64,000 bases of DNA from Methylococcus sp. Mc7 (lineage in GTDB: Bacteria > Pseudomonadota > Gammaproteobacteria > Methylococcales > Methylococcaceae): assembly GCF_019285515.1 (NCBI RefSeq), contig NZ_CP079095.1, positions 3,132,501-3,196,500 on the forward strand. Direction: 5' to 3'. Under the pieces are notes generated by a model. That model saw only the letters and a program-made list of their open reading frames with translations. It had not been told where the DNA came from and did not search any database. Numbering within the stretch: position 1 is the stretch's first letter; each line of letters starts with the position of its first letter. Below, piece after piece: positions 1 through 64,000 of this stretch. The translations under genes were made by a program, and so were the position numbers.

Positions 1-24
1 CGCCTTGGAGTTGAGATGAGTCAT
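1..24 (-). CDS. Start of next gene of the Gld-type ABC operon (partial)
   Basis: Only the first eight codons (MTHLNSKA) lie in the window; the gene continues off the left edge. A GGAG ribosome binding site sits just upstream of the ATG, and the gene starts 12 bases after the GldG-like stop, so it is almost certainly the fourth gene of that operon. In operons of this type the following gene usually encodes a DUF4340 protein, but eight residues cannot confirm this. Confidence 0.5.
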
Positions 25-36
25 GGGGGGTCTCCT

Positions 37-1908
37 TCAAGCTTTTCCTCGCCTGGCGTTCCAGGCGACGAAACCCAACGTGCCTAGGGTAAGCAGGAGG
101 GGCACGAGTGCGATGTTGATGAACTTGAGCCGGGCTCCCAGCGCATCGATGTCGGCATCCAACCGCCGCCGCACCTCGCGCAGTTCCTTGCGGATTTCGA
201 GTTTGCGCCTCAGGAAGTCGTCCAGTTCCTTCCGCTGGGCGGGGCTGAGGACGAATGCGTCGTCTCCGGATTTGCCCCTTTGCAGTTCGGCCAGCTTGCG
301 CTCGGTCTCGCCGAGTTCCCGCTGGAGTTCCTGCTCTTTGCTGCGGAAGCGGTCATCCGCTGCCGCCTTGAGTTCCTCGACCTTGGTGAAAGGACGTGCC
401 GAGGTGCCCCGTCCTCGTATCGAGATCAGATCCGAGGTGCCGGCGAGATTGTCCACCGCATTGATGAACAGGTCGCCGTTGCCGGCGAAGGTGTTGAGCA
501 GCTTCTGGCCGAAGAAATTGGACGACCTGACCCACAGCCGGTCGCTGAGTATGTCGGTGTCCGCTACCAGCAGTATCTCCCCGGTTTCCTTGGCTTCCGC
601 CAGGTGGCCCGGATCGTTGCGCTGCGGGAAGGCGGTCTTGAACTTGCCTTCCAGTCTGCCGGCGAGGACCAGGCGCTCGTCGCCGGACTTGTAGTCCTGT
701 AGCAGGCCGGAGGGATCGCTGAGGAAGCGGATCCGGTCGGTGGGGACGGTCATGGCCTGGTCGCTGGTCTGGAGCAAGGGGGTAAGCCTGGTTCCACTGT
801 CCTTCGCCAGCCTGAAGTGGCCGGCACTGGCGAGGTGGATGGTGTCCAGATTGGCGGTGATCACGTCGGCAGCGTTCAGGTCCGCCTTGCCCAGCCGCAG
901 AATCGCCGGATGCCGGCTCGGAGGAGCGCCCGGCGCGGTATTGACCGTGACCGCACGGGCGCGGTCCAGCACCGCCTCATCGGCTTTGTACTCCACGCCC
1001 CAGGCTTTGAACAGGGCGGGAAGGTCCGAGGCCTTGGAAGCCAGCATGGCTGCCATCGGATCGCGCGGATCGCCTCCTCCCGTGTCGTTCTCTGCATGGG
1101 GGTCGACGAATACCATCAGACGTCCGCCGCGTAGAACGAACTGGTCCAGAGCGTATTGGGCATCCTCTCCGAGCCGTTTGGGATGGACGGCGACCAGCAC
1201 CTCGATTTCGGGAGCGACGGTCTTGAGGCTGCCGGCATCCAGGGACTTGACGTCGAACAATTGCGAGAGTTGTTCATAGACGGTCCATGGCACACCCATG
1301 TCGCCCCGTTGCGGGTCGAAGCCGCCGGCCAGAGGCAGCCCGGAGACGAGCCCGACCACCGGTTTTTTCGGTGTGGCGAGGTCGTGGATGAGCTTGGCCA
1401 GATCGTATTCCAGAAATGGCTCCTTGCCGGGTTCGAAGAACGGGATCGTGGCCCGTCCGTCGGTCGAGTTGGTACCTTCCAGGCCGAGGAACACCTTTTC
1501 TCCGGACGGTCCGAGGGGAATGCCCTGGAGTCCGGCCGCCGCCGCGCGGTCCTCGGCTTCGGAATAGGGCAGGGGATCGATCACCTCGAGCTCGATCTTG
1601 CCGCTGGCGCGGGAGCTCATTTCTTCCAGGATTTCCCGAACCCGGTCGAAGTACAGGCGGAGGCCGCGCACATCGGGACGGTTGCTTTCGGCGGTCGCCT
1701 TGTCGGAGAAATAGAGGCGCAGGTGGACGGGCTCATCCAACTTCGCCAGGATGTTACGGCTTCCCTCCGACAGGGTGTAAAGCGAATTTTCGGTCAGGTC
1801 GAGCCGGGCGCCGCGGAAGAGGGTGTTGGAAAGCAGCGTCAGGGACACGAAAAGCACCGCCATAACGGCGAGGGCGCTGCCGGTCAGGGTCTTGCGATTC
1901 AGAGTCAT
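37..1908 (-). CDS. GldG-like ABC transporter accessory protein
   Basis: A 623-residue protein of the GldG/ABC-type uncharacterised transport family. It has an N-terminal membrane segment at about residues 10-32, a long extracytoplasmic domain, a charged coiled-coil-like stretch at about 505-590, and a C-terminal membrane helix at about 595-615 ending in a basic tail. Such proteins form part of Gld-type exporters with an ABC-2 permease and an ATPase, both encoded immediately upstream. In Bacteroidetes the related GldAFG is linked to gliding; in proteobacteria the substrate is unknown. It follows the permease by 13 bases. Confidence 0.8.
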   Translation of the reverse strand: MTLNRKTLTGSALAVMAVLFVSLTLLSNTLFRGARLDLTENSLYTLSEGSRNILAKLDEPVHLRLYFSDKATAESNRPDVRGLRLYFDRVREILEEMSSRASGKIELEVIDPLPYSEAEDRAAAAGLQGIPLGPSGEKVFLGLEGTNSTDGRATIPFFEPGKEPFLEYDLAKLIHDLATPKKPVVGLVSGLPLAGGFDPQRGDMGVPWTVYEQLSQLFDVKSLDAGSLKTVAPEIEVLVAVHPKRLGEDAQYALDQFVLRGGRLMVFVDPHAENDTGGGDPRDPMAAMLASKASDLPALFKAWGVEYKADEAVLDRARAVTVNTAPGAPPSRHPAILRLGKADLNAADVITANLDTIHLASAGHFRLAKDSGTRLTPLLQTSDQAMTVPTDRIRFLSDPSGLLQDYKSGDERLVLAGRLEGKFKTAFPQRNDPGHLAEAKETGEILLVADTDILSDRLWVRSSNFFGQKLLNTFAGNGDLFINAVDNLAGTSDLISIRGRGTSARPFTKVEELKAAADDRFRSKEQELQRELGETERKLAELQRGKSGDDAFVLSPAQRKELDDFLRRKLEIRKELREVRRRLDADIDALGARLKFINIALVPLLLTLGTLGFVAWNARRGKA

Positions 1909-1921
1909 GCTCCTTTGCTCC

Positions 1922-2656
1922 TTAATCGGCCTTCTTCAGGTCGATGACGATGGCATTGGCATAGAGCCAGAAGCCGATGGTGAGGAGGAAATAGATCAGG
2001 TCGCGCAGATCGATCACGCCACGGGAAATTCCGTTGAAATGGCTGAGGAAGCTCAGGCCCGCGATCGCGTCCACCAGGCCCTGCGGGGCGATGGCGCGGA
2101 ACGCGTCCAAGACCAGCGGAAAGCCGGCCAGAAGGAACAGGAAACACACCACCACACTGAGGATGAAAGCGACCACCTGGCTGCGTGTGGCCGCCGACAG
2201 GCAGGCGCCGATGGCGAGATAGGCGCCGGCCATCAGCAGACTGCCGAGGTAGCCGGTGACGATGACGCCATTGTCCGGATCGCCCAGATAATTCACCGTG
2301 ATCCAGATGGGGAAGGTCAGCGCCAGGGCGAGGGCGACGAAGGACCACGCCGCGAGGAATTTGGCCAAAACGGCCTGCCCCATGGTGATGGGCAGCGTCA
2401 GCAGCAGCTCGATGGTGCCGCTCTTGCGTTCGTCGGCCCAAAGCCGCATCGCCACCGCCGGCACCAGGAACAGATAGAGCCAGGGATGGAACTGGAAGAA
2501 CGGATCGAGATCGGCCTGGCCGCGCTCATAGAACCGGCCCAGGTAAAAGGTGAAGGCGCCGGACAAGAGCAGGAAGATGACGATGAAGACGTAGGCCACG
2601 GGCGTGGCGAAATAGCTGCGCAGTTCGCGCTCGAAGAGGGTGAGTGTCGGCTTCAT
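1922..2656 (-). CDS. ABC-2 type permease (GldF-like)
   Basis: A 244-residue integral membrane protein with about six hydrophobic segments, beginning with the FERELRSYFATPVAYVF sequence typical of GldF/NosY-type ABC-2 permeases. A conserved ERKSGTIELLLTLPI stretch at about residues 75-90 is the family hallmark. Its start overlaps the stop of the ATPase gene by four bases, which indicates translational coupling. It is the membrane channel of the exporter; the substrate is not evident. Confidence 0.85.
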   Translation of the reverse strand: MKPTLTLFERELRSYFATPVAYVFIVIFLLLSGAFTFYLGRFYERGQADLDPFFQFHPWLYLFLVPAVAMRLWADERKSGTIELLLTLPITMGQAVLAKFLAAWSFVALALALTFPIWITVNYLGDPDNGVIVTGYLGSLLMAGAYLAIGACLSAATRSQVVAFILSVVVCFLFLLAGFPLVLDAFRAIAPQGLVDAIAGLSFLSHFNGISRGVIDLRDLIYFLLTIGFWLYANAIVIDLKKAD

Positions 2657-3591
2657 GCGCGCGCCTCCCTCAGATGCGGCTGGGTGATGCTCCGGAACAC
2701 CTCGTCCAGGCGTCCGGTTTCGAGCTGGAGTTCGCTGACGGTGATTCCCTGCGCTTTCAGGGCGTCGCCGACCGCCGTCAGTATCTGTTTGCCCTTGCGG
2801 GGGAAGGCGGTCAGGCGCTGGTTCTGCGGATCGACTTCGACGGTCTCGACCTCCGGGATGGCCGTCAGGGCTTCCCTGGCTTTCGCGGTTTCATCCGTGG
2901 TCAGGGATACCGCCATGTGGTAGCGGGAGCGGGCTTCCAGCTCGCCCGGTGTGGCATCGGCCAAGAGTGTGCCGCCGGCGATCACGATGGCGCGGTTGCA
3001 GACCGCGTGGACCTCCTCGAGGATGTGCGTGGAAATGACGATCACCTTGTTCTTGGCCATGTCGTTGATCAGGCGCCGGACCTCGTGCTTCTGATTGGGA
3101 TCGAGGCCGTCGGTGGGCTCGTCGAGAATCAGTACGGGCGGATCGTGGAGTATGGCCTGCGCCAGACCGACGCGGCGTTTGAAGCCCTTGGAGAGGGTGT
3201 CGATGGGTTGTTCCAGCACGTCTTCCAGGCGCAGACGTCCGATCACGTCGTCGAGCCGGCGCCGTTTCGACTCTCCCGTGAGGACTCGGACGCCGGCGAT
3301 GAATTCGAGAAACGAGCGGGCCGTCATTTCGCCGTAGCTGGGAGCGCCTTCCGGGAGATAACCCAACGCCTTCTTGGCTTCGATCGGGTTGATTTCGACA
3401 TCGAAGCCACAGACTTTGGCGCGTCCTGCCGTAGGGGAGAGAAAGCCGGCGATCATCTTCATGGTGGTGGATTTGCCGGCGCCGTTGGGACCGAGGAAAC
3501 CGAGCACCTGGCCGGGCGTGACCTCGAACGTGACGTTGTTTACGGCAGTGAAATGGCCGTAGCGTTTGGTGAGTGCCGAGGCTTCGATCAT
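2653..3591 (-). CDS. ABC transporter ATPase (GldA-like)
   Basis: A 312-residue cytoplasmic ATPase. Walker A GPNGAGKST lies at 34-42, the signature motif is the degenerate LSKGF at 133-137, and Walker B VLILDEP lies at 153-159. The roughly 90-residue C-terminal extension after the nucleotide-binding domain is typical of the CcmA/GldA/NosF class. It is the first conserved gene of the exporter operon. A GAGG ribosome binding site precedes the ATG, and a short upstream ORF overlaps that ATG. Confidence 0.9.
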   Translation of the reverse strand: MIEASALTKRYGHFTAVNNVTFEVTPGQVLGFLGPNGAGKSTTMKMIAGFLSPTAGRAKVCGFDVEINPIEAKKALGYLPEGAPSYGEMTARSFLEFIAGVRVLTGESKRRRLDDVIGRLRLEDVLEQPIDTLSKGFKRRVGLAQAILHDPPVLILDEPTDGLDPNQKHEVRRLINDMAKNKVIVISTHILEEVHAVCNRAIVIAGGTLLADATPGELEARSRYHMAVSLTTDETAKAREALTAIPEVETVEVDPQNQRLTAFPRKGKQILTAVGDALKAQGITVSELQLETGRLDEVFRSITQPHLREARA

Positions 3592-3638
3592 GGCTGATAC
3601 CTCGACGGCTGGGAGGACGGGTCCAAGTGAGCAAGCAT
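3588..3638 (-). CDS. Possible 16-residue leader peptide of the ABC operon
   Basis: An ATG with a near-perfect AAGGAGG eight bases upstream opens a 16-codon ORF (MLAHLDPSSQPSRYQP) whose TGA overlaps the ATG of the ATPase gene as ATGA. The ribosome binding site is stronger than the ATPase's own, so translation is plausible. It may be a translational coupling or attenuator peptide. No repeated regulatory codon is obvious, although there are three prolines. Expression is inferred from layout only. Confidence 0.45.
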   Translation of the reverse strand: MLAHLDPSSQPSRYQP

Positions 3639-3781
3639 GCGTTCTACCTCCTTATGGGTTGCAGTTGCTTGAGAGTCCGCGGGAATTCATAGGGGCGGAG
3701 CGGAGTTTTTCAAGTCGCCGAGAGGCTGTCGTGAGACCGGAAAACGTCGGCGGGAAAATGTCCTGGGCTGTACAAGGTGCG

Positions 3782-3866
3782 CCACGGTTTTTTGCCGTGG
3801 GTTCAAAGGCCGCCAGCCTGGTTGCCATCAACCAGGGGGGGCAGGAATTCGCCCCGGTTCTTTTTT
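3782..3866. other. Cluster of three stem-loops upstream of the ABC operon
   Basis: Three strong hairpins follow one another: stem CCACGG with loop TTTTTTG (3782-3800), stem CCTGGTTG with loop CCAT (3817-3836), and stem GGGGC/GCCCC (3838-3855), the last followed by a T run on the plus strand (3861-3866). This could be a structured leader of the minus-strand operon, or a short plus-strand RNA ending in a terminator. It matches no riboswitch consensus I could confirm. Confidence 0.3.
3838..3866 (+). terminator. Possible rho-independent terminator
   Basis: A GGGGC stem with an 8-base loop is followed by GGTT and a TTTTTT tract on the plus strand. No plus-strand gene lies just upstream, so it would end an unannotated short transcript or be fortuitous. 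Confidence 0.3.
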
Positions 3867-3952
3867 CCTAAGTTTTTGATCTAAAAATACATGTTTCTTG
3901 GCTCGAATTGTGCTTAACGATCATGGCGATCAGCCGGCCCGGGATGATGACA

Positions 3953-4197
3953 AATCGGCAGGAAGGCCGATTGACAGGTCCCGTCCTTGGGACCTGCCCT
4001 CCGGGCCATGCTCCGCATGTTCAAATTTGCTCCCTGCAAATTTGTGCACGCTTTGCGCCCGAAGGGTGCGATACAGGGAGGTATCGCATGAGCGCCGCTG
4101 CTCGCCATGATCGTTCCCCTCATCCCCGGCCCTTTCATGCCGGGCTCTCCTGCCCGGCCCCATTCGGGGCAATGCAAATCTGTTCCCGACAGATTTG
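3953..4197. repeat. Dense array of short hairpins with a conserved TCC-rich loop
   Basis: At least seven perfect stem-loops occur in 245 bases: 3953-3972, 3975-3996, 4007-4019, 4022-4044 (stem CAAATTTGC, loop TCCCT), 4067-4088 (stem TGCGATAC, loop AGGGAG), 4139-4158 (stem GCCGGGC, loop TCTCCT) and 4175-4197 (stem CAAATCTGT, loop TCCCG). Segments 3975-4044 and 4139-4197 share one plan: hairpin with TCCT loop, short CCC/GGG hairpin, then hairpin with TCCCT or TCCCG loop. A third copy lies at 43309-43367. The interval holds no convincing gene. Confidence 0.7.
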
Positions 4198-4292
4198 TCC
4201 CAGAGGGAGAAGGGAGTAAAGGTGCTGCGACTTTCACGTAAACCTCATCGGAGCGCGGCTCATTCCGTGCGCGGCATTCGGATACAAACACC

Positions 4293-4427
4293 ATGAAACT
4301 TCTGGACAAGGCGCTCGATGAGCTAGAAAATTTCTCCGCGGACGAGGAGGCGGGCCATCACGAACGTGTCCTTACCTTCGTCCTGGTCGGTTTCGTTTCA
4401 CTGATCGTTTTGACTGCGTTGATCTGA
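4293..4427 (+). CDS. Small single-span membrane protein
   Basis: A 44-codon ORF with a charged, acidic N-terminal half (KLLDKALDELENF, then DEEAGHHER) and a C-terminal hydrophobic helix (VLTFVLVGFVSLIVLTAL) ending at the stop. The split into an amphipathic head and a clean membrane helix is unlike random translation. No strong ribosome binding site is seen. It precedes the methyltransferase gene by about 55 bases. Function unknown. Confidence 0.5.
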   Translation: MKLLDKALDELENFSADEEAGHHERVLTFVLVGFVSLIVLTALI

Positions 4428-4483
4428 CACTGGGCAAGGGGAGGCCGGGCGCAGGGCCGCATGTCCGAGAGACAGGAGCAGCC

Positions 4484-5335
4484 GTGGCCCGGCATTCCCA
4501 CGATCCGCGACTTCCCTATTTCGACGCACTGCTGGAGAGCTTCGAGGCGGGAGATATGGCCGTCTCCGAGGCTTTCGGCCACCACGTCCATTGGGGCTAT
4601 TGGGACGAAGAACCGGACCGTGCACCGACGCCGGGCGAGTTCGCGGCGGCGGCGGAGCGTTTGTCCCGAGAGGTCTGGCAGGCGGCTGGCATCCGTGACG
4701 GTGAACGAGTGGTGGACGTCGGCTGCGGCTTCGGCGGGACGCTGGCCAGCATCGACGCGCATCGCGGCGGGGTCGCCCTCACCGGCTTGAACATCGACCA
4801 CCGCCAGTTGCTCCGCGCCGCCCGGATGCATGCCCCCAGCGCAGGAAATACCCTGGCATGGCTTCGGGCCGATGCCTGCGCACTGCCCTTCGCCGATGCG
4901 TCTTTCGACGTCGTTCTCGCGGTGGAGTGTATCTTCCATTTCCCCGATCGCCGACGCTTTTTCGCCGAAGCCTGGCGGGTGCTGAAGCCCGGCGGCCGGC
5001 TGGCATTGTCCGATTTCGTGCCGGGCAGAGCGCTGTTGCCGGCCGCCGTGGCCGCTGGCTTCTGGCCGGGTTCCCGCGGGTTCTACGGCAAGGTCGATAT
5101 GCGCTGTACCGCGGACCGTTACGCGAGGCTCGCCGCCGAAGCCGGCTTCCTGCCGTTACTCGATCGCGATATCACCCGCAACACGCTTCCCACCTATCCG
5201 TTCCTGCGCCGCTTGAGCCCACGGCTGCGAGAGTTGCGGTTATCCGCCGTGGCGGAAACGCTGTTTGCCGAGCTGGCCAGCCGCCTGGGGTTCCTGCGCT
5301 ATCGTATCCTCGCTTTCCGCAAGCCGGGCGACTGA
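4484..5335 (+). CDS. Class I SAM-dependent methyltransferase
   Basis: A 283-residue cytoplasmic Rossmann-fold methyltransferase. Motif I VVDVGCGFGGTL lies at about 76-88, an acidic motif DACALPFADASFDVV in the middle, and RVLKPGGRLALSDF near residue 180. It resembles small-molecule or lipid methyltransferases of the UbiE/glycine-sarcosine group, and the N-terminal VHWGYW motif occurs in natural-product and sterol-type methyltransferases. The GTG start is chosen because AGGAG lies five bases upstream. Substrate unknown. Confidence 0.8.
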   Translation: MARHSHDPRLPYFDALLESFEAGDMAVSEAFGHHVHWGYWDEEPDRAPTPGEFAAAAERLSREVWQAAGIRDGERVVDVGCGFGGTLASIDAHRGGVALTGLNIDHRQLLRAARMHAPSAGNTLAWLRADACALPFADASFDVVLAVECIFHFPDRRRFFAEAWRVLKPGGRLALSDFVPGRALLPAAVAAGFWPGSRGFYGKVDMRCTADRYARLAAEAGFLPLLDRDITRNTLPTYPFLRRLSPRLRELRLSAVAETLFAELASRLGFLRYRILAFRKPGD

Positions 5336-5427
5336 GCCGGGAATCGGGTGCGGCCCGGGAACGGGCGTGCTTGCGGCCGTGAAACCGGCTATCCTCTGCG
5401 CTCGTTCATCCGCCGCGGGAGACCGTC

Positions 5428-5706
5428 TTGAAATTCCGGCAAAAGGTTTTGAGCAGAATCATGGCAGGAGGCCTGGCGGTCCTCGGGGGCGGCTGCGCCG
5501 ATCCCGGCTATCAGGGCTATCTGAACAAGGATGAGCCCTTCGGCTATTACTCCGTGGGCGCTGGCGATCCCTACGCGGGCATGGGCTATTACGGCGGCTA
5601 CGGCGGCTTCTACGGCGACCCCTATTACTACTATGGGATGCCGTACGGTACGGGCGGCTACTGGGGGGATCCTTACGTGGGTGTCGTCGATGACCACCAT
5701 CGCTGA
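5428..5706 (+). CDS. Gly/Tyr-rich lipoprotein, tandem copy 1
   Basis: A 92-residue protein with an N-terminal hydrophobic segment and a lipobox-like LGGGC, suggesting export and lipidation. The mature part is mostly Gly, Tyr, Pro and Asp and contains GYYGGYGGF and DPYYYYGMPYG. The TTG start follows a GGGAGA site; an in-frame ATG at 5461 would give a shorter signal peptide. It overlaps the next, paralogous gene by 17 bases. Function unknown; low complexity suggests a surface or matrix role. Confidence 0.6.
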   Translation: MKFRQKVLSRIMAGGLAVLGGGCADPGYQGYLNKDEPFGYYSVGAGDPYAGMGYYGGYGGFYGDPYYYYGMPYGTGGYWGDPYVGVVDDHHR

Positions 5707-5983
5707 TCCCGGAGTTTCGACTCCGCGCTTTCTTGCCTGTCTGGCCGTCTGCACAATGGCGGGCTGCGGGCCGGGACCCGATGCCTATCTGACGCAGGAC
5801 GGCGAGCCCATGGGCTATTACGCCGGCGCGGCCGGCAACCCTCTGGGCGGGGGAGGCTTCTATGGCGGCAACCCGTACTATTACTACGGCATGCCTTATG
5901 CCAGCCCTTACGGATACGGCGTCGGTGGCGGGTACATGGGCGCCGGGTCGCTGAGCGGCGGCTACTGGGGCGGTCCCTGGTGA
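5690..5983 (+). CDS. Gly/Tyr-rich lipoprotein, tandem copy 2
   Basis: A 97-residue paralogue of the preceding gene. It has a signal peptide with lipobox MAGC, an AYLTQDGEPMGYY segment aligning with the GYLNKDEPFGYY segment of copy 1, and the same NPYYYYGMPY core. A GGYWGGPW tail parallels GGYWGDPY. It overlaps copy 1 in another frame, so both frames are used at 5690-5706. It converges with the epsilon-subunit gene, whose stop lies two bases away. Confidence 0.65.
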   Translation: MTTIADPGVSTPRFLACLAVCTMAGCGPGPDAYLTQDGEPMGYYAGAAGNPLGGGGFYGGNPYYYYGMPYASPYGYGVGGGYMGAGSLSGGYWGGPW

Positions 5984-5984
5984 T

Positions 5985-8640
<2,656 letters not shown>

Positions 8641-8705
8641 GGAGCGTTCCTGAAATCACGAAGGGTTTCGGGATGATACCATCGCCGTCCGCCCATCCGG
8701 CGGGC

Positions 8706-8733
8706 AAAAAAAGACCCGCCGAAGTGGCGGGTC
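8706..8733 (-). terminator. Rho-independent terminator
   Basis: A perfect stem GACCCGCC/GGCGGGTC with a five-base loop is followed on the minus strand by seven T residues. It lies 63 bases downstream of the small membrane ORF at 8797-8895 and upstream of sseA, so it marks the end of that small transcript. Confidence 0.85.
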
Positions 8734-8796
8734 AAGCGTGAGCTCTATGGCACACGAGGAGGAGACCGTCGATGTTTGCGAAATCGGGCCCGGTGC

Positions 8797-8895
8797 TTAT
8801 TTTCCGAGCGAGCGGTAATGGTTCCAGCAATAGCCGACGCTGCCGGCGAAGGTGCCGAAGACCGCCGTGAACAGGACAAGTTCGAGAGCAGTCAT
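8797..8895 (-). CDS. 32-residue membrane protein
   Basis: A short ORF with a GAGGT site upstream of its ATG. It encodes a hydrophobic N-terminal helix (MTALELVLFTAVFGTFAGSV) and a short polar tail (GYCWNHYRSLGK). A strong terminator follows, so it looks like a monocistronic small gene rather than chance. The single helix with a basic C-terminus recalls small subunits of membrane complexes, but I do not recognise the family. Confidence 0.6.
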   Translation of the reverse strand: MTALELVLFTAVFGTFAGSVGYCWNHYRSLGK

Positions 8896-9028
8896 AAGAA
8901 ATACCTCGAGCCTTGAAAGTGGAACACGGCTCTAGGTTATAGAGATCGCATTGTGTTGACAATGTCGGTATATAGCAATTCATTGTTAACTGAACAAAAC
9001 GCATTGGCCGCGGTCCGCTTCGGCGGGG

Positions 9029-11081
<2,053 letters not shown>

Positions 11082-11204
11082 CGGGATGCCGAGTCGACGC
11101 CGGGAGATTCGGGGAACGGACAAAGATACCAGAGCCGAGACGCGATTTCCCGCAAGGCTGGGAAAATTCGGGAAGCAGTGTTTTTCCGCGGCGCGAATGG
11201 CGGC

Positions 11205-12992
11205 TCAATACACCCGCTTCTGGGGCGGTATCGGCTCCACGTCGGAGGTCAAAGTATGGAGGTGGACCGGCCGGTAGCTTACGGCCGTTTCGTGCCGTTC
11301 ATCGAGCCAAAGCAGCGAGTGCTTGAGCCAGTTGACATCGTCCCGCTCCGGGAAGTCCTCGCGGGCATGGCTGCCGCGGCTTTCCTCCCGGTTGAGCGCG
11401 GCGGCGACGGTCACCATGGCCTGCTGCAGAAGATTTTCCAGCTCCAGGGTTTCGAGCAGGTCGGTGTTCCAGATCAATGAGCGGTCCCGGATGCACACGT
11501 CGCGGAAGGATTCCATGATCCGCTTCAGCTCATTCACGCCGTCCCGCAAGACCTCGCCGGTCCGGAACACGCTGGCGTGGCTCTGCATCGTGCGCTGCAT
11601 GTCCAGCCGGATTTCCGCGGTGCGGCGGCTGCCATCGGCATGGCGCAGGCGGTCGAAGCGGGCCAGGGCGGCATCGCAGGCGCCCTCGGGCAGAGGCTTG
11701 TGCATCTGGCGCGGACGGATCAATTCGGCGCAGCGCAGCGCGGCTGCGCGCCCGAACACCACCAGGTCCAGCAGCGAGTTCGATCCCAGCCGGTTGGCGC
11801 CGTGCACGGAGACGCAGGCGCCCTCGCCGATCGCCATCAGGCCCGGCACCACGGCTTCCGGATTCCCGTCCTTCAGGGTCACGACTTCCGCGCGGTAGTT
11901 GGTGGGAACGCCGCCCATGTTGTAATGCACGGTCGGCAGTACCGGGATCGGCTCACGGTTCACGTCGATGCCGCCGAAAATCCGCGCGGTCTCGGCGACG
12001 CCGGGGAGGCGCTCGTGGATGACGGCCGGGTCGAGATGTTCCAGATGCAGGTGCAGGTGGTCCTTTTCCGGGCCGAGGCCGCGGCCTTCGCGGATCTCGA
12101 TCGTCATGGCGCGGCTGACCACGTCGCGCGAGGCGAGGTCCTTCGCATGCGGGGCGTAGCGCTCCATGAAGCGCTCGCCTTCGGAATTGGTGAGATAGCC
12201 GCCCTCGCCCCGCACGCCCTCGGTGATGAGGCAGCCGGCGCCGTAGATGCCGGTGGGATGAAACTGGACGAACTCCATGTCCTGCAAGGGCAGGCCGGCC
12301 CGCAGCGCCATCGCGTTGCCGTCGCCGGTGCAGGTATGGGCCGAGGTGGACGAGAAATAGGTCCGCCCGTAGCCGCCGGTCGCGAGCAGGGTCATGTGCG
12401 CCCGGAAAAGATGCAGGGTACCGTCGTCCAGACGCCAGGCCAGCACGCCGCGGCATTCGCCTTCATCCATGAGAAGGTCGAGTGCGAAATATTCGGCGAA
12501 GAACTCGGCTTCGTGTTTCAGCGACTGCTGGTACAGGGTCTGCAGGATCGCATGGCCGGTATGGTCCGCGGCGGCGCAGGTGCGCTGGGCCACGCCTTTG
12601 CCGTAGCGCGTGGTCATGCCGCCGAAGGGGCGCTGGTAAATCTTGCCGTTTTCAGTGCGCGAGAACGGAACGCCGTAGTGTTCCAGCTCGATGACCGCCG
12701 GCATGGCCTCGCGGCACATGTATTCGATCGCGTCCTGGTCGCCCAGCCAGTCCGAGCCCTTGACCGTGTCGTACATGTGCCAGCGCCAGTCGTCCTCGCC
12801 CATGTTGCCCAGCGCCGCGCTGATGCCGCCCTGCGCCGCCACGGTGTGGCTGCGGGTGGGAAATACCTTGGTGATGCAGGCCGTCTTGAGGCCCTTCTCG
12901 GCCATTCCCAGGGTGGCGCGCAATCCCGCCCCGCCGGCGCCGACCACGACGGCATCGTAGGTGTGCCGGACGATTTCGTAGGCCTTGCTCAT
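11205..12992 (-). CDS. sdhA: Succinate dehydrogenase flavoprotein subunit
   Basis: A 595-residue FAD subunit of complex II, which oxidises succinate to fumarate. It has the dinucleotide fold [12 protein letters not shown] at 15-26, the SHTVAAQGG motif carrying covalent FAD at His49, the HPTGIYGAG loop and the [10 protein letters not shown] substrate region. It is the last gene of sdhC-sdhD-sdhA. Unusually, sdhB does not follow; it lies about 9 kb away on the other strand. Confidence 0.96.
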
Positions 12993-12997
12993 GTCAG

Positions 12998-13378
12998 CTA
13001 CGCGAATACGATGCGGAGGATGGCGTAGACCGCTGCCAGCGTGAGGAAGGAAACCACCAGTTTGATGCCGAGGATGCCGACCAGCTTGAGCCAGTCGAGA
13101 TGGACGTAGTCCTCGATGACGACCTGCAAGCCGAGCATCGTGTGGTAGAAGACGATCAGTATGAAAGACAGAAGCAGCAGGGTATTCCAGGGCACGTTGA
13201 TCCATGCCACCAGCTCGGCATGGCTGGCGGAAGGAAGCAGGGCCACGCTGAAGGCGAACCAGAGTCCCAGCGGGACCAGGGCTACCGCCGTCACCCGCTG
13301 CCGCCACCAGTCGTGCAGCCCTTCGCGGGCGGAGCCGAGGCCGCGGGCCCGGGCGAGCGGGGTCCTGTAGTTTTTCAT
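12998..13378 (-). CDS. sdhD: Succinate dehydrogenase membrane anchor subunit D
   Basis: A 126-residue protein with three membrane helices. The [26 protein letters not shown]-terminus (read as [11 protein letters not shown] then [13 protein letters not shown]) and [15 protein letters not shown] are characteristic of SdhD; the latter carries the haem and quinone-site histidine and acidic residues. It starts five bases after sdhC and ends five bases before sdhA. Confidence 0.93.
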
Positions 13379-13383
13379 CGGGT

Positions 13384-13800
13384 TCAGCTCCGGGCGATGG
13401 TGGCGACGGCGACGGCCAGTACCAGCACGAGCGCAGCCGCGAGCTCGCCCAGCGCGTAATAGGTGAGGGAGTCCCGCGAGAAACCGTGTCCGGTGTCCCA
13501 GGCAAGATGGCGGATGCCATGGGAAAGATGAAAAAGCAGAGCGGCGATCCAGGCCCATAGCAGGATTCTGCCCACGATGCCGGACAGGAACGCGTGGACC
13601 GGTGCATAGGCCGACGGCCCCTGTACCACCGACATGAGCACCAGCACCAGTCCGACCAGTCCCAGACTGAGCAGGACGCCGGTGATCCGGTGGGTAATGG
13701 AAAGCAACGCGGTGACCGGCAGGCGATAGACCTGGAGGTGAGGGGAAAGCGGACGTTCGCGGACGGACGGGCGGGGCGGCTCGGTGTTCATTCTCTCCAT
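13384..13800 (-). CDS. sdhC: Succinate dehydrogenase cytochrome b556 subunit C
   Basis: A 138-residue three-helix anchor with the family N-terminal pattern [13 protein letters not shown] and [15 protein letters not shown]. The [16 protein letters not shown] segment carries the haem-ligand histidine. First gene of the sdhCDA operon. An alternative start is the ATG at 13791; neither has an ideally spaced ribosome binding site. Confidence 0.93.
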
Positions 13801-13881
13801 GGGCGGCGCGATATCCTCCCGGCTCAGGCGCCGCCGCGTGCGGCCCGCTCGCGATCGCGCCGGAGGTTCATGGCGCCGGCG

Positions 13882-14094
13882 TCACTTTCCAGCGCCGCTC
13901 AGAACGAGCTTCACCACACCGTACACCGTCAGGACGAAAACGACCGTTCCGATGATGCCGGCCACGATGTACGCCTTGGCTGAGCCGTGCTGGAAGTCGC
14001 GGAGCCGGTTCTTTTCGCTCTGTACGCCGAAAGCGCCGGCCAGCGTGCTGGCGATCACTTGCAGCAGATTGGGTTTGTCTTGAGTGTCGGACAT
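13882..14094 (-). CDS. DUF2970 family membrane protein
   Basis: A 70-residue protein with the DUF2970 pattern: LLQVIASTLAGAFGVQSEKNR, DFQHG and one C-terminal membrane helix (YIVAGIIGTVVFVLTVYGVV). Such proteins are small inner-membrane proteins of unknown role in gamma- and betaproteobacteria. It lies 81 bases upstream of sdhC on the same strand. Confidence 0.8.
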   Translation of the reverse strand: MSDTQDKPNLLQVIASTLAGAFGVQSEKNRLRDFQHGSAKAYIVAGIIGTVVFVLTVYGVVKLVLSGAGK

Positions 14095-14140
14095 GCTGGG
14101 TGTCGGGTTCGCGGCGGAACGTCCCTGTTCGAGCCGTCGG

Positions 14141-14581
14141 TCAGGATGCCGGAGTGGAAGACTTCTTCCGGAGCAGATAGTACTTGATTCCGAAGGCGCC
14201 GGCGATCACCAGGAACACCATGCCCACGGCGATCTTGTCACTGCTGATCACGTCCTCGTCCACGTTCAGGCCGTAAGTGCGCACGTAGGTGCTCAGGAAA
14301 TAAAGCGTCTGAACCGTGGCGATGGACAGAGTTAGAGAGACGATGAACTTGTCGGCGACCGGGTGGTCCGAAAACGCCACCTTGTCGAAGAAGAGCTTGA
14401 CGATCAGATAGCCCGGTACGAACATTTCCAGGATGGTGATCACGAAGCGTTCGACCCAGTAGAACGGAGAGGTCGTGGCGAACACCGACAGCAGGATGAT
14501 GACGATGGCGCTAACGCCGGCGATGCCGATCCAGAGTTTCTTGTCTACTTCGCTGAATTCCAAAAAGTCGCTGATTTTCAT
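14141..14581 (-). CDS. Four-helix membrane protein, unknown
   Basis: A 146-residue integral membrane protein with about four hydrophobic segments (residues about 18-35, 45-63, 82-100 and 118-135) and a basic C-terminus. The EMFVPGYLIVKLFF segment is reminiscent of DUF1616-type proteins, but that is a weak resemblance. It follows the exported protein gene at 14592 by ten bases, so the two form a pair. Confidence 0.6.
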   Translation of the reverse strand: MKISDFLEFSEVDKKLWIGIAGVSAIVIILLSVFATTSPFYWVERFVITILEMFVPGYLIVKLFFDKVAFSDHPVADKFIVSLTLSIATVQTLYFLSTYVRTYGLNVDEDVISSDKIAVGMVFLVIAGAFGIKYYLLRKKSSTPAS

Positions 14582-14591
14582 TGTTTTTCTC

Positions 14592-14984
14592 CTAGCGTTT
14601 CTTGAAGAAATAGAAACCTTCTATTCCTCCTTTCAATATCATGCCGTCGCCGGTCATTTCCTGGACCGCGTAATCGATCGTCTTGCCGGGGCGGCCGGGA
14701 TCGTCGGCGGAAATCTTGCCGTTCACGATCTGGTATTTCCATTCGTGCACGTCGTTCATCTTCAGGTGCCGGTTGTAACCCGAGGTCACGATGACGCCGT
14801 CGGCACGGAATTCCCATGTCCGGTTTTCCTCGATCCTGGGGCCCTTCAGCGAGGAAGACACGGTTTCGAGCTGCCAGATTCCCACGATTTCGCTCGCATC
14901 CTTCAGGTAAACGTCGGCGGCTGCGGTGCCCGCCGACAGTCCCGCGAGCAGCGCGATGCCCGCCAGGGTAGAAAAACGCTTCAT
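14592..14984 (-). CDS. Small periplasmic protein, unknown
   Basis: A 130-residue protein with a clear signal peptide (MKRFSTLAGIALLAGLSAG, cleavage near AAA-DV). The mature domain begins EIVGIWQLETVSSSL and contains TWEFRADGVIVTSGYN and TIDYAVQEM, a short-strand pattern resembling lipocalin-like or META-type domains that monitor or bind small ligands. No catalytic motif is visible. The start is at MKRF because the signal peptide begins there. Confidence 0.6.
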   Translation of the reverse strand: MKRFSTLAGIALLAGLSAGTAAADVYLKDASEIVGIWQLETVSSSLKGPRIEENRTWEFRADGVIVTSGYNRHLKMNDVHEWKYQIVNGKISADDPGRPGKTIDYAVQEMTGDGMILKGGIEGFYFFKKR

Positions 14985-15176
14985 TCCGATCCTCCTCATA
15001 AGTGCCCGTTGCGGGATGGCGTCTCTCCTTCCGTTCGTCGGGGAGGCGCTCAAGTCCGTTCCTAAAGTTCCTTATCAATTGTCTCCCGGTTGACTCGCAT
15101 CTGGCAAGGAACCCGCCAAGTTTATCCATGGCGCCCAAGCGAATACAATGGAGCGCTTTCGCCTCGGCTGTCGATC

Positions 15177-18879
<3,703 letters not shown>

Positions 18880-18890
<11 letters not shown>

Positions 18891-19113
18891 GTCCGGCTTG
18901 AGCCTGTACGGCACCGCCGGCTGCCATCTGTGCGAGGAGGCCGAGTCGGTGCTGGCGGGCCTGGGGGTGGCGGCGACGGCGGTGGACATCGCCGGCGATG
19001 ACGATCTGTCGCAGCGGTACGGCATCCGGATTCCGGTGCTGCGGGACGGCGCGGGGCGCGAGCTGGGCTGGCCGTTCGACGCCGAAGCGGTGCGGCGGTT
19101 TCTTGGAGGCTGA
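18880..19113 (+). CDS. Glutaredoxin-like protein (DUF836 type)
   Basis: A 77-residue thioredoxin-fold protein with a CxxC (GCHLCEEAE, Cys15 and Cys18) and the cis-proline region IRIPVLRDG. This is the glutaredoxin-like DUF836 architecture, with a C-terminal EAVRRFL helix. It overlaps the end of metH by 11 bases in another frame, so it is co-transcribed. Possibly reduces a thiol target; the partner is unknown. Confidence 0.8.
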
Positions 19114-19170
19114 TGACTACGTGCGGACTGGTTCCATGGGGAAGGGAGAATCCTGGGCATAGCGGGCGTC

Positions 19171-19323
19171 GTTCCGGCCGGGAAGCCGGAACCCAGGGCC
19201 ATGGAAGGCAAGTTCGGGAATCCACGCACCACACAGCGCAATGCGGGTCCGGCATACTTCCCATCCCCCGGATCAAGTCCGGGGCAAGCTTTGGGAACTG
19301 GATGCCGGAGTCCGATCCGGCAT
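19171..19323. repeat. REP-like palindromes between the glutaredoxin gene and fumC
   Basis: Three hairpins fill the intergenic stretch: 19171-19192 (stem GTTCCGGC), 19265-19283 (stem CCCCGGA) and 19302-19323 (stem ATGCCGGA, loop GTCCGA). They resemble the dispersed palindromes at 43725 and 49572. No gene is seen at 19114-19349. Confidence 0.65.
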
Positions 19324-19349
19324 GACTGAATCGAAGGGGAATAGAGGCC

Positions 19350-20759
<1,410 letters not shown>

Positions 20760-20776
20760 TCCTCTGCCTCGACAGC

Positions 20777-21574
20777 ATGACGGACAGCGCCATGGGACTG
20801 TTCAATCTGCCCAAGAATTCGGTGGTCCAGCCGGGCAAGACTTATCCGGCGCCGGAAGGCGCCCGGCGCGTGAAGGTCGTCCAGGTCTACCGCTGGGATC
20901 CGGATGCGGGTGGAAACCCGCGGCTCGACACCTACCCCATCGACCTGGACCGCTGCGGGCCGATGGTGCTGGATGCCCTGATCAAGATCAAGAACGAGAT
21001 CGACAGTAGCCTGGCGTTCCGGCGCTCCTGCCGCGAGGGCGTGTGCGGTTCCTGCGCCATGAACATCGACGGCCGCAACACGCTGGCCTGCACCAAGCCC
21101 TTGAGCGACTGCGGCGAACCGGTCCGGATCTATCCGCTGCCGCACCAGCCGGTCGTCAAGGATCTGGTGCCGGATCTCACCCATTTCTATGCCCAGTATG
21201 CTTCGATCAAACCCTGGATCGAGGCCCAGACCCCGCCGCCCGCGGACCGTGAGCGCCTGCAGAGCAAGGCGGAGCGGGCCGAGCTGGACGGCCTGCACGA
21301 ATGCATCCTGTGCGCGTGCTGTTCCACCGCGTGCCCGAGCTACTGGTGGAATGGCGACCGCTTCCTGGGGCCGGCCGCCCTGCTCCAGGCCTACCGCTGG
21401 ATCGCCGACAGCCGGGACGAAACCACCGGCGAGCGCCTGGATGCGCTGGAAGACCCCTTCAAGCTGTTCCGCTGCCACACCATCATGAACTGCACCGAGG
21501 CCTGCCCGAAGGGCCTCAATCCGGCGCGGGCGATCGCCGAGATCAAGAAGCTGCTGGTCGAGCGCCAAAAATGA
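20777..21574 (+). CDS. sdhB: Succinate dehydrogenase iron-sulfur subunit
   Basis: A 265-residue electron-transfer subunit. The [2Fe-2S] ligands lie in [16 protein letters not shown] and LAC; the [4Fe-4S] and [3Fe-4S] clusters in [12 protein letters not shown] and [15 protein letters not shown]. An alternative start at 20792 (MGLFNLP) would remove five residues. It is detached from sdhCDA and instead precedes sdhE with a four-base ATGA overlap. The C-terminus, without extra domains, is standard. Confidence 0.95.
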
Positions 21575-21828
21575 ACGGACAGGGCCGGCTGCTGTGGCGC
21601 TGCCGCCGGGGGATGGCCGAACTGGACCGGATACTCGCGCTTTATGTGGACGGCGGTTACCGGCATGCGGACGCCGCCGAGCGGCATGCGTTCGAGCGCC
21701 TCTTGGACATGCAGGACACCGAACTCTGGCGTTGCCTGACCGGCCTAGCCCGTCCCGAAGATCCGGCGCTGGCCGCCATGGCGGCCAAACTCCGCGCTCT
21801 CGCCACCGGTGAGCGTGCGGCATGCTGA
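21571..21828 (+). CDS. sdhE: FAD assembly factor SdhE
   Basis: An 85-residue helical protein with the hallmark [14 protein letters not shown] (the RGxxE motif, here RRGMAELD, at about residues 12-18) and the [16 protein letters not shown] segment. SdhE (YgfY/CptB) promotes covalent flavinylation of SdhA. It is translationally coupled to sdhB and to ygfX, which overlaps its end by seven bases. Confidence 0.9.
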
Positions 21829-22244
21829 CCGTGGAACCGGTTCCCTCGCGTATTCATTCGCTGGCCACGTGCGCCGTCGGCCTGTTGGCTTGCGCCGGCA
21901 TCTGGATCGCGGGAATTCCGCTGCCGGCCAAGCTGGGCGTCACCATGGGCCTGGCGGGCTACGCCGCGCTCCTCCGGGGTCGCCGGGGTTTCGGCGCGCG
22001 TCTCGACGGCACGGGCGGCTGGAGCTTGATTTCTTCCGGCGGAGAGACGTACCCGGCGAAGCTGATGGGCTCGAGTTTCGCGTTCTCCCTCTGCGTGGTG
22101 CTGCATTTCTCGACGGCGCACGGCCGGGTTGCGGTCCCCGTGTTCAGGGACAGCGTCGACGCCGAAACCTATCGCCGCCTCCGCGTCCAGCTGCGCTGCG
22201 GCGCGATGTCGCAACAAAGCCGGAACGCCGGCCTTCTCCATTGA
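21822..22244 (+). CDS. ygfX: YgfX-family membrane protein
   Basis: A 140-residue protein with two N-terminal membrane helices (about residues 14-32 and 36-50) and a cytoplasmic beta-rich tail (GWSLISSGGETYPAKLMG, then VPVFRDSVDAETYRRLRVQL). This layout and its place directly after sdhE identify YgfX/CptA, described in E. coli as a membrane protein affecting the cytoskeleton and paired with SdhE. The toxin role is debated. Confidence 0.8.
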   Translation: MLTVEPVPSRIHSLATCAVGLLACAGIWIAGIPLPAKLGVTMGLAGYAALLRGRRGFGARLDGTGGWSLISSGGETYPAKLMGSSFAFSLCVVLHFSTAHGRVAVPVFRDSVDAETYRRLRVQLRCGAMSQQSRNAGLLH

Positions 22245-22254
22245 AGCAGCGCCG

Positions 22255-24036
22255 ATGAGCCGTCTCCGCATCTGCCGTTCCCCCGCCGCCGCCCATCCGC
22301 TTCCGCCCGCCGGTCGGCCGGATGCGGCATTGCACGCCCGCTTGTCCGATGCGATGCGGCGTCATCTCTCGCCCGCCGCCGCAACCCTCCTGGCCGAGCC
22401 CGTGCCGAGCGGGGACGGCGAATGGATCGACTGGTACACCTCGCTGGCGGGCCAGCCCGTTCCATTGCACGCTCTGGGCGGGGAGGCCTTACGGCGTGCG
22501 CGCAACCTGCTGGAGGACCGCATCCAGGCCATGCTGGCGCTGGCGGAGCGGCTGGCTCCCGCCGATCCGGACCTGGCTGATGCAATGCGCCTGGCGGCGG
22601 GTTTTCCCGATGAGTCCGCGGTCTATGTAGTCGATGGCCAGCCAGTACTGACGTTCTGGGGCTACGGTGCCGCGACACGGACTGAGCCTGCCGCTTCGGC
22701 TTCCGGTCGGTCGTCGGCGAAGCTTTTCCGCCGGCTGTGGCTGGCCATGGCCGGCCTGATTCTGGCCGCCGCTCTGGGGTGGGCCGGTTTCCGTTTCGAC
22801 TTGTGGCGCTGGCCGCCCTGGGGGCCGGATTACGCCGCCATGCTCGCTGCCGAAAGGGAGGCCGGCGACGGCCTGCGACGTGCCCTGCTCGAACGCCAGT
22901 CCGATCTGGCGCGTGCCCTGGGCCAATGCGCGCTCGAGGCCCAGCGTGACGCCTTGGCGCAGGAAGGGGAACTGTTGGCCGGGAGGCTGGAGGCGCTGAC
23001 GGCCGAGTTGGCCGGAAGCCTGGAGACTTGCCGGGACGAGGCAGCGCTGGACGCCTTGTCGAAGGAGCGTGACGCACTGCACGGCCAACTCGCGGGACTG
23101 CAGCGGGAGCTGGGAGCCGCGCTGGAAAAGTGCAGCGGCGCCAAACTGAGCGCCGAGTCGGCCCGGTTGCGCGCCAGGCTGGCGGCGTTGCAGGGGAGGC
23201 TCGCCGACAAACTGGCCGCCTGCGGCAAGAAACTGCCCGCCAAGACCGCCGAAACGACCTCGCCGCCCGCCGTCTCGCCTATTCCGGAAGCCTCGCCCAA
23301 CCCCGTCAAGCCAGCCGAGGGCCTGCCGCCCTGTCCCGGTGAACGCCCCCCCGAGGATGCGCCGGACGTCGCGATCGTGCTCGATGCTTCCGGCAGCATG
23401 CGCATTCCCGCCGTCCTCGACGGGAACAGCGCCCAGCTCATCGCCCGCTTCGAGCGCTGCATGATGGACAGCGGGATGCTCGCCCCCGTGGTCTGTGCGG
23501 ACCTCATCGGTGCCTACGAATCGATCACCCAGGCCGGCCGCGGCCCCACCCGGCTGATGGCGGCCCAGCGCGCGGTGAACAACGTCGTGACCGGCCTGCC
23601 GGGCGACGTCGACGTCGGGCTGGTGGTCCTGGAGGACTGCCCCGAGGCTTCCGATTACGGCATGTACGACGGCGCCCGCCGGGGGCAGCTCCTGCGGCGG
23701 GTCAACGGCCTGATTCCGCGCAAGGGCACGCCGCTGGGCAACGGCATCGTGCGGGCCGCGAACAAGGTGGACGGCGTGCGGGCGCCGGCGGTCATGGTCG
23801 TCGTGTCGGACGGCAAGGACAGTTGCAACGCGGACCCCTGCTCCATCGCCGCGGCGGTCAAAGCCGCCAAGCCCAAACTCAAGATCAACGTGGTGGACAT
23901 CGTCGGTGACGGCGCCGTGAGCTGCATCGCGAGGGCCACGGGTGGCGACGTACTCACCCCCAGGTCGGGCATGAGCCTGGACCAGATGGTGCGGCAGGCC
24001 GCGAAGGATGCCGAGAAGCCGGAACATTGCAAGTAG
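22255..24036 (+). CDS. VWA-domain protein with transmembrane and coiled-coil parts
   Basis: A 593-residue protein: cytoplasmic N-terminal region (1-155), one membrane helix at about 160-182, a long Ala/Leu/Glu-rich coiled coil (about 195-325), a Pro-rich linker, and a C-terminal von Willebrand A domain. The VWA domain has an intact MIDAS start, VAIVLDASGSM, at about 370-380, and VMVVVSDGKDSCNADPC later; paired cysteines suggest a periplasmic location. It starts 10 bases after ygfX. Family function unknown. Confidence 0.65.
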   Translation: MSRLRICRSPAAAHPLPPAGRPDAALHARLSDAMRRHLSPAAATLLAEPVPSGDGEWIDWYTSLAGQPVPLHALGGEALRRARNLLEDRIQAMLALAERLAPADPDLADAMRLAAGFPDESAVYVVDGQPVLTFWGYGAATRTEPAASASGRSSAKLFRRLWLAMAGLILAAALGWAGFRFDLWRWPPWGPDYAAMLAAEREAGDGLRRALLERQSDLARALGQCALEAQRDALAQEGELLAGRLEALTAELAGSLETCRDEAALDALSKERDALHGQLAGLQRELGAALEKCSGAKLSAESARLRARLAALQGRLADKLAACGKKLPAKTAETTSPPAVSPIPEASPNPVKPAEGLPPCPGERPPEDAPDVAIVLDASGSMRIPAVLDGNSAQLIARFERCMMDSGMLAPVVCADLIGAYESITQAGRGPTRLMAAQRAVNNVVTGLPGDVDVGLVVLEDCPEASDYGMYDGARRGQLLRRVNGLIPRKGTPLGNGIVRAANKVDGVRAPAVMVVVSDGKDSCNADPCSIAAAVKAAKPKLKINVVDIVGDGAVSCIARATGGDVLTPRSGMSLDQMVRQAAKDAEKPEHCK

Positions 24037-24069
24037 CCGTATCGAGGGCGAGCGCCTGGGCCACTTCCG

Positions 24070-25191
24070 CTATTCGTTGGCGACGATCTGGATGGAGTCG
24101 TCCTTGGGCGCGTATTTGTCGATGCCGCCCTGTTCGCTGAGCTTGATCATCAAGCGCACTTCGTTCTTGGAGTCGGCGGAGTAGAGGGCATCCTCGTAGC
24201 CGATCCTGCCCGCCTTGAACAGTTCGAACAGCGCCTGGTCGAAGGTCTGCATGCCCAGTTCGCGCGACTGCTTCATGACCTCCTTGAGCTTGTGGACCTC
24301 TCCTTGGCGGATCAGGTCGGAGACCAGGGGCGTGTTGATGAGGATTTCCACCGCCGGATAGCGTCCCTTGCCGTCGGCGCGCTTGACGAGCTGCTGGGCG
24401 ATGATGGCGCGGAGGTTCAGCGACAGGTCCATGAACAGCTGCGGATGCATGTCTTCCGGAAAGAAATGGAGGATGCGGTCCAGCGCCTGGTTGGCGTTGT
24501 TGGCGTGCAGGGTGCTCAGACAGAGATGGCCGGTTTCGGCGAAGGTGATGGCCTGCTGCATGGTCTCGCGGGTGCGGATCTCGCCGATGAGGATCACGTC
24601 CGGTGCCTGCCGCAGAGTGTTCTTCAGCGCGACTTCGTAGGATTCGGTGTCGATGCCGACCTCGCGCTGGGTGACGATGCAGCCCGCGTGCGGGTGTACG
24701 AACTCCAGGGGATCCTCGATGGTGATGATGTGGCCGCTGGAGTGCTCGTTGCGGTACTTGAGCAACGCCGCCAGCGAAGTGGACTTGCCGGTGCCGGTCG
24801 CGCCCACGAACAGGATCAGGCCGCGCTTGGTCATGACCAGGTCGTTGAGGATGGACGGCAGATCGAGCTGTTCCACGGTGGGAATCTCGGTCTCGATCCG
24901 GCGCAGCACCATGCCGGGACTGTTCCGCTGGACGAAGGCGCTGACCCGGAACCGGCCCAGCCCGGCCGCCGAGAGGGCGAAGTTGCATTCGTTGGTGTTT
25001 TCGAACTCGTCGCGCTGGCGCTGGTTCATGATGCCGAGGACGAGCTGGCGCACCTGTTCGGCGCTCAGTTTGGTGCTGGACAGCGGCACGATGGTGCCGT
25101 TGACCTTCATGCAGGGCTCCTTGGCCGCGGTGATGAAGAGATCGGACGCTTTCTTCAGCACCATCAGTTTGAGCAGCGATTCGAATTCCAT
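24070..25191 (-). CDS. pilU: Type IV pilus retraction ATPase PilU
   Basis: A 373-residue hexameric ATPase of the PilT/PilU family. It has Walker A GATGTGKST, an Asp box (IITIEDPLEFVH), Walker B (DVILIGEIR) and His box (ETGHLCLSTLHANN). The longer C-terminus (DSKNEVRLMIKLSEQGG) distinguishes PilU from PilT. It works with PilT in pilus retraction. It starts 14 bases after the pilT stop. Confidence 0.92.
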   Translation of the reverse strand: MEFESLLKLMVLKKASDLFITAAKEPCMKVNGTIVPLSSTKLSAEQVRQLVLGIMNQRQRDEFENTNECNFALSAAGLGRFRVSAFVQRNSPGMVLRRIETEIPTVEQLDLPSILNDLVMTKRGLILFVGATGTGKSTSLAALLKYRNEHSSGHIITIEDPLEFVHPHAGCIVTQREVGIDTESYEVALKNTLRQAPDVILIGEIRTRETMQQAITFAETGHLCLSTLHANNANQALDRILHFFPEDMHPQLFMDLSLNLRAIIAQQLVKRADGKGRYPAVEILINTPLVSDLIRQGEVHKLKEVMKQSRELGMQTFDQALFELFKAGRIGYEDALYSADSKNEVRLMIKLSEQGGIDKYAPKDDSIQIVANE

Positions 25192-25205
25192 GGTGGAGCT
25201 CCGGG

Positions 25206-26240
<1,035 letters not shown>

Positions 26241-26293
26241 CGGGCGCAGTCGGGTAAAATTCGGAACGGAAAGTATAGCCAACGGTGGGTGGG

Positions 26294-26983
26294 ATGCTGG
26301 AACTCCAGGAGAATTTGCAGGCGGTGCGGTGGAGAATCCGGGAGGCGGAGCTGGCTTGCGGCCGTCCGGAAGGCTCGGTGCGGCTGCTGGCCGTCTCGAA
26401 AACCCAGCCCGCCGCGGTGTTGCGCGCGGCTTATGGATTGGGCCAGCGGGAGTTCGGCGAAAATTATCTGCAGGAAGCCATGGAGAAACAGGACGCCCTC
26501 GCCGATCTCGACATCCTCTGGCACTTCATCGGTCCGATCCAGTCGAACAAGACTCGGCCCATCGCCGAGCGCTTCGACTGGGTGCACGGAATCGACCGCC
26601 TGAAAATCGCCCAGCGCCTCAGCGACCAGCGCCCGGAGGAAATGGCGCCATTGAATGTCTGCATCCAGGTCAACATCGGCGGGGAGTCGACCAAATCCGG
26701 CGTGGCGCCGGCCGGTCTGGCCGGGCTGGCGCATGCGGTCGCCGCCCTGCCGCGGCTGCGCCTTCGGGGCCTGATGGCGATTCCGGCGCCGACCGCCGAT
26801 GTGGGGGAGCAGCACGCCGCTTTCCGCCGCCTGCGGGAACTGATGGATGGACTGGACATGCCGGAACTCGATACGCTGTCCATGGGCATGTCCGATGACC
26901 TGGAGGCGGCGGTGGCGGAAGGGGCAACCCTGGTGCGCATCGGAACCGCGATTTTCGGCCGCCGTCCGCGCGCCAAGGCGTGA
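26294..26983 (+). CDS. yggS: Pyridoxal-phosphate homeostasis protein
   Basis: A 229-residue fold-III PLP-binding protein. The PLP lysine lies in LLAVSKTQP, followed by FGENYLQEA, WHFIGPIQSNKT and the C-terminal LSMGMSDDLEAAVAEGATLVR (read as LSMGMSDDLEAA). It buffers PLP rather than catalysing a known reaction. It precedes proC and yggT as in many gammaproteobacteria. An upstream in-frame GTG at 26285 is possible. Confidence 0.92.
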   Translation: MLELQENLQAVRWRIREAELACGRPEGSVRLLAVSKTQPAAVLRAAYGLGQREFGENYLQEAMEKQDALADLDILWHFIGPIQSNKTRPIAERFDWVHGIDRLKIAQRLSDQRPEEMAPLNVCIQVNIGGESTKSGVAPAGLAGLAHAVAALPRLRLRGLMAIPAPTADVGEQHAAFRRLRELMDGLDMPELDTLSMGMSDDLEAAVAEGATLVRIGTAIFGRRPRAKA

Positions 26984-27053
26984 GCTTAGGATTCCGGCAT
27001 GGCATGCAGCAAATTATGATAATTGAAGTTTTTCAGTCGGGAGGGCAGGGATA

Positions 27054-27878
27054 ATGAAACACAAGACGCTGGGGTTCATCGGGGCCGGCAATATGGCCTC
27101 GAGCCTGGTGGGAGGGCTGGTGGCCGACGGTTACCCGGCTCGCGATATCTGGGTGTCGGATGTGGATGAGGCCAAGCTGGACGCGCTTTCGCTGAAATTC
27201 GGCGTGAACGTGAGCGGAGACAACCGGCGGGTGGCCGGGCTGGCGGAAATCCTGGTCCTGGCCGTGAAGCCGCAGATCCTCCGCGGAGTGGCGGAAGGCG
27301 TGGCGGACATCGTTGCGGAAACCCGGCCGCTGGTGCTGTCGGTCGCGGCCGGCGTCGGCGAGTCCGCCATCGACCGCTGGCTCGGCGGCGGCCAAGCCAT
27401 CGTCCGCTGCATGCCGAACACTCCCGCGTTGGTCAAGAGTTCCGCGACCGCCCTGCATGCGAACGGCAAGACGGCCTCGGCCCAGCGCAGCGAGGCCGAG
27501 AGCATCCTGCGTGCCGTCGGCGTGACCGTCTGGGTCGAGCGGGAGGAAGCGTTGGACGCCGTCACGGCGATTTCCGGTAGCGGACCGGCCTACTTTTTCC
27601 TGCTCATGGAAGCGATGGAAAACGCCGCGGCCGGCCTGGGTCTCGATCCCGAGACCGCGCGCCTCCTGGTGCAGCAGACGGCGCTCGGGGCCGCCCGCAT
27701 CGCCATCGAGTCCGAAGAAGGTCCGGCCCAGCTGCGGCAGCGGGTCACCTCCCCCAAAGGGACGACCGAGCAGGCCATCGGCGTGTTCGAGGAACGAGGG
27801 CTGCGTGAGATCGTGCGGGATGCCGTATCGGCCGCTCACGCCAGAGCGATCGAGCTGGCACGGGAACTGGGGGCTTGA
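27054..27878 (+). CDS. proC: Pyrroline-5-carboxylate reductase
   Basis: A 274-residue NAD(P)H-dependent enzyme for the last step of proline synthesis. The N-terminal Rossmann motif is GFIGAGNMASSLVGGL, with VLAVKPQ and VRCMPNTPALV in the middle and the signature region AISGSGPAYFFLLMEAM and VTSPKGTTEQAI towards the C-terminus. A GGGAGGG site precedes the ATG. It is followed by yggT after three bases. Confidence 0.95.
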   Translation: MKHKTLGFIGAGNMASSLVGGLVADGYPARDIWVSDVDEAKLDALSLKFGVNVSGDNRRVAGLAEILVLAVKPQILRGVAEGVADIVAETRPLVLSVAAGVGESAIDRWLGGGQAIVRCMPNTPALVKSSATALHANGKTASAQRSEAESILRAVGVTVWVEREEALDAVTAISGSGPAYFFLLMEAMENAAAGLGLDPETARLLVQQTALGAARIAIESEEGPAQLRQRVTSPKGTTEQAIGVFEERGLREIVRDAVSAAHARAIELARELGA

Positions 27879-27881
27879 GTG

Positions 27882-28460
27882 ATGGACTTGGGCTATCTCG
27901 TCAATCCCGCGGTGTTTCTGGTGGAAACACTGTTCGGCCTCTACGTTCTCGCCGTGGTCCTGCGGTTCCTGCTGCAATGGACCGGTGCGGACTATTACAA
28001 CCCCATATCGCAATTTCTGGTCAAGGTGACCCATCCGCCGCTCAGGCTGCTGCGGCGTTTCATTCCGGCCATTGGCCGGGTCGACACCGCCTCGCTGGTC
28101 CTGATGCTGGCGCTGCAGATGCTGGCAAGCTATCTGGTGTTTCTGCTTCAGGGCACAGCCGCCGTTTCGGTTGCGGCCCTGGCGGTGTGGTCGGTTCACG
28201 ATCTGCTCGATCTCGTATTCAACGTCTTTTTCTTCTGCATCATCGCCCGCGCCTTGCTGAGCTGGTTCGGGCGGATGCCCTACAATCCGGCCGCCTCCCT
28301 CCTCACCGGCTTGACCGAGCCGTTGCTGCGCCGCAGCCGCCGCCTGCTGCCGCCGGCCGGCGGGCTCGATCTTTCCCCGCTCGTGCCGCTGATCGGCATC
28401 CAGTTGGCCAGGATGCTGATCCTGCCGCCGCTCCAGCAGTTGGCGGCGCTTTTGAACTGA
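27882..28460 (+). CDS. yggT: YggT-family membrane protein
   Basis: A 192-residue integral membrane protein made of two YGGT repeats. Each carries the pattern (V/A)LRFLLQW followed by NP, here RFLLQWTGADYYNPISQFLVKVTHP and ARALLSWFGRMPYNPAASLLTGLTEPLL (shown as ALLSWFGRMPYNP). Proposed roles concern osmotic balance or membrane organisation. It overlaps closely with proC in an operon with yggS. Confidence 0.9.
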   Translation: MDLGYLVNPAVFLVETLFGLYVLAVVLRFLLQWTGADYYNPISQFLVKVTHPPLRLLRRFIPAIGRVDTASLVLMLALQMLASYLVFLLQGTAAVSVAALAVWSVHDLLDLVFNVFFFCIIARALLSWFGRMPYNPAASLLTGLTEPLLRRSRRLLPPAGGLDLSPLVPLIGIQLARMLILPPLQQLAALLN

Positions 28461-28596
28461 CGCGGCAACGGCCGGCCCTGTTCCGGCGAGAGACGATGGC
28501 GCCTCTTCTCCCGGAAGAGGCTGAAGGAAAACCCAGACGTCCGAGGAGCGCGCCGGGGCAGGATGCGCGGGGCGGACACCTGAATGGCGGCGGCAA

Positions 28597-31491
28597 ATGG
28601 ACTACCTGATCCTTGGTTTGGGTGTTGCTTTCGTTCTAACCGCGCTGGCCTGCGCGTTCCGGATGACGCCCAAGCGGGCCGAGGAAGCACTGCGGCGGAG
28701 CGCTTTCCACCTGCGCGAGGCGCAGCGGGTGGCCAATCTCGGCAGTTGGGAACTCGATGTGGCGGAAGGCCGGCTGGAATGGTCGGATCAGGTCTTCCGG
28801 ATTTTCGAGATCGATCCCGAACGGTTCGGAGCGTCCTACGAGGCGTTTCTCGCCCTCGTGCATCCCGACGACAGGGAGGCGGTCGACGCGGCTTACCGCC
28901 GCTCGGCCGCCGACAGGCAGCCCTACGAAATCGTCCATCGGCTGCTCATGCCGGACGGCCGCATCAAATATGTCCGGGAACGCTGCGAAACCTTTTACGG
29001 TGATGTCGGCCGGCCTCTGCGGTCGGTGGGGACGGTGCAGGACATCAGCGAGCAGCGCAGGCTGGAGGACGGCAGCCGCCTGCTGGCGGCCATCGTGGAA
29101 GCCAGTGACGATGCGGTCATCGGCGCCAGCCTCGAAGGGATCGTCGTCAGTTGGAACCGGGCGGCGGAACGGATTTACGGTTATTCCGCGGGCGAGATCA
29201 TCGGCCAGTCCGTGACACGTCTCTGTCCTCCCGACCGGCGGGAAGAGGTCCGGAACCTCATCGCCCGCGTCGGGCAAGGCGAGCATTTCGTCCAGTTCGA
29301 ATCGGTCCGGCGGAGGAAAGACGGAACGGCCTTTCCGGTCTCCCAGACCGTGTTTCCGTTCCACGATTCCGCGGGCCGGACGGCCGGCGTCGCCGCGATT
29401 TCCCGCGACATCACCGAGCGCCGGCGGGTCGAAAAGGAAAACAAGGAGCGGTTCGATCTCGCCGAGGCGGTGTTCAACCACAACGTGGGATGCCTTGCCA
29501 TCCTCGACCGCGATTTCAATTTCGTCCGGGTCAATCCCGCCTATGCGCGCGCATGCCGCCGGGACGTTTCCGAATTCGCGGGCCGCAACCATTTCGAACT
29601 CTATCCTTCCGAGGCCCTTTCGATCTTCGAGGAGGTCGTACGCAGCGGAATCCGCTACGAAACGTTCGCGCGGCCATTCGTATTTCCCGATCAGCCGGAG
29701 CGGGGAACGACCTATTGGGACTGGAGTCTGGTGCCTATCCTGGATGGGGAAGGAAGGGTGGAATATCTGGTCCTATCGCTGTACGAGGTGACCGGACGCG
29801 AGCGCGCCGAAGAGCAGCTGCGCCTGGCCGGGGTGGCGTTCAGCCATACCCGCGACGCCGTGATGATCACCGACGCCCAGGGGACGATCGTGTCGGTCAA
29901 TCAGGCTTTCGAGAGCATCACCGGCTACCCGTCCGGGGCGGCGCTCGGGAAGAATCCGCGGCTGCTGAACTCGGGACAGAACGATGCCGAGTTCTACGCC
30001 CAGTTCTGGCACACGCTGCGGACCGAAGGCTACTGGAGCGGGGAAATCTGGAACCGGCACCGCGACGGCCATATTTTCCCGGCGTGGCAGTCGATATCGG
30101 CGGTCAAGGGCGGTGATGGCCGCACGACGCACTACGTCAGCATTTTTACCGACATCACCGAGTTCAAGCAGGCCGAGGCGCAGATCCGCTACCTTTCCTA
30201 TCACGACGACCTGACCGGTCTGCCGAACCGGGCCTTCTTCCAGGTACGGCTGGACCAGCTCATCGAAGCGGCGGAACGGGACCGGAGCCGGATCGCCTTG
30301 CTGGTGCTCGATCTGGATCATTTCAAGACCATCAACGATTCGCTGGGGCACAGCGTGGGCGACCAACTGCTGCTGCAGGTGGCCGACCGTCTCAAGGCCA
30401 ATGCCGACCTGGGGGACACCGTGGCGCGCCAGGGCGGGGACGAATTCATCATCGCGCTGGCGAACTGCGATGCGACGCGGGCGGCTCATGTCGCGGACGA
30501 CATCGTGTCGGCCGTCGCGAAACCCTATGCCGTCGGCGGCCAGACACTCGTCGTGACGCCGAGCCTCGGCATCAGCCTTTATCCCCACGACGCCGCCGAC
30601 GCGGAGAGTCTGATCAAGAGCGCGGATGTCGCCATGTACCATGCGAAGTCTCTGGGCCGCAACACCTACCAATTCTTCTCGGCGGAGATGAGCGCCGTGG
30701 CCGCCGAGCGGCTTGCCCTGGAAACCGCATTGCACCAGGCCGTGTCGAACTGGGAGTTTCGGCTTTACTATCAGCCGCAGATCGAGGTGTCTTCCCGCCG
30801 GCTGGTCGGCCTGGAAGCGCTGATCCGTTGGCGGCATCCGGAGATGGGCTGGGTGCCGCCGCTGCGTTTCATCCCGGTGGCCGAAGAAACCGGCTTCATC
30901 AATCAGATCGGCCGGTGGGTGCTGGAAGAAACCTGCCGCCAGCAGCGCGAGTGGCAGGCCGCTGGCCTCAGCATCGTTCCCGTCGCGGTCAACCTGTCGC
31001 CGCTGCAGTTGCAGAAGGGCGATTTCCTGGAGCAGCTCGAAGCATTGCTGGCTTCCAGCGGACTCGCGCCCGATTTCCTCGAACTCGAGCTGACCGAGAC
31101 CGCGGTGATGCGCGAAGCGGGGCGAATGGCGGAAACGTTGCGGAAACTGAAGGCGCGCGGCACACGTTTTTCCATCGACGACTTCGGCACCGGCTACAGT
31201 TCACTCGGGCGCCTGCACCGTTTTCCGGTCGACAAGCTGAAGATCGACCAGTCCTTCATTCGCGACGTGACGCGCATGGAAGACCACGCCACAATCACCC
31301 GGGCCATCATCGCACTGGCGAAGCAACTGCACTTGAAGGTTCTTGCCGAAGGCGTGGAGACGGCGGAGCAGCTCGAATTCCTCGAGGAGGCGGGGTGCGA
31401 CGAGGTGCAGGGGTTCTATTTCAGCCGTCCGATACCGGCGGCCGAGGTCGTGCCGTGGCTGGAGCGCGCATCATCCTTTCCGGTCGCCTAA
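28597..31491 (+). CDS. PAS-GGDEF-EAL c-di-GMP signalling protein
   Basis: A 964-residue protein: one N-terminal membrane helix (residues about 3-21), four PAS-type sensor domains (about 35-150, 155-285, 290-405 and 410-535), a GGDEF domain with an intact RQGGDEF (613-617) and an EAL domain with an intact E740-A-L motif. The later DDFGTGYSS and EGVET motifs of active phosphodiesterases are present. Both synthesis and hydrolysis of c-di-GMP are therefore possible. Type IV pilus genes lie nearby, but a link is only inferred. Confidence 0.9.
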   Translation: MDYLILGLGVAFVLTALACAFRMTPKRAEEALRRSAFHLREAQRVANLGSWELDVAEGRLEWSDQVFRIFEIDPERFGASYEAFLALVHPDDREAVDAAYRRSAADRQPYEIVHRLLMPDGRIKYVRERCETFYGDVGRPLRSVGTVQDISEQRRLEDGSRLLAAIVEASDDAVIGASLEGIVVSWNRAAERIYGYSAGEIIGQSVTRLCPPDRREEVRNLIARVGQGEHFVQFESVRRRKDGTAFPVSQTVFPFHDSAGRTAGVAAISRDITERRRVEKENKERFDLAEAVFNHNVGCLAILDRDFNFVRVNPAYARACRRDVSEFAGRNHFELYPSEALSIFEEVVRSGIRYETFARPFVFPDQPERGTTYWDWSLVPILDGEGRVEYLVLSLYEVTGRERAEEQLRLAGVAFSHTRDAVMITDAQGTIVSVNQAFESITGYPSGAALGKNPRLLNSGQNDAEFYAQFWHTLRTEGYWSGEIWNRHRDGHIFPAWQSISAVKGGDGRTTHYVSIFTDITEFKQAEAQIRYLSYHDDLTGLPNRAFFQVRLDQLIEAAERDRSRIALLVLDLDHFKTINDSLGHSVGDQLLLQVADRLKANADLGDTVARQGGDEFIIALANCDATRAAHVADDIVSAVAKPYAVGGQTLVVTPSLGISLYPHDAADAESLIKSADVAMYHAKSLGRNTYQFFSAEMSAVAAERLALETALHQAVSNWEFRLYYQPQIEVSSRRLVGLEALIRWRHPEMGWVPPLRFIPVAEETGFINQIGRWVLEETCRQQREWQAAGLSIVPVAVNLSPLQLQKGDFLEQLEALLASSGLAPDFLELELTETAVMREAGRMAETLRKLKARGTRFSIDDFGTGYSSLGRLHRFPVDKLKIDQSFIRDVTRMEDHATITRAIIALAKQLHLKVLAEGVETAEQLEFLEEAGCDEVQGFYFSRPIPAAEVVPWLERASSFPVA

Positions 31492-31498
31492 ACACGCA

Positions 31499-31783
31499 TC
31501 AGGCGGCCAGTCTCCGCACCCCCAGCGCCTTCTTGCTTTGTCCCAGATGCCATAAGTCGTAGGCGGCTTGGTGCGCCAACCAGCTTTCCGCGCTTTTGCC
31601 AAACGCCATTTCCAACCGCAGAGCCATTTCCGGACTGATGCCGGCTTTACCATTCACCAATTCGGACAGCGTCTTGCGGGATACGTTGAGTGCGGATGCA
31701 GCTTCCGTGACGGTAAGATTCGCCGGCTTGAGCCACATTTCCTTCAGGATCTCCCCTGGATGGGGAGGGTTGTGCATACGCAT
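31499..31783 (-). CDS. higA: HigA-type antitoxin (XRE family)
   Basis: A 94-residue helix-turn-helix protein beginning with the HigA signature [14 protein letters not shown]. The helix-turn-helix is [22 protein letters not shown], seen around residues 25-45, followed by [27 protein letters not shown] site precedes its ATG. It would neutralise a HigB RNase, but the upstream toxin gene is only a remnant, so the antitoxin appears solitary. Confidence 0.85.
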
Positions 31784-31794
31784 GGTCTGGCTCC

Positions 31795-31879
31795 TCAGTG
31801 ATAGTCCAGATAATCGACCACATCGGCGTTTTTCGTCCTCGAAACGGAAAATCAGGCGCCGTGGCCGGTACCGTTCGCA
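31795..31879 (-). pseudogene. Remnant of a HigB-type toxin 3' end
   Basis: Just upstream of higA, one frame reads [10 protein letters not shown] and, after a one-base shift in an A run, another reads [11 protein letters not shown] and stops 11 bases before the higA ATG. HigB toxins typically end in a FRF(E)..G then VxxVDYH pattern. The reading frame hits a stop two codons upstream of the remnant, and the segment overlaps the 3' end of trmB, so no functional toxin remains. Confidence 0.5.
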
Positions 31880-32592
31880 CCGCTATCGGGTGCGGAACCG
31901 CTCCGGCGCCGGTAAACCAGATCCCACACCCCATGGCCCAGCCGCTGGCCGCGGCTTTCGAACTTGGTCAGCGAGCGGTACGGCGGGCGTTCGCTGAAGC
32001 GCCCGTCCGGTGCCTGGTTGGTCAGCAGTTCGCAGCCGTTCAATACCTCCAGCATCTGCATCGCATAATCCTCCCAGTCGGTGGCGGCATGGAACACGCC
32101 CGCCGGCGCCAGGCGGGAGGCGGCCAGCCGGGCGAATTCCGGCGAAATCAGGCGGCGCTTGTGGTGCCGCTTCTTGTGCCAGGGATCGGGGAAGAACACC
32201 AGGATGCGCGCCAGGCTCGACTCCGGAACGCGCTTTTCAAGCAATTCGATGGCATCGGTCCGGAATACCCGGACGTTCTCCAGCCCGCGCCGGTCCAGCT
32301 CGATCAGGAGATGGCCGACGCCGGGGGGATGGACTTCCGCGCCGATGAAGTCCTCTTCGGGCAGACTCTGTGCCATCGCCGCCAGGCTCTCGCCGTTGCC
32401 GAAGCCGATCTCCAGGGTGAGCGGCGCCCTTCGGCCGAATACGGCCACCGGGTCGAACGGCGCGTCCGGGTCCAGGCCGTAGCGCGGCCATAGGTTTTCC
32501 AGGGCATTCTTCTGAGAGGCGGTGATGCGGCCTTGCCGGAGCACGAAGCTGCGGATGCGGCGGGGCGGGGAGGGGTTCTCGGGTTCGGTCAT
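31852..32592 (-). CDS. trmB: tRNA (guanine-N7-)-methyltransferase
   Basis: A 246-residue SAM enzyme that methylates G46 of tRNA. The SAM motif is [11 protein letters not shown], followed by [15 protein letters not shown], then the [19 protein letters not shown] catalytic stretch and [19 protein letters not shown] (read as [11 protein letters not shown]). The start MTEPEN is chosen as the usual short N-terminus. The last 16 or so residues after VYRR are unusual and run into the higB remnant, suggesting a lost native stop. Confidence 0.93.
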
Positions 32593-32688
32593 GAATTCAA
32601 AGTTCGGAAGGATCGTGCCAGCTTGGGGGAGGGCCTTCAGGTCGCGACCTTTCGGGGACCGAAACTCCTCTCCCAAAGCCCTATCGTC

Positions 32689-32904
32689 TCAGCGCCGGAA
32701 GAACAGGTTCAGTATCAGGCTGATGACGAGGCTGATCACGATCATGGACGTGATGGGAATGAAGACGTAGCGGTTTTCATCGCCCAGCCGGATGTCGCCC
32801 GGCAGCCGCCCGAACCAGCCGAACAATCCGGGCGCGAAATGCAGCAGCGCGCCCAGGGCGGCGATGCCGAGCCCGATGACGATCAGCAGCTTAGGCGGAG
32901 ACAT
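32689..32904 (-). CDS. DUF2905 membrane protein
   Basis: A 71-residue two-helix membrane protein with the DUF2905 core GRLPGDIRLGDENRYVFIP between the helices. The function is unknown in the family. It overlaps the end of the mxaL-like gene by 14 bases and therefore probably belongs to the same transcript. Confidence 0.85.
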   Translation of the reverse strand: MSPPKLLIVIGLGIAALGALLHFAPGLFGWFGRLPGDIRLGDENRYVFIPITSMIVISLVISLILNLFFRR

Positions 32905-33817
32905 GGCGAACCCTCCGGTCCGGAGCGAGATGCGGCCAGAGTACCAGCACCCAGGCTCCGAGGGCGAGCATCCAGCCGATGCCGGTGGGTACTCGGCGCA
33001 GCTCGCCGAGTCCTGGATCGCGCAGCGCCCGGCCCAGCGTTTCCGGTGCATCGAGCCGCAGATAGCCCAACCCGGCCGTGTTGGCGAATTCCTTGAGTTC
33101 CGTCTCGTGCAGCCAGGAGAGATACAGGCTGCCGTCGTTTCCGCGCCGGTGAGTGGTGTCGCTGGATGCGTCGAGGTAGGCCGTGGTGGTTACAGGCGCC
33201 AGGATGTCGGCTTTTTCCCAGAAGCCCAGTGGGCGGTTTTCCCGGTCGAGCCGAGGCACCGGCACCGGCTTGACGTCGCCTACGCCGACGATGAGCCCTT
33301 GGACGTCACCCGGCTTGACCTGGAGCTCCGGTCTGACCGGATCGTCCGGCGTCTGCTGGCCGTCGCTGAGGAACACCAGCCGCAAGGCCGGATCGCGCTT
33401 CTTCACCATGCGCAGCGCGGCGTTGAGCCCCTGGACGATGAAGCTGTCGGCGGCCCAGGCCATGCGCCAGTCGACGTGTTCCAGCACGTCCTCGATCACG
33501 CCGGCATGGCGGCAGACTTCCAGCGGCTCGAACAGCAGCTCCACGTTCTGGGTGGTGAACAGGCCGAGACCGGCTTCGGAGCCGCAGGGCAGGTCGGCGA
33601 TGGCACGGCGGAGGGCGGCCTTGGCGAAGCCCAGCCGATCGGCGGGCAGGCCATCGAGGTGGTAGTCGCGGGCGTTCATGCTCTGGGTGATGTCGAGCAC
33701 GAACAGGTAGCGGAAGACCGGCCGTTCCGCCGGAATCCGGGGATCGGCCCAGGCCAGCAGGGTGAGCAGCGCGGCCACCGCCAGCCCGGCGAAGGACCGG
33801 CCGAAGCGCGGCTTCAT
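32891..33817 (-). CDS. mxaL: MxaL-like VWA protein
   Basis: A 308-residue protein with an N-terminal signal-anchor (FAGLAVAALLTLLAWADP), a VWA domain beginning YLFVLDITQSMNARD (MIDAS D-x-T-x-S) and a C-terminal membrane helix. It occupies the position and has the shape of MxaL, needed for maturation of the Ca/PQQ methanol dehydrogenase. Its ATG overlaps the mxaK stop by four bases. Confidence 0.75.
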   Translation of the reverse strand: MKPRFGRSFAGLAVAALLTLLAWADPRIPAERPVFRYLFVLDITQSMNARDYHLDGLPADRLGFAKAALRRAIADLPCGSEAGLGLFTTQNVELLFEPLEVCRHAGVIEDVLEHVDWRMAWAADSFIVQGLNAALRMVKKRDPALRLVFLSDGQQTPDDPVRPELQVKPGDVQGLIVGVGDVKPVPVPRLDRENRPLGFWEKADILAPVTTTAYLDASSDTTHRRGNDGSLYLSWLHETELKEFANTAGLGYLRLDAPETLGRALRDPGLGELRRVPTGIGWMLALGAWVLVLWPHLAPDRRVRHVSA

Positions 33818-34368
33818 GGGCCGCCTCCGGGTATGCCCGGCAGGGTGGAGAACACGGAGGACTTGGTGCCCTGCCAGTTGGCCTTTTCTTTTTCCTTGGG
33901 CGGCGGAGTGATACGGAAGGCGTATTCCAGATTGAAGCGCGCGTCCTGGTCGTCCGGGTTCAGCCGCAGGGCTTCCTTCAGATTTTCCTTGGCCATCGCC
34001 ACCAGGGCATTGACGCGGGCGTATTCCAGCACGCCACGGGCGTTCCACAGGCCGGCCGCCTCGCGCAGATAGATCGTGCCCATGTTGTAATGGACCCGCT
34101 GCCGGAACGCCGGGACCGGGTCGTTCCGGATCGTGTGGTAGAGCCTCAGCGCTTCCTGGTAGTCGCCCCCGAGGTCCAGCGCCTGCGCCTTGGCCAGGAC
34201 CACTTCCGGCGCCGTGTCTTCGTCCAGGGAAACGTTCCGCGGATCGTCGATGGCGGCATTCTCCCGCGCCACGACGAACAGCTGGTAACCGGACCATCCG
34301 GTTATTCCCAAGCCGAGGACGAGGACGGCCGAGGCGGCGCTCTCGCGCAGTTTGACCTTCGTCACCAT
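33814..34368 (-). CDS. mxaK: MxaK-like protein
   Basis: A 184-residue protein with an N-terminal membrane helix (SAVLVLGLGITGWSGYQLFV) and a periplasmic TPR-like region (YNMGTIYLREA, then ENLKEALRLNPDDQDARFNLEYAFR). It ends with the VFSTLPGIPGGGP tail, similar to the Pro/Gly tail of MxaK proteins. It overlaps mxaC by seven bases and mxaL by four, as in mxa clusters. Confidence 0.75.
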   Translation of the reverse strand: MVTKVKLRESAASAVLVLGLGITGWSGYQLFVVARENAAIDDPRNVSLDEDTAPEVVLAKAQALDLGGDYQEALRLYHTIRNDPVPAFRQRVHYNMGTIYLREAAGLWNARGVLEYARVNALVAMAKENLKEALRLNPDDQDARFNLEYAFRITPPPKEKEKANWQGTKSSVFSTLPGIPGGGP

Positions 34369-35339
34369 GCGCGCACCTCCAGGGATTTGGCGGCGATCAG
34401 GGGCACGAGCAGGATCAGGGCGCAGCCGTAGAACCATCCGGAGAGGTCCTGTCTGGGCACCTTTTCGAGGTAGCGCAGGGGCTGGTTGGCCAGCCGCCCG
34501 ACGTCGGCGATGGCGTCTTCCACCGCCTGCGGATTCTCCGCTTCGTAGGCCGTGTAGGGTACCCCCAGGCTCTGGAAGTATTGGTGCAGCAGGTATTCGG
34601 ACGAGGCATCCTCGCTGGACCCCGTGGGTGCCCGCCCCAGCGGCGCGCTGTTCTTGCTGCGGAGATAGATCCAATGCAGCCGCGCCTGGCTGTCCTGGAA
34701 CCATTGCCGGATCATGTCCTGCGATTCCTCCTCGATGCGGGTGGCGCCGTCGGAGACCAGCAGGATGATGCGGGCGCCGGTCGCGGGCTTGCCGTTGAAG
34801 AAATCCAGCGCCATGGCGAGGCCCGGCGCGATGTTGGTGATGCCGTGGCCGCGGTCGCCGATGCTGTCGATGGCGGCCAGCACCGCCTCGCGGTCCTGGG
34901 TCAAGGGCATCACGTAGCGCGGTGCTGCGCTGAAGGCGGCCATGGCGAACAGATCGTCGCCGCGCCGCCGCACGAAGTCCGACAGCAGCCGGCGGGCGAC
35001 GGCGTTCTTGGATTCGCCGGCGGTGCCGCCGAGGTAACGTCCCGAGAAGTTTTCGTTCATGCTGCTGCTGCGGTCCATGAGCAGGACGATGTGGGCCCCG
35101 GTGCCCAGCCGCTCCTCCCATTGTTCCAGCGCGTAAGGGCCGGCGATGCCCGCGGCGAGCGCCAGCAGCGCCAGCGAAGCCAGGGCACGCAGTCCGCGGT
35201 CGATGGCGGCGGAAAGCCGGTCTTCCGGGATCATGGCCGCGCAGGAGTAGTCCACTGCGGACTGGCCCGGACGCAGCCAGGGCAGCAGGGCGCCGGTGCC
35301 GAGCAGCAGCCACCAGGGGGAGGCGAATCCGAAGTTCAT
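34362..35339 (-). CDS. mxaC: MxaC-like VWA protein
   Basis: A 325-residue protein with an N-terminal membrane region including FASPWWLLLG, typical of BatA/MxaC proteins, two further helices, a VWA domain with HIVLLMDRSSSMNENF (MIDAS DRSSS) and a C-terminal helix (GCALILLVPLIAAKSLEVR). It probably acts with MxaR and MxaL in inserting calcium or assembling methanol dehydrogenase. Start set at MNFGFASPWW. It overlaps mxaA by four bases. Confidence 0.78.
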   Translation of the reverse strand: MNFGFASPWWLLLGTGALLPWLRPGQSAVDYSCAAMIPEDRLSAAIDRGLRALASLALLALAAGIAGPYALEQWEERLGTGAHIVLLMDRSSSMNENFSGRYLGGTAGESKNAVARRLLSDFVRRRGDDLFAMAAFSAAPRYVMPLTQDREAVLAAIDSIGDRGHGITNIAPGLAMALDFFNGKPATGARIILLVSDGATRIEEESQDMIRQWFQDSQARLHWIYLRSKNSAPLGRAPTGSSEDASSEYLLHQYFQSLGVPYTAYEAENPQAVEDAIADVGRLANQPLRYLEKVPRQDLSGWFYGCALILLVPLIAAKSLEVRAW

Positions 35340-36229
35340 GAGGACTTCCGCTCCAGTTGGCGGGCCCGCCGTGCGAGCTTCAGGCAACGGGCATAAGCAT
35401 CGCCATCGGCGGCTTCCGCGAAAAACACCCCGCGGGACAGGGCGAAGAATTCGTCCAGCTCATCGCGGATGCCGGCGAATTCGGGATGGCGCTCCAGGAA
35501 GGCCTCTAGGCGGTTGCCGAACACCGCCTCCCCGGCGGTTTCGTTCAGCGCCCGGTGCAGGATGAGGCAGGCGGTCCGGCCCGGCGAAGGCTGATTCGCC
35601 AGCCGCTGCAATTCGCGACAGGCGCGGCGGAACGGCAGCGGGCCGGCGAGCATCGGCAGGAGGCCGCGCAGCCACAGCAGGTAGATGCCGGCGCCACCGC
35701 CCAGACCCAGGCCGAAACCCAGCCATTGCCCGTAAGGCGAAAACGGTCGCGGTTCGGCCGGGCGCGTGGCTCGGATCACCACTTTTTCGTCGGGAATGCC
35801 GGGCGGAATCAGCGGCATGAAGCTGACCGGCAGCGCCGGCGCTTCGACGTCGGGCGAACCGCCGGCGCCTTCGAAACGCAACCGCAACGGCGGGAGCTCG
35901 GCGGTTTCCGGGCCGCGCACGCCGTGGAAGACCTGGTAGGTGACGCGGACCCGGGTCTGTTCATCGGTCGAATCGGTTTTCACCTCGCGGATCTCCGCCC
36001 ATTCGTTGATCGCGCCGGGAGCGGGGAGGGAGGCGGGATCGATGTGGACGCCGGGACCGGTGGACACGACGATGTCGCGCACGATCAGATCGCCCATCGT
36101 GTGGGTGGCGGCGTGATCGTCCTGGCTCTCGAACCTGGCCGGCGCCGCCCCGTCGTTCGCTTTCATCAGCAGCGCGAAGGCCACGACGACTGCGAGCATG
36201 ATGGCGAGCGGTAGGGCTAACTTGCGCAT
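35336..36229 (-). CDS. mxaA: MxaA-like protein
   Basis: A 297-residue protein with a signal-anchor (LALPLAIMLAVVVAFALL), a periplasmic beta-rich domain (DLIVRDIVVSTGPGVHIDP), a second membrane helix at about 155-175 and a cytoplasmic helical domain with LHRALNETAGEAVFGNRLEAF and an FFALSRGVFF motif. This composition is characteristic of MxaA. It starts nine bases after the mxaS stop. Confidence 0.75.
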   Translation of the reverse strand: MRKLALPLAIMLAVVVAFALLMKANDGAAPARFESQDDHAATHTMGDLIVRDIVVSTGPGVHIDPASLPAPGAINEWAEIREVKTDSTDEQTRVRVTYQVFHGVRGPETAELPPLRLRFEGAGGSPDVEAPALPVSFMPLIPPGIPDEKVVIRATRPAEPRPFSPYGQWLGFGLGLGGGAGIYLLWLRGLLPMLAGPLPFRRACRELQRLANQPSPGRTACLILHRALNETAGEAVFGNRLEAFLERHPEFAGIRDELDEFFALSRGVFFAEAADGDAYARCLKLARRARQLERKSS

Positions 36230-36238
36230 GGTGCCGCT

Positions 36239-37078
36239 TCAGGTCTCGTAGAAATACCGGGTCAACGCGTCGGCGTCGAAGCGGTCCTCGAGCAGGAACG
36301 GCTCGCGGGCGCCGTGGCGGGCGGCCAGCTCCCGCAGGCGGTCTCGCCGCGCCCGGAACGCGTCCCGGAATCGCCGTCTGAGCGTGGGGCGCATGAACAA
36401 CCGCCGCCGCTGGCCGGTCTCGGGATCGCGCAGATGGATCAGTCCCCAGTCGGGGAGCGTATCGTATTCGGCCCGGCTCCACACGGCGACCGGCACCACG
36501 TCGTGGGGCCGCAGAGCGTCGAGCAGCGATTCCAGGAAGGCATCGTCCAGATGGAAGTCGGATACCAGCAGCACCAGCGCCCTGCCGCGGCCGAGATGGG
36601 GCACGGCGTCTTCCAGCGCCGCGGCGTTGCGGGCGCCCGGCCGGACCCTGGCGAGACCTTCGGCCGTGTCGGCCGGCAATCCGCCCTTGTGCCAGCGCAG
36701 CGGCAGGCAGAGGTCCCAGCGGATGGCCTCGCCGCAGACGATGAGGCCGAAAGGGTCGCCGCTGCGGTAGGCGGAATAAGCCGCGGCTGCGGCAAATTCC
36801 GCCAGCACCTGCGCCTTGCCCGCGAAGCCCATCGAGGCCGACAGGTCGGCGAGGACGAACACCGGAATCGCGCTGCGCTGGCGGAAGGTTTTCACCATGA
36901 GCTGTCCGAAGGGATCGTTCAGGGTGGCATGGGCGTCGATGTTGCGCGGGTCCGGGAAGGCCGAGAGGGGCACGTGGCCGGCGAATTCGTAGCCGCCGCC
37001 GGTCTGATGGCTGGCGTGGTGGCCAGGATGCGCCCCGGCGGCGCGCCAGCGGACCCGGTAGTGGAACTCCGGGATCAC
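36239..37078 (-). CDS. mxaS: MxaS-like DUF58 protein
   Basis: A 279-residue cytoplasmic protein of the DUF58/VWA-like class. It starts with GTG in a GTGA overlap with the mxaR stop. It has the LPLSAFPDPRNIDAHATL region, a VWA-like strand VFVLADLSASMGFAG and ALVLLVSDFHLDD. DUF58 proteins accompany MoxR ATPases as adaptors; here the gene order R-S-A-C-K-L supports MxaS. Confidence 0.78.
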   Translation of the reverse strand: MIPEFHYRVRWRAAGAHPGHHASHQTGGGYEFAGHVPLSAFPDPRNIDAHATLNDPFGQLMVKTFRQRSAIPVFVLADLSASMGFAGKAQVLAEFAAAAAYSAYRSGDPFGLIVCGEAIRWDLCLPLRWHKGGLPADTAEGLARVRPGARNAAALEDAVPHLGRGRALVLLVSDFHLDDAFLESLLDALRPHDVVPVAVWSRAEYDTLPDWGLIHLRDPETGQRRRLFMRPTLRRRFRDAFRARRDRLRELAARHGAREPFLLEDRFDADALTRYFYET

Positions 37079-38103
37079 GGCGCCGCTACCTTCTGGCGGA
37101 TGCCGTCCAGGAGTTCGTCGATCAGCGCCGTCCGCCGCAGTTCGTACACCGGATTGAAGAACACGCGGTGGGCGATGGTCTCGCGGAACACGCCGTGGAT
37201 GTCCTCCGGCACGACGTATTCGCGGCCGTCCAGCCAGGCCGAGACCCGGGCGGCGCGCATCATCATGCTCACGCCGCGGGCGCTGGCTCCGGCCAGGATC
37301 AGCCGGTCCATGTCGACGCCGTCCAGTTTCACCCCGTAGTCGGCCGGGCGGCGGGTGGCTTCCCACAGGTCTAGCGCGTACTGCTGCAGGGTCTCGCTGG
37401 CCGTGACCGATTGCTGGATGACGGGCGCGATCTGCGGGATTTCGCGGTAGGGCAGGAGGCCCGGCGTCAGCGTATCGAGCAGGCGGTCGACGTCGTGGAA
37501 CTTCGGGTCGAACATCAGGGCGCAGCGCAGCGCCGGGTCGGCCGGCGTCTCGATGTGCAGTTCCATCATGAAGCGGTCGCGCGCCGCCGACGGAATCTCG
37601 AAGGTTTCCTCCTTCTCCACCCGGTTGCGGTCGGCGAAGACCTGCAGGTAGGGGAAGAAATGCTCGCGGTTGAAGGCGCTCACGGCGTGTTCGGCCATGA
37701 TCCGGAGCAGCAGCGAATGCACCTGCGGGCGGGCGCGGTTCACCTCGTTGAAGAAGAAGACCGAGAGCTCCTCGCCGTGCTTGAGCACGGGGCCGGGATC
37801 GACCTGCGGCTTGCCGAGTTCGTTGATGTAGGTGTGGTAGACCAGGTCGTTCGGCATCAGGTCGATGGTGCCCTCGACGCGTTCGTAGGCGCCGCCCAGG
37901 CAGCGCGCCACGGCCCTCAGCAGGGTGGTTTTGCCCACGCCGACATCGCCCTCGAGCATCACGTGGCCGCGGGCGAACACGGCGATCAGGATGTGGCGGA
38001 TCGGCCGCTCCAGCCCGATCACGGCCTTGCCGACTTCGCGCTCGAAGGCCAGGGCGCGCTGGCGCCAGTCGGCGAGTTGAGATTGTTTCAGGTCAGCGGA
38101 CAT
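37075..38103 (-). CDS. mxaR: MoxR-type AAA+ ATPase (MxaR-like)
   Basis: A 342-residue AAA+ chaperone-like ATPase. Walker A is GDVGVGKTTLLRAVA near residue 57 and Walker B lies around SVFFFNEVNRARPQ; the C-terminal part holds the lid with sensor 2 (ILAGASARGVSMMMRAAR). MoxR/MxaR proteins help metal loading of target enzymes, in methylotrophs methanol dehydrogenase. First gene of the accessory block; mxaFJGI are not within the window. Confidence 0.85.
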   Translation of the reverse strand: MSADLKQSQLADWRQRALAFEREVGKAVIGLERPIRHILIAVFARGHVMLEGDVGVGKTTLLRAVARCLGGAYERVEGTIDLMPNDLVYHTYINELGKPQVDPGPVLKHGEELSVFFFNEVNRARPQVHSLLLRIMAEHAVSAFNREHFFPYLQVFADRNRVEKEETFEIPSAARDRFMMELHIETPADPALRCALMFDPKFHDVDRLLDTLTPGLLPYREIPQIAPVIQQSVTASETLQQYALDLWEATRRPADYGVKLDGVDMDRLILAGASARGVSMMMRAARVSAWLDGREYVVPEDIHGVFRETIAHRVFFNPVYELRRTALIDELLDGIRQKVAAP

Positions 38104-38189
38104 GGCGAATCCGGAAAGTGCAGGGTCTCAAAACGAGCGATGCCCGGCGGCGCCGGGCATCGGGGAAACGTCGGGACGACCCGGAGCGC

Positions 38190-38522
38190 TCAGCTCTTGC
38201 CGGCCTGTTCGGCGGCGATGAGGTCGTCGAAACGCTTCAACTGGAAGCGGGTGAATTCGATCAACTGGTAGCCGACGTCGAACACCAGCTTGTACAGGGC
38301 GGGGGCCAGATAGACCTTGTAGCCGACATAGCCCAGGGCGCCGATGCCGACCAGGGCGGCGATGACCGTGGGAAAGCCGATGCCCGCGAAGATGCGGATG
38401 ATCTGGAACATGATGTCCAGCGGCAGCAGGATCAACAGTCCGGCATAGACCAGAATGGTGAAGCTGAAGAACACGAAGGTGACGAACTTGAACGCGTAAG
38501 CCAATATCAGATTGATTTTCAT
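38190..38522 (-). CDS. Small membrane protein upstream of mxaR
   Basis: A 110-residue protein with three hydrophobic segments (about residues 10-36, 38-50 and 53-72) and a C-terminal amphipathic helix (YKLVFDVGYQLIEFTRFQLKR, from residue about 80). I do not recognise the family. It lies 86 bases upstream of mxaR on the same strand and could be part of that operon. The start is placed at MKINLI, where the hydrophobic region begins. Confidence 0.65.
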   Translation of the reverse strand: MKINLILAYAFKFVTFVFFSFTILVYAGLLILLPLDIMFQIIRIFAGIGFPTVIAALVGIGALGYVGYKVYLAPALYKLVFDVGYQLIEFTRFQLKRFDDLIAAEQAGKS

Positions 38523-38683
38523 GTGTTTTGCCCTTCCCGGGATTTTTCTAATCGAATCTTGTATGCATATCGGTCCGGCCTCCGGGCGCGGATTGCGGGC
38601 GGAGCGGGACACAACCTCAAAATGGGTGGCATTTTAGCACAGCTTGGGGCTCAGGCTTCGCACCCCGCGGGGAAACGGCATGT

Positions 38684-38713
38684 AAAAAAACAGGCCCCGC
38701 AGGGCCTGTTTTT
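38684..38713. terminator. Bidirectional terminator
   Basis: A stem CAGGCCC/GGGCCTG with a short loop is flanked by seven A residues on the left and five T residues on the right. It ends the cold-shock gene transcript on the minus strand and could also stop plus-strand transcription. Confidence 0.85.
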
Positions 38714-38735
38714 CGGAGACATCCGGTTCGGGAAA

Positions 38736-38945
38736 TCAGATGACGCTGACCTGATCCGCCTGCGGACCTTTGGCGCCCTGGACTTCCACGAAGCTGACCC
38801 GCTGGCCTTCCTTCAGGGTCTTGAAGCCCTCGCCCTGGATGGAGCGGAAGTGGACGAACAGATCGGCGCCACTTTCGCGCTGAATGAAGCCGTATCCTTT
38901 CGTTTCATTGAACCATTTAACGGTGCCCTGCTGAACTTGACTCAT
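38736..38945 (-). CDS. cspA: Cold-shock-domain protein
   Basis: A 69-residue OB-fold nucleic-acid chaperone with both RNP motifs: KGYGFIQ (RNP1) and LFVHF (RNP2). It starts at [19 protein letters not shown] (read as [14 protein letters not shown]); an ATG three codons upstream is possible. A terminator follows 23 bases after the stop, so it is monocistronic. Whether it is cold-induced cannot be told from the sequence. Confidence 0.92.
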
Positions 38946-39034
38946 CTCTCTCATCTCTCAGTGTGGATCGAACTATGCCGCTGCCGACGGCGACCGGGTG
39001 AACTGGTAGCAGGAGATCGATGGCGCCAGTAGCT

Positions 39035-39922
39035 TTACCGGGAAGGGTACCGCGATGAATCCGCTGCCGCGTTTCCCAATACGCAGTCCGGCGTAGCATA
39101 CAGAAGCGATTTGAGGTTTTCAAACTTCGGATTTTCGCCGTCGAGTCCGATCCCGCCCCAGTAATACCGGGCGTTCGCCGCGCGCACCGTGACCGCGGCG
39201 TCGAATCCTTGCCGGACCGGAAGCTCGGCGAGCGACCAGCCTCCGGCGGGACCCAATTCCGGCGGGATCTCGAGCCAGCGCGGCGGGCCTGCGAGGCTGG
39301 ACACGCAGTGCCGAAGGCCCAGCGCCATGCCGCGTCCCGAGGCTTTGCCCAATGCCTCCTTGCGCACCCAGAAGCGGAAGAAGGCGCGGGTCGCCGCTGC
39401 GCCGGCAAGGCCGTCGAGTTCCGCCTGTTCGCTCGGCGCCAGACAGCGCCGGGCCAGCGCATCGAGACGATCCAGGGGGCGCCGTGCCTCGACGTCGATC
39501 CCGACCGGCGATCGCCAGGCCAGCGCCAGCACGATCTCGTCGCCGGAGTGGCTGAGGTTGAATTGAAGGTCCGGTTCAGCGCCTTCGCCGCGCAGCGCCG
39601 GTTTGCCGTGGGGGCCGATCGCAAAGCCGAGCGATGCCGGTTCGCGGCCGAGATAATGGCCGAGCACATAGCGCAAAAGCGTACGCCCGATGACGAACTG
39701 GGCCCTCGCCGCGGCCATACCGATGCGGGCCGCGCGGAGGGCTTCTTCTTCGGAAAGCCAGTTCTGAACCAGGGAGGCCAAGCCGCTCGGTTCTCCGTGC
39801 CAGACATGGACTTGGCCGGCCTCGAGCCCCGCGAGCGAAGGTGCAGGAGCGTCGGACTCGGTAACGCTGAGCGTGGGTAAGTTTCTCGGTTCCAAAGGGA
39901 TTGCAGAGAGGGGCGCCGGCAT
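39035..39922 (-). CDS. 4'-phosphopantetheinyl transferase (Sfp type)
   Basis: A 295-residue enzyme that transfers phosphopantetheine from CoA to a carrier-protein serine. The family motifs are present: NLSHSGD, the Mg-binding GIDVEARR and WVRKEALGKASG. Its length is that of Sfp-type enzymes serving secondary metabolism, not AcpS. Start set at MPAPLSAIPLEPRN; upstream in-frame codons look non-coding. No carrier-protein gene is in the window. Confidence 0.85.
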   Translation of the reverse strand: MPAPLSAIPLEPRNLPTLSVTESDAPAPSLAGLEAGQVHVWHGEPSGLASLVQNWLSEEEALRAARIGMAAARAQFVIGRTLLRYVLGHYLGREPASLGFAIGPHGKPALRGEGAEPDLQFNLSHSGDEIVLALAWRSPVGIDVEARRPLDRLDALARRCLAPSEQAELDGLAGAAATRAFFRFWVRKEALGKASGRGMALGLRHCVSSLAGPPRWLEIPPELGPAGGWSLAELPVRQGFDAAVTVRAANARYYWGGIGLDGENPKFENLKSLLYATPDCVLGNAAADSSRYPSR

Positions 39923-40183
39923 TTGGTGCGGTGAATTGTATTTCCGGCCGAAGCGGATGGCGAGCTTGTCTCCGGCCGTACAATTCCGGAGGATATCCCG
40001 CTCCAAGCTCGTCCCTGACAAGGATTCCGCTATCCCCATGGCTTCTGCAACCGCGGTGCGTCGCCGTCACGACCACATCATCCTCGCCGGACTGATCGGC
40101 GACCGCCGTGTTTTCACTGCGGTGCGCGCAACGCGGGGCTGGCGTGTGCCGTTCCTGGCCCGCGGCGAGCGCGCCAGTTTCAC

Positions 40184-41158
40184 ATGTCTCGCCAGTCCGT
40201 GTCCGTCGATCCCGGTCCCGACCTTGGCGCTCTGACCGCCGAGCGTCTGCTTCGCGGAGGGATCGGCGCGCTGGCCGGCCGCTGGCGCAACGGTGCTATT
40301 GGCGATGCCCAGTACGCCGCCGGCTACTTCCTGATCTGGCAGATCGCATTGCACGGAGCCCGGTTCACCTCGCGCAAGAGCCGGCTCGATCCCCGGCCTT
40401 CGGCCGAGGGCTGGCTCGATCTCCTGGACCGCCTGGAGGGCGATGTCCTGACCTCGGCTCTGTGCGGGCGTCTCGAGCGTTACCAGTTCCGCTGCGTGAT
40501 TCCGGCCGTACCGGCGGCGCTGGTGGCCTGGCTTCAAGGCCGCTGGGCGCTGCGGCTCACGGAGCGGATCCCCTCTCCACGGGAGGTGCTCGCCATGCAA
40601 GGCAGGGGAGAGCGGCCGGTGACCCTGCTGGCCGTCTATCCGCGGATGCTCGAGCCGGTGCTGTCCAAGCCCAACGGTTTCGAATTCTTCGTGCACGACC
40701 TGGAGCACGCGTGCAAGTTCTTCCAAGACAGCTCCCGCCATGCCGGGCAGCGGGCCTTCTTCCTCGCCATGGCCGCGGCGCTCGATGCGGGCTGTTTCGA
40801 AGGGCGTCTGACCGATCCGGTGTTTTCGGCGCGATTCGACTACCTGGTCAGCGACATGAATACCCATGTCGTCCACAGCCTTCAATATTTGCGCGCTATC
40901 CTGATCGAGAGCGAGCTGCGTCTCGAAGGCAAGGCGCCGAACCAGCGGCTGTCCGCCGGCGGCAGGGACGCGATCGCGGCCCTGCTCGCCGCGCTGGGGG
41001 CATGCTGGGGCTTCGGCCCGCGGGCGCGAAAGGCGCTGCTCGACGGCTGCCCGTCCGGCGCGGATGCCTCGGCGATCGGGCTCGCTCTGGCGGAATTCGC
41101 GAGAACCGCCGCTCCTAAAATTCAAACGGATTTTCCGTCGAAAGGTATGCAAACATGA
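40184..41158 (+). CDS. Unknown protein coupled to pta
   Basis: A 324-residue soluble-looking protein I do not recognise. It contains His/Asp-rich motifs FFVHDLEHACKFFQD and SDMNTHVVHSLQYLR that could bind a metal or be catalytic, and a predominantly helical composition. There is no signal peptide. Its stop overlaps the pta ATG (ATGA), so it is probably co-translated. The 261 bases upstream hold no gene I can support. Confidence 0.6.
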   Translation: MSRQSVSVDPGPDLGALTAERLLRGGIGALAGRWRNGAIGDAQYAAGYFLIWQIALHGARFTSRKSRLDPRPSAEGWLDLLDRLEGDVLTSALCGRLERYQFRCVIPAVPAALVAWLQGRWALRLTERIPSPREVLAMQGRGERPVTLLAVYPRMLEPVLSKPNGFEFFVHDLEHACKFFQDSSRHAGQRAFFLAMAAALDAGCFEGRLTDPVFSARFDYLVSDMNTHVVHSLQYLRAILIESELRLEGKAPNQRLSAGGRDAIAALLAALGACWGFGPRARKALLDGCPSGADASAIGLALAEFARTAAPKIQTDFPSKGMQT

Positions 41159-43257
41159 GCCATGCGTTCTACGTCGCGGCGACCGAAGCCGACGCCGGTA
41201 AGGCACTGGTGGCGCTCGGCGCGACCGAGTTCGCCTTGAGGAAAACCACGCGGGTCGGATTTTTCCGGCCGGTGATCCCCGAGGCCGGCGTCCGCGACGA
41301 AGACATCGCCCTCGTGCTCGATCATTTCGCTCTGCCGCAGCGCTACGAGGAGTCCTATGCCCTGACTTACCGGGAAGCGCAGGCCCTGCTCAGCGAAAAC
41401 CGGACCGACGAACTGCTGGAACGGATCATCGCGGCCTACAAGAAGCTCGAAGCGGGCTGCGACTTCATCGTCTGCATGGGCACGGACTATCTCGGCGAGA
41501 TGGCTTCCCTCGAGTTCGAGCTCAATTGCGAGATCGCGCGCAATCTGGGCGCGCCGATCCTCATGGTCGGCAGCGCCCTGGGAAGAACGCTGGACGAGGC
41601 GGTGCATCCGTTGGCGATCGCGGTGGACGCCTGTCGCGAGCGCGGCGGGCGGGTGGCCGGGGCATTCCTGAACAAGGCCGATCCGGCAGCGCTTGAGGCT
41701 TGCCGCGAAGCGCTGGCCGGACATTTCGGCGACAGGGTCGGGCTGAAGGCGGTCCTTCCTTTCGACGCCAGGCTCGGGAATCCCACCGTGCGGGAAATCG
41801 CGGACCGGCTGGAAGCGGAAATCCTGAGCGGCGAAGACCGCCTCGACGGGCTCGTCTCCGGCTATCTGGTCGCGGCCATGCAGTTGCAGCATGCCCTCAC
41901 CTGGCTGCGGGAAGGACAGTTGGTCATCACGCTGGGAGACCGGGGCGACATCATCATCGGGATGTTGCAGGCGGACCGTTCGGCCCGCTATCCGTCGCTG
42001 GCCGGCCTGCTGCTGTCGGGCGGCCAGCGACCCGAACCTTCGATTCTGAACCTGATCGAGGGCCTGCCGGATTCCCTGCCCATCATTTCAGTGTCCGCGG
42101 ATACCTATACGACCGCGACCCGGGCGCTCCAGGTCAAGAGCAAACTCAGGGCCGGCGACCGCGGAAAGATCGAACGCAGCATCACCGCCTTCAACGACCA
42201 TGTCGACGCGGAACGCCTGGAATCCCAGGTGCGCAACGTCCGCTTCGACGGCATCACGCCGCGGATGTTCACCTACAACCTGATGCAGCGCGCCAAGGCC
42301 GACAAACGCCATATCGTGCTGCCCGAACCCACCGACTCCAGGGTGTTGCGCGCCGCCGCCCTCCTGATCGAGCGCGAGGCCGTCCGGCTCACCTTGCTGG
42401 GCTCCAGGCAGGAGGTCGAAAAAGCGCTGAGGCGGCACGCCATTCCCCTGGACCCCGCGGTTCTGGACATCGTCGACCCGGCCACCGACGGCCGGCGCGA
42501 ATCCTATGCGGAAACCTATTTCCAACTGAGGCGGCACAAGGGTATGACGCTGGATGCCGCCCGCGATTGCCTGCTCGACGTCTCCTATTTCGGCACCATG
42601 ATGGTCTACCGGGGCGATGCGGACGGCATGGTTTCCGGTGCCGTTCATACCACTCAGCATACCGTCCTGCCGGCCCTGCAGATCATCAAGACGCGGCCCG
42701 GCTGCTCGATCGTGTCGTCGGTGTTCTTCATGTGCCTGGACGGCGGTGTGGTCGTGTACGGGGACTGCGCGGTCAATCCCAACCCCAATGCCGAACAATT
42801 GGCGGAGATCGCCATCAGCTCGGCCGACACCGCGAAGGCTTTCGGAATCGAGCCCAGGGTGGCGCTGCTCTCCTATTCCTCCGGGGCCTCGGGGGCAGGG
42901 GCGGACGTCGAGCGGGTCCGGGAAGCGACCCGTATCGCCCGCGAACGCCGGCCGGACCTCCTGCTGGAAGGGCCGATCCAGTACGACGCCGCCGTCGATG
43001 CCGGCGTCGCCGCCCAGAAAATGCCGGGGTCGCCGGTGGCAGGCCACGCCACGGTGTTCGTGTTTCCCGACCTCAATACCGGCAACAACACCTACAAGGC
43101 CGTGCAGCGCGAAACCGGAGCGCTGGCCATCGGCCCCATCCTGCAAGGCCTCGCCAAGCCGGTCAACGATCTCAGCCGCGGCTGCACCGTGGCCGACATC
43201 GTCAACACGGTGGTGATTACGGCGATTCAGGCGCAGGACGCCATGGCCAGCAGGTAG
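41155..43257 (+). CDS. pta: Phosphate acetyltransferase
   Basis: A 700-residue long-type enzyme interconverting acetyl-CoA and acetyl-phosphate. It has an N-terminal P-loop-like domain whose nucleotide loop appears changed (TEADAGKALVAL), a DRTGG domain (about 215-325) and the C-terminal catalytic PTA domain (from about 370), with HIVLPEPTDSRVLRAA and SSVFFMCLDGGVVVYGDCAVNPNP (shown as FFMCLDGGVVVYGDCA). No acetate kinase gene follows. Confidence 0.92.
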   Translation: MSHAFYVAATEADAGKALVALGATEFALRKTTRVGFFRPVIPEAGVRDEDIALVLDHFALPQRYEESYALTYREAQALLSENRTDELLERIIAAYKKLEAGCDFIVCMGTDYLGEMASLEFELNCEIARNLGAPILMVGSALGRTLDEAVHPLAIAVDACRERGGRVAGAFLNKADPAALEACREALAGHFGDRVGLKAVLPFDARLGNPTVREIADRLEAEILSGEDRLDGLVSGYLVAAMQLQHALTWLREGQLVITLGDRGDIIIGMLQADRSARYPSLAGLLLSGGQRPEPSILNLIEGLPDSLPIISVSADTYTTATRALQVKSKLRAGDRGKIERSITAFNDHVDAERLESQVRNVRFDGITPRMFTYNLMQRAKADKRHIVLPEPTDSRVLRAAALLIEREAVRLTLLGSRQEVEKALRRHAIPLDPAVLDIVDPATDGRRESYAETYFQLRRHKGMTLDAARDCLLDVSYFGTMMVYRGDADGMVSGAVHTTQHTVLPALQIIKTRPGCSIVSSVFFMCLDGGVVVYGDCAVNPNPNAEQLAEIAISSADTAKAFGIEPRVALLSYSSGASGAGADVERVREATRIARERRPDLLLEGPIQYDAAVDAGVAAQKMPGSPVAGHATVFVFPDLNTGNNTYKAVQRETGALAIGPILQGLAKPVNDLSRGCTVADIVNTVVITAIQAQDAMASR

Positions 43258-43285
43258 GAAGGCGCGACCGAAGCTCGTAATGAGG

Positions 43286-43687
43286 TCATTCCGGCAGGGA
43301 GTGCCGGACCAATCCGCCGGGAGCGGATTGGCACTGGCCCGAAGGGTGCCGGGCAGGACAGCCCGGCATGAACCCAGGTTCCACGGACGGACTCGCCAGA
43401 ATTGGCCAGAGATCTCGCCACTCAGGATTGGCGCGTTCAATCAGGTTAATTTTCGCGCCACGAGTCCACTTCTTGATCTGTTTCTCGCGGAGAATCGCGC
43501 TCTCCATGCGTTCATGAACCTCGTACCAGACCAGTTCATGGACGCCATATCGCTTGGTAAATCCGTCGGCCAGTTCGTTTCGATGCTGATACACGCGGCG
43601 GATCAGATCGGAAGTCACGCCTACATACAGGGTGCCGTTACGTTTGCTGGCGAGGAGATAGACGCAGGGTTGTTTTGTCTGAGTCGT
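43286..43687 (-). pseudogene. GIY-YIG nuclease-like ORF lacking a normal start codon
   Basis: The frame reads PCVYLLASKRNGTLYVGVTSDL, with VYLLAS and LYVGVTSDLIRR matching the small GIY-YIG endonuclease family, then GVHELVWYE, AILREKQIKKW and NLIERANPEWRDLW. Family members start a few residues before VYLLAS, but here no ATG, GTG or TTG exists between the upstream stop and that motif; an ACG at 43685-43687 sits where the ATG is expected. The C-terminal 30 residues are encoded by the hairpin repeat. It may be inactive or use a non-standard start. Confidence 0.6.
43290..43367 (-). repeat. Multi-hairpin repeat at the 3' end of the GIY-YIG ORF
   Basis: On the minus strand the order is hairpin 43348-43367 (stem GCCGGGC, loop TGTCCT), short hairpin 43338-43346 (CCC/GGG), hairpin 43309-43331 (stem CCAATCCGC, loop TCCCG) and hairpin 43290-43308 (stem TCCGGCA, loop CTCCC). 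The first three parts align with the copy at 4139-4197; the 43309-43331 stem differs from its counterpart at three positions, all compensated on the opposite arm. Confidence 0.7.
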
Positions 43688-43724
43688 CTGTGCGGCCTGC
43701 CCGTGCGAACCTCCCTGTCACTGG

Positions 43725-43747
43725 GTTCCGGCATTCCCTGCCGGAAC
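43725..43747. repeat. REP-like palindrome
   Basis: A perfect hairpin with stem GTTCCGGCA and loop TTCCC, followed by CGACGG. It lies upstream of the GIY-YIG ORF in inverted orientation relative to the hairpin at 43290-43308, so the ORF is bracketed. The same palindrome recurs at 49572-49594. Confidence 0.75.
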
Positions 43748-43790
43748 GACGGTCAATGCAACTGGGAGACCGAATCCGGTCTCGCCGTAG

Positions 43791-45530
43791 CTATCCATCC
43801 TCCCGATCCGGCGCGGAGGATTCCTTGACCTGTGCATGCAGCGCCCGCTCTGCGTCGATCTGGGGCTGCACCACGGTCTTGGAATAGCCCAGCAAGTTCA
43901 GAACTTCGGCCGCGATCACCAGACTCGACTCCAGCATTTCCGGGATGACGTAATCGGCGCCGGCCTCGATCAGTGCGGCGTGGTCTGCTTCGTTCTGGGT
44001 GCGTACGACGATCGGCAGGGTATAGCCCTGGCGGCGTATCTGGGTAATGATCCGGCGCGCTTCGCTCAGCGACTTGAAGGTCAGGATGGCGAGCCGGGCG
44101 CGCTCCATGTGGCAGCGCCGCAGCAGGTCGATTCGGGCGCAGGAGCCGTAGATCACAGGATCGCCCGCCGCGCGCCCTTCCTTGATCCGGTTGCCGTCCG
44201 GGTCCAGGGCGATGAAGGGGATGCCGTTGTTCTTGAGGAACTTGGCGATCATCTGGCCGACCCGTCCGTACCCGGCGAGGATGATGTGGTCGGACAGGTG
44301 CGGCGGAATCCGGCTCATCTCGCGGTCGCGGCCCGAGACATCTTGGCCGGCGAGCCGGCCGATCCATTGGCTGATCTCGAAGTTGTAGCGGATCAGCCAG
44401 GGTGCGAGGATCAGGCTACCGACGATGATGGCCAGCGCCAGCGAGGCGATCCGCGGCGCGAGCACGTTCAATTGCGCCCCCAGCGTGATCAGGGCCAGCC
44501 CGAATTCGCTGGCTTGTGCCAGGATGATGCCGGTCTTGCTCGCGGTCGTGGCCGACTCGCCCATCAGCCGGGCGGCGAGGGTGATGACGGCGGCTTTGGC
44601 GAAGATCAGCAGTGCGATGCCGAGCAGGACGATGCGGCCTTCCTGCACGAGCAGGCCGAAATCGATCTGCATGCCGACGCTGGCGAAGAACACGCCCATC
44701 AGAATGTCCTTGAAAGGGCGGATGTCCGCTTCCACCTGATGGCGGAATTCGCCCTCCCCGAGCATCACCCCCGTGAGGAATGCGCCCAGGGCCATGGACA
44801 GGCCGAAGGTCTGCGTCAGCCAGGCCGATAGCAGGATGATGACCAGCACCGTCAGGACGAAGATTTCCTCCGAGCGGCTCCGGGCGACCTCATGGAAGAT
44901 GGGCGGCAGCAGCCACTTGCCGGCGCCTACCAGTATCACGACCAGAATGCCCCCCTTTTCCACGACATGGAGCAGTTGCTCGTGCAGAGCGTGCTCGCTG
45001 TTTCCGGCCAGCGCGGGCACCAGGATCAGGCCGAGGAGCGCGGCCAGATCCTGAAAGATCAGCACGCCCACCGCGAGCTGGGCATGGTGCCGGTTGATGA
45101 GCTTGAGCGAGCGCAGCTCGCGGATGACCAGGGCCGTCGAGGACAGCGCCATGGATCCCGCCACCACCAGCGTGGCGCCGACGGGCCAGTCCAGGCCGAA
45201 GAAAAGCACCGAGGCGAAGGCCGACAGTGTGAGCAGCATCTGCAACGAACCCAAGCCGAACACCGCGCGGGTGAGATGCAGCAACTGGCGGACCGAAAAT
45301 TCGAGTCCCAGCTCGAACATGAGGAAAACCAGTCCCAGCTCGGACAAGAAATGAATGTTGTCGCCGTTGGTGACCATCCCGAAGCCGAACGGCCCCACCA
45401 GGCCGCCGGCGAACAGATAGGCCAGGATGTCGGGCAGGCGCAGGCGCTGAAACAGGAGCACGCTGGCGAGGGAAGCCAGCAACAGTACCAGGAGTTCGCT
45501 GAAAAAGCTGGGGTAGAGGTGTTCGGCCAT
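43791..45530 (-). CDS. CPA2 cation:proton antiporter (KefB/YbaL-like)
   Basis: A 579-residue membrane protein with 11-13 helices of the Na+/H+ exchanger type (residues 1-385) and a C-terminal RCK N domain with the dinucleotide motif HIILAGYGRVGQMIAKFL near residue 415. The region VLIFQDLAALL and GAFLTGVMLGEGEFRHQVE are conserved in CPA2 transporters. It is likely a K+ or Na+/H+ antiporter gated by nucleotide. No KefF/KefG-type ancillary protein is adjacent. Confidence 0.88.
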   Translation of the reverse strand: MAEHLYPSFFSELLVLLLASLASVLLFQRLRLPDILAYLFAGGLVGPFGFGMVTNGDNIHFLSELGLVFLMFELGLEFSVRQLLHLTRAVFGLGSLQMLLTLSAFASVLFFGLDWPVGATLVVAGSMALSSTALVIRELRSLKLINRHHAQLAVGVLIFQDLAALLGLILVPALAGNSEHALHEQLLHVVEKGGILVVILVGAGKWLLPPIFHEVARSRSEEIFVLTVLVIILLSAWLTQTFGLSMALGAFLTGVMLGEGEFRHQVEADIRPFKDILMGVFFASVGMQIDFGLLVQEGRIVLLGIALLIFAKAAVITLAARLMGESATTASKTGIILAQASEFGLALITLGAQLNVLAPRIASLALAIIVGSLILAPWLIRYNFEISQWIGRLAGQDVSGRDREMSRIPPHLSDHIILAGYGRVGQMIAKFLKNNGIPFIALDPDGNRIKEGRAAGDPVIYGSCARIDLLRRCHMERARLAILTFKSLSEARRIITQIRRQGYTLPIVVRTQNEADHAALIEAGADYVIPEMLESSLVIAAEVLNLLGYSKTVVQPQIDAERALHAQVKESSAPDREDG

Positions 45531-45822
45531 GTTCCGGGCGTCGGGTAGGAAAACGATGGGGCGTTCTTTCCGCGCCCTGTATCCGAACTGTTGTGCCGCA
45601 GAGCCTTTTTGTCAAGCCGGTGGTGGCGGAAAGACTACGTTTATCGGCAGCGGATTACCCCGATGAAGGGCATGTCGGTGTTCGCCCGGAGTGCGGATAT
45701 GGCCGCCGACGCCCTTGCGGAAAGTTCCAAATCTGCTAGTTTTCTCCAGCCGGGGCGCGACGCCGAAAAGCGTCGCAGTGCATTGACAGAAAACTCCAAA
45801 TACAGTCGAGGAATGCAGCAAC

Positions 45823-46140
45823 ATGGGCCTGTTCTCCTGGTTCTCCGCCAACAAAGAGGTCGACCTGTTCGCCAAGACACTGGCGCAGGACATCGCCAAG
45901 CGCTACCCCCCATCCATGGATACCGTCCAGGAGAAAAGAATTTCCGCCAACCGGCTCACCAAGATCCTCGAAGACGCCTACGCGAAGGCCAAGCAGTTCA
46001 ACCAGGAAAAAGGCCTGGGCATGTACAAGAAAGCCAAGTTCGGCAACACCTTCCGCTGGGAGCTGAAGGATCTCGGCTACAGCAAGGACTTCGTCGAAGT
46101 GGCGACGGAAGGGCTGATCGTCTACCTCAGCAGAAAGTAA
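45823..46140 (+). CDS. Small conserved-looking protein, unknown
   Basis: A 105-residue soluble protein with an aromatic N-terminus (MGLFSWFSANKEVDLFAK), a charged helical middle (LTKILEDAYAKAKQFNQEK) and a C-terminal WELKDLGYSKDFVEVATEG. Codon use is like that of its neighbours. I do not recognise the family. It lies 20 bases upstream of the first TPR-glycosyltransferase and may be co-transcribed. The 292 bases before it hold nothing I can support. Confidence 0.65.
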   Translation: MGLFSWFSANKEVDLFAKTLAQDIAKRYPPSMDTVQEKRISANRLTKILEDAYAKAKQFNQEKGLGMYKKAKFGNTFRWELKDLGYSKDFVEVATEGLIVYLSRK

Positions 46141-46160
46141 CACCTGGAACGCCTAAACGC

Positions 46161-47813
46161 ATGCTTGCTCAGGTCCTCAAGCGGGCCGCAAGGGTATTGG
46201 CGGACCGCGGCAAGCGCGGAGTTGCCGGCGTTTCCAGCTCTCTGGAAGAGGCGCGCGCAATGGCGGCGTCGGGCGATGCGGAAGGCGCGGAGCGCGCTTT
46301 CGCCTCCCTCCTCCGGCAAGATCCGGAATCACCGGAGGCCCTGTACGACCTCGGGCGCTTGCAGGGCATGCGGGGCGAATTGGCGCTCGCCGGCCGGAAT
46401 CTGGCGAAAGCGGTGCGGCTCAAACCCGATTTCGCGGAAGCCTGGATCGATCTCGGCAACGTCCACCAGATGTCCGGCGGCCTGGCGGAGGCGGAGTCGG
46501 CTTACCGGCAGGCGCTGGATCTGAATCCCCGTTTCGGCCTGGCGCTGCGGCACTGGGTGGGGTTGCAGGAATCGCTGGACTGGCCGGGGGATGCCCAGTG
46601 GCTCCTGGAGCGGTGGGCCGGCGCTGCCCCGGACGATGCCGAAATAAAGGCTGCCCTGGGATTCCTCCTGCTTAAGCGCCGCTTTCGCCCCGATCTGGCC
46701 ATCGCACATTTCGACCGGGCGTTGGAGCTGGGGCTGAACGATGCGGAACTGCACGGCAACCGCGGCATCGCGCTTCAAGACCTCGGCCGTATCGACGAAG
46801 CTCTGGCCAGTTACGAAAAGGCATTGGCGCTGGAACCGGAAAACCGTTCGATACGCTTTCACCGCGCTCTCGCAAGGCTGCTGGTCCACGATTTCGAGAA
46901 TGGGTGGGCCGACTACGAACTCCGCCTGCTCAGCGAGGATCGCCCCAAGCGTCCGTTCCCGTTTCCGCGCTGGGGCGGATCCAGCCTGAGCGGCAAGACC
47001 ATTCTGGTTTATGCCGAGCAGGGCCTGGGCGATGAAATCATGTTCGCCTCCTGCCTGCCCGACGTCATCGCCCAGGCCGGGCATTGCGTGATCGAATGCC
47101 ACGAGAAGCTGGCGCCGATCTTCCGGCGCTCCTTCCCGACGGCCACCGTGCATGGCGGCAGCCAGCACGACGAACCGGCCTGGCTGTCCCGGCTGCCGCC
47201 GATCGATTGCTGTGTCCCGATCGGCAGCCTGCCTCTGCATTTCCGTAGACGCTTGGAGGATTTCCCGCATCACGGTGGCTACCTCAGAGCGGACGAGGCG
47301 CGCGTGTCACACTGGCGCCGGTCGTTGGCTGAGCTCGGCCCTGGCTTGAAGGTCGGCATCGCCTGGAGGGGCGGTACCCGCCAGACCCGCCAGAGCTACC
47401 GTTCCATTCCTTTGGAAGCGCTCGCGCCGGTGCTCGAACTCGCCGGGGCGCATTTCATCAGCCTGCAATACGACGAATGCCGGCACGAGATCGCAACGCT
47501 CGAGGCGGCACAGGGTTTGGCCATCCATCATTTCCCTGCGGCCATTGCCGATTACGACGAAACGGCCGCGCTCCTCGGTGCGCTCGATCTGGTCATCAGC
47601 GTCTGCACGGCGGCGGTTCACCTGGGCGGCGCACTGGGGCGGCCGGTGTGGGTCATGGCGCCGGCCGGCCCGGAATGGCGGTATGGAATCGGCGAAGGTG
47701 CCATGCCTTGGTATCCAACCTGCCGCGTCTTCAGGCAGGCGGTGCCGTTTGCTTGGGAGGAAGTCATTCTTCGCGTGAAAAATGAATTGAGCGCGTATCT
47801 CGATGAAAATTAG
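46161..47813 (+). CDS. TPR protein with GT9-like glycosyltransferase domain, paralogue 1
   Basis: A 550-residue protein. Residues about 30-260 are TPR repeats (AWIDLGNVHQMSGGLAEAE, LHGNRGIALQDLGRIDEAL); about 275-550 is a glycosyltransferase-like domain with YAEQGLGDEIMFASCLPD, GIAWRGGTRQTR, SLQYDECRHEI, SVCTAAVHLGGALGRPVWV and PWYPTCRVFRQ. The domain resembles heptosyltransferase-fold enzymes. Two further paralogues lie at 50501 and 52258. The next gene overlaps by 11 bases. Donor and acceptor are unknown. Confidence 0.75.
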   Translation: MLAQVLKRAARVLADRGKRGVAGVSSSLEEARAMAASGDAEGAERAFASLLRQDPESPEALYDLGRLQGMRGELALAGRNLAKAVRLKPDFAEAWIDLGNVHQMSGGLAEAESAYRQALDLNPRFGLALRHWVGLQESLDWPGDAQWLLERWAGAAPDDAEIKAALGFLLLKRRFRPDLAIAHFDRALELGLNDAELHGNRGIALQDLGRIDEALASYEKALALEPENRSIRFHRALARLLVHDFENGWADYELRLLSEDRPKRPFPFPRWGGSSLSGKTILVYAEQGLGDEIMFASCLPDVIAQAGHCVIECHEKLAPIFRRSFPTATVHGGSQHDEPAWLSRLPPIDCCVPIGSLPLHFRRRLEDFPHHGGYLRADEARVSHWRRSLAELGPGLKVGIAWRGGTRQTRQSYRSIPLEALAPVLELAGAHFISLQYDECRHEIATLEAAQGLAIHHFPAAIADYDETAALLGALDLVISVCTAAVHLGGALGRPVWVMAPAGPEWRYGIGEGAMPWYPTCRVFRQAVPFAWEEVILRVKNELSAYLDEN

Positions 47814-49422
47814 CTGGATCACCTTCGCCAGCCTCCGGATGGAAAATGGCGAAATCGCATCGGACATGGCAAGCGCGCGCTATCGCATGCTCTTGCCGGG
47901 CAGGTATCTTCAGGGCCAGAGACATGCGGTGGAATTTCACAGCGTCGGCCTGGACATGACTTGGGATTCCTATCCCCGTGATTCGCTGGATGCCGACGTC
48001 GTCATTTTCTCCAAGAGCTTCAACAGGGCAAACGAAGACGCGGCATCTTTCGCCGGAGCGAACGGTGCGAAAGTCATATTCGACGTCAGCGACAACCATT
48101 TCATCAATCCCGAACTGTGTGCCCATTATCGGGCAATGGCGGCCCTGGCGGACCGGGTGACCGTACCGACTGAGGCGATGGGCAAAGCGGCTTTGAAGTA
48201 CACCGGTATCGTCGCTGCCGTCATCCCCGATCCGGTCGAAGGGCGGGGAAGGCCGCCTTCCGCCATGAGGACCGCCGGGCGGCGGCACTTCGGCTTGCTT
48301 CTCCGCCCTATGGAGGCGATACGCCTGCTGTGGTTCGGGCATCCGTCCAATCTGCCCGCTCTGCTGGCGGTGATTCCCTCTCTCATGGTGTTGACGAAGG
48401 AATATCCGGTAGCGTTGGAGATCGTCACTTCCAGAAATCCCTTGTTGGAAGGTCTGCTGTCGAAGCATGGGACGGAGGCCAGCAATAACTTTCGTCTCAC
48501 GTTCTCCGAGTGGTCCCCCCAGGCAATGGAAAATGCCCTGGAACGCTGCGACCTGGTGATCATCCCCGGCGATCCCGCGGGCGGCAGAGAGTCCGTCAAG
48601 AGTCACAACAGGCTGACCGAAGCGCTTTGGGCCGGGAAATACGTCGTCGCCCATCCTCTGCCGGCCTACCAGGATTTCATCGATTGGGCCTGGATCAGCG
48701 AAGATCTGGTGACGGGTATCAAGTGGGCATTGACGCATCCGGACATGGTGTCGAGCCAGGTGGCACAGGCCCAGGCGTTCATAAAAGATAACTTGTCCGC
48801 CGAGAACATTGGGGCGCGCTGGCTGGAGGTCATCTCCGAAACTGGCCACGGCACCGTTCGCAAAGAGGCGCCGATTGTCGCCGGGACGGTCGCCGATTCG
48901 CTTCGCTTGAACCTCGGCTGCGGGGACAAAATACTTCCGGGGTATTTGAACGTCGACGTCGCCCCCAGCCGTGCTGGAAAGGTACCGGAGATTATTTGCG
49001 ATCTCCATGTCTTGCCGTTCGACGGCGACTCGGCGGACGAAATCCTTTCCGTTCACGTCATCGAGCATTTCTGGCGATGGGAGGTGCAGGATGTGCTGCG
49101 GGAGTGGGTCAGGGTTCTGAAACCCGGCGGGAGGATGATTCTGGAGTGTCCGAATCTGATCGCGGCATGCCAGGAAATCCTCAGGAATCCTGTCAGCGCC
49201 AAAGAGGAAGGGATGGAGTGTCAGCGGTCGATGTGGGTGCTTTACGGCGACCCTTCCTGGCGTGATCCGCTGATGGTCCACCGCTGGGGTTACACGCCCG
49301 AGAGTCTCGCGGAAATCATGCGGCAATCCGGGCTGATCAGCGTGCGTCAGGAGCCCGCCCAATTCAAATTGAGAGAGCCCAGGGATATGAGGATAGTTGG
49401 CATGAAGCCACACCGTTCTTGA
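47803..49422 (+). CDS. Fusion of a glycosyltransferase-like and a methyltransferase domain
   Basis: A 539-residue protein. The N-terminal 360 residues resemble a GT4-type glycosyltransferase: RLLWFGHPSNLPALL, then SHNRLTEALWAGKYVVAHPLPAY, the donor-site region. Residues about 365-539 are a class I SAM methyltransferase with LRLNLGCGDKILPGYLNVD and SVHVIEHFWRWE, then VLKPGGRMILECPN. It could add and then O-methylate a sugar. It is coupled to the preceding TPR-glycosyltransferase. Confidence 0.72.
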   Translation: MKISWITFASLRMENGEIASDMASARYRMLLPGRYLQGQRHAVEFHSVGLDMTWDSYPRDSLDADVVIFSKSFNRANEDAASFAGANGAKVIFDVSDNHFINPELCAHYRAMAALADRVTVPTEAMGKAALKYTGIVAAVIPDPVEGRGRPPSAMRTAGRRHFGLLLRPMEAIRLLWFGHPSNLPALLAVIPSLMVLTKEYPVALEIVTSRNPLLEGLLSKHGTEASNNFRLTFSEWSPQAMENALERCDLVIIPGDPAGGRESVKSHNRLTEALWAGKYVVAHPLPAYQDFIDWAWISEDLVTGIKWALTHPDMVSSQVAQAQAFIKDNLSAENIGARWLEVISETGHGTVRKEAPIVAGTVADSLRLNLGCGDKILPGYLNVDVAPSRAGKVPEIICDLHVLPFDGDSADEILSVHVIEHFWRWEVQDVLREWVRVLKPGGRMILECPNLIAACQEILRNPVSAKEEGMECQRSMWVLYGDPSWRDPLMVHRWGYTPESLAEIMRQSGLISVRQEPAQFKLREPRDMRIVGMKPHRS

Positions 49423-49497
49423 TATCGGCTGCCGGATGTCAATAAAGTGTTGTCCAAATATACAAAATGCTCCTCTGCATAATGCAGTTAACTTAGG

Positions 49498-49598
49498 CCG
49501 TCATACCGGCAGGGACTGCCGGTATCCAGGCCACAAGGACGTGTACGGCTGTCGCCATCCCTGGCTTCTGGGTTCCGGCATTCCCTGCCGGAACGACG
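49498..49598. repeat. Inverted pair of REP-like palindromes
   Basis: Two hairpins of the same family face each other: 49503-49525 (stem ATACCGGCA, loop GGGAC) and 49572-49594 (stem GTTCCGGCA, loop TTCCC), each with CGTC at the outside and CCAG at the inside. The arrangement is like a BIME. It lies in the 347-base interval between the two halves of the glycosyltransferase locus. Confidence 0.7.
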
Positions 49599-49623
49599 AG
49601 TTCTTCTTAACTTAACGGTATTA

Positions 49624-49716
49624 TCCCTTTGGGAGAGGGTTGGGGTGAGGGAAGCTGATATATGGCATTGGTTTCTTAACTCTTAGTAAGTCGTTCGCTG
49701 AGCGGAGTCGAAGCGA
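49624..49716. repeat. Two further dispersed-repeat fragments
   Basis: 49624-49651 is a GGGAGAGGGTTGGGGTGAGG-type repeat common between genes of gammaproteobacteria; a degenerate copy lies near 59735. 49691-49716 is a TTCGCTGAGCGGAGTCGAAG palindrome-type repeat. Neither looks coding. Confidence 0.5.
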
Positions 49717-49769
49717 AAATACCGGCTTCGGCCCTTTTGGTAAAGAAAAACAGAATTCTCAAAAAGCAC

Positions 49770-50468
49770 ATGCAAGAAGTCTCCCCCATTCGAATATTCA
49801 TCGGCTACGATCCGCGCGAAGCCTTGGCCTTCAGCGTTCTGGCCCACAGCATTCATGTCAGAGCTTCACAGCCGGTTTCCATCACGCCCTTGATGCTGAC
49901 CCAGCTTGGCCAAGCTTACAGGCGGGAACGCAGTCCGCTGCAGTCGACGGATTTTTCGTTCAGCCGGTTCCTGGTGCCGTATCTGGCGGGATTTTCCGGC
50001 TGGTCCGTTTTCATGGACTGCGACATGCTCGTCCTCGAGGACATCGTAGAGCTTTGGGCATTGCGGGACGAGCGTTACGCCGTACAGGTGGTCAAGCATA
50101 ACCACGTTCCCGAGGAGGAGATCAAGTTTCTGGACGCGGCACAGACCCGATACGAGAAAAAGAACTGGTCCAGCGTCATGCTTTTCAATAACGCGAAATG
50201 CAAAGCCTTGACACCGGATTATGTCAATACCGCTTCAGGGCTTGAACTGCACCAGTTCAAATGGCTCGATGACGAAGCCTTGATAGGGGAGATACCTCAT
50301 CGCTGGAACCACTTGGTGGGATATGATTCCCCATCCCGCGACGTGTCGCTCGTGCACTACACCATAGGCGGACCCTATTTCGAGGAATACCATGACTGCG
50401 AATATTCCGAAGAGTGGCGCGCCGAACTCGCCGGCATGTTGCGGGTCGACCAGAAACAGAGCCGCTGA
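49770..50468 (+). CDS. Glycosyltransferase with DCD motif (GT8-like)
   Basis: A 232-residue cytoplasmic enzyme beginning IRIFIGYDPREALAFSVLAHSI, with FSRFLVPYL then VFMDCDMLVLEDI, the DxD metal/nucleotide-sugar motif (about residues 87-89), and a late HRWNHLVG plus VHYTIGGPYF motif. This is the layout of GT8-like enzymes. The ATG at 49770 is chosen; an in-frame TTG at 49737 would add 11 residues. It precedes TPR-glycosyltransferase 2. Confidence 0.75.
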   Translation: MQEVSPIRIFIGYDPREALAFSVLAHSIHVRASQPVSITPLMLTQLGQAYRRERSPLQSTDFSFSRFLVPYLAGFSGWSVFMDCDMLVLEDIVELWALRDERYAVQVVKHNHVPEEEIKFLDAAQTRYEKKNWSSVMLFNNAKCKALTPDYVNTASGLELHQFKWLDDEALIGEIPHRWNHLVGYDSPSRDVSLVHYTIGGPYFEEYHDCEYSEEWRAELAGMLRVDQKQSR

Positions 50469-50500
50469 AGACGGCTCTCGGTTCAGCACGGGATTCGACG

Positions 50501-52261
50501 ATGCTGCTGCGGTTACTCAAGGATATCTGCTTCCCGGAAGGGGCGGGGAGTTCGCGTAAAGCGGAAACCGGCGCACTTCCCCTATCCGGGGTGCGCCCTT
50601 CCCGTACCAATGGAGGGGAATCGATCGAGTCCGACGACACGGCGATAGATCGGCTTTATCAGCAAGTCGAGAAAGCTTTGGCGGAGGGCGATCTCGCCCT
50701 CGCGGAAGCTTGCTGCCAAAAAGCCCTGGAGCTGCGGCCCGAGGCGGCCCTTGCCAGTCTCCATCTTGCCAGGGTCAGGCTTGCTCAAAGGCGTCTGCCG
50801 GAAGCCTCGGAATGTCTGAACCGGGCCGAAAGCGTCCCAGGACTCGTCGCGAAAACCCGCAACCGCATCGGGATCGTCTGGCTGGACCTGGACGACTGCG
50901 CGAGGGCGGAGACCTGCTTCCGTTCGATACTGGCCAAGGACGACACGCACGCCTATGCCTGGTGCAATCTGGGAATCGCCCTGCAGCGGAAAGGGGACCT
51001 CGATGAGTCCCTGGCATGTTTCCGGCGCTCCCTGGAATTTATGCCGGATTTTGCCGAGGCAATATATAACCTGGGGCTTTTGCTGAGGGACTTGGGGAGG
51101 CCAGCCGAGGCGCTGGAGATGCTCGAACGAGCCTTGTCGCTGAAGCCGGCGTTTGCACTGGCCCAGGCCAATATCGGCGTCGTGCATCAAGACCTCGGCG
51201 ATATCGACGAGGCGTCTGCGGCTTTCGATCGGGCATTGGAACTGGAGCCCGAATCCGGTGATATTCATTTGACTAAAGCCCACCTCCTGCTTTCGGCCGG
51301 ACGTTTCCGCGAAGGCTGGGAGGAACAGGAATACCGGCGTCTGGCGCCGGAATTTCCACGCGGCCGGTTCCCATTCCCCGAATGGAAAGGAGAGGACCTT
51401 ACCGGAAAAAACCTGCTGGTTTATGCCGAGCAGGGAATCGGTGACGAAATCATGCTGGCTGGCTGCTTTCCGGATCTGTTCGCAAAAGGGGGCCGTTGCG
51501 TGATCGAATGCGACCCCCGGCTCGAAACCCTGTATCGGCGTTCTTTTCCACAGGCCGAATTTGCCGGGAAAAGGTTCAAGAAGCCGGATACCTGGCTGGA
51601 AGCATTCCGCCCCATCGATCTGCAAATACCGGTCGGCAGCCTTCCCCGTTTTTTTCGCAACGAGGAGGCGGATTTCCCTCGCCATTCGGGTTACCTGGCA
51701 GCCGATCCGCAGCGTGTTGGACGCTGGAAAGAACGGCTCGCCGCGCTCGGGCCGGGGCTGAAAATCGGGCTGTCCTGGCGGGGCGGGACCAGCAGGACGA
51801 ACGCTTACCTGCGTTCCATACCGTTGGAAACCTGGTTGCCGGTTCTCAGCCGGCCGAATACGCATTTCGTAAACCTTCAATATACCGATTGCCGGGCCGA
51901 GCTGGATTCGTTCCATTCACGGCATGGTATCCGGATTCATTCCTGGCGCGAGATCGAAAGCGACTACGAGGAAACGGCGGCCTTGGTCGCCAGCCTAGAC
52001 CTGGTCATAAGTGTCTGCACGGCCGTCGTGCATCTGGCGGGTGCGCTGGGGGTGCCGGTCTGGGTCCTGGTGCCGAGTTCGCCGGGCTGGCGGTACATGC
52101 GCGAAGGGGCAAGCCTCCCTTGGTACCCCGCGGCCCGTCTGTTCCGGCAGGCTGAACCTCTGCATTGGGAGCCTGTCATCGTGGAGATCGGTACGGAGCT
52201 CGAGAGTTTGACGAATGCATTCTCACTCAGGAATTTCGATGACGTAGCGGTAGCCCGATGA
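50501..52261 (+). CDS. TPR protein with GT9-like glycosyltransferase domain, paralogue 2
   Basis: A 586-residue paralogue of the gene at 46161. TPR repeats span about residues 45-285 (AWCNLGIALQRKGDLDESL, AIYNLGLLLRDLGRPAEAL); the C-terminal domain has YAEQGIGDEIMLAGCFPD, GLSWRGGTSRTN, NLQYTDCRAEL, SVCTAVVHLAGALGVPVWV and PWYPAARLFRQ. The start at MLLRLLKD is preferred over an upstream frame. It overlaps paralogue 3 by four bases (ATGA). Confidence 0.75.
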   Translation: MLLRLLKDICFPEGAGSSRKAETGALPLSGVRPSRTNGGESIESDDTAIDRLYQQVEKALAEGDLALAEACCQKALELRPEAALASLHLARVRLAQRRLPEASECLNRAESVPGLVAKTRNRIGIVWLDLDDCARAETCFRSILAKDDTHAYAWCNLGIALQRKGDLDESLACFRRSLEFMPDFAEAIYNLGLLLRDLGRPAEALEMLERALSLKPAFALAQANIGVVHQDLGDIDEASAAFDRALELEPESGDIHLTKAHLLLSAGRFREGWEEQEYRRLAPEFPRGRFPFPEWKGEDLTGKNLLVYAEQGIGDEIMLAGCFPDLFAKGGRCVIECDPRLETLYRRSFPQAEFAGKRFKKPDTWLEAFRPIDLQIPVGSLPRFFRNEEADFPRHSGYLAADPQRVGRWKERLAALGPGLKIGLSWRGGTSRTNAYLRSIPLETWLPVLSRPNTHFVNLQYTDCRAELDSFHSRHGIRIHSWREIESDYEETAALVASLDLVISVCTAVVHLAGALGVPVWVLVPSSPGWRYMREGASLPWYPAARLFRQAEPLHWEPVIVEIGTELESLTNAFSLRNFDDVAVAR

Positions 52262-53874
52262 TGGTAACGGTATCGGATGAGGTACAGAGCAAAGCGCACG
52301 TCTGTTGTCAGCGGGGGCTGGCGGAGCTGGCGGCGAACAATCTCGATTCCGCGCTGACATGGCTGGAGCAGGCCATCGACCACGATCCAGAATGTGCCAA
52401 TGCGTATGCTGCGCTGGGTGAAATCTATCAGCAGAAGAACGAGCTGGCCGAGGCGGATTACTGTTTAAGGATGGCCTTGCGCTGCCGTCCCGATTCATCC
52501 GAAATTCTGCATAAGCTGGCCAGGAATTGCATTGCCCTTGGGAACAGGCCGGAAGCGCTTGCCATCCTGAAGGAGGCCAAGGGCCGCCATTTGGATTCAG
52601 GTGCATTCTTATCGCAGCTTGCGTTGATCTACGACGATTTGGACGAAATCGATCTGACGATCCGCACCTGGGAAGAGGTGATCGCATTGAACCCTCGGGA
52701 TGCGTCGGCCCATAGCAATCTGGGGCTGCAGTGGCACTACGGAAAAGGCGACGTCGACAAGGCAATCGCGTGTTTCAGGCGGGCACTGGACTTGAAACCC
52801 GATCTGACGGAGGCCCGCTTCAACCTGTGCCAGGCCCGAGCGGACGCGGGCGAGGTGGAGCAAGCCCTCGCCGGATTCGAACCGTTGCTGGCAGAACCGT
52901 TCCGCGAAGAAGTGATGTTTCACCGCTCCGTCGTGCTGCTTAAAAACCGGCGCTTCGAGGAAGGATGGCGGGACTATCACCTCCGCTGGCGTTATCGCGG
53001 CACGCAGAACCGCCATTTCCCGTTTCCGAACTGGGACGGCCAGCCCTGTCCCGGAAAAACCTTGCTGATTTACGGTGAACAGGGCTTGGGGGATGAAATC
53101 ATGTTTTCATCCTGCATCAAGGATGTTCTGGAGAAATCGGGGGCGAGGGTGGTTCTGGAATGTAACCTCCGCCTCGAATGCCTGTTTCGGCGTTCGTTTC
53201 CGGGCGTTACGGTAATCGGCGCGGCTAGAGCACAATCCGGTCTCGAGCGTCTGGCGGATGTGGCGCCCATCGACTTTCAAGTGGCGATAGGTGATCTGCC
53301 CAGCATCTTTCGCACCGAAGAGGCCGCCTTTCCCGACCATCGGGGTTACCTCAAGGCCGATCCGGAACGCGTGGCATTTTGGAGAAACCGGCTGGCGGCG
53401 TTGGGCGACGGTCCAAAGATCGGCATCTCCTGGCGCGGGGGACAGGGCAAGACCCGGCGGGAGGCGCGTTCGATTCCGCTCCAAGAATGGCTGCCGATTC
53501 TTGCCACCGACGGCATGCATTTCGTGAGTCTGCAATACACCGACTGCCGAACCGAGCTGGAAGCGCTGTCGGATAACTACGGCCTTAAGGTTCTCCACTG
53601 GCAGGAAGCGATCGATGACTATGACGAAACCGCCGCCTTGGTGATGGCGTTGGACAGAGTTGTCACGGTGTGCACTTCCATCGTCCATCTGACCGGAGCC
53701 TTGGGCCGTCCGGGCTGGGTATTGGTTCCACGTGTGCCGGAATGGCGGTATCTCGCTTCGGGACAGACCATGCCCTGGTATCCTTCGGTGCGGCTGATCC
53801 GCCAACCGCGCTCGGGGGATTGGACACCCGTGCTGCATGGCGTTGCGCGGCAATTGAGCGCCGGGAAGCCATAG
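52258..53874 (+). CDS. TPR protein with GT9-like glycosyltransferase domain, paralogue 3
   Basis: A 538-residue third paralogue. TPR repeats occupy about residues 15-220 (AYAALGEIYQQKNELAEAD, AHSNLGLQWHYGKGDVDKA); the transferase domain has YGEQGLGDEIMFSSCIKD, GISWRGGQGKTRREARSIP, SLQYTDCRTEL, TVCTSIVHLTGALGRPGWV and PWYPSVRLIRQ. It is translationally coupled to paralogue 2 and ends about 120 bases before the pilin gene. Confidence 0.75.
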   Translation: MMVTVSDEVQSKAHVCCQRGLAELAANNLDSALTWLEQAIDHDPECANAYAALGEIYQQKNELAEADYCLRMALRCRPDSSEILHKLARNCIALGNRPEALAILKEAKGRHLDSGAFLSQLALIYDDLDEIDLTIRTWEEVIALNPRDASAHSNLGLQWHYGKGDVDKAIACFRRALDLKPDLTEARFNLCQARADAGEVEQALAGFEPLLAEPFREEVMFHRSVVLLKNRRFEEGWRDYHLRWRYRGTQNRHFPFPNWDGQPCPGKTLLIYGEQGLGDEIMFSSCIKDVLEKSGARVVLECNLRLECLFRRSFPGVTVIGAARAQSGLERLADVAPIDFQVAIGDLPSIFRTEEAAFPDHRGYLKADPERVAFWRNRLAALGDGPKIGISWRGGQGKTRREARSIPLQEWLPILATDGMHFVSLQYTDCRTELEALSDNYGLKVLHWQEAIDDYDETAALVMALDRVVTVCTSIVHLTGALGRPGWVLVPRVPEWRYLASGQTMPWYPSVRLIRQPRSGDWTPVLHGVARQLSAGKP

Positions 53875-53992
53875 GCTGCGGACGGTCCTGAAAACGAACG
53901 GTCAAGCCTTTCGATAACGTTCGGTCTCTGCTATGTTTATGCAAGTGGCGTAAGCCGCTGTCCCTGCAAACGGATGAAAACAAGGAGATGAT

Positions 53993-54406
53993 ATGAAAGC
54001 GGTGCAAAAAGGTTTTACATTGATCGAGCTGATGATCGTCGTGGCGATCATCGGCGTCTTGGCCGCGGTCGCCTTGCCGGCCTACCAGGACTATACGGTT
54101 CGGGCCAAGGTTTCAGAACTGCTTCTCACGGCTGCGAAATATCGAACCGACATCACTGAAAAATGCCAGTTGGCTGGTACTTGTACCGCTTCTGGGACCA
54201 GTCTGACAGTCCAAATTGGTGGAAAGATAACGGGCGGTAGCGTTAGCGACGATGGAATTGTCAAAATAAAGGGAAGTACGGCAACTGATAGCGTAGGTGC
54301 GGCTGTAAGTATTACGCTTACTCCAAGCTGGAACTCGGCAATGGGGTCGGCTGTTTGGTCGTGCACCGGTGCGCCGGCCAGATACGTACCAGGCTCGTGC
54401 CGCTGA
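53993..54406 (+). CDS. pilA: Type IV major pilin-like protein
   Basis: A 137-residue prepilin: a short basic leader ending in KG, cleaved before Phe, then [20 protein letters not shown] with Glu5 of the mature protein, the type IVa hallmark. Four cysteines (CQLAGTC; WSCTGAP...GSC) could form two disulfides, the last closing a D-region. AAGGAGATGAT precedes the ATG. The 3' half is visibly more AT-rich than the 5' half. A strong terminator follows, so it is monocistronic. Serine/threonine-rich, hence a candidate glycosylation target. Confidence 0.9.
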
Positions 54407-54430
54407 TCGGTAACATTGCAAATTTCAGAA

Positions 54431-54454
54431 GCGCCCCTCTGGGGCGCTTTTTTT
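54431..54454 (+). terminator. Rho-independent terminator after the pilin gene
   Basis: Stem GCGCCCC/GGGGCGC with a three-base loop is followed by seven or more T residues. It separates the pilin gene from the convergent TPR/GT41 gene. Confidence 0.92.
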
Positions 54455-54456
54455 AT

Positions 54457-56490
54457 CTACGGTGAAAAGCCATTGGTGCAGTGGTTTTTCCAGAAGAAGC
54501 GATAAGCGCGCTCAAGATCGCCGGTGAACCCCCGGTAGTCGATCAGAGGAGACTGGATGAACCGTGGCCGAAGCTCTGATCTCAATTGCTCGAGTTTCTT
54601 CCAGTCACTGCTGAGTCCAAGCGCGATCGCGACATAGTCGTCCTTCGTTCTGGCAATGAGTTCCGGCAGCCCTAGGTTCCTCAGCATGCTGAGAGTCTGG
54701 CGACCCACCAGCCGCTGCTGTTCCAGTGTGACGACCGGCACGCCCATCCACAGTGCGTCGAAACTGGTAAATCCGCCGCAAAAGGGAAATGGGTCGAGCG
54801 CAATGTCGATTTCGTAATAAGTATGCGCGAACTTTTCCAGTGGCGTTGCAGGCCGAAGTTCGAGCCGGGCGGGGTCTATGCCCCGTTCGACACAAAGAGC
54901 GCGAAACCTCTCGAGGTTGAGCTTGTCGCACAGAGCGAGTGTCTGGATGAGCAGGTGGCTGGTCGGCGACGCAGCCAAAATCTGTGCCCAGAGATCCAGC
55001 ACTTGCGTATTGATCTTTGCCAGATTGTTCAGACAGCCGAACGTGACGTAGCCGTTCCGTTTGGCCGGCAGTTCACCCACCTCCGGCATGTCTGGATAAG
55101 GATGGTAATAGAGGCGGGTATGCGGCATCCGGTACAGCCGCTCGGAGAAATACTGCTTCTGATCCGGAGGTGATGAATACGGATCGGTGATGAACCAGTC
55201 CATCGTGGCGAGCCCCGTTGTATCGAAATAGCCAAGCCAACTCACCTGGACGGGAGCCGGCTTGCGGGCAAAAACCAAGGGCTGGGTTTTTGAGGTATGG
55301 CCGGACAAATCCACGAGAATATCGACACGGTCCTCACGGATGGCCGCCGCAACTTCATCGTCGGAAACCCCATGAATATGGCGCCAGTCATCGGACAGCG
55401 CGGCGATTCTGCGGCTCAGATCGTCCGCCTGCTCTCCGATGTGATAACAAACAACCGAAAACCGCTCCCGGTTCCGGTGTTCGAGTACGGGCAGGAAATT
55501 GTGGCCAACCACGTGCTGCCGCAGATCGGGAGAGAGATATCCAATTTTGAGGGGGCGCTCAGGATCGCGCTCATTCGGGAATTCGTGATCTTTCGGATAA
55601 TGGGGTAGCGCCAGTAGTGTTTCCCAGTTGCGCAGTTCCGCCTCGTGCGCTTCCGGGGTCATGTCCGGCTCATAATTCAGGCCAGCGAGCAAGGCCGAAA
55701 ACGCATGGAACTTATCCGGGGCTGCTTTCACGCATAGTCGATAGTGCTCCCTGGCTTCATCGACGCGCCCGAGCTGTACCAGACAGCGGGCGAGATTGTT
55801 GCGTATCCCGACATGTTCGGGGTTCAGTTCGAGCAGCGCCTGATGCTGCGCGATGGCCTCGCTGAGCCGGTTCCGGTGTTCCAGCGCCCTCGCCAAAATG
55901 ACGCGCGCGGCATAACGTTCATAGCCATGTCTGGGTTTCGACTCGAGCAGCTCGATCACCCGGTCAAGCACTCGCGGCTCATTTCGCGTCGTTTCCGCAC
56001 CCACTAGTGCGGACGCAAATGCGATATCGACGTCGTGTTCAGGTGCAAGTTCCAATACCTGTTCGAATGCCGATACGGCTTCCGGATGACGCTTCGCGTC
56101 AATCAACGCGAGCCCCAGGTTAATCCAGGCGTCCACCCTTTCCGGATTCAGCTTCGTCGAATTTTGAAGCGCTTCAATTCCTGCTTCGGTGGCACCGGAC
56201 GCCAGAAGCGCATTGCCCAGGTTGAAATGAAAAAGGCTATTGTCGGGAGCATGTCGGATCGCGTTAGAAATTAGCTCCACCGCCCGATGCTGGTCACCTC
56301 TGCGGTGAGCAATGAAGCCTGCAAGGTGTAGTGCCTCCGCATGCGCCGGTTTGCTACCAAGTACTGATATAACAATCTCCTCTGCCTCATCGAACTTCTC
56401 CGAGTTAATCAGGTCGCCTGCAAGGGCGATTTTTCTGCCATACCGGAGATCGAGCGAGATGCTAGCCGTTAATCGTCGCAATATTCCCAT
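54457..56490 (-). CDS. TPR-containing O-GlcNAc-transferase-like protein (GT41)
   Basis: A 677-residue protein with TPR repeats at about 20-290 (LHLAGFIAHRRGDQHRAV, AWINLGLALIDAKRHPEAV) and a C-terminal GT41 (SPINDLY/OGT) domain: LKIGYLSPDLRQHVVGHN, VDLSGHTSKTQP, PVQVSWLGYFDTTGL, VTFGCLNNLAKI, LDPFPFCGGFTSFDALWMGVPVVTL (seen as DPFPFCGGFTSFDALW) and GRQTLSML. It would glycosylate Ser/Thr of proteins using a nucleotide sugar. Last gene of a minus-strand operon converging on the pilin. Confidence 0.88.
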   Translation of the reverse strand: MGILRRLTASISLDLRYGRKIALAGDLINSEKFDEAEEIVISVLGSKPAHAEALHLAGFIAHRRGDQHRAVELISNAIRHAPDNSLFHFNLGNALLASGATEAGIEALQNSTKLNPERVDAWINLGLALIDAKRHPEAVSAFEQVLELAPEHDVDIAFASALVGAETTRNEPRVLDRVIELLESKPRHGYERYAARVILARALEHRNRLSEAIAQHQALLELNPEHVGIRNNLARCLVQLGRVDEAREHYRLCVKAAPDKFHAFSALLAGLNYEPDMTPEAHEAELRNWETLLALPHYPKDHEFPNERDPERPLKIGYLSPDLRQHVVGHNFLPVLEHRNRERFSVVCYHIGEQADDLSRRIAALSDDWRHIHGVSDDEVAAAIREDRVDILVDLSGHTSKTQPLVFARKPAPVQVSWLGYFDTTGLATMDWFITDPYSSPPDQKQYFSERLYRMPHTRLYYHPYPDMPEVGELPAKRNGYVTFGCLNNLAKINTQVLDLWAQILAASPTSHLLIQTLALCDKLNLERFRALCVERGIDPARLELRPATPLEKFAHTYYEIDIALDPFPFCGGFTSFDALWMGVPVVTLEQQRLVGRQTLSMLRNLGLPELIARTKDDYVAIALGLSSDWKKLEQLRSELRPRFIQSPLIDYRGFTGDLERAYRFFWKNHCTNGFSP

Positions 56491-56520
56491 TATATGGCTA
56501 TCCGAAATACCTACGATAAT

Positions 56521-57612
56521 CTAACGTTGTTCTAAAAGTCCAGCAGTCTCAAAAGAGAAGCCCGTCTTTTCTTTCGTATCCTGATATGACAATAACATAC
56601 TAGCCCCCTCGTTTTTTGGATCAAGGGATAAAATACGATTCGCTAAGTCCATGGCAGACGACCACTCGCCGAGAGACGCGTGAAAGCGAGCAAGCCTTAG
56701 AAGCTGACTGGTGCGGGCGGCAAGAGAAAGATAAGGCCAACGGCTATTGATGTGAAAAAGAATTATATTATTGCTCGCATCAAATTTGAATTTGTCCGGC
56801 GTATATGTCTCTATTATCCTCCACTTTGATTCAAGCTGGCGTTCATCGTTACGCCAGCTTTGTTCATCATGTGCTCTGTACTCAAACACGAAGTCGTTAT
56901 GAAAGGCGTGGCGTTTTCGTTTTGCTGCCAAGTGACGGAAAATTCGAATGTTAAGCGCCCAGTCGTCGGAAAGCCCTGTTTCATCGCAGCCTCCAATATC
57001 TTCATACAGGCCTCGCCTTATCAGAGCGGTTTGAACGAAGATGCCGCATTTATTTGAAACTATATGCTCATATATATCTGCCGGATAATTTTGTAGAAGC
57101 GATATTGTCTCTGGGGAGTGAACTGTTCCAATGTGGCACTTTGTAATACTGTCAAACCAGTAGCCATTTCCATACACGGCCTCAATTTCTGGCTCCTTTA
57201 TCAGGATTGGCGCCTGGAGTTCGAAGCGATTCCGTATAAACAGATCATCGGAAGAGAATAAAGCCAGTAGATCGCCGCTAGCGAGAGCGGCGGCGCGGTT
57301 AAAAGTGATAGCGGATCCGCAATTGGTCGGATTTTTTGTTACCACCATAGGGACGGGTGATTGTTCACTCAGATTGTTCAGAATCGTGAATGTATCATCC
57401 GATGAATTATCGTCTACCACAATGATTTCCAAGTTGTCATATCCCTGCTGCCATATACTTTGCACTGTCTCGGATATATATTTATCGTGGTTGTAGGCCG
57501 CTATGATGACGCTGATTTTTGGATTGCGTGTTTTGCGTCCCACTGCCCGTCGAAATCTGGTTATATTTTTCAAGACCCTGCCAAATAGCATATTATAATC
57601 TCTGCAGATCAT
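56521..57612 (-). CDS. GT2 family glycosyltransferase
   Basis: A 363-residue GT-A enzyme. It has the family-2 start ISVIIAAYNHDKYISETVQSI at about residues 33-53, IIVVDDNSSDDT with the nucleotide-binding aspartates, LLALFSSDDLFI as the DxD-type motif, and GLSDDWALNIRIF as the catalytic-base region. The N-terminus before ISVII is basic. Base composition is clearly lower in GC than the genome average. It starts two bases after the FdtB-like stop. Confidence 0.85.
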   Translation of the reverse strand: MICRDYNMLFGRVLKNITRFRRAVGRKTRNPKISVIIAAYNHDKYISETVQSIWQQGYDNLEIIVVDDNSSDDTFTILNNLSEQSPVPMVVTKNPTNCGSAITFNRAAALASGDLLALFSSDDLFIRNRFELQAPILIKEPEIEAVYGNGYWFDSITKCHIGTVHSPETISLLQNYPADIYEHIVSNKCGIFVQTALIRRGLYEDIGGCDETGLSDDWALNIRIFRHLAAKRKRHAFHNDFVFEYRAHDEQSWRNDERQLESKWRIIETYTPDKFKFDASNNIILFHINSRWPYLSLAARTSQLLRLARFHASLGEWSSAMDLANRILSLDPKNEGASMLLSYQDTKEKTGFSFETAGLLEQR

Positions 57613-57614
57613 CG

Positions 57615-58733
57615 CTAATTAAATCGATCTGCTCTTTTATTGAGCTCCTCGAGTATCCTGTGCAACTGATGATGTTCCAAATGTGGGCCGATTGGCAGGC
57701 TAAGTATTTCTTGAGCTATTCTTTCGGCAACCGGAAGGTCGCCGGCTTTGTATCCAAGGTGGTTATAAGCCTTTTGCAAATGTGGCGGAATTGGGTAATG
57801 TATAAGCGTACCTATTCCTGCTCTAGATAGATGCTGTTGTAGAACATTACGCTCTGGAGATCGAATCACATAAAGATGCCAGGCAGGAGTCGCCCAATTC
57901 GGTACAACAGGAAAACGGATATTGGAGTGCTCCAGGGATGTGCTGTAGCGATCGGCTATGGCGGAGCGTCGTGTGTTCCATTCGTCGAGATATTTCAGCT
58001 TCACTCGCAGAACGGCAGCTTGAACCTCATCTAGACGACTATTGTGACCTTGCGTGTTATGAAGGTATTTCGAGTTGGAGCCATAATTGCGCAGCAGTCG
58101 GACCGATTTCGCAATTCCGGGGTCGTTGGTAGTTATAGCTCCTCCGTCGCCGAGAGCGCCTAAATTTTTCCCCGGATAAAAGCTCCAGGCGACGGCAAGG
58201 CCATGCGTGCCGATCCGCGCACCTTTGTAGCATGCGCCATGCGCTTGCGCAGCATCTTCCAATACTTTCAGCTGATGCCTTCGGGCGATGTCCAATATAG
58301 GATCGAGATTAGCAGGTTGACCATACATGTGTACGGGGATAATCGCCTTGGTATTCTGTGTGATGGCAGGCCTTATCCGTGAGGGATCAATGTTAAAGGT
58401 ATCAAGATCCGGCTCAACGGGGACGGGTGTGGCACCGCATAGGCTTACCGCCAGCCAAGTGGCTATATATGTGTGTGAGGGTACGATAACTTCGTCGCCT
58501 TTACCAACTCCCATAGCGCGGAGAGCAAGATGCAAAGCATCGAGACCACTAGCTACGCCAATGCAATGGGCTGCCCCACAATAGGCTCCAAATTCCTTTT
58601 CGAATGCCTCGACTTCGGGGCCGAGGACGTACCAACCCTTCCGCAACGACGCGAGTACCGCTGATTCAATCTCGGCCTGCAATTCCTTGTAAGCCTTCTC
58701 TAAATCTAAAAAGGGTACGTCTATGGTTGCCAC
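57615..58733 (-). CDS. fdtB: Sugar aminotransferase (FdtB-like)
   Basis: A 372-residue DegT/DnrJ/EryC1/StrS PLP aminotransferase acting on a dTDP-3-keto-sugar. PLP-binding Lys189 lies in [14 protein letters not shown], with [11 protein letters not shown] at 61-71 and [10 protein letters not shown] at 158-167. Adjacent to an FdtA-type isomerase and an acetyltransferase, it fits formation of dTDP-3-amino-3,6-dideoxy-hexose. QdtB would be an alternative name if the product is the gluco isomer. Confidence 0.85.
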
Positions 58734-59131
58734 CGAGCCCTCATGAATTCCGCATAATCTCGATAATAATCTGTTTCGTCATATTTGTTGGATGCTAATA
58801 CCATGCAAACAGAGCCGGATGAGAAATTGTCGAGCTCTCGCCATATCATGGGGCAGACATATAATCCATAATAGGAGCGATTTAAGTGAACGCGCTTTTT
58901 TTCTTTCCCATCGTCAAGGATGACGTCAAAACTGCCAGACATGGCGACGATAAGCTGGTGTAGGTTTTTGTGAGCATGGCCTCCACGCTCTGATCCGCCA
59001 GGGACATCATAAAGATAATAAACCCTTTCAATATCAAATGGAATGTGGGTGCTCGATTCGATAAAAGTAAGGTTGCCGCGCGGGTCTTCTATCCTGGGTA
59101 GATGCAGTATCTCGCAGAGCTTAAGATTCAT
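58721..59131 (-). CDS. fdtA: dTDP-4-keto-6-deoxy-hexose 3,4-ketoisomerase (FdtA-like)
   Basis: A 136-residue cupin with the FdtA/WxcM pattern: [30 protein letters not shown] with conserved His residues, [13 protein letters not shown] and the C-terminal [13 protein letters not shown]. It isomerises dTDP-4-keto-6-deoxyglucose to the 3-keto form, feeding the next gene. It overlaps both neighbours by 11-13 bases. dTDP-glucose synthase and dehydratase are not in the window. Confidence 0.88.
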
Positions 59132-59687
59132 CGTAGTTCACTACCACGATTGGGCCGGGAAGGAATTTTTTATATCGACGTAATGAAGCGGTAATGTCCT
59201 TCAAGCCAATTTGATAAAGATAATCGTCGGCTGTTTCTCCAATACGCATAGCGCCAAATCGTTCATGAAATTGCCAAACCTTCTTGTTATCCTTGCGGAC
59301 GTCGAAGTGGGCTTGGTTAAATCCTAGGTGGCTGATCGCGTAGGCGTAAATAATGAGGGCGGATTCAATTGCGGCACTTTGTGGGGCATTGTTCTTAAGT
59401 ATCCAACTTCCCCAGCAGAAGCTATCTCCGCGTTGGTCGTAGAGACGAACAACGCCAATCTCTCCTCCGAATTTGTCTTCAATAATGAAATAGGCTTGGT
59501 CAGATTTGGTGGCATAATTTTCTAGCCACTTAATTTGTTTTTCTATTTCGGGAGGGGTGTATGATAGATATTTTGACTTGCTTCTGTCTGTGCGTAACGA
59601 TAGGATGAAACCAGCGTCGGCTACAGTCGCGTTACGTAATACTAAGCTTCTTCCTATCAGGTGTTTTGCTTTTTGCAGTTGTGGCAT
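59121..59687 (-). CDS. GNAT acetyltransferase of the amino-sugar operon
   Basis: A 188-residue RimJ/RimL-like GNAT protein: LVLRNATVADAGFILSLRTD at the start, FIIEDKFGGEIGVVRLYD, ILKNNAPQSAAIESALIIY and VRKDNKKVWQFHERFGAMR, the acetyl-CoA region. As first gene before fdtA and fdtB it probably N-acetylates the 3-amino sugar, doing the job of FdtC by a different fold. Low GC. Confidence 0.75.
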   Translation of the reverse strand: MPQLQKAKHLIGRSLVLRNATVADAGFILSLRTDRSKSKYLSYTPPEIEKQIKWLENYATKSDQAYFIIEDKFGGEIGVVRLYDQRGDSFCWGSWILKNNAPQSAAIESALIIYAYAISHLGFNQAHFDVRKDNKKVWQFHERFGAMRIGETADDYLYQIGLKDITASLRRYKKFLPGPIVVVNYDES

Positions 59688-59779
59688 TTTGTGTCATATA
59701 CTTTATCGTTATATGAGCGCCCTTGCCTCAACCCTCTTCCAGAGGCAGAGAGCGCAGAATTGTATTACTTTTTTTAACC

Positions 59780-60228
59780 TTAGTGGCTAGAAATCGTGTC
59801 GAGTGAAGGCGGCACTTTGTTTGGCGCAACGCCAAGGCGGTTGATGGTATCTCGCCGGAAGTTCTCATAGGTCCGAAGCGGCATGGAGCCGTAATTATCC
59901 GCCAGGGTGAGGCTGGCGAGAAAATTGCTGGCCCCGGTCATATATTCATGGACGAGGCGGTTTCGCAATTGCCGAGCCTCCAGCCAGCGGTCGACGCTTT
60001 CGATGACACCGAGCCTTTCCGCGCGATTGAGCGATTCGATCTGGCTGGCGGGCGTTCGGCGAGTTGTTCGGCGCGCTCGGGGTTCCTGTCGAGACTATCG
60101 AACCATTCGAGGTCGATCCGCTGGGCAAATACCCTGCGGTGGCTCCAGGCGAGATGGCGTGCTTCCCGGTGGACGATGTCCAGGGTGGCGAGAAAACGCC
60201 GCAAAGGCGAAAGTGTCGTTTCGTTCAC
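59780..60228 (-). pseudogene. HEPN-type toxin gene with a frameshift
   Basis: The first frame encodes MNETTLSPLRRFLATLDIVH through DRNPERAEQLAER; then one base is missing near 60045 and the protein continues in a second frame with ASQIESLNRAERLGVIESV and the HEPN active-site pattern RNRLVHEY, ending at a TAA at 59780. Its ATG overlaps the MNT stop. Conservation on both sides of the break shows a recent lesion, a sequencing error in a GC run, or programmed shifting. Confidence 0.65.
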
Positions 60229-60512
60229 AGCGCTATCCCGGCTTCACGCGCGATCCGGTATATCGGCAGTTCCGGCGTCGACGGGTCGGCTACCAGGACG
60301 TCGATCCGCTGGTCGCCCGGCCGTCTTTGAAGGCGGGCCACGAAGGTCAGGCTCTTGCGTTGTTTTTCCGCGTCGATATTCGGCAGGTCGATGTCGCCGC
60401 CGCGTTGGTCGTCGTCGGTTCTGGAACCGAACAGAACGACGCGCGCCTCGTCGCCGAACAGCTCGGCGGCGGTTTGCCGGATGACGCTGCGAGTCTGCGG
60501 GCTGATGCGCAT
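60225..60512 (-). CDS. mntA: MNT-type minimal nucleotidyltransferase antitoxin
   Basis: A 95-residue nucleotidyltransferase with VVLFGSRTDDDQRGGDIDL: the GS motif and the D-x-D metal site. In HEPN/MNT modules this protein AMPylates and silences the HEPN RNase encoded next. The start MRISPQTR is chosen as the usual short N-terminus. It overlaps the HEPN gene by four bases. Confidence 0.8.
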   Translation of the reverse strand: MRISPQTRSVIRQTAAELFGDEARVVLFGSRTDDDQRGGDIDLPNIDAEKQRKSLTFVARLQRRPGDQRIDVLVADPSTPELPIYRIAREAGIAL

Positions 60513-60657
60513 GGATAAGCCGTTGGCGAGAGTCGGATAGTAGTTTAGCTGCTTATTTGAAATACGGAAGGTTTTGCATTCTTCCCCTGGCCGGTATCTC
60601 TCCAATCGCGCTTGGCATTCCGGAGCCTCTCCTCCAAGACGGGAGGCACGGCCTTCT

Positions 60658-62352
60658 TTAGTCTCGCACCTCCTGCTTTGCCAGCAGCGGCGCATTGCGC
60701 TGCACCAGGTAGATCGTGGTGAGCGGCAGGATCAGGCCAAGCAGGGCGACGGTGATGTATAGCTCGCCGAGCTGGCTGTAGTCGGCGGGGATTTTGATGG
60801 CACCGGTCGCGGTGTCTTTCACTTCGCGAGTCACCGTGAATATCTGGTTCATGTATTTGGTGCCGAGCTGCGAGAGCGAAAGCGCCAGATTGGTGAATGC
60901 GGCCATGACGGCGAAGTAGGTGGCTTTGAGGGCCGACGGGGCGGAGCGGGCGATCCAGGTCAGCATGGGGATCATGGCGATCTGGCCGAGAGGCGATTCC
61001 AGGGCGGTATCGATCAAGGCGATGGCGCGGGCGTCGATGACGCCGTAGGTGAGCGCTGCAGTCCAATGGTGGAAGCCGTAGAACATGGCGATGTTCGGCA
61101 GGTACAGCACGGCGCCGGCGACGGTGAGCGCGCCGAACACGTAGATCACCGAGCGCTCGGCCATGAAGCGGCGGAAGACGAACATGCCGAACAGGGCCAG
61201 GGCGCTGGCGAGCAGGGACAGCTTGGAGAGGAACTGCTGGTCGAAGCCGAGTTCGTCGATCATCCACCAGGTGGAACCGGCGCCGCTGGTGGGGATGGCG
61301 CGGAACACGAAGATTACGGCAGCCGTGCCGAGGAGTTCGAGTCGGGCGTCGGGAGCGAGGTCTTCGGTGAGCTGCCGCATCAGGAACAGGACGATGCCCA
61401 TGGAGCCGGCGAAGACGATTTCGGCGCTGAATTTGAAATCTGCCAGGCCCATGACGACCGAAAATGCGAGGAAAGCGAGGCTGCCGCCGAGTATCCACCA
61501 GTTCACGTCCGGGGTTTCGATATGCGTGCTTTGCAGCCTTTCGATCGCGTCCATTTCGAAACCCTGGGCGGCGAGGCGCCGGGCCTCGCGATTCTTGAGC
61601 ATCGCGGAAAGCCAGACGCCGCCGACGGAGACGGCCGGGATGATGAGGGCCAGCCGGTAGATTTCGAGGTAGATTTGCTTTTTCTGTTCCAGGTCCATGC
61701 TCTCCACCCCGCTGAACATGAACACATTGACGGCGGCGACCAGCAGGGTGCCGCCGATGATGGCGACGCGTCCCAGCGTCTGCATGGTGGTGTGGGCGAG
61801 CTTGAGCTGTTCGTCGGGAATGGTGTTGCCTTCGTCGTCCACGCGGGGGACGGCTTCCACGGTCATGGCGTCGGCCACCGTGTCCTGGATGACGTAGCCC
61901 ATCGGGGCCAGCAGGACGGACAGCACGTACCAGCTTTCGGGCGACATGATTTCCCGCATCGCCGCCGGCTTGGCGAGCAGTCCGATCATGATGAGGAGGC
62001 TCAGGGCGACGAGCCCGGCGCCGAAATAAATCAGGCGTCCCTTGTGACGCCAAAGCAAATCGACTAGGTGCCCCATGGGCATCTTCATCGCCCAGGGCAG
62101 CATGGCCCAGAAGCCGAGCGCGGCGAGGAATTCGGCCGAAAGCCCCAGGTATTCCTTGACGAAGAAGGTGCCGACGATGCCGGTGAGCCCGGAGATGCCG
62201 GCGGCCAGGTAGACCATGAGTGGGGGCAGGTAGCTGAACCGGACCTGGCGTCCCAATTCGAGGATGTTGGCGTCCAGCCATTGCCGGATCAGGCCGGCGT
62301 GGGTGGAGATGGATTCGCGGTCGCGGGGGGATTGGTCTTCGGGGAACTGCAT
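60658..62352 (-). CDS. BT1-family (folate/biopterin-type) MFS transporter
   Basis: A 564-residue protein with about 12 membrane helices and an inserted hydrophilic loop after helix 6 (residues about 260-300). The motif GYVIQDTVADAMTVEAVPR resembles the DVVADxxVVE signature of BT1 transporters, and LPWAMKMPMGHLVDLLWRHKGR is typical of the first loop. Start set at MQFPED. It follows soxD by 19 bases, suggesting one operon. The substrate is inferred only from family. Confidence 0.68.
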   Translation of the reverse strand: MQFPEDQSPRDRESISTHAGLIRQWLDANILELGRQVRFSYLPPLMVYLAAGISGLTGIVGTFFVKEYLGLSAEFLAALGFWAMLPWAMKMPMGHLVDLLWRHKGRLIYFGAGLVALSLLIMIGLLAKPAAMREIMSPESWYVLSVLLAPMGYVIQDTVADAMTVEAVPRVDDEGNTIPDEQLKLAHTTMQTLGRVAIIGGTLLVAAVNVFMFSGVESMDLEQKKQIYLEIYRLALIIPAVSVGGVWLSAMLKNREARRLAAQGFEMDAIERLQSTHIETPDVNWWILGGSLAFLAFSVVMGLADFKFSAEIVFAGSMGIVLFLMRQLTEDLAPDARLELLGTAAVIFVFRAIPTSGAGSTWWMIDELGFDQQFLSKLSLLASALALFGMFVFRRFMAERSVIYVFGALTVAGAVLYLPNIAMFYGFHHWTAALTYGVIDARAIALIDTALESPLGQIAMIPMLTWIARSAPSALKATYFAVMAAFTNLALSLSQLGTKYMNQIFTVTREVKDTATGAIKIPADYSQLGELYITVALLGLILPLTTIYLVQRNAPLLAKQEVRD

Positions 62353-62371
62353 GGTCGTATCGATCAGGATT

Positions 62372-62908
62372 TCAGGGCGATTGCCGTTCGGGGTAGGCCC
62401 AGACGAAGCCGGCGGCGTTCGGCATGCGGATTTTCGGCAGCGTCGTCGCGTCGAGCCGGTCGCGTTCGCCGATGATGCCGTTGGCGTGGAGGAGGTAGGC
62501 GGTGACGGCATAGACCTCGTCGTTGCCTAATGAGCGTGGGGCGTCGAGGGGCATGGAGCGGCGGATGAAGTCGAAGACCGTGCTGGCATAGGGCCAGTAA
62601 GTGCCGATGGTCTTGTCGGGCTCGGCGCTGGTCAGAGGATTGCGGCCTCCGGCCAGTTCCTCGGCGCTGCCGCCGCTGCCGTCCGGGCCGTGGCAGGCGG
62701 CGCATCTGGCATCGTAAACGGCCTTGCCTTCGACCGCTGTGCCCTGGCCTGGCGGAAGGCCGGTGCCGTCGGGGAAAACGGTGATGTCCAGGGCGGAGAT
62801 CGCGGCCGGTTCCAGGGCTTGTCCCAGGCGCGGGCCTTCGGGGGCGGCGAGCGCCGGAGTGCTTGCCAGGGCAAGAAATACGGCGAGGATCGGGTCACGC
62901 ATAGACAT
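62372..62908 (-). CDS. soxD: SoxD-like c-type cytochrome
   Basis: A 178-residue exported cytochrome with a signal peptide (ILAVFLALASTPALA), one haem site CAACH at about residue 70 and the SoxD pattern TIGTYWPYASTVFDFIRRSM with the distal Met, then DEVYAVTAYLLHANGII. SoxD of Paracoccus has a second haem domain; here it is absent. It overlaps the soxC stop by 14 bases. An alternative start is the ATG at 62902. It would accept electrons from SoxC. Confidence 0.85.
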   Translation of the reverse strand: MSMRDPILAVFLALASTPALAAPEGPRLGQALEPAAISALDITVFPDGTGLPPGQGTAVEGKAVYDARCAACHGPDGSGGSAEELAGGRNPLTSAEPDKTIGTYWPYASTVFDFIRRSMPLDAPRSLGNDEVYAVTAYLLHANGIIGERDRLDATTLPKIRMPNAAGFVWAYPERQSP

Positions 62909-64000
62909 GGCTGACGCTCCCATCGGCGGCGACGGCCGAGGACACGATCGCGTTGTAATGGAAATACCCATGGCGCCCGCGTTCGGCGATCAGGGTCTGA
63001 CGTTCGGGCTGGACGTAGCCGGTCTCGTCGGTGGCCCGGCTCTTGAGTACGGCGGGAGAACCGTCCCAGCGCCAGGGCAGGCGGAAGCGGGTGAAGCACT
63101 TGGGCAAGATGGGCGAGTCCAGCGTCGCATCGCGCCAGGTTTGACCGCCGTCGGTCGAGACTTCCACCCGCCGGATCGTTCCCCGGCCGCTCCAGGCCAG
63201 GCCGGAAATCTGGTGCAGGCCTGGGCCAGGCAGGGTCTGGCCGGCGAAGGGGTGGGTGATGACCGACTTGGCCTCCATCACGAAGCTGAACTGGCGTGCC
63301 TGGCCGGAGGGCAGCAGCTCGGTGTACTTCGCGGTTTCGTTGCGGGCCATGGCCGGCTGGTCGGCGAGCTGCAGGCGGTGCAGCCATTTGACGTTGGTGA
63401 CGCCTTCCCAGCCGGGCAGGACCAGGCGCAGCGGGTAGCCGTTCTCCGGCCGCAGCCTTTCGCCGTTCTGGTAAAGGGCGAGCAGGGCGTCGTCCAGCGC
63501 CTTGTCGAGCGGGATGCTCACGTTCATCGCGGCGGCGTCCGCGCCTTCCGCGATCAGCCATTTGGCGTTCGGCTGCACGCCGCATTCCTCCAGCACGGTG
63601 GCCAGCGGAACGCCGGTCCATTCGCTGCAGGAGGCCAGGCCGTGGATATTCCCCGCCGGGGCCTGTATCGGCTCCCGGTGCCAGCCGGCATTGCTGTTGC
63701 CGCCGCATTCGATGAAGCACAGGCGCGAGGTCATCGGGTAGCGCAGGAGGTCGTCGATGCCGAAGCTCGAGGCTTGGCCGACCAGTCCGTGCACCGCGAG
63801 CCGATGTACGGCGGGATCGATCTGCGGCACGCCGTTGTGGTGGCGCTCGAAATGCAAGCCGCTGGGAGTGACGATGCCTTCCAGCCGTTCCAGCGGCGTC
63901 CAGGAAATCCCGTTTCCCGGCGCATCGGCATTGGCCGCGACCCAGCGGATGACGGCGCGCTCGTGCGGCGAGGGCTGGCCGTAATTGGAAAGCGGAGCGC
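62895..64000 (-). CDS. soxC: SoxC-like sulfite/sulfane dehydrogenase (partial)
   Basis: The C-terminal 368 or so residues of a molybdopterin oxidoreductase; the frame is open to the right edge, so its start is outside. SoxC hallmarks are TPLERLEGIVTPSGLHFERH, HRLAVHGLV, CFIECGGNSNAGW (molybdenum ligand Cys) and a C-terminal dimerisation domain with VEVSTDGGQTWRDA. It oxidises sulfane sulfur or sulfite in the periplasm, passing electrons to the cytochrome encoded next. No other sox genes are in the window. Confidence 0.88.
   Translation of the reverse strand, partial: APLSNYGQPSPHERAVIRWVAANADAPGNGISWTPLERLEGIVTPSGLHFERHHNGVPQIDPAVHRLAVHGLVGQASSFGIDDLLRYPMTSRLCFIECGGNSNAGWHREPIQAPAGNIHGLASCSEWTGVPLATVLEECGVQPNAKWLIAEGADAAAMNVSIPLDKALDDALLALYQNGERLRPENGYPLRLVLPGWEGVTNVKWLHRLQLADQPAMARNETAKYTELLPSGQARQFSFVMEAKSVITHPFAGQTLPGPGLHQISGLAWSGRGTIRRVEVSTDGGQTWRDATLDSPILPKCFTRFRLPWRWDGSPAVLKSRATDETGYVQPERQTLIAERGRHGYFHYNAIVSSAVAADGSVSHVYA

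Follow-up and report, generated by a model that had tools for sequence, protein, structure and literature searches.

CGTC-REPs, which include the dRS3 repeats of Neisseria and the RPE-4 and RPE-6 repeats of Rickettsia, are short palindromic sequences with a stem of 8–9 bp, a loop of 4–5 nt, a CGTC (or TGTC/CCTC) tag and a CCA-like tail; some are intragenic, and they 'seem lacking a dedicated transposase' (Di Nocera et al. 2013, PMC3733652). The same source describes GTAG REPs, which are hairpin repeats too and go with RAYT (Y1) transposases that act on single-stranded REP DNA. Rickettsia palindromic elements (RPEs), as characterized in PMC10969869, are around 150 bp long, carry a conserved peptide and insert in frame into unrelated genes. 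BoxC, a short structured repeat of Escherichia coli, is given as 56 bp long with 22–32 copies (Cozzuto et al. 2008, PMC2267715).

Here we describe a repeat unit, termed the module, that consists of 63–78 bp and up to four hairpins (h1–h4) placed end to end. Like CGTC-REPs, it is short, palindromic, partly intragenic and has no known transposase; however, a CGTC-REP is a single tagged hairpin, whereas the module is untagged, holds several hairpins and itself inserts into CGTC-REPs. In contrast to GTAG REPs, the module has no GTAG end, and none of 20 Y1 loci was flanked by modules on both sides. With RPEs it shares insertion in frame, seen at 11 of 11 coding sites of a BREX-type operon, and it differs, in a comparison by description, in its smaller size, its end-to-end hairpins and its lack of a fixed frame. 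Identity with BoxC is doubtful, again by description only: a BLAST search with the module from the E. coli rrnB operon found a median of 2 and a maximum of 9 places per matching genome, against 22–32 copies for BoxC. Mini-elements derived from IS200/IS605 have hairpin ends, cause no target duplication, use a short preferred target and possibly excise without a scar. The module resembles such single-strand elements in its hairpin ends, its lack of target duplication, its preferred target and, possibly, excision without a scar, but differs from the mini-elements in that no Y1 partner was found and in the hairpins that fill the whole unit. Identity with a MITE was rejected, as no terminal inverted repeat was seen and there is no duplication beyond one ambiguous A. 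The module is thus a short palindromic mobile repeat with a distinct architecture. Our preferred reading, to which we assign a probability of roughly 0.6, is that it represents a family of non-autonomous mobile DNA elements that are moved as folded single-stranded DNA by an enzyme acting in trans.

We analysed a stretch of 64,000 nt (the window) from the Methylococcus sp. Mc7 genome, which is a single contig of 4,003,396 bp. A first-pass annotation of the window had marked hairpins at 3975–4044, 4139–4197 and 43309–43367; all are present at these positions and all are parts of one and the same module (Table 1). At the module start, which is of the ACAAA type, stands h1 (A-CAAATTCGC-CGGGA-GCGAATTTG), followed by the short hairpin h2 (for example, CAGCC-GTCA-GGCTG), h3 (for example, CCCC-GAA-GGGG) and h4 (NNNNTCC-AGGGAT-GGANNNN), after which 1–2 bases close the unit; the 63-nt form is a module without h2. 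The common plan proposed for the three segments is therefore real, except that the 'CA-rich spacer' included in it holds, at 3974–4045, an extra hairpin (CATGC-GGA-GCATG). Also borne out was the threefold compensated difference between the hairpins at 4175–4197 and 43309–43331, which read CAAATCTGT/ACAGATTTG and CCAATCCGC/GCGGATTGG, respectively, on the same strand and have the identical loop CGGGA. The minus-strand module at 3974–4045 is nested in a plus-strand module, and locus L038 holds the outer module without the inner one. Carriers of about 330 bp similar to the one that holds three of the window modules were found in loci L035, L036 and L037, and a shorter one in L038.

Table 1. Positions of modules, CGTC-REPs and associated features in the window
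Feature	Position	Strand	Remarks
Carrier, ~330 bp, TAACG...CGTTA-like ends, holds three modules	3915–4240	.	Right end degenerate; right edge approximate
Outer module	3950–4090 (parts 3950–3972 and 4046–4090)	+	Interrupted by inner module; uninterrupted in locus L038
Inner module, 72 nt, four hairpins	3974–4045	-	One-base ambiguity at ends
Inner-module hairpins	h1 4022–4044; h2 CATGC-GGA-GCATG; h3 GCCC-GGA-GGGC; h4 3975–3996	-	
Third module, short 63-nt form lacking h2	4136–4198	-	
CGTC-type REP hairpin, 3′ tail interrupted by fourth module	43285–43307	+	By eye
Fourth module, short 63-nt form lacking h2	43308–43370	+	Inside CGTC-type REP tail, CCGG^AACCCAG
GIY-YIG nuclease-domain frame (PF01541, residues 11–85)	43345–43699	-	3′ end runs into module
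CGTC-tagged REP, other side of GIY-YIG gene	43721–43751	-	Tag search
CGTC-tagged REP, identical to 43721–43751	49568–49598	-	Tag search

The loops of the outer hairpins h1 and h4 are conserved and of NGGA types, with GGA present in both, and those of the inner hairpins are often GNA or GNNA, loops of unusual stability in DNA. Counted without a chance control, h2 has a GNA or GNNA loop in 62 of the 83 modules that possess it (30 modules lack h2 and 3 were excluded), and h3 has a GNA loop in 89 of 113. When six modules were folded as single-stranded DNA, the z-scores ranged from -5.0 to -7.1; h1 and h4 formed in all six and the complete set of four hairpins in three, with h2 missing from two 63-nt copies and h3 from the copy of E. 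coli O157. Across the window there are 30 perfect hairpins with a stem of at least 8 bp, 12 of which, read from the list, have GGA or TCC in the loop.

Further copies in the genome, which the interpretation in the first-pass annotation required, were found in number, as were copies in its relatives. Model R1, built from the four window copies, gave 96 matches in the source genome at E ≤ 10, and model R2, built from 20 long copies, gave 77 at E ≤ 0.1, the E-values of both models being rough. Counting the source genome in each case, R1 matched 37 of 61 near genomes (E ≤ 1e-3), and R2 matched 106 of the 276 class genomes (E ≤ 1e-4), or 87 of 216 genera, as well as 45 of the 299 genomes of a phylum sample (E ≤ 1e-6), other classes included; only 16–17 candidates were scored per genome in the class and phylum searches. 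The modules read in 16 of 19 class loci (the other three lie near contig ends) and in 7 phylum loci all start with AC and all show the hairpin plan. In other collections, a typed consensus was found in 12 plasmid records, all from Pantoea, and in 2 records of a phage collection, and a 27-nt pattern matched 2 viral contigs; a record of Salmonella houtenae and a plasmid from Pantoea likewise carry modules. Tandem arrays occur as well: six copies in 72-bp steps occupy the start of nuoG, ahead of its iron–sulphur domains (L240, C1:3570601–3571032), and nine modules in steps of about 75 bp were found in a genome of another class (L319:898–1574). The first-pass annotation had missed the mobility of the repeat, its build of up to four hairpins, its frequent intragenic position and its spread far beyond the Methylococcaceae.

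The window gave no Rfam match at gathering level, and no Rfam family fits the module; weak hits to sX7 and DUF3268 were rejected as an identity because their scores lie far below the cut-offs. On 18 other loci, Rfam matched only tRNAs and group II introns. One of the intron matches, in L311, overlaps a module, and several modules lie around and apparently inside this intron. The repeat literature within reach of our searches does not describe the module.

Matches to R2 are clustered in the source genome, with 12 in 15.5 kb, whereas in 2,000 trials with 64 copies placed at random no stretch of 16 kb received more than 6. The cluster coincides with an operon for PglZ, SNF2 helicase, DNA methylase and DUF6079 proteins, by reading a BREX-type anti-phage set, and 11 modules lie inside four of its long open frames. 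The orthologous operon of M. capsulatus Texas (L071) lacks all 11 modules and has no R2 match, in a genome with 13 module matches elsewhere. Measured against L071, the inserts are 75 bp at eight sites, 72 bp at two and a net 78 bp at one messy site. A Thiobacillus operon (L072) is empty at the 10 comparable sites, and a Tepidimonas operon (L073) lacks all 11 modules by length, its emptiness being less telling because that genome has no match at all. The existence of such empty sites, here and between two E. coli strains (see below), shows that the modules were inserted. Also relative to M. capsulatus Texas, around 1.3 kb of extra DNA lies between the DUF6079 and methylase genes (L032, 13548–14923). 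A second island of the source genome, 31 kb long, holds eight R2 matches, one of which lies within another module.

Insertion is precise, occurs in both orientations and places the module between S (mostly G) and A, the preferred target being G^A: among 116 distinct flanks from 150 rows, the base to the left of the module was G in 81, C in 31, A in 2 and T in 2. At the empty sites of the BREX operon and E. coli, a single ambiguous A is the most that could count as a target duplication. Modules have entered intergenic DNA, genes, other repeats (three sit at one identical point of CGTC-REP tails) and other copies of the module, as in the window when compared with L038 and at L033:14946–15017. 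Some single-strand transposons show a replication-strand bias; with the origin set at dnaA, none was apparent here (36 of 64 modules, after omission of 13 of the 77: five array copies, two tandem copies, five opposite-strand composites and one weak match). Insertion into functional tRNA genes was tested in the joined flanks of 15 loci, where no tRNA spans the junction. By reading, the modules in L301, L302 and L316 lie in tRNA-like 3′ (T-arm) fragments beside intact genes, and the module of E. coli rrnB (L330:426–535) lies in an apparent partial 5S 3′ end, again beside the intact gene.

All 11 coding insertions in the BREX operon leave the frame open, with seven modules in sense and four in antisense orientation and all three phases represented. 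An apparent breakage of the PglZ frame was rejected, as the same stop is present in the L071 operon and is thus the natural gene end. This pattern, together with a depletion of stop triplets, of which the six frames hold 121 where shuffles give 210 ± 13, is what would be expected of selfish coding DNA that, in the manner of RPEs, persists mainly through in-frame insertion into genes. Many copies are intergenic, however, one E. coli copy is 71 bp long and not a multiple of three, and stops are absent from all six frames in only 38 of 116 modules, so that we consider persistence through coding insertion somewhat unlikely as the main explanation. A non-autonomous element moved as folded single-stranded DNA remains the reading that we prefer.

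In E. coli K-12, a module (R2, 52 bits) lies at 4171838–4171910 of NC_000913.3, downstream of the 5S rRNA gene rrfB in the rrnB spacer, a site that we take to be the spacer between terminators T1 and T2. Its flanks, GAGTAGG and AAACTGCCAGGCATCAAAT, resemble the 3′ terminus of the 5S gene that immediately precedes it. Most of a 401-bp K-12 stretch was found in one place in 2,509 of 5,426 genomes, and a longer segment that includes the module is missing in some strains (for example, 4/4); the typed consensus was matched in part by 447 of the 5,426. Between panC and rpnC, the O157:H7 strain PV15-279 carries a module that strain N96 lacks, the difference being a clean insertion of 71 bp. Sequence around this module (L329:230–450) resembles, by reading, the module-adjacent sequence in L323 and L327, and what the three loci share is perhaps another interspersed repeat serving as a target.

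Among 80 related BREX loci, R2 detected six modules, four of which are in L100, a Halieaceae metagenome-assembled genome (MAG). Three of the L100 modules occupy the same sites in the same orientation as in the source genome, and each is nearest to its own counterpart among the eight 75-nt modules there, with 5, 10 and 1 mismatches of 75. In a tree of the segments between modules, the source operon groups with the module-free L130 (support 1.0); L071–L073 are near it and L100 falls outside (support 1.0). At site 6125, the source operon agrees with module-free relatives on both sides as far as the module boundary. At site 3914, this holds for the left flank, and the right flank is unlike all others. 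At site 7946, the flanks resemble L100, and sharing at this site can be explained by local recombination. Because the modules are common to the distant L100 and absent from closer operons, sites 6125 and 3914 suggest repeated scarless loss or site-directed gain, two sites being a thin basis and L100 a MAG.

We quantified the compensation of stem changes in two alignments. In A4 (20 copies), 76 cells were changed on both sides compared with 22.5 ± 3.7 in shuffles, 91.5% of cells were paired compared with at most 47.1% when partners were slid, and a one-sided change was found in only 4 of 402 cells. In A5 (150 matches, 142 distinct), 724 cells were doubly changed compared with 211 ± 17 in shuffles, and 92.3% were paired compared with at most 47.2% when slid, although A5 was fitted to the model structure and its paired share therefore leans upward. 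The covariation that the first-pass annotation had read from two hairpins thus extends to the further copies, with doubly changed cells far above the shuffles. Its conclusion that compensation implies selection is too narrow, since templated repair of palindromes can alter both arms together. Passive repeats whose stems are kept matched by such repair at replication forks, with no selection at all, would fit the scarcity of one-sided intermediates, as expected from one-step copying between arms, and two compensated pairs at the shared BREX sites, which account for four of the 16 letters that differ between the source operon and L100. The remaining letters there lie in loops or are uncompensated (both by reading), which includes most of the stem differences. 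Moreover, among eight rrn-type copies retrieved from E. coli, three different single changes were seen (one shared by two strains), and none is compensated. Repair also leaves the conserved loops, the fixed order of hairpins and the precise insertion unexplained, and we judge it an unlikely source of the compensation.

The first-pass annotation had left the choice between RNA and single-stranded DNA. We favour DNA because G·T makes up only 38 of 2,566 standard pairs in the modules of A5 (1.5%), compared with 30 of 469 pairs (6.4%) in 21 tRNAs from the fetched loci, because modules lie in genes in both orientations and because no Rfam family fits. A structured RNA that acts as a CsrA/RsmA-type binding array or as mRNA-stability hairpins, is selected as RNA and is spread by recombination would account for GGA in the loops of h1 and h4, for the very strong covariation and for the position of the K-12 copy downstream of a 5S rRNA gene. 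It is difficult to reconcile with the seven sense and four antisense modules in BREX genes, a G·T share about four times below that of tRNAs, the absence of a CsrB/Rsm-type Rfam match in the window and 18 loci, the clean insertions that mark mobility and h2 loops that are not of the GNRA type, such as GTCA and GACA. We therefore regard an RNA function as very unlikely. The low G·T share and the two orientations favour a non-autonomous DNA element with hairpins important for its movement, probably in single-stranded form.

A RAYT/Y1 transposase was rejected as a linked partner of the module: searches with R1 and R2 found no module at 19 of 20 Y1 loci and a one-sided module at the other. The 20 loci were picked from matches, are mainly short RAYT-like frames and include 7 from the source genome, which has 11 Y1 matches. 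No recurrent gene family was found near modules either; among 1,471 stop-to-stop frames of at least 90 amino acids from 93 loci, the 14 largest clusters, judged by eye, are translated modules or chance neighbours.

The palindromes at 43725, 49503 and 49572, which had been linked to the module through their loop, do share a GGGA loop with it but are distinct from it: those at 43725 and 49572 have the defining traits of CGTC-REPs, and the one at 49503 was not picked up by the tag script. The module itself was rejected as a CGTC-tagged REP, having neither the tag nor a CCA-like tail. Inverted CGTC-REPs stand on both sides of the gene at 13 of 23 short-frame GIY-YIG loci of the family found in the window (10 by script and L195, L197 and the window by reading), compared with 0 of 11 loci of other GIY-YIG families (one cut by a contig end) and 0 of 6 UvrC loci. 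The 13 are the window at 43285–43751, L195, L197–L203, L206, L207, L209 and L211. A single-strand-specific family of GIY-YIG nucleases reportedly acts on Neisseria repeats. This nuclease family, the flanking of the genes by CGTC-REPs and the (A)NGGA(T) loop common to both repeats would suit a module that is a compound offshoot of CGTC-REPs and is moved by the same enzyme, with the small REP-flanked GIY-YIG nuclease as the candidate. Yet the module lacks the tag and tail, a strong module was found in only 3 of the 40 GIY-YIG loci searched, and some genomes with modules, such as G005 (one contig) and G023 (a draft) with 27 and 47 R1 matches, show only a GIY-YIG frame of UvrC length. Descent from CGTC-REPs with a shared enzyme is, in our view, improbable.

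Taken together, the retention of the fold and loops, the free choice of stem letters, the mostly Watson–Crick pairing of changes and the precise insertion in either orientation fit a mobile element of folded single-stranded DNA. Movement would proceed via a folded single-stranded intermediate, and the enzyme supplied in trans would recognize the loops (NGGA in h1 and h4) and the hairpin shapes, not the letters of the stems. In copies that still move, stem changes would be kept mainly if compensated; resident copies do acquire uncompensated changes. More weakly, the modules that two BREX operons have in common, and that are missing from closer, module-free operons, lead us to infer either scarless excision or insertion aimed at particular sites. 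More tentatively still, the module could be a minimal mobile hairpin DNA found throughout the Gammaproteobacteria, read by fold and loop, entering and leaving without a scar or homing to its sites by a single-strand route, with K-12 carrying a fossil; expression vectors based on rrnB T1–T2 would presumably carry the fossil too.

The module adds a widespread repeat family undescribed in Rfam or in the repeat papers compared. Part of the rrnB terminator spacer of E. coli, a sequence used in many vectors, can be assigned to it. A single anti-phage operon provides a case of 11 in-frame insertions. The clean empty sites, the natural polymorphism in E. coli and the same-site insertions in BREX operons can be used to study how such repeats move and, if excision is scarless, a single-strand mechanism of mobility would be testable in laboratory E. 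coli.
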